IMG/VR virus record: IMGVR_UViG_3300045135_000207
Span: 1-20,180 of that record
Length of the DNA stretch: 20,180 nt
Direction: 5' to 3' (one strand)
DNA from: a virus
Shown here: positions 1 through 20,180 of the stretch, in pieces
Layout: each line of letters opens with the position of its first letter
Position numbering within the stretch: the first letter of the stretch is position 1
The notes under the pieces: generated by a model
The model's database searches: none
Told to the model about the DNA's origin: nothing
Seen by the model: only the letters and a program-made list of their open reading frames with translations
Translations under genes and position numbers: made by a program

Positions 1-45
1 GGTAACGTAGCGTCGCAGAATTTGCGTAGCGATAGACCAAAATAA
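1..45 (+). CDS. Possible 3' end of an upstream gene (partial)
   Basis: The first 14 codons of frame 1 are open and end in TAA at 43-45, encoding a C-terminal tail that begins GNVASQNLRSDRPK. The other two forward frames hit stops within the first nine bases. In a genome packed this tightly, an upstream gene ending about 25 bases before the methyltransferase start is expected. Fourteen codons are too few to identify a product, and an open stretch this short can occur by chance. Confidence 0.3.
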   Translation, partial: GNVASQNLRSDRPK

Positions 46-59
46 TTCGGTTCGTTTTC

Positions 60-65
60 AAGGAG
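60..65 (+). promoter_or_regulatory. Shine-Dalgarno AAGGAG for the methyltransferase GTG start
   Basis: AAGGAG lies 5 bases before the GTG at 71. It is the best ribosome binding site nearby and fixes a GTG start for the methyltransferase. The next in-frame ATG, at residue 8, has no comparable site. Confidence 0.8.
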
Positions 66-70
66 TTAAA

Positions 71-1264
71 GTGAATAGTTTAAACATAGAAATGATAGCA
101 ACAGAACTACTTATACCGTATGCAAAAAACAGCCGCACGCATAGCGATGAGCAGGTGGCGCAAGTTGCCGCGAGCATAAAAGAGTTCGGCTTTACCAATC
201 CTATTTTGATTGACTCACAAAACGCAATCATTGCAGGGCATGGCAGGTTAAAAGCATCCCAGAGGTTGGGGCTGTCCGAGGTTCCGTGCATACGGCTAGA
301 GCATCTAACAGAATCCCAAAAAAGAGCGTATGTTATAGCTGATAACAAACTTGCTTTAAACGCTGGATGGGATGATGAGTTATTAGCACTTGAGTTAGGC
401 GATTTAAAAGATGATGGGTTTGATATTTCTTTGACTGGGTTCACTGACGAGGAATTAAAGAGCCTCGTTATCCCAGAAGAAGTTGAGGGGCTGACCGATG
501 AGGATGACGTCCCAGAGATTCCAGAGGAGCCAGTAACTAAGGAGGGTGATGTCTGGATATTGGGCAATCACCGTCTTATGTGTGGCGACTCGACCAGCAT
601 TGACGCGGTGGAGAAGTTGATGGATGGGGCTAAAGCTGATTGCCTATTTACAGACCCGCCATACGGCTATAAGTACGAAAGCAATCATCAAGATAAGCAC
701 AAAATGTTAATGAATGATGATGTTATGCTTGATTTTGCACCTGCCGCTTATGCTGTTCTTTTTGATAATGCCGCTATTTATATTTGCGGGTCATTCCAAT
801 CAATTAGTAAATGGATTGATTACGCTCAAGATCATTTTTCATATAAAAATCTTATCGTATGGAAGAAAAACAACTGGTCTATGGGTGATTTGAAGGGCGC
901 TTTTGCTGGACAGCATGAATTAATTATATTCGCGCATAAAGGGAAAGTTGAGATTTTAGGTAAGCGAGATCCAGATGTATGGTCATTTGACCGAGTGCCA
1001 CCAAAAATACATCCAACACAAAAACCAGTTGATCTTGTTGAGTATGCGTTAAGCAAGGTTAAAAGTGGAAACACTCTTGATTTATTTGGCGGCTCTGGCT
1101 CTACTTTAATTGCCTGTGAGAAAACAAACCGCAACGCCTACCTTATGGAACTCGATCCAAAATACTGCGATGTCATTATTAAACGATGGCAAGACTTTAC
1201 TGGTAAGGAAGCTGTACACGAAAACGGACACACATTTAATTCTTTGGCGGTGAATGATGAGTGA
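71..1264 (+). CDS. ParB-domain DNA methyltransferase (beta-class, N6-adenine or N4-cytosine)
   Basis: This 397-residue protein should transfer a methyl group from S-adenosylmethionine to an exocyclic amino group of DNA. Residues about 8-95 form a ParB/sulfiredoxin-like nuclease-fold domain with the GHGRLKAS signature at about 56-63. A short acidic linker (about 135-158) follows. The C-terminal methylase has catalytic motif DPPYG at 195-199 and SAM-binding motif DLFGGSGST at about 337-345. Catalytic motif before SAM motif is the order of the beta class. The HPTQKP motif before the SAM site is also typical. The length is that of intact ParB-methylase fusions seen in many phages, often beside terminase genes. 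It overlaps the small terminase gene by 11 bases, so the two are probably co-translated. A likely role is protecting virion DNA from host restriction or marking DNA for packaging; neither role nor target sequence can be read from the sequence. The start is GTG with a strong Shine-Dalgarno site. Confidence 0.93.
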   Translation: MNSLNIEMIATELLIPYAKNSRTHSDEQVAQVAASIKEFGFTNPILIDSQNAIIAGHGRLKASQRLGLSEVPCIRLEHLTESQKRAYVIADNKLALNAGWDDELLALELGDLKDDGFDISLTGFTDEELKSLVIPEEVEGLTDEDDVPEIPEEPVTKEGDVWILGNHRLMCGDSTSIDAVEKLMDGAKADCLFTDPPYGYKYESNHQDKHKMLMNDDVMLDFAPAAYAVLFDNAAIYICGSFQSISKWIDYAQDHFSYKNLIVWKKNNWSMGDLKGAFAGQHELIIFAHKGKVEILGKRDPDVWSFDRVPPKIHPTQKPVDLVEYALSKVKSGNTLDLFGGSGSTLIACEKTNRNAYLMELDPKYCDVIIKRWQDFTGKEAVHENGHTFNSLAVNDE

Positions 1265-1805
1265 TGCGGGGGCCGCAACTTACCCAGTGAAGGTTATCGC
1301 TAAACTTTTACTTATTAGCGAAAGAAGGGTGCAACAACTCGTAAAAGATGGCGTGATACCTAAAACAGAGCATGGGAGGTATGAGTTAGCGCCAACGGTG
1401 CAGGGATATGTTAGATATTTACAGGAAAGGTCTTTGGGTAGGCCGAGCGCACCAGAAGACTACCACAACGAAAAAGCAAGATTAGTAAAACTTCAAGCTG
1501 ATAGGGCTGAGCTTGAGGTCGAGGAATTGCAGGGAAGGCTAGTCAGAGCTGATGACGTATCGCGCCACTGGTATGACATGATTAACGCGTGCAAGAACCG
1601 ATTGTTGTCCGTTCCATCGAGGGCGGCACCCGTGGTATCGTCGGAGAGTAGTGCGGGAATGTGTCAGCAGATCATCGACGATCTGATTCGGGAGTCATTA
1701 GAAGAATTGAGCGAAGTGAGTGGGTATGAAACTACAGGAAGCGGAATCGATACTGACGAAGGGAATGATGGCGTGGAAACCGCCGCCAAAGCTAACCGTC
1801 AGTGA
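1254..1805 (+). CDS. Terminase small subunit (Nu1-like)
   Basis: This 183-residue protein is the likely DNA-recognition subunit of the packaging motor. It would bind the packaging site and recruit the large subunit. Residues about 10-45 look like a winged helix-turn-helix of the Nu1/MerR-like type (VKVIAKLLLISERRVQQLVK followed by a short wing with GVIPK). A charged helix at about 70-100 (EKARLVKLQADRAELEVEEL) resembles the dimerisation helix of lambda Nu1. The 183-residue length matches Nu1 (181 residues). Its position directly before the large subunit supports the call. ATG 1254 overlaps the end of the methylase gene; a second ATG at 1257 is equally possible. The C-terminal 25 or so codons overlap the large terminase gene. 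Confidence 0.85.
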   Translation: MMSDAGAATYPVKVIAKLLLISERRVQQLVKDGVIPKTEHGRYELAPTVQGYVRYLQERSLGRPSAPEDYHNEKARLVKLQADRAELEVEELQGRLVRADDVSRHWYDMINACKNRLLSVPSRAAPVVSSESSAGMCQQIIDDLIRESLEELSEVSGYETTGSGIDTDEGNDGVETAAKANRQ

Positions 1806-3564
1806 TTGGGCCGACAGAAATCGAAAACTAGACAGCCAGTCGAGCGCAGAGGCGGGACGCTGGTACACATCGAGAGCAGAATATCAACGAGGGATGATGG
1901 ATGCGTGCAGTGACCCAAATATTCAAGAAGTCGTTATCATGGCTGGAGCGCAGTTGGGCAAGACGGAGGCGCTTCTCAACATTATTGGCTACCACATTGA
2001 TAACGATCCGAGTCCAATTCTGGTGCTACAGCCGACGCTGGACATGGCTCAGGCATTCTCAAAGGATCGCGTCGCAAGTGGTCTACTACGCTCGACACCA
2101 TGCCTTAAAGGTAAGGTCAAAGATCCACGCGCTCGCGACTCGGGCAATACGACGTTGCACAAGGTATTTGACGGCGGTGCGCTAACGATTGTCGGTGCGA
2201 ACTCACCCAGTGGGCTTGCATCGAGACCGATCCGCATTGTTTTGTGCGACGAGGTGGACAGGTACCCAGCTTCGGCTGGCTCTGAGGGTGATCCGATCCA
2301 GTTAGCGAGGAAGCGTTCGGCCACATACTGGAATCGTAAGGTCATAATGGTATCGACTCCAACGAACAAGGGGGCGAGCCGTATCGAGGACGCATTCGAC
2401 AAGTCAGATCAGCGGGAATACTTCGTACCGTGCAAGCATTGCCACCATGAGCAGACGATGCGGTGGTCTAACGTGCGCTGGGACGACGGCAGGCCAGAAA
2501 CTGCGGCGTATTCCTGCGAAGAATGTGGGACTTTGTGGTCGGATTCCGATCGATTGTGGTCTATACGTAACGGGCATTGGGTGGCTCAGGCTGAGTTTAC
2601 AGGTGTTGCAGGCTTTGCAATCAACGGACTTTATTCACCGTGGACGCCACTTGCTGACGGTGCAAGGGACTTTTTAAGCGTTAAGAAGAACCCCGAGCAG
2701 TTGAGGGTGTGGACGAACACGTATTTAGGCGAGACATGGGAAGATCAGGGCGAACGATTGGACGACTTCGAACTCGCGGATCGTCGGGAGCCGATGGAGC
2801 CCGTCCCCGATGAAGTGATTGTCATAACCTCGGGTGTAGACGTGCAGGACAACCGACTGGAAGTGACTCACGTTGGCTGGGGTATCGATGACGAGTCCTA
2901 TGTTCTGGATCACATAACGATATACGGAGACCCTAGCACTCCCCAGCTATGGACTGACTTGGATTCAATCTTGATGACGCAGTTCAAAACTGAGTCGGGT
3001 CGGGTTCTCGGTGTTCGCGGTGCGTGCGTAGACTCTGGCGGTCACTTCACTAACTCGGTTTATGCTTACTGTAAGAAGAACATGGGGCGTCGTATTTTTG
3101 CTATCAAGGGTGTTGGTGGTGAAGGTAAGCCGATCGCGGGCCGTCCTAGCAAGAATAACGTTGCAAAATGCCCATTATTTGGCATTGGCGTCGATACAGT
3201 AAAAGATTTGGTATTTGCTCGACTGAGAATCAAGGAAGAGGGCGCAGGATACGTCCATTTCAGCGATGTTTTAAACGACGAGTACTTTCGCCAGCTCACG
3301 GCTGAAAAGGTCGTTACACGCTTTCATAGGGGCTTTAAAAAGCGTATTTACGAGAAGGTTAGACCGAGAAACGAGGCGCTTGACTGTATGGTGTACGCCA
3401 TAGCCGCTTATGCTATACTATCGGTCAATGTCAAGGCGCTGGCTCGTCGAATTGATGAAAAATCGGATGATGCAATGGCACAAAAGCCAGAACCAAAAGT
3501 AAACAACCGACCATTTGTCCCGCAACGGCGCGGATCTGGTGGTTTTGTGAATGCGTGGCGATAA
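1726..3564 (+). CDS. Terminase large subunit (lambda GpA family)
   Basis: This is the ATPase-nuclease that translocates DNA into the prohead and cuts it. Numbered from the GTG at 1720, a Walker A-like AGAQLGKTE lies at about 75-83, a Walker B-like IRIVLCDEVDR at about 172-182, and a zinc-finger-like pair (CKHCHH ... CEECG) at about 238-268, an insertion typical of the GpA family. The nuclease domain shows acidic residues in GVDVQDNRLE (about 370), CVDSGG (about 439) and NEALDCMVYAIAA (about 550). Length (about 612 residues) is close to lambda gpA (641). The start is uncertain. ATG 1726 is chosen, GTG 1720 is just upstream in frame, and ATG 1768 follows a GAAGGG stretch at 1758-1763. With 1726 the overlap with the small subunit gene is 80 bases. 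The gene is followed four bases later by the connector candidate. Confidence 0.96.
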   Translation: MKLQEAESILTKGMMAWKPPPKLTVSDWADRNRKLDSQSSAEAGRWYTSRAEYQRGMMDACSDPNIQEVVIMAGAQLGKTEALLNIIGYHIDNDPSPILVLQPTLDMAQAFSKDRVASGLLRSTPCLKGKVKDPRARDSGNTTLHKVFDGGALTIVGANSPSGLASRPIRIVLCDEVDRYPASAGSEGDPIQLARKRSATYWNRKVIMVSTPTNKGASRIEDAFDKSDQREYFVPCKHCHHEQTMRWSNVRWDDGRPETAAYSCEECGTLWSDSDRLWSIRNGHWVAQAEFTGVAGFAINGLYSPWTPLADGARDFLSVKKNPEQLRVWTNTYLGETWEDQGERLDDFELADRREPMEPVPDEVIVITSGVDVQDNRLEVTHVGWGIDDESYVLDHITIYGDPSTPQLWTDLDSILMTQFKTESGRVLGVRGACVDSGGHFTNSVYAYCKKNMGRRIFAIKGVGGEGKPIAGRPSKNNVAKCPLFGIGVDTVKDLVFARLRIKEEGAGYVHFSDVLNDEYFRQLTAEKVVTRFHRGFKKRIYEKVRPRNEALDCMVYAIAAYAILSVNVKALARRIDEKSDDAMAQKPEPKVNNRPFVPQRRGSGGFVNAWR

Positions 3565-3567
3565 TCT

Positions 3568-4161
3568 ATGGCGAACCTGTTTGATGTAGCAAATGCCCCA
3601 GAGGGGGAACCAAAGGAAGTCGTCGTCGGGGACTTCTTACAGTGGAAGCGGTCAGACATCTCGGTTGATTACCCGACTTCGAGCGGTTACACAGCGGAAT
3701 ATGTAGCGCGCATCACTGGCGGTGGATCAACTGAGATCAAACTGCCACAGTCTGCGAGCACCACAGACGAGTTTTACCACTTCTCGGTTACCTCAGAGAC
3801 TAGCGCCACATTTTTAGCGGGTCGATATCACTGGCAGTTAGAGATTACCCAAACCAGTTCTGGCAACAGATTGGTCGTTGATATCGGCGATTTCGATGCC
3901 ATTCCAGACATGGACAACAATCAGGCCGATCCTCGCATACACGCTGAGATAATGGTCGATAAAATTCAGACGATTCTGGAAGGAAAGGCCGACTCCGATG
4001 TGTCCTCATACTCTATCGCTGGCCGATCGCTAACGAAAATGTCATTTAGTGAACTTGTCGAGGCGAGAGACTACTATCGGCGCGAGATCACGAAGCACAA
4101 TAACGATGAGCTGTTAAAACGCGGAAAGTCTAACGGTTCGACAATCAAGGTGAGGTTCTAA
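3568..4161 (+). CDS. Head connector candidate: Ig-like N-domain plus gpW-like C-domain
   Basis: This 197-residue protein has no certain name. It lies between large terminase and portal, the place of gene W in lambda. The C-terminal segment from about residue 130 reads IAGRSLTKMSFSELVEARDYY followed by a basic tail. This resembles gpW and related small head-tail connectors, which show a small hydrophobic strand pair followed by a 'S..EL...R..Y' helix. Residues about 10-115 are different: rich in beta-branched residues and short turns (ITGGGSTEIKLPQSA, FLAGRYHWQLEITQ), like an immunoglobulin-like or baseplate-type beta sandwich. lambda gpW has only 68 residues and lacks such a domain. A role in closing the portal vertex, with an accessory beta domain, is inference. 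No strong Shine-Dalgarno site precedes ATG 3568. It sits four bases after the terminase stop, so re-initiation is likely. Confidence 0.75.
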   Translation: MANLFDVANAPEGEPKEVVVGDFLQWKRSDISVDYPTSSGYTAEYVARITGGGSTEIKLPQSASTTDEFYHFSVTSETSATFLAGRYHWQLEITQTSSGNRLVVDIGDFDAIPDMDNNQADPRIHAEIMVDKIQTILEGKADSDVSSYSIAGRSLTKMSFSELVEARDYYRREITKHNNDELLKRGKSNGSTIKVRF

Positions 4162-4162
4162 G

Positions 4163-5635
4163 ATGGCTATTTTTGACTTTATGAAACCAAAGCCAAAAGA
4201 ACAGCCAAAAGTGTTCAAAAGAGCGTATCAAGCCGCCAATACAGGCCGCCTTTTTGCTGATTATGTCGATTCAGAGCGGTCGCCAGACTCGGAATTATAC
4301 CCAGTAATCAACAGGTTACGCGCTCGATCGCGTGATTTGGCCCGTAATAACGCGTATGTTCGCCGATATTTACAGCTATTACAGCACAACGTAGTGGGTA
4401 AAAAGGGCATTTCTTACCAGTCCAAAGCATTGTCGCCGAACGGAATGATGGACATGGACGGCAATCAGGCTGTCGAATCCGCATTTAAGATGTGGAGTAA
4501 GATGGGCCATTGTACTGTTGACGGTAAAATGTCATTCACCGACGCCCAGAAGTTGGTTATGGAAGGTCTGGCGCGGGATGGTGAGGTCTTCATCATCAAG
4601 CATCGATCAGCATCGTTCCATGATTCGTTCGCGCTGGAGTTTATCGAGCCAGAGCAAGTCGACGACCAAATGAATAAACGGGCCGAGAACGGCAACGAGA
4701 TCAGAATGGGTGTTGAGCTGGACAAGTTCCGACGACCAGTGGCTTATCACTTGCTGACGTATCATAAAGGCGACTACGACTACACGACCCAGACAAAATC
4801 GCCAAAGCACATCCGTGTACCTGCCGAGAAAATGATACATGTATTTATGCCTAGACGCGCGGGACAGACTCGTGGTGAGCCGTGGGCGTCTTCGGTAATG
4901 TCATCGATCAAGATGTTGGACGGATGGCGTGAGGCGTCGATTGTGGCGGCGAGAGTCGGTGCGTCGAAGATGGGATTCTTCACAAGTCCGTCGGGCGATG
5001 GCTTTGTCGCTGATGAGTTGGATGGATCAATTCCAATCATGGATGCATCTGCGGGAAGTTTTCACCAGCTACCAACAGGCGTAGACTTTAAATCATTCGA
5101 CCCCCAGTACCCGACGAGCGAATTCGATTCGTTCCATAAAGCGGTACTCAAAGGAGTTGCTTCAGGTCTTGGCATATCCTACACGTCACTAGCTAACGAC
5201 TTGGAAGCTACCAGTTATTCATCGATCCGTCAGGGTGCGCTTGAAGAGCGGGACTTCTACCAGAATACCCAAGAGTTTTTGATCGACCACTTTGTTCGCC
5301 CAGTATTTGAGGCGTGGCTTGCGTCAGCGATGGAAATGGGGTCTGTGAACTTCCCGCTTAGGGCTTATGATAAGTTTGCAAGCGCGGCTGAGTTCCGTGG
5401 TCGGTCTTGGAACTGGGTTGATCCTCAGAAGGAAATGAACGCGGCGATCAACGGTTTGCAGGCTGGCATATTGTCGCTCTCAGATGTGGCGGCAAATTAC
5501 GGCAAGGATTCAGAAGAATTGCTCAGTGCTATTGCGCGAGACAAAGCATTGATGGATCAGTTCAGCATTTCTTACGGACTAGAGCCGTATGGCGTGCAGA
5601 AGATGCCAGAGGTAGCCGACGATGGCGACGTATAA
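4163..5635 (+). CDS. Portal protein (lambda gpB family)
   Basis: This 490-residue protein is the likely dodecameric ring at the unique head vertex through which DNA enters and leaves, and to which terminase and connectors bind. The N-terminal part (about 45-100) with ELYPVINRLRARSRDLARNN and YLQLLQHNVVG is characteristic of the lambda-type portal family. The central part has the conserved HVFMPRRAGQTRGEPWASSV stretch. After it come the segment ending in SGLGISYTSLANDLEATSYSS and the stem/crown region. Length is close to lambda gpB (533 residues). The protein starts one base after the stop of the upstream gene and its end overlaps the protease-capsid gene by 14 bases, so coupling on both sides is likely. 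Nothing looks broken. Confidence 0.96.
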   Translation: MAIFDFMKPKPKEQPKVFKRAYQAANTGRLFADYVDSERSPDSELYPVINRLRARSRDLARNNAYVRRYLQLLQHNVVGKKGISYQSKALSPNGMMDMDGNQAVESAFKMWSKMGHCTVDGKMSFTDAQKLVMEGLARDGEVFIIKHRSASFHDSFALEFIEPEQVDDQMNKRAENGNEIRMGVELDKFRRPVAYHLLTYHKGDYDYTTQTKSPKHIRVPAEKMIHVFMPRRAGQTRGEPWASSVMSSIKMLDGWREASIVAARVGASKMGFFTSPSGDGFVADELDGSIPIMDASAGSFHQLPTGVDFKSFDPQYPTSEFDSFHKAVLKGVASGLGISYTSLANDLEATSYSSIRQGALEERDFYQNTQEFLIDHFVRPVFEAWLASAMEMGSVNFPLRAYDKFASAAEFRGRSWNWVDPQKEMNAAINGLQAGILSLSDVAANYGKDSEELLSAIARDKALMDQFSISYGLEPYGVQKMPEVADDGDV

Positions 5636-7913
5636 AGGCGAAGAAATAAACACAAAACCAACGGAGGCGATGGCCAACAATGCTAAACGTGGTCTGGAAT
5701 GGCGCGAAGAATTTGGTCGGGGCGGTACTGAAGTCGGTGTCGCTCGTGCTAGAGACCTTGCTAACCGTCGCGAGCTTTCTATTGATACTGTGCGCCGTAT
5801 GTATTCTTACTTTGCAAGGCATGCTGTCGATAAAGAGGCAGAGGGCTTCAACTCAGGAGAGGAAGGATTCCCCAGCGCAGGGAGAATTGCGTTTGAACTC
5901 TGGGGCGGTAGTGAAGGCGAGTCATGGACAAACAGAATCGTCCAGCGTCTCAATACATTAGATGATCGCTCGCTCGATGTGGTAGAATTAGACGAGATCG
6001 AGGAAAAAGTTATGGAAAATCAGCAAGTTGACATTGAAGAAGTGATCGAAGACGCGGAGCGCATGGCTGAGGCTATCGAAGAATCTGTGGTCGTCGATGA
6101 TGTATCAATCGAAGATGAGTCTGAAGGCAACCGCAAGGGTGTGAAAGTTGAACACCGTGCGATGGAAATGGACGACAGTGCGATTGACGAAGAGACTCGC
6201 ACAGTCCGCATGTCTATCAGCTCAGAATACCCAGTACAGCGATCATTCGGAATGGAAGTGTTAGAGCATTCAGCCGATGCGATTGATTTGTCATTTTTAA
6301 ACTCAGGTCGAGCGCCATTGTTGCTCGATCACGACCCTGAGAAGCAAATTGGGGTTATAGAATCTGTCGAACTCGACGGCTCGGCGCGGCGGCTCCGCGC
6401 GACGGCTCGCTTTGGAAAGGGCGTGCTTGCTAGAGAGGCTTTCGACGATGTGGTTGATGGTATTAAGTCGAACATTTCGATCGGCTACGCTATCAACAAA
6501 CTAGAGCGTCAAGATAAGGACACTTATGTGGCAAAGTCTTGGCGACCTATGGAAGCATCGCTTGTTTCCCTGCCCGCTGATCAGTCGGAGCTCGTTGGCG
6601 TGGGACGGTCTTGCGAGACTTCACCTAAACCCGTGATAAAAACTGACTTCAAGGAGATTCCCATGTCAGAACAAAACTTTGATATCGCGGCAGTCGAGGC
6701 AGAAGCCCGCAAAGCCGCACAGCGTAACGCCGCTCAAATTGTCGAGCTTGGCGCACGTCACAACAAGAGCGATCTTGCTCAGAAAGCCATTGCTGAAGGA
6801 CTAAGCATCGAAGAATTCCGTGGTGAATTGCTCGAAGCAGTAGGTTCTACTCGTGCGCTGGAAGAGAAAGAAATCGGCATGAGCAAGAAAGAAGTTAAAA
6901 AGTTCTCTCTGATGCGTGCTATCCATGCTCTTGCAAACCCAACTGACCGACGCGCTCAGGAAGCCGCCGCATTCGAATTCGAATGTTCACGTGCCGCCGC
7001 TGAAGCATATGGTCGTACAGCACAGGGCATCTTGTTGCCTGCTGAAGTAATGCGCAACTGGAAGCGTGACCTGAACAGCTCTGACGATTCAGCATTGTTC
7101 ACTGACGATTTCCGTGGCGGTGACTTCATCGACGCACTTCGCAACGCTTCATCTGTAATGCAGGCTGGCGCTCGTATGCTTGGCGGTCTTTCTGGCGATG
7201 TCAAAATCCCCAAGAAAACCACTGCGGCATCTGCGGCTTGGATTGCAACTGAGGGCGGCGCTTCTTCTGAGTCAGAAATGACCGTTGGTTCTGTGAGTCT
7301 AACCCCGAAAACTTTGGGCGCATTCACAGATATCTCGAGACAGCTTATGATCCAAAGCTCACTTGATGTCGAAGCACTGGTTCGTGATGACCTTGCTCAA
7401 GCTATCGCTCTTGCGATCGACCTTGGCGCATTGGCAGGCTCTGGCTCAAGCGGTCAGCCTACAGGAATCAAGAACACTTCAGGCATCAACACGGTTGACT
7501 TCGGTACAGCTCCAGACCTCGTCCCAACATGGGCGCAGGTTATCGAGATGGAAACCAAAGTGCGTGAAGACAACGCTCTGGGCAACGGCGGCGCTTACAT
7601 TTCAAACGCTACTATGTATGGTGCACTGAAAGCAGTTGAGAAAGCAAGCAACACCGCTCAGTTCGTAGTTGGCCCTGATGGAAACATGAACGGATACCGC
7701 ACTATCGTATCTAATCAGGTTGGCTCTGGTGACCTTTACTTTGGAGATTTCCAGAATAACTTGTTGATTGGAATGTTCGGTGGTCTCGATATAGTAGTAG
7801 ATCCATATACTGCTAGCACTAGCGGAACTGTAAGGGTAGTGGCTTTGCAGTCATGCGACGTAGCAGTACGTCACGCGGCGGCATTCTGCTTAGGCAACGA
7901 CGGCGGTAGCTAA
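5622..7913 (+). CDS. Prohead protease / major capsid protein fusion
   Basis: One uninterrupted 763-codon frame contains three parts. Residues about 12-110 are a small accessory domain (motifs AKRGLEWREEFGRGGTEVGV, SYFARHAVDKEAEGF, PSAGRIAFELWGG) that I recall from other phage head proteins but cannot name. Residues about 130-180 are a very acidic linker. Residues about 180-330 are an HK97-type (S78-like) prohead protease, with the likely catalytic His237 in LLLDHDPEKQIG and Ser286 in SNISIGYAI. Residues 348-763 are an HK97-fold major capsid protein. Its N-terminal charged helical segment (about 348-450) is the usual delta/scaffold domain, normally cleaved by the protease. Protease-capsid fusions of this kind are known in phages. 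No stop separates the parts, but an excellent internal ribosome binding site precedes residue 348 (see separate entry). The full-length fusion is probably the minor product. ATG 5622 has AGAGG at 5608-5612 upstream. Confidence 0.93.
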   Translation: MATYKGEEINTKPTEAMANNAKRGLEWREEFGRGGTEVGVARARDLANRRELSIDTVRRMYSYFARHAVDKEAEGFNSGEEGFPSAGRIAFELWGGSEGESWTNRIVQRLNTLDDRSLDVVELDEIEEKVMENQQVDIEEVIEDAERMAEAIEESVVVDDVSIEDESEGNRKGVKVEHRAMEMDDSAIDEETRTVRMSISSEYPVQRSFGMEVLEHSADAIDLSFLNSGRAPLLLDHDPEKQIGVIESVELDGSARRLRATARFGKGVLAREAFDDVVDGIKSNISIGYAINKLERQDKDTYVAKSWRPMEASLVSLPADQSELVGVGRSCETSPKPVIKTDFKEIPMSEQNFDIAAVEAEARKAAQRNAAQIVELGARHNKSDLAQKAIAEGLSIEEFRGELLEAVGSTRALEEKEIGMSKKEVKKFSLMRAIHALANPTDRRAQEAAAFEFECSRAAAEAYGRTAQGILLPAEVMRNWKRDLNSSDDSALFTDDFRGGDFIDALRNASSVMQAGARMLGGLSGDVKIPKKTTAASAAWIATEGGASSESEMTVGSVSLTPKTLGAFTDISRQLMIQSSLDVEALVRDDLAQAIALAIDLGALAGSGSSGQPTGIKNTSGINTVDFGTAPDLVPTWAQVIEMETKVREDNALGNGGAYISNATMYGALKAVEKASNTAQFVVGPDGNMNGYRTIVSNQVGSGDLYFGDFQNNLLIGMFGGLDIVVDPYTASTSGTVRVVALQSCDVAVRHAAAFCLGNDGGS
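6000..6014 (+). promoter_or_regulatory. Possible internal ribosome binding site and start before the protease domain
   Basis: GAGGA at 6000-6004 sits 7 bases before an in-frame ATG at 6012 (residue 131 of the fusion). This start would skip the accessory N-terminal domain and give a 633-residue protease-capsid protein. The spacing is good but the match is moderate, and purine-rich stretches are common in acidic coding sequence, so chance is a real alternative. Confidence 0.35.
6651..6656 (+). promoter_or_regulatory. Internal Shine-Dalgarno AAGGAG for the major capsid protein
   Basis: AAGGAG is followed by a 6-base spacer and an in-frame ATG at 6663. Match and spacing are as good as any true start in this window (compare 60-65 and 9097-9103). 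It lies exactly at the boundary between the protease and capsid domains, so it most likely drives independent, high-level capsid synthesis. Confidence 0.8.
6663..7913 (+). CDS. Major capsid protein (HK97 fold), nested in-frame product
   Basis: Translation from ATG 6663 gives a 416-residue protein that is a complete HK97-type capsid subunit. It has a charged helical delta domain (about 1-95), then the shell region with motifs such as SAAWIATEGGASSESEMT, KTLGAFTDISRQLMIQSS (N-arm/E-loop to spine helix) and LIGMFGGLDIVVDPYT near the C-terminus. This shell protein is needed in hundreds of copies, while the protease is needed in few, which explains a separate start. By eye the codons after 6663 favour CGT, ATC, AAC and GAA more than the protease part, as expected for a highly expressed gene. 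The arrangement parallels lambda C/Nu3, where a scaffold is translated from inside the protease gene. Whether the virion subunit comes from this start, from cleavage of the fusion, or from both is inference. A terminator follows 7 bases after the stop. Confidence 0.85.
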   Translation: MSEQNFDIAAVEAEARKAAQRNAAQIVELGARHNKSDLAQKAIAEGLSIEEFRGELLEAVGSTRALEEKEIGMSKKEVKKFSLMRAIHALANPTDRRAQEAAAFEFECSRAAAEAYGRTAQGILLPAEVMRNWKRDLNSSDDSALFTDDFRGGDFIDALRNASSVMQAGARMLGGLSGDVKIPKKTTAASAAWIATEGGASSESEMTVGSVSLTPKTLGAFTDISRQLMIQSSLDVEALVRDDLAQAIALAIDLGALAGSGSSGQPTGIKNTSGINTVDFGTAPDLVPTWAQVIEMETKVREDNALGNGGAYISNATMYGALKAVEKASNTAQFVVGPDGNMNGYRTIVSNQVGSGDLYFGDFQNNLLIGMFGGLDIVVDPYTASTSGTVRVVALQSCDVAVRHAAAFCLGNDGGS

Positions 7914-7920
7914 GTGATTT

Positions 7921-7944
7921 CCACCCCTTCGGGGGTGGTTTTCT
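7921..7944 (+). terminator. Intrinsic terminator after the capsid gene
   Basis: A perfect 7-bp GC-rich stem (CCACCCC at 7921-7927, GGGGTGG at 7932-7938) with the very stable TTCG tetraloop is followed by TTTTCT. It lies 7 bases after the capsid stop, in the longest untranslated gap up to here (7914-8001). Downstream tail genes run the same way, so it probably terminates only part of transcription, boosting capsid over tail transcripts, or stabilises the capsid mRNA 3' end. Confidence 0.88.
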
Positions 7945-8001
7945 CCCATGCTTTTAAGTAACACGTTCGGAGAGTATGGAAGAAAGCCAAAAGGTGAACA
8001 T

Positions 8002-8214
8002 ATGACTTATATCGTATTAAAAGGCACTGTTATCGGTGGTAAGCGCGTAAACGCTGGAGATGTTGTCGAGGTTGACGGCATCGAGGCGCGAGAGCTGGTC
8101 GGTATCGGTCGCATTGCTAAAGTAGAAAAGCAAGAAGTTAAAACGGTAGACCGATCAATAGGTCTTAAAGAAGACACAAAGCCCAAGCGTAGAACGCGCA
8201 GGAAAGCCCAGTAA
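8002..8214 (+). CDS. Small head accessory protein (gpFI C-domain-like)
   Basis: A 70-residue protein. The first 45 residues form a small beta domain (GTVIGGKRVNAGDVVEVDGI, then ELVGIGRIAKVE) like the 'value-at-the-end' module found in many short phage head proteins and at the C-terminus of lambda gpFI. The last 20 residues are strongly basic (PKRRTRRK), compatible with contact to DNA or acidic partners. The start is ATG 8002 because AAGGTGA lies at 7991-7997. A longer reading from ATG 7948 would begin inside the region just after the terminator and has no ribosome binding site. The position between capsid and gpFII-like genes is that of lambda FI. Function is inferred from position and a weak fold resemblance. 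Confidence 0.75.
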   Translation: MTYIVLKGTVIGGKRVNAGDVVEVDGIEARELVGIGRIAKVEKQEVKTVDRSIGLKEDTKPKRRTRRKAQ

Positions 8215-8519
8215 TGGCAGTTGAAACCGCAGATGATCGCTCGTATTTCCTCGCTGACTTTGGCGTTGCGGCATTGTATACGCCAGTTGGTGGAACTCAG
8301 GCATCGATCACTGTGATATTTGATAACGAGCATATTCCCGTGGATACGGGTGGCAATGTGCCGTTTTCACTGCAACAGCCAAAGGCTTTGTGCCGTACAG
8401 CAGACCTCACGGGTATGGTTGAAGGCGCACAAATTGTAATAGAATCAACAACTTACATCATACGCGTCGTTATGCCAGACGGAACTGGTATGACTGAGAT
8501 CATGCTAGAGGAACAATAA
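8214..8519 (+). CDS. Head-tail joining protein (gpFII-like)
   Basis: A 101-residue protein likely to form the ring between the head connector and the tail. It resembles lambda gpFII (117 residues) in the middle and C-terminal part: a strand with VIFDNEHIPV, a variable loop, a CRTADLTGMVEGAQIVI segment parallel to gpFII 'VRTDEV..L..GDTL.I', and a final YIIRVVMPDGTGMTEIML strand pair. The start codon overlaps the upstream stop in a TAATG junction, and the end does the same with the next gene, so translation is probably coupled along 8002-8959. Confidence 0.82.
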   Translation: MAVETADDRSYFLADFGVAALYTPVGGTQASITVIFDNEHIPVDTGGNVPFSLQQPKALCRTADLTGMVEGAQIVIESTTYIIRVVMPDGTGMTEIMLEEQ

Positions 8520-8959
8520 TGGCACACGTTCGCAAGCAGATCAGGGATGCGCTGGCCACTGCGGTGACTGGGTTGTCGACAACGGGTTCGAATGTATATA
8601 CATCGCGTGTATACCCTATTTCTAGCGCCTCACTGCCTGCCTTGTTGGTTTACACGAAGGATGAGTCGAGCGAATACGAGACAATCACAAAGCCGCGTAC
8701 GATATTGCGTACGTTGAGTGCTGTAATTGATATCTACGTCAAGGGGAACACTACTTACGACGATACAATCGACACCATTGCGGCAGAGGTTGAGACAGCA
8801 TTAACTGACGTTACGCTGTCTGGTCTGGCGAAAGATTTGATGATAACAGGGTTCACAACCGAGTTTTCGGGCGATCCAGATCAGCCAGTAGGAACCGCAA
8901 CATTATCGATTGACATCGAATATGTTACAATCGAACAAAGTCCAGAGGTGGCGGCATGA
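8519..8959 (+). CDS. Tail terminator protein (gpU-like minor tail protein)
   Basis: This 146-residue protein probably caps the growing tail tube and binds the head. It has the gpU-like pattern of an N-terminal helix (KQIRDALATAVTGL), a strand with YPISSASLPALLVYTKDE, a long beta strand pair (RTLSAVIDIYVKG), a helix (DDTIDTIAAEVETAL) and a C-terminal TATLSIDIEYVT strand. lambda gpU has 131 residues. Its place directly before the tail tube gene, apart from a tiny ORF, fits. It begins at a TAATG junction and ends in an ATGA overlap with the 50-codon ORF. Confidence 0.8.
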   Translation: MAHVRKQIRDALATAVTGLSTTGSNVYTSRVYPISSASLPALLVYTKDESSEYETITKPRTILRTLSAVIDIYVKGNTTYDDTIDTIAAEVETALTDVTLSGLAKDLMITGFTTEFSGDPDQPVGTATLSIDIEYVTIEQSPEVAA

Positions 8960-9108
8960 TTGAAATGCAACACGGTGATACAGTAATCAAAGTTATGGCC
9001 CAGAAAGTGGAAGAAATGAAGCGCAAGGGCTGGAAGGTTAAGGGCGAAGTCGAGGCCGTACAGGTTGAGGTAGAGCCAGAAATTCAAGACGATTCCGAGG
9101 AGGAATAA
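8956..9108 (+). CDS. Small 50-residue hypothetical protein
   Basis: ATG 8956 overlaps the TGA stop of the tail terminator gene (ATGA), and the frame runs to TAA at 9106-9108, just before the tail tube gene. It fills the space between them exactly. The protein starts MIEMQHGDTV, has a basic helix (VEEMKRKGWKVKGEVEAV) and ends in a very acidic tail (DDSEEE). The ATGA coupling, the gap-filling fit and charged, phage-like composition argue for a real gene. Function is unknown. The 'KRKGWKV' helix followed by an acidic tail is a pattern I have seen in short ORFs near phage tube genes, but I cannot name a family. Confidence 0.72.
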   Translation: MIEMQHGDTVIKVMAQKVEEMKRKGWKVKGEVEAVQVEVEPEIQDDSEEE

Positions 9109-9111
9109 ACA

Positions 9112-9501
9112 ATGGCAGTTCATAAAGGCTCAGAAGGAACGATCAAGGTAGGCGCGAACGCCATTGCTGAGATCCGATCTTACTCACTAGAGGAAACAGG
9201 CGACACCATCGAAACTTCAACGATGGGTGATACGGCTCGCACTTATACTCCATCGCTCACCAGCTGGTCTGGCTCGGTCGACGTGTACTGGGACGAAACC
9301 GACACCACGGGTCAGGGCGCGTTAACCGTTGGTGCAGAGGTTACCTTGAACGTATACCCTGAAGGCGACACTACTGGTGATGCGTACTATACAGGTTCAG
9401 CTATTGTGACTGGTGTCAGCACCACAGCGTCGTTCGATGGCTTAGTTGAGGCATCGATCAGCCTGCAAGGTACTGGCGCACTAACGAACACCACGGTGTA
9501 A
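9112..9501 (+). CDS. Major tail (tube) protein
   Basis: This 129-residue protein is the likely hexameric building block of the tail tube, assembling along the tape measure. It has the tube-protein pattern: a GSEGTIKVGANAIAEIRSYS strand pair, the ETGDTIETSTMGD loop, SWSGSVDVYWD, and a final beta segment (SFDGLVEASISLQGTGAL). The pattern matches the N-terminal domain of lambda gpV-like tube proteins without the extra C-terminal Ig domain of lambda gpV. Ribosome binding is near consensus: GAGGAGG at 9097-9103, 8 bases before ATG 9112, as expected for a highly expressed structural gene. The tail assembly chaperone gene follows one base after the stop. Confidence 0.9.
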   Translation: MAVHKGSEGTIKVGANAIAEIRSYSLEETGDTIETSTMGDTARTYTPSLTSWSGSVDVYWDETDTTGQGALTVGAEVTLNVYPEGDTTGDAYYTGSAIVTGVSTTASFDGLVEASISLQGTGALTNTTV

Positions 9502-9502
9502 T

Positions 9503-9841
9503 ATGAGCGTATTGGATAAGGCCAAAAGCCATTACAAATCCAAGCTAACAGCCGAGCCGCAGAAGATCGACATCCCAGAGTGGGATACAACGGTGTATAT
9601 TAAGCCAGCGATCAACTTGCACCAGCTCGGCGAAATCATGGAGCTAAGCCAAAGCGGTAAGACCGCCGAGGCTATGGCTCTTACTTTGATCTATCGACTG
9701 ATCGACGAAGATGGTAAGGCGATTTTCCGCAAGCCAGATCGTCAGGAGCTGATGCGATCGGTTGACCCAGACACCCTAGCCCGTGTTGTCGGTGAGATAA
9801 ACGCGAGCGATCCTTCTGAGGATGATGTCGAGGGAAACTAA
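9503..9841 (+). CDS. Tail assembly chaperone, short form (gpG-like)
   Basis: A 112-residue protein that should bind the tape measure protein and tube subunits during tail assembly and is absent from the finished virion. It has a helical N-terminus (MSVLDKAKSHYKSKL), a beta strand with YIKPAINLHQLGEIMEL, a helical middle (GKTAEAMALTLIYRLID), the typical '.G..IF...D...L' segment and an acidic C-terminus (DPSEDDVEGN). The last two sense codons are GGA AAC, followed at once by TAA, and are part of a slippery heptamer (9832-9838). The short form is the normal translation product, and the longer form arises by -1 frameshifting (next entry). Confidence 0.88.
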   Translation: MSVLDKAKSHYKSKLTAEPQKIDIPEWDTTVYIKPAINLHQLGEIMELSQSGKTAEAMALTLIYRLIDEDGKAIFRKPDRQELMRSVDPDTLARVVGEINASDPSEDDVEGN

Positions 9842-9990
9842 GAGCCGACCATGATCTTCAGTTCCGTTACCATCTAGCGGAATTATTGGGGAAAACGGTC
9901 GGCGAGATCAATCGGATGGATGTCAGAGAATACTTTGGCTGGATTGCGTGGTTAAAGATGAAGAGCGAGAAAAGGCAAAATGGCAAATAA
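9503..9990 (+). CDS. Tail assembly chaperone, -1 frameshift product (gpGT-like)
   Basis: A -1 shift at 9832-9838 (join 9503..9838, 9838..9990) fuses the 112-residue short form to a 50-codon extension, giving 162 residues. The extension is open only from 9826 in this frame and has no start codon of its own in a sensible place. It reads like a real protein: DLQFRYHLAELLGKTVGEI, then MDVREYFGWIAWLKMK and a basic end. That helical pattern with conserved aromatics is typical of the T-like C-terminal domain in phage chaperones of the G/GT type. In lambda, gpGT recruits tube protein to the gpG-coated tape measure; the same role is inferred here. The extension stop TAA at 9988-9990 overlaps the tape measure start at 9980. 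Confidence 0.85.
9832..9838 (+). promoter_or_regulatory. Programmed -1 ribosomal frameshift site GGGAAAC
   Basis: The heptamer G GGA AAC has the X XXY YYZ form in the reading frame of the chaperone gene. It differs from the lambda G/T slippery site (GGGAAAG) only in the last base. The zero-frame stop TAA follows immediately, and the -1 frame continues for 50 codons. Confidence 0.85.
9844..9903 (+). promoter_or_regulatory. Stem-loop downstream of the frameshift site
   Basis: GCCGACC at 9844-9850 pairs perfectly with GGTCGGC at 9897-9903, beginning 5 bases after the slippery heptamer, the usual spacing of stimulatory structures. Inside the loop, 9860-9866 (AGTTCCG) pairs with 9878-9884 (CGGAATT) with one G-U pair, giving a nested second hairpin. 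This probably pauses the ribosome on the slippery site. Confidence 0.72.
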
Positions 9991-11770
9991 ATCAGATTAT
10001 CTCGTAAACCTAACCGCAAAGGACAATACAGCCAAGGCGTTTAATTCTTTACAGCGACGCATGACGAATGCTCGTAAGGGTATGAATCGTGTTGCTGGTA
10101 ACTTCGCCAAGATGGGCGGTGCGGCGGCTCTAGCGGCTGGCGCGGCTGGCGCGGCCTTCGTGAAAATGCGAATGTCTGCGATCGACAGTCTAGCAAAGAC
10201 TGCCGATAAGTTAGGCGTAACCACTGAGGCACTGGCAGGGTTCCGACATGCGGCAGAGCTGTCTGGGATGTCGTCAAATCAGTTTGATAAATCACTTCAG
10301 AACTTAGGCGTACAGGTTGCCAATGCCGCAAAAGGTACGGGTATCGCCGTTCGTGCGCTTGATGACTTAGGTTTGAACGCGGCGGCGCTTGCTGAATTGC
10401 CGCTAGACCAGCAAATGCTAGAAGTTGCTAAGGCGATGGAAGGTGTAGAAAGTCAGTCAGAGAAGACCCGTATAGCGTATGAGTTGTTCGGTGCGCGTGG
10501 CGTTGGTGTCCTTAATATGATGAAGGGCGGCGCTGACGGGATGATGTCGATGGCTAAAGAGGCCGAGACATTAGGTATCGCCATTAGTCGAGTTGATGCG
10601 GCGCAGATCGAAGCCGCAAACGATAGTGTGACACGGGCTAAAGGTGTATTCGAAGGATTCGGGAATCAAATAGCCGTTGCGTTTTCGCCTATTGTCTCAG
10701 AGCTTGCGGCGAACTTCTATCAAACCGCGCTAGATATGAACGGCGCTGGAAGTGTTGGTGACCGCGTTGTGCAGGCATTGGTTAAGGGCTTCGGCTTTGC
10801 GGCTAACGCTGTCAAAGGTCTGAAAATTGCCGTAATGGGGATACAGTATGTGTTCGCTAAAATGGCGCAAGGTGCTACGTTCGCGCTTTCTAAACTTTTG
10901 ATAATGATTGATAAAGCAATCGAAAAGTACAACGAGATTGCAGACGTATTCAACCTCAATAAGATCGACTTTAAGCCAGCTGAGCAGTTGGGCTTGCTTT
11001 CTGACGCGTTCGGCGCTGAAGCAGATAACATCAAAGACAGAATACAAACAGCATTAAACGAACCGCTACCATCCGATCAGATCCAATCGTTCTATGACAC
11101 AGTGCAGGCGAAGGCTCGGGAAACTGCCGAAGTTGTCGCGGCTAATGCGCCAGCGGTTGTCATGCAGAACGCGGAAGCTGAAAACATAGATCCGAAAAAG
11201 GTATCTATGTATGAGAAAGCAAAGCGTGAAGGATCGGCAAAACTGGCAGAGTTCGAGAAGAAAACAGCATCGGAAAAGACCCAGTACGTCATGGGTCAAT
11301 TGGATGCTGAGCTTTCAGGCGTAGCCAAACACTCTAAGAAGCTGTTTGCACTACAGAAAGCGATGCAAATCGGTCAGGCGATTATGAATACATACACCGC
11401 CGCGACCAAAGCACTAGCAAGTTACCCACCGCCACTAAACGCCGTGTTTGCAGGTCTGGCGATCGCTAACGGTATGGCGCAGGTTGCACAGATTAAGGCG
11501 CAATCGTTCGAGGGCGGCGGTTTTACGGGGTATGGAGCGCGTGCTGGGGGCTTGGACGGAAAAGGTGGCTATATGGCCATGCTTCACCCGAACGAATCAG
11601 TAATCGATCACACGAAAGGTCAGGGGCAGGGTATTACTATCGTAAACAACGTCGACGCTACTGGTGGAGGTGCAGATGTAGATCAGCGAATCCGCATGGC
11701 GATGGAAGTAACTTCACAACAGACGGTTAAACAAGTACAAGACTTATTGCGTCGGCAAAGGATGGTGTAA
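9980..11770 (+). CDS. Tape measure protein
   Basis: This 596-residue protein should set the tail length and may pass into the host envelope during DNA injection. The N-terminal 45 residues are basic and helical. A hydrophobic Ala/Gly-rich stretch (GGAAALAAGAAGAAFV, about 46-62) is followed by long helices with the phage tape-measure motif DSLAKTADKLGVTTEALAGF (about 70-90) and a hydrophobic/amphipathic middle (about 265-315). The C-terminal part holds a helical segment with YTAATKALASYPPPLNAVFAG (about 470-490), a Gly-rich FEGGGFTGYGARAGG segment common in these proteins, and a final basic helix. lambda gpH (853 residues) gives a tail of about 135 nm. By proportion this protein would give roughly 90-95 nm. 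It overlaps the chaperone extension by 11 bases, which couples it to the chaperone genes. Confidence 0.93.
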   Translation: MANKSDYLVNLTAKDNTAKAFNSLQRRMTNARKGMNRVAGNFAKMGGAAALAAGAAGAAFVKMRMSAIDSLAKTADKLGVTTEALAGFRHAAELSGMSSNQFDKSLQNLGVQVANAAKGTGIAVRALDDLGLNAAALAELPLDQQMLEVAKAMEGVESQSEKTRIAYELFGARGVGVLNMMKGGADGMMSMAKEAETLGIAISRVDAAQIEAANDSVTRAKGVFEGFGNQIAVAFSPIVSELAANFYQTALDMNGAGSVGDRVVQALVKGFGFAANAVKGLKIAVMGIQYVFAKMAQGATFALSKLLIMIDKAIEKYNEIADVFNLNKIDFKPAEQLGLLSDAFGAEADNIKDRIQTALNEPLPSDQIQSFYDTVQAKARETAEVVAANAPAVVMQNAEAENIDPKKVSMYEKAKREGSAKLAEFEKKTASEKTQYVMGQLDAELSGVAKHSKKLFALQKAMQIGQAIMNTYTAATKALASYPPPLNAVFAGLAIANGMAQVAQIKAQSFEGGGFTGYGARAGGLDGKGGYMAMLHPNESVIDHTKGQGQGITIVNNVDATGGGADVDQRIRMAMEVTSQQTVKQVQDLLRRQRMV

Positions 11771-12372
11771 TGGCAACGTATAATTTTCCAAACATCACCC
11801 CAACGAGCCAGACCTTTGAGCTTGTAACTAATACAAAGATGTTCCAAAGCCCGTTATCTAATGCAATACAAACAGTGTCGCGCAAGGGTTCATACTGGAA
11901 AACATCTATGGTTTTCAATAACTTAAGTGGTGCAGAGCGTTCAGAGCTACAGGCATTTATCGCCAAGCTAGACGGGCAGACCCACCGTATGAGAATTAGG
12001 GATTACGGTGCCGTAAGATACGGAAACGCGACACCACCCCAAACTCCGTTAGTACAAGGATCGGGCCAGTCTGGGTCTTCAATTACACTAGATGGCGCTA
12101 GTGCAAACATCACGGACTACTTCGCGGCAGGTGATTATATATCGTTCAACAACGAGCTTCACATTGTCACAGAGGGGGCAGACTCCAATGTAAGTGGAGT
12201 GGTTGAGGCATTCATTGCACCACCGATAAGAAAGACCCCATCAGATAATGCGCCGATTGAATACTCATCACCTTATGGTGTATTTATGATGACCAACAAT
12301 CCCATGTGGCAAACTCAGGCACCATACTTTTCATCGATTACAATTGAAGCGATTGAGGATGTCTTAGCATGA
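11770..12372 (+). CDS. Minor tail / distal tail protein
   Basis: A 200-residue protein in the position where siphophages encode the first tail-tip component after the tape measure (lambda M/L region, or distal tail protein). It starts at a TAATG junction. The sequence is beta-rich with a helix-containing segment (NNLSGAERSELQAFIAKLDG, about 49-68) followed by HRMRIRDYG. That 'S..E...L.AFI..L.G....F.I.D' pattern is shared by many phage tail-tip proteins that clamp onto the tube end. Residues about 93-150 may be an inserted small beta domain with an SSITLDGASANITDYFAAGD strand-turn pattern. The call rests on position and this pattern, not on a diagnostic motif. Confidence 0.72.
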   Translation: MATYNFPNITPTSQTFELVTNTKMFQSPLSNAIQTVSRKGSYWKTSMVFNNLSGAERSELQAFIAKLDGQTHRMRIRDYGAVRYGNATPPQTPLVQGSGQSGSSITLDGASANITDYFAAGDYISFNNELHIVTEGADSNVSGVVEAFIAPPIRKTPSDNAPIEYSSPYGVFMMTNNPMWQTQAPYFSSITIEAIEDVLA

Positions 12373-12998
12373 GTCGCGGATTAAGCGCCAGCGTAATTGC
12401 GGCACTAACATCTAATGTTGTTCGACCGATCACGTTCTCAAAGCTAGACTTTTCAAGTGATACTGTCTACGTTCACGATGGGATCGGAACTTATACGTGG
12501 GGTGGTCAAGACTGGATAGGTGTTGGTGATTTTGGGTCAATATCCAACATTCAGGAAGGCTCGGAAGTTAGCCCGTACTCGATAACCCTAACCCTGTCTG
12601 GCCTCGATTCTGACCTAGTTTCTACCGCGTTAACTGAAGATTACTTCATGCGCGATGTCGATATCTACCTCGGTCTTTTGAATGAAGATGACGAACTAAT
12701 CGACACACCTAGCCCGATCTGGTCTGGTTTCATGGATGTAATGAATGTTAGCCTAGGCGCGGCAGGGGGAGATTCCATCGAGCTAACGTGCGAGTCAGAG
12801 CTTGCGAAGTTCGATCGCTCGCCAAATCTACGGTACACCCACGTACAACAGCAGAAGCGCAACAGCTCGGATTTGTTCTTTGAGTTCTTAAAGGATATCG
12901 AGGGCGCTAAGGTTCGCTGGAAGTCTAATTCAAGCGAGAATCTGACTGGCGGTGGAAGCAATGACTTCAATATCCAGTTCCCAAGATTTGAACGCTGA
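12369..12998 (+). CDS. Tail tip / hub-associated protein
   Basis: A 209-residue protein with an ATGA start overlap. It reads as a phage tail-tip protein: N-terminal helix, a strand pair YVHDGIGTYTWGGQDWIGVG (about 34-53), then SPYSITLTLSGLDSDLVSTAL, YLGLLNEDDELI and a segment SIELTCESELAKFDRSPNLRY near 140. A 'DG...W.G..W.GVGD...I...' opening followed by a 'I.L...G......A......R.V.I..G..D..' core is typical of proteins between the distal tail protein and the NlpC-like peptidase in many siphophages. I cannot assign a named family with certainty. Its C-terminal 38 bases overlap the peptidase gene in another frame. Confidence 0.68.
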   Translation: MSRGLSASVIAALTSNVVRPITFSKLDFSSDTVYVHDGIGTYTWGGQDWIGVGDFGSISNIQEGSEVSPYSITLTLSGLDSDLVSTALTEDYFMRDVDIYLGLLNEDDELIDTPSPIWSGFMDVMNVSLGAAGGDSIELTCESELAKFDRSPNLRYTHVQQQKRNSSDLFFEFLKDIEGAKVRWKSNSSENLTGGGSNDFNIQFPRFER

Positions 12999-13365
12999 GA
13001 CAGTCAAGGCGCTAAACGACTGGCAACGTCGCGAATTCGTGTATGGTGATTCTGACTGTTGCTCGTTCGTTGCGTTTATTGCGAATAAGCTAACGGGGCG
13101 CGATTTTAGCGAGTTTCTGACTTACTCAAGCGAGCGTGAGGCATACGATATGATCGAGGCGCACGGGTCGTTTGAGGCGCTCATAGACAGAGTGTTCGGA
13201 GAGCCAGCGGAGCCTAACGACGGTGATCCTTGTATGCTAGAATTACCCATCATTGGAAAGGTTATGGGTATCAAGTTTGGCGATACCGTGGTCTGTGTGA
13301 CTAAAAAAGGACTAACCCGAATGCCTACAAAGTACATCATTAGGAGCTGGACATGCCGTCAGTAA
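12961..13365 (+). CDS. DUF6950-like tail peptidase candidate (NlpC/P60-related)
   Basis: A 134-residue protein in the position of lambda gpK, directly before the J-like gene. Its opening WQRREFVYGDSDCCSFVAFI, then LTGRD and YSSEREAYDMIEAHGS, matches the pattern of small phage tail proteins related to NlpC/P60 cysteine peptidases (DUF6950). The first Cys of the DCC motif (about residue 34) would be the nucleophile. The family's closing 'GD..V......GL...P.......W' also seems present (FGDTVVCVTKKGLTRMP ... RSW). A catalytic His is not obvious, so activity is uncertain. If active it would cut peptidoglycan peptides locally during entry. ATG 12961 follows GGTGGA; an upstream GTG at 12952 adds three residues. 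There is no Mov34-type metalloprotease half as in lambda gpK. Confidence 0.75.
   Translation: MTSISSSQDLNAETVKALNDWQRREFVYGDSDCCSFVAFIANKLTGRDFSEFLTYSSEREAYDMIEAHGSFEALIDRVFGEPAEPNDGDPCMLELPIIGKVMGIKFGDTVVCVTKKGLTRMPTKYIIRSWTCRQ
13342..13346 (+). promoter_or_regulatory. Shine-Dalgarno AGGAG for the J-like gene
   Basis: AGGAG lies 6 bases before ATG 13353, inside the end of the peptidase gene. It fixes the start of the large tail hub gene, which overlaps the peptidase gene by 13 bases. Confidence 0.75.
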
Positions 13366-16300
13366 TCGTCGCAATTGGTTCCATAGTAATATCTACTGTT
13401 GGTGCCGCAGTATCGACTAGCTTGGGCCTTGCGCTTGCTAGTGCTGGCGCTATGGCCGTCGGTGCGGCGACTGTAATCGGCGGGCTGATGCTGGCTAACA
13501 AGGCGATTTCTAGCCTGTACGAAATGCCAAAAGTAGACACCGACGCATCGAGACAGCGCACGGTAAAAGGTACTATTGAGCCGCAGAAAATTCTATATGG
13601 CGAGAACCTAGTCTCTGGCCCTATATCGTTTGTCGGTACGTATGGAGACACCAACAGGGTTTTGGCTCACGCGGTTGTTTTAGCGAGCCATGAGGTCGAA
13701 GAGATAACAAATATCTACTTTGACGAGGAAATCATAACTGATTCACAAATTGACGTGAACGGCTATGTGACGAGCGGAAAGTTCGGGCCAGTTGGAAACA
13801 AGACATTCAACTTCAATGGTACTAACTTTGGTACAAATATTTGTAAGATCAACCGTTACACAGGCGCTTCGGGCCAGACAGCGGATGCAGATCTAGTTGC
13901 TAATTTCTTTTCTTATACGTCAAACCATATCGGTACGGGGTTAGCATATGTCACTACGCATTGGCTGTTAAAAGACGGGTCGCAAAAGACATGGGATCAG
14001 TATGCGCCGAGAGATATTAAGGCGATTGTTAAAGGTCGCAAGGTCTACGATCCTCGAACCGATACTATTGCTTACAGCGATAACCCTGCTTTGTGTCTTG
14101 CTGACTATCTGACCAATACTGATTTTGGTATGTCTATTGCGTCGGCAAAGATCGACTGGGATTCGGTGTCAGATGCGGCTGATGCTTGCGATGTGACTGT
14201 GAGCGTACCGAGCGCCACGGAAAAACGGTTTACTTGTAACGGCGTCTTATTTGGCACTGACAGCCACAAAACAAACATCAACAAAATACTCTCTTCTATG
14301 AACGGCTTAATGTCGTTTACCAATGGCAAGTTCGTCATCCGTGCGGGTGTGTATGAAGCGCCAGCAGTAAGCCTAAACGAAGATCACTTGGCTGGTGCGG
14401 TATCGGTCAAAACGTCGTTTGAAAGATCGGATCGATTTAATACTGTTACTGGTACATTCATCGACCCAGCGCAGAACTACAAAGCGACCGAATTCCCAGA
14501 GGTTCAGATAACGGCGGCGCTACTCAGGGACAATAGCGAGGTGCTGACCAAAGACATCCAGCTACCCATGACGAACTCATCGTACATGGCGCAACGGATC
14601 GCACATAAGCTGGTTCAGATATCGGATCAGCAGAAGGTGGTCACATTCCCAACGAATTTAGCAGGGATGCAGATTGCCATCGGTGATCGGGTAAGTGTTA
14701 GTCTCGAAGAATTCAACTGGACGAATAAAGTCTTTATCTGCTTGGGCTGGACATTCAGTGATTCAGGCAATGGCGGCGTAAGTCTTATCCTGCGAGAAGA
14801 TGACGCTGGATCATACGCCGATCCTTTGGTGGGAGAATATTCCACGATTTCTGCCACAGGTGGGATTATTACGGGATTCAGGGGATATCCAGACCCGCAG
14901 AACCTAAGCGCCACGGCTGGCTTGAAATCTATCGAGTTAAACTGGGACAACCCAGACAACATGAAGGACATCGAGGAAATCGAGGTCTTTGCATCACCTA
15001 ATAGCTCGTGGGCGAGTGCGGTTAAGATTGGCGCGGTAAAGGGCACCCAGTTCAAGCACGACGAATCGAACACGGTTGATTCCGTTGTGGTAGGTGACCA
15101 GCGTTGGTATTGGGTTAGAGCGCGCGGCTATTCGTTTGGCGATACCGACGACGCAGTGTCAGATCGCAACCCAGACAACGATACATCGGGCATTACAGCC
15201 ACGGTCGGCGTAATCCCGTGGGCTGATGTGGATGGCGACGACAAGCCAGAAGACAACGCGACAGTAGGCGCTACGGTAGGCACTGACTTATATGATACGG
15301 ACGGAACCACTGTATTAGGTGGCGCAGATGTTCTGAATGAGGTTTTAGAACAACAGATTCTTAACGTACAAATTGAGACTGGCGAAGTCCTAGACTTAGA
15401 GACAGGTCAAGATGTAATAATTCAGAATCTCGGTGATGTAGCGATCTATGTAAACGAATCAAACCAGATTATCAATTCAAGCATCGGATCATTAAGCACA
15501 GCATTTAGCAATCTAGAAAACACGCTTGTCGATCTGACCAGTGGGGTCAGTGACGTATACGTTCAAGCCACTGCGCCAGTCGCAGGTGTGGGCGGTATTC
15601 CTGATCCGATCCCTACCTTTTCTCGATGGTACGATTCTGACGATAGCAACGAGCCTTATTACTGGGACGGCACACAGTGGGTGAGTCTGGCTGATCCAAG
15701 AATCGCGAGTAACGCATCGTCAATCGTCACGCTTCAATCAGGTTTAAACACTGCCAATTCGAATATATCGGCAAATTCAAGCGCCATTAGCGTTTTAGAT
15801 GCGACCACGATCAGCCAAGGCAACTCTATCGCCTCGCTATCGAGCGATGTAACGACTCTACAGTCAGACCTTACTACCGCAGAGGGTGACATTGTAACGA
15901 ACGCCAGCGCGATCTCAGGGCTCACAACACGGGTCACAACCGCAGAAGGCGAGATCACTTCTCAGGCATCGGACATCACTACCCTAGAAACAACGGTCAA
16001 TGATCCAACGACAGGCGTATCGGCGAACGCGACAGCAATATCTGGGCTTGATACGAGGGTCACTGCGAACGAAACAAGTATCACTTCTCAGGCATCGCAA
16101 ACCACCGCATTAAATGCGTCACTATCTGATCTGATTTACATTCAGGACGAAGCCGACTCAATCCTAGAAACTGAAACGGGCGAGGAGTTGCTGTTAAACC
16201 TTGCGACCAATGTTGCAACTGCGACCAGTGAGATTGTCGAGACGCTAGATTCGCGGGTGGTTGCTACTGAGCAGGGCATTGTCGCGCAGTCTCAGGCAAT

Positions 16301-18041
16301 AACAGCCTTGCAGTCTGAGCTTACTACTCTTGATGGAGAGCAATCAGCTACGGCAGATGCGGTCACGGTTCTGACAACGAGAGTGAGCGATACAGAAAGC
16401 GGCATACTTGCCAACGCATCAAGTATTAGCTCATTGACTGCCACAGTAGGTACGAACACGGCAAACATTACAGAGATCAATGATGTATCGGTCACATCAA
16501 CGTCTGCGATTGCTCAATATGTCGCGGGTCTTAATGCTACAGTTCAGGGTAACTCAGCGAACATCAGTGAGATTAACACAGTATCTGCTTCTTCTGATTC
16601 TGCCATTGCAAGAGCAGTAAATAGTCTAAATGTGACGGTTGGCGAGGACACTGTAACCTTGCAGGAAGTCAAATCGGTTACAGATGGGGTTAGCGCACAA
16701 TACTCTGTGACAATTGATAATAACGGCTATGTCACTGGCTTTGGCTTAGTTTCAGACATCATTGACGGCAATCCTACTTCAGCATTTATTGTAAATGCAG
16801 ATCAGTTTGCAGTTGGCGGCGCTGGATCAGCTAGCACAACATCGCCGTTTGTCGTTTATACGACTTCTCAGACTGTCGTTAAAGATGGAGTCTCGGTCAC
16901 TATTCCTGCTGGCGTTTACATAGGCGATGCTTTCATTCAGTCAGCCGCTATTGGTAGGGTTAAGATTGCAGATGGGGCTATTAATGCAGAGAAGATTGAG
17001 GCTGAATCAATAGCAAGCGCGGTTATTACTGCTGGGTCTATCGTTGTGTCTGGTGACGATGTATCTGGTTTAAATAATGATTCAGGATATGTTGCAGATG
17101 GTGATACTGATGTAGACCTTAGTCTTACCGCTGGAGCCGCTGGGCCTGTAACCATAACAAGCACATCGCTATATCAAGGTGATGGCACATATAACAATAT
17201 AAACACTGGGTTTTACTTAGATTCACTCGGTCAGTTTAGCCTAAGAGATAAACTATCCTTTGACGGCACAAACCTGTCTGTAAGCGGAAGTGTAACTGCC
17301 TCAGCGTTTACTCTATCTAGCGGTGCTACGCTGGTCGATCCTTCTGACCAAGTATCAAACGCCAATAATAATGCCTTCTTTAGATATGAAACAACAGCAT
17401 CTGGCGATGATGTAAGTGCTCCAAGTAATGCTCAATTTGAAGCGGCATTTGGTAGAAATCCAAGACCACAAGATGCGCTGATTGTAATAAACATCACAAG
17501 CGATCCGAATGTTAGCGCGGCGTACGTCTATAGCGGAACTGCGTGGGTTTCAAAAGATAATTTCATTACTGGCGACTTGATTGTTGATGGAACCATTTTT
17601 GCTGAGAAGATAAGCGTTGATGAGATATCATCAATAACATCGAATCTCGGTAGCATTACTGGCGGGTCAATAAACATTAACAATGCGTTTACGGTCACAT
17701 CAGTCGGCGGATTAACGGCTACTTCTGCGAACATAACTGGCAACATAACAGCGCAAAATTTAGATATAAGTAGCGCCACAGTGACTGGTACTTTAAGTGC
17801 AGATGCGATTCAGATTGATAACGTCACACTGGACACAGATGAATCTGGCAACTTGATAATCAAGGATAGCGGTGTAACTGCTGGAAAGGTTGCAACGGAT
17901 GCGATTGGCGCAAGACAGTTGGATATCTCGGCAGATAACGATGAGCAGGCAAACAGTGTTTATGTTGATCCGCTTGGAACCATAAAGATATATGATAGTA
18001 ATTCAACGCTACGAGTAAAGATTGGGAATCTTAGCGCATGA
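13353..18041 (+). CDS. Tail hub / host-specificity protein (gpJ-like)
   Basis: This 1562-residue protein is the likely central tail-tip protein that closes the tube and carries host-recognition parts. Residues 3-50 are strongly hydrophobic and Ala/Gly-rich. Residues about 60-510 form the hub region typical of gpJ-like proteins (KGTIEPQKILYGENLVSGPI, IYFDEEIITD, DIKAIVKGRKVYDPRT, and a SFERSDRFNTVTGTF strand near 360). A fibronectin type III-like domain spans about 512-620. A small 'YDSDDSNEPYYWDGTQWVSL' segment lies near 760-780. From about 785 to 1110 runs a long Ser/Thr/Ala-rich, heptad-like region (ASAISGLTTRVTTAEGEITS and similar) that should form trimeric or coiled-coil fibre. A gpJ C-terminal-like domain starts near 1115 (VTIDNNGYVTGFGLVSDI). 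The last about 350 residues are beta-repeat fibre-like and end the protein. lambda gpJ has 1132 residues, so the coiled and C-terminal parts are extended here. Confidence 0.93.
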   Translation: MPSVIVAIGSIVISTVGAAVSTSLGLALASAGAMAVGAATVIGGLMLANKAISSLYEMPKVDTDASRQRTVKGTIEPQKILYGENLVSGPISFVGTYGDTNRVLAHAVVLASHEVEEITNIYFDEEIITDSQIDVNGYVTSGKFGPVGNKTFNFNGTNFGTNICKINRYTGASGQTADADLVANFFSYTSNHIGTGLAYVTTHWLLKDGSQKTWDQYAPRDIKAIVKGRKVYDPRTDTIAYSDNPALCLADYLTNTDFGMSIASAKIDWDSVSDAADACDVTVSVPSATEKRFTCNGVLFGTDSHKTNINKILSSMNGLMSFTNGKFVIRAGVYEAPAVSLNEDHLAGAVSVKTSFERSDRFNTVTGTFIDPAQNYKATEFPEVQITAALLRDNSEVLTKDIQLPMTNSSYMAQRIAHKLVQISDQQKVVTFPTNLAGMQIAIGDRVSVSLEEFNWTNKVFICLGWTFSDSGNGGVSLILREDDAGSYADPLVGEYSTISATGGIITGFRGYPDPQNLSATAGLKSIELNWDNPDNMKDIEEIEVFASPNSSWASAVKIGAVKGTQFKHDESNTVDSVVVGDQRWYWVRARGYSFGDTDDAVSDRNPDNDTSGITATVGVIPWADVDGDDKPEDNATVGATVGTDLYDTDGTTVLGGADVLNEVLEQQILNVQIETGEVLDLETGQDVIIQNLGDVAIYVNESNQIINSSIGSLSTAFSNLENTLVDLTSGVSDVYVQATAPVAGVGGIPDPIPTFSRWYDSDDSNEPYYWDGTQWVSLADPRIASNASSIVTLQSGLNTANSNISANSSAISVLDATTISQGNSIASLSSDVTTLQSDLTTAEGDIVTNASAISGLTTRVTTAEGEITSQASDITTLETTVNDPTTGVSANATAISGLDTRVTANETSITSQASQTTALNASLSDLIYIQDEADSILETETGEELLLNLATNVATATSEIVETLDSRVVATEQGIVAQSQAITALQSELTTLDGEQSATADAVTVLTTRVSDTESGILANASSISSLTATVGTNTANITEINDVSVTSTSAIAQYVAGLNATVQGNSANISEINTVSASSDSAIARAVNSLNVTVGEDTVTLQEVKSVTDGVSAQYSVTIDNNGYVTGFGLVSDIIDGNPTSAFIVNADQFAVGGAGSASTTSPFVVYTTSQTVVKDGVSVTIPAGVYIGDAFIQSAAIGRVKIADGAINAEKIEAESIASAVITAGSIVVSGDDVSGLNNDSGYVADGDTDVDLSLTAGAAGPVTITSTSLYQGDGTYNNINTGFYLDSLGQFSLRDKLSFDGTNLSVSGSVTASAFTLSSGATLVDPSDQVSNANNNAFFRYETTASGDDVSAPSNAQFEAAFGRNPRPQDALIVINITSDPNVSAAYVYSGTAWVSKDNFITGDLIVDGTIFAEKISVDEISSITSNLGSITGGSININNAFTVTSVGGLTATSANITGNITAQNLDISSATVTGTLSADAIQIDNVTLDTDESGNLIIKDSGVTAGKVATDAIGARQLDISADNDEQANSVYVDPLGTIKIYDSNSTLRVKIGNLSA
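15954..16097 (+). repeat. Direct repeat within the coiled region of the J-like gene
   Basis: An 18-base sequence beginning ATCACTTCTCAGG is present at 15954-15971 and again at 16080-16097, 126 bases (42 codons) apart and in frame. At protein level each copy encodes ITSQAS within a larger 'ATAISGL-TRVTxxE-ITSQAS' unit. This indicates recent internal duplication of a 42-residue coiled-coil segment. Confidence 0.8.
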
Positions 18042-18712
18042 CATTACCTAATTTTCCAGATGTTTCCCCAGATCCAGTCATTGACTATGACTACACTGGC
18101 AATCTAAATCTGTCTCTAATACCTACGGCATCGGACGGTTTAGATGCGTATTCGATATCGAGGCTGTACGATCCAAGCCCAACGAATGCGTGGGTAGTTG
18201 CGAACAGAATAGAACCAGCGAATTCATCATTGGGCTACGTCACTGGCGAGATTTTCGAGATGCCAGCGAGCGAGCTGCCGACCGCAGGTAATGCGTTCAA
18301 TTACTACATCTATGCTTACAGGTTCGCGGCTGGCGGCGGTGATGCACAGTATTACTATTCGAATACGTTCTCCATAACTCGCGGAAGCGTACCAGATACT
18401 GGATATGGCCTTCAGGTATTTGATTCAGCGGGTGCATTAAAGGTTGATGTCACTAGCGCATTGGTCGCAGTTGCAGGGATAGACAGTATTACCCTTGCGC
18501 CAAGCGCGTCTGTTCAAATCAACATCACAGGGCTGGATAATTCTGGGCTTTGGAAGGTGTTTTTAGATGGCCAGTTTTATAGCGGAACCAACCCCATCTA
18601 CACATCGGTGGTTTATCCGACCATAACGTATTCGAATGGATACTATACGCTGACAAATACAGACAGCACATATTCATGGGCTGGAACTGCTTTCACTTAT
18701 AGGGTCTCGTAA
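18038..18712 (+). CDS. Tail-associated hypothetical protein with one YGL module
   Basis: A 224-residue protein that starts in an ATGA overlap with the J-like gene. I do not recognise the N-terminal half (about 1-118). It is beta-rich with many Tyr and Asn, resembling a fibronectin-like or receptor-contact domain. From residue 122 begins a module with GYGLQVFDSAGALKVDVTS, then a beta-rich stretch ending in FTYRVS. The same kind of opening occurs twice in the next gene. Proteins with 'YGL.VFN..G...ID' openings are common near tail-fibre genes of marine and enteric phages, so a virion tip or fibre-decorating role is inferred. The gene ends in a TAATG junction with its relative. Confidence 0.7.
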   Translation: MTLPNFPDVSPDPVIDYDYTGNLNLSLIPTASDGLDAYSISRLYDPSPTNAWVVANRIEPANSSLGYVTGEIFEMPASELPTAGNAFNYYIYAYRFAAGGGDAQYYYSNTFSITRGSVPDTGYGLQVFDSAGALKVDVTSALVAVAGIDSITLAPSASVQINITGLDNSGLWKVFLDGQFYSGTNPIYTSVVYPTITYSNGYYTLTNTDSTYSWAGTAFTYRVS

Positions 18713-19368
18713 TGGCATACGGTGCGGAATTTTATAATAGTTCTGGGAACTTGATAATCGACACAACTTGGCCGAATCCGCAGGTTGTTGAGAGTAGCAC
18801 ATATAGCACTGCGTCAAGAGGGTCAACGTATCCATCGGCGGGGATACTCTCTACTGATATCGTTGTCGCAAGGCCGATAAGGACTACTCAGTCTTATTTG
18901 TTGGTGATGAAGACAGCGCAAAGCGTGTACGGCACTCAGTCATTAGTCTGGTCGTCCATTTATGGCGATGTAGGCCCAACCTGTCCAACTTACGCTTACT
19001 ACAGGCTGAGAGAGGGTGTCGGAGCCGTTGGTAGCGGGTACGGCTTAGTTGTTTATGAGGACGATGGGGTAACGCCAACATTTAGCTCGAATGGCGTTGA
19101 GATTCATTACGAGATAGCGGCCACATTTAGCAGATCATTTTCTAATGCTGCGTGGTTCAATATCCCATCGGGCGATGACATAAACGATTACTTTTGCGTG
19201 CTGTCTGGAACAAAGACGGTTTTCTACTTAGATTCTACGTTCGGCACTTTTGTTTTTCATGGCGGCTATTTGTACGACTATGTAAACAATCGAATACAGG
19301 CTATCGGATTCGACAATGGTTCAACATACTTTCAGGGCGATGGCATCATTGGGAAGATTTTAACATGA
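18712..19368 (+). CDS. Tail-associated hypothetical protein with two YGL modules
   Basis: A 218-residue protein built of two similar halves. The first starts at residue 1 with MAYGAEFYNSSGNLIIDTTW; the second starts at about 109 with GYGLVVYEDDGVTPTFSSNG. Each half is about 105 residues, beta-rich and followed by aromatic-rich strands. Together with the C-terminal half of the upstream protein this makes three divergent copies of one module. No catalytic motif, signal peptide or membrane segment is visible. The position between the J-like gene and the fibre genes suggests a virion surface component. The stop overlaps the next start (ATGA). Confidence 0.7.
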   Translation: MAYGAEFYNSSGNLIIDTTWPNPQVVESSTYSTASRGSTYPSAGILSTDIVVARPIRTTQSYLLVMKTAQSVYGTQSLVWSSIYGDVGPTCPTYAYYRLREGVGAVGSGYGLVVYEDDGVTPTFSSNGVEIHYEIAATFSRSFSNAAWFNIPSGDDINDYFCVLSGTKTVFYLDSTFGTFVFHGGYLYDYVNNRIQAIGFDNGSTYFQGDGIIGKILT

Positions 19369-19796
19369 GCAGATTATTCGCATTCGTAAACCTAAGCACT
19401 GGTAACGTGGACAGTTTGATTGATATCGGCTTATTCGCTACTCAGTACAAAGACGGCCAGATTCAGGGCGATCACATAATGCTCGATGTAAGCGACAGGA
19501 ATGACCTTGACGTTCTTATGACTGAGCGAAGCTACAAGGATGGCGTATGGATATCAAGGCCAGCGCAACCAAGCCAATACCATGATTGGGACAATGAAGC
19601 CGAGGCATGGATTATGTCTGATCGGTTAATGATAGAATTACGCACAGAAAGAAACGCTCGACTTGCGGCATCGGACTGGACGCAACTACCAGACTCGCCA
19701 TTGACCGATGAGCAGAAGCAAGCATGGTCAGAGTATCGTCAGGCTTTGCGCGATATGATGAGCCAAGACGAACCCGTTTTTCCAGAAGCGCCTTAG
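19365..19796 (+). CDS. Tail fibre assembly / phage tail assembly chaperone-like protein
   Basis: A 143-residue protein from ATG 19365, which overlaps the upstream stop as ATGA. An upstream in-frame extension inside the previous gene lacks a ribosome binding site. The C-terminal part carries the hallmark of the phage tail assembly chaperone family (Phage_tail_APC, PF16778): RNARLAASDWTQLPDSPLTD followed by a helix with EQKQAWSEYRQALRD. The N-terminal half (about 1-80) is a small unknown domain with YKDGVWISRPAQPSQYHDW, often found in such proteins. It probably helps fold or trimerise the fibre encoded next to it. No gene for a second chaperone is visible in the window. Confidence 0.85.
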   Translation: MSRLFAFVNLSTGNVDSLIDIGLFATQYKDGQIQGDHIMLDVSDRNDLDVLMTERSYKDGVWISRPAQPSQYHDWDNEAEAWIMSDRLMIELRTERNARLAASDWTQLPDSPLTDEQKQAWSEYRQALRDMMSQDEPVFPEAP

Positions 19797-19844
19797 ACGC
19801 TAATATGTTAAAATCCAACTCATTACAGATTAAAGGTAACTAAA
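19797..19844 (+). other. Intergenic gap before the fibre gene
   Basis: This 48-base gap is one of the few true gaps in the window. It holds a Shine-Dalgarno-like AAAGG at 19832-19836 for the next gene and an AT-rich stretch with TATGTTAAAAT at 19804-19814 that looks -10-like, but no good -35 box at the right distance. No terminator hairpin is seen. Confidence 0.4.
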
Positions 19845-20180
19845 ATGTCCAAGATCAGCGAATTATCAGATGGCGGGTCGATTCAGAGCGGCGATACTCT
19901 GATCGCGGTACGTTCAGGCGGTAACGTCAAAGTTACTTACGGCGGCACAACGACTGCGAACATAGACGGCGGCACAATTGACGGCACGGTTATTGGTGGC
20001 TCTAGTGCGGCGGCTGGTACGTTTACAAGCATTACGGGTACGAGTGCTAACATTAACGGCACAGTGACTGCTGATGGTTTGACTGTTGATGGTGATTTAG
20101 CTTTTACTGGGACAAGCAGGACAATAAGTGCTGTAGCCAATTTAGATGTAGACATTGACAGTGACTCAACTAGTGCAGGT
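19845..20180 (+). CDS. Tail fibre / structural protein, 5' part (runs off the window)
   Basis: ATG 19845 follows AAAGG (19832-19836) with a spacer of 8 bases, and the frame stays open for 112 codons to the window end. The protein begins MSKISELSDGGSIQSGDTLI and goes on with AVRSGGNVKVTYGG, an opening shared by many marine phage tail-fibre proteins. It is followed by low-complexity repeats rich in Gly, Thr, Ala and Asp (GGTIDGTVIGGSSAAAGTFT, then ITGTSANINGTVTADGLTVD), which probably form a triple beta-helix shaft. The receptor-binding or chaperone C-terminus lies outside the window. Its location after the fibre assembly chaperone fits. The exact role (side fibre or tip fibre) cannot be decided. 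Confidence 0.8.
   Translation, partial: MSKISELSDGGSIQSGDTLIAVRSGGNVKVTYGGTTTANIDGGTIDGTVIGGSSAAAGTFTSITGTSANINGTVTADGLTVDGDLAFTGTSRTISAVANLDVDIDSDSTSAG

Follow-up and report, generated by a model that had tools for sequence, protein, structure and literature searches.

A probable -1 ribosomal frameshift site at the end of the tail assembly chaperone gene in a marine-type phage lineage

Introduction

Does the tail assembly chaperone gene of this virus give one protein or, through a change of reading frame near its end, two? Frameshifting in a tail-assembly gene is a well-known trick of tailed phages. In phage lambda, G and G-T are made at about 30:1, a ratio that is important in tail assembly (PMC5009743). 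The window (the whole stretch of DNA analysed) is a record of 20,180 bases of virus DNA with packaging, head and tail genes, and its source is a marine-type tailed phage. A sequence-only reading had proposed a complete -1 frameshift cassette at the end of its chaperone gene. Here, we examine that proposal by comparing the site with its relatives and with known systems.

Results

The chaperone gene and its relatives

The chaperone reading frame runs from ATG 9503 to TAA 9839-9841, and the proposed cassette sits between the major tail protein and tape measure genes, as it does in systems of the lambda type (Table 1). The 0-frame product is a tail assembly chaperone by its match to phrog_344, a profile matched by all 10 family members scanned; in Pfam, G gave only a subthreshold match to Phage_TAC_13. 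Elsewhere in the window, an ORF of 763 aa occupies the capsid position (5622-7913); this is longer than would be expected of a capsid protein by itself, and the ORF may encode a protease fused to a capsid protein. The ORF of Roseobacter phage CRP-811 labelled 'major capsid protein' is of similar length. The ORF at 71-1264, adjoining the terminase genes, looks by eye like a ParB-like domain with a DNA methyltransferase.

Two scans of viral contigs, together with two phage records, supplied the 82 loci of the survey, counting the window. Around the site, 58 of these sequences are distinct, namely the window and 57 relatives. A scan of genome contigs found no relative, so no host can be named from prophages.

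Table 1. Tail-gene features around the proposed frameshift site, in window coordinates
Feature	Position	Strand	Evidence
Major tail (tube) protein gene	9112..9501	+	phrog_1407 major tail protein, 3.8e-19; PF06199 over its cut-off
Tail assembly chaperone G, 0-frame product, 112 aa	9503..9841	+	phrog_344 tail assembly chaperone, 2.8e-10; 57 distinct relatives
GAGG, possible internal Shine-Dalgarno-like stimulator (tentative)	9818..9821	+	10 nt upstream of heptamer; 47/58
Slippery heptamer G_GGA_AAC, abutting TAA	9832..9838	+	In-register RRRAAAC in 58/58; before stop in 57/58; fixed codons
-1 extension (T-like domain) and its stop, overlapping tape measure start at 9980	9838..9987	+	phrog_337; fused-product alignment; substitution phase
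Stem-loop, outer 7-bp stem 9844-9850/9897-9903, inner hairpin near 9860-9884	9844..9903	+	z -4.3; compensatory changes; low wobble diversity
Tape measure protein gene	9980..11770	+	phrog_9483, 3.7e-95

A heptamer kept in register at the stop codon

The 3' end of the chaperone gene reads GAG GGA AAC TAA, with GGGAAAC in X_XXY_YYZ register directly before the stop, just as the sequence-only reading had placed it (9832-9838). The plus strand of the window contains 36 XXXYYY hexamers, and about 0.007 in-register sites would be expected by chance at the four positions that follow the final -1 stop and precede the 0-frame stop, an estimate that is secondary to the comparative evidence. A second plus-strand GGGAAAC, at 11118, was dismissed by arithmetic as out of register within the tape measure gene.

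Every one of the 58 distinct sequences carries a heptamer in register inside the overlap of the two reading frames, as in lambda: GGGAAAC in 42 and AAAAAAC in 16. It stands directly before the stop codon in 57, and one codon earlier in the remaining sequence (L100); TAA, TGA and TAG are all used as the stop among the relatives. The codons within the heptamer are fixed. Glycine at the site is encoded by GGA in 41 of 41 GGG-type sequences, compared with 28 of 248 glycine codons (11%) elsewhere in the gene, and asparagine by AAC in 53 of 53, compared with 86 of 186 (46%) elsewhere. Such codon choice cannot be explained by the 0-frame protein alone. Relatives that have lost the heptamer while retaining the extension were looked for, and none was found (0/58), all sequences keeping both. 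In the Pelagibacter phage HTVC202P (L020:2820-2842), the chaperone stop is preceded by AAAAAAA and AAAAAAC, which overlap and are both in register.

The -1 frame encodes a conserved extension

Stops at 9793, 9817 and 9823 interrupt the -1 frame, which from 9826 is open up to the TAA at 9985-9987. This agrees with the sequence-only reading, whose expectation of a sensible domain in this frame is upheld by a conserved stretch of about 50 residues. An open, homologous -1 extension begins right after the heptamer in all 58 sequences. In the closer relatives it has the motif L[KR]xDxDLQF...LxKTVxEIxxMDxxEYxGW, and it is also present, unannotated in the records, in the two most distant relatives, Phage DSL-LC06 and HTVC202P. 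The extension matched phrog_337 in 10 of the 10 members scanned and had no match in Pfam. When G and the extension were joined, residues 3-155 of the 162-residue product aligned with the tail-chaperone profile phrog_16513 (E 4.8e-8), compared with an E of 0.004 for G alone.

The pattern of substitution changes phase at the heptamer. Among 53 aligned sequences, diversity at the three frame-0 codon positions is 0.30, 0.22 and 0.62 upstream of the heptamer and 0.24, 0.53 and 0.29 downstream of it, such that the most variable position switches, exactly at the heptamer, from frame-0 position 3 to position 2, the wobble position of the -1 frame. This one-base move indicates that the downstream stretch is selected as protein in the -1 frame and, as in lambda-type systems, the extension is conserved from the heptamer onward.

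A downstream stem-loop and an upstream GAGG

The 72 nt after the heptamer fold with a minimum free energy of -29.2 kcal/mol (z -4.3), and none of 200 shuffles was as stable. The perfect 7-bp outer stem that had been reported 5 nt 3' of the heptamer is there, with GCCGACC (9844-9850) pairing with GGTCGGC (9897-9903); the inner stem proposed at 9860-9866 and 9878-9884 does pair over 7 bp, although one of its pairs is G-U. The structure is better described as a single long irregular stem-loop with inner stems stacked than as the two separate stems of the earlier reading, and the complexity that had been singled out as more elaborate than a minimal site is not unusual for this class.

Comparison of the 38 distinct GGGAAAC sequences reveals covariation. 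Across this set, 74.7% of the pairs in the window structure form, compared with 34-41% in slid controls; 43 compensatory cells were counted, compared with 21.9 in shuffles; and the covariation score is 0.200, compared with 0.05-0.11 for slid controls. At outer-stem pairs 6-65, 7-64 and 12-59, both sides have changed with pairing retained in many sequences. Pair 12-59, one side of which is a synonymous third position, occurs as C-G, A-U and U-A, and its state has changed about seven times on the tree of the upstream gene, with some changes breaking the pairing. Three of the five wobble positions in the outer stem are unusually constant (0.09-0.18, compared with a mean of 0.53). RNAalifold over all 38 sequences retained only four outer-stem pairs, which leaves the inner hairpin with weak support in the GGGAAAC set as a whole.

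The outer stem is absent in most AAAAAAC relatives and weak or missing in a few GGGAAAC relatives (L065, L066 and L076), and thus is not required everywhere. The expectation that relatives would share heptamer, stem and extension is accordingly borne out for an RRRAAAC heptamer and the extension, in 58 of 58, but not for the stem. The stem is thus specific to a lineage, mainly the GGGAAAC branch, rather than common to the whole family. In contrast to its AAAAAAC neighbours, one AAAAAAC relative (L080:1837-1908) is predicted to form a downstream stem stronger than that of any other sequence (-39.8 kcal/mol, z -6.4). A search of Rfam gave no matching family in the window.

Upstream of the heptamer, GAGG lies at a distance of 7 or 10 nt in most relatives. 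GAGG or GGAG occurs within 21 nt in 47 of the 58 sequences, compared with 34.2 under a synonymous-codon null (maximum 45 in 1000 trials), an excess that is only suggestive because the sequences are related and not independent. Shine-Dalgarno sequences act as stimulators in dnaX and in many IS elements (PMC5009743), and this GAGG may be a further, weaker stimulator of frameshifting.

Discussion

The phase of substitution, the choice of codons and the covariation in the stem are all consistent with -1 programmed ribosomal frameshifting, which would yield tail chaperones G and G-T as it does in lambda, and on this sequence evidence we consider such frameshifting very probable. Most ribosomes would read GAG GGA AAC, terminate at the TAA and so make the 112-aa chaperone G. 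A smaller number would move one base back on G_GGA_AAC, aided by the stem-loop that starts 5 nt downstream and perhaps also by the upstream GAGG, and would then read CTA AGA GCC and onward to the TAA at 9985, producing a G-T fusion of about 162 aa. By analogy with lambda, G and G-T would associate with the tape measure protein, and the T portion would bring in the major tail protein. The sequences show the anatomy of the site, its conservation, coding in the -1 frame and covariation in the stem; ribosome slippage, the G:G-T ratio and the role in assembly we infer. Efficiency could be low, because AAC as the second codon made a poorer shift site than AAG in the A_AAA_AAN series in E. coli (PMC5009743).

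Adjoining tail genes overlap and are translationally coupled in many phages, and with a GAGG present upstream of the G stop, the -1 reading frame could instead be a gene T in its own right, using a start of its own or re-initiation of translation past that stop, with no fusion formed. However, the -1 frame contains no ATG, GTG or TTG from its opening at 9826 to the start of the conserved domain, and conservation starts at the first codon past the heptamer. A separate gene would also leave the invariant heptamer and its fixed codons unexplained, and we regard it as highly improbable. Even less credible is a change of frame by transcriptional rather than ribosomal slippage. Some relatives do have runs of A6-A7 at the site, but GGGAAAC, the form found in the window and in most of the 58 sequences, offers only runs of three. 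These are too short for polymerase slippage as it is generally described, which involves runs of about nine A or T (PMC5009743). Moreover, a downstream RNA stem with compensatory changes is better suited to ribosomal slippage.

The position of the stop codon raises another alternative, in which the frameshift is real but a single P-site tRNA slips while the stop occupies the A site and termination is slow, rather than two tRNAs slipping in tandem before the stop is reached. Abutment of stop and heptamer in 57 of 58 sequences, with all three stop codons in use, is consistent with this model, although the same adjacency would be expected if the 0-frame product simply must end there. In addition, slippage on AAC in the P site alone would give no reason to retain the GGG or AAA part of the site, but the X_XXY heptamer is conserved in full. 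We therefore consider P-site slippage unlikely and favor tandem slippage on the heptamer.

The arrangement resembles lambda G/G-T: an X_XXY_YYZ heptamer lies close to the 3' end of the chaperone gene, the tape measure gene comes just after, and a -1 extension follows the heptamer (PMC5009743). It differs in the heptamer itself (GGGAAAC here, GGGAAAG in lambda), in having the stop directly after it, whereas 15 nt intervene in lambda, and in an extension of about 50 aa, whereas the lambda T frame is annotated as 144 aa. G has no detectable sequence similarity to lambda G (hhalign probability 0.3%), and lambda G touches phrog_344 only at E 0.049. The connection with lambda therefore lies in mechanism, in gene position and in the wider class (phrog_344), whose members share the first two and need not be homologous to lambda G. 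GGGAAAC directly before a stop has already been predicted in Burkholderia phage KL1, where gp18/gp19 has the heptamer right before TGA with a predicted stem-loop (PMC3483164); we also inspected this site in the KL1 sequence. In KL1, however, the extension is longer (a 264-aa product), an extra gene precedes the tape measure gene, and the chaperone G belongs to another family (phrog_8233/313). Haloarchaeal viruses also use both G_GGA_AAC and A_AAA_AAC (PMC5009743), and, by published description, the two heptamers alternate among related phages in the phiCbK-like group (AAAAAAC) and Colossus (GGGAAAC) (PMC3556154).

The nearest cultured relatives by terminase are the Roseobacter phages CRP-811 and CRP-406 of the CRP-822-type group. 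They have the same gene order, a chaperone gene ending in AAAAAAC-TAA and an open -1 extension of this type; unlike the window, they have the AAAAAAC heptamer and no significant stem (z -0.5 and 0.4). In both, the -1 extension fills the gap between the chaperone and tape measure genes (L107:2981-3118 (-) and L108:3022-3159 (-)). It is unannotated in their records, and the word frameshift is absent from the main text of the corresponding paper. CRP-6 has a different, longer extension ORF and no such heptamer at the annotated stop.

The pairing of GGGAAAC with a strong stem-loop, as opposed to AAAAAAC mostly without one, suggests a trade-off between heptamer and stem strength. Tentatively, the lineage may hold two versions of one recoding site, both against the stop, in which heptamer and stem are balanced to give a single frameshift rate, with a possible contribution from the adjacent stop.

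The principle of -1 frameshifting in tail genes is well known, and this site is a well-supported addition to the known class, in a marine-type lineage. The T-like extension is missing from the related cultured phage records that we checked, so their G-T proteins have been missed, and the annotation is corrected here. The 58 sequences also form a natural set of site variants for testing how the heptamer, adjacent stop, stem and GAGG affect the rate of frameshifting.
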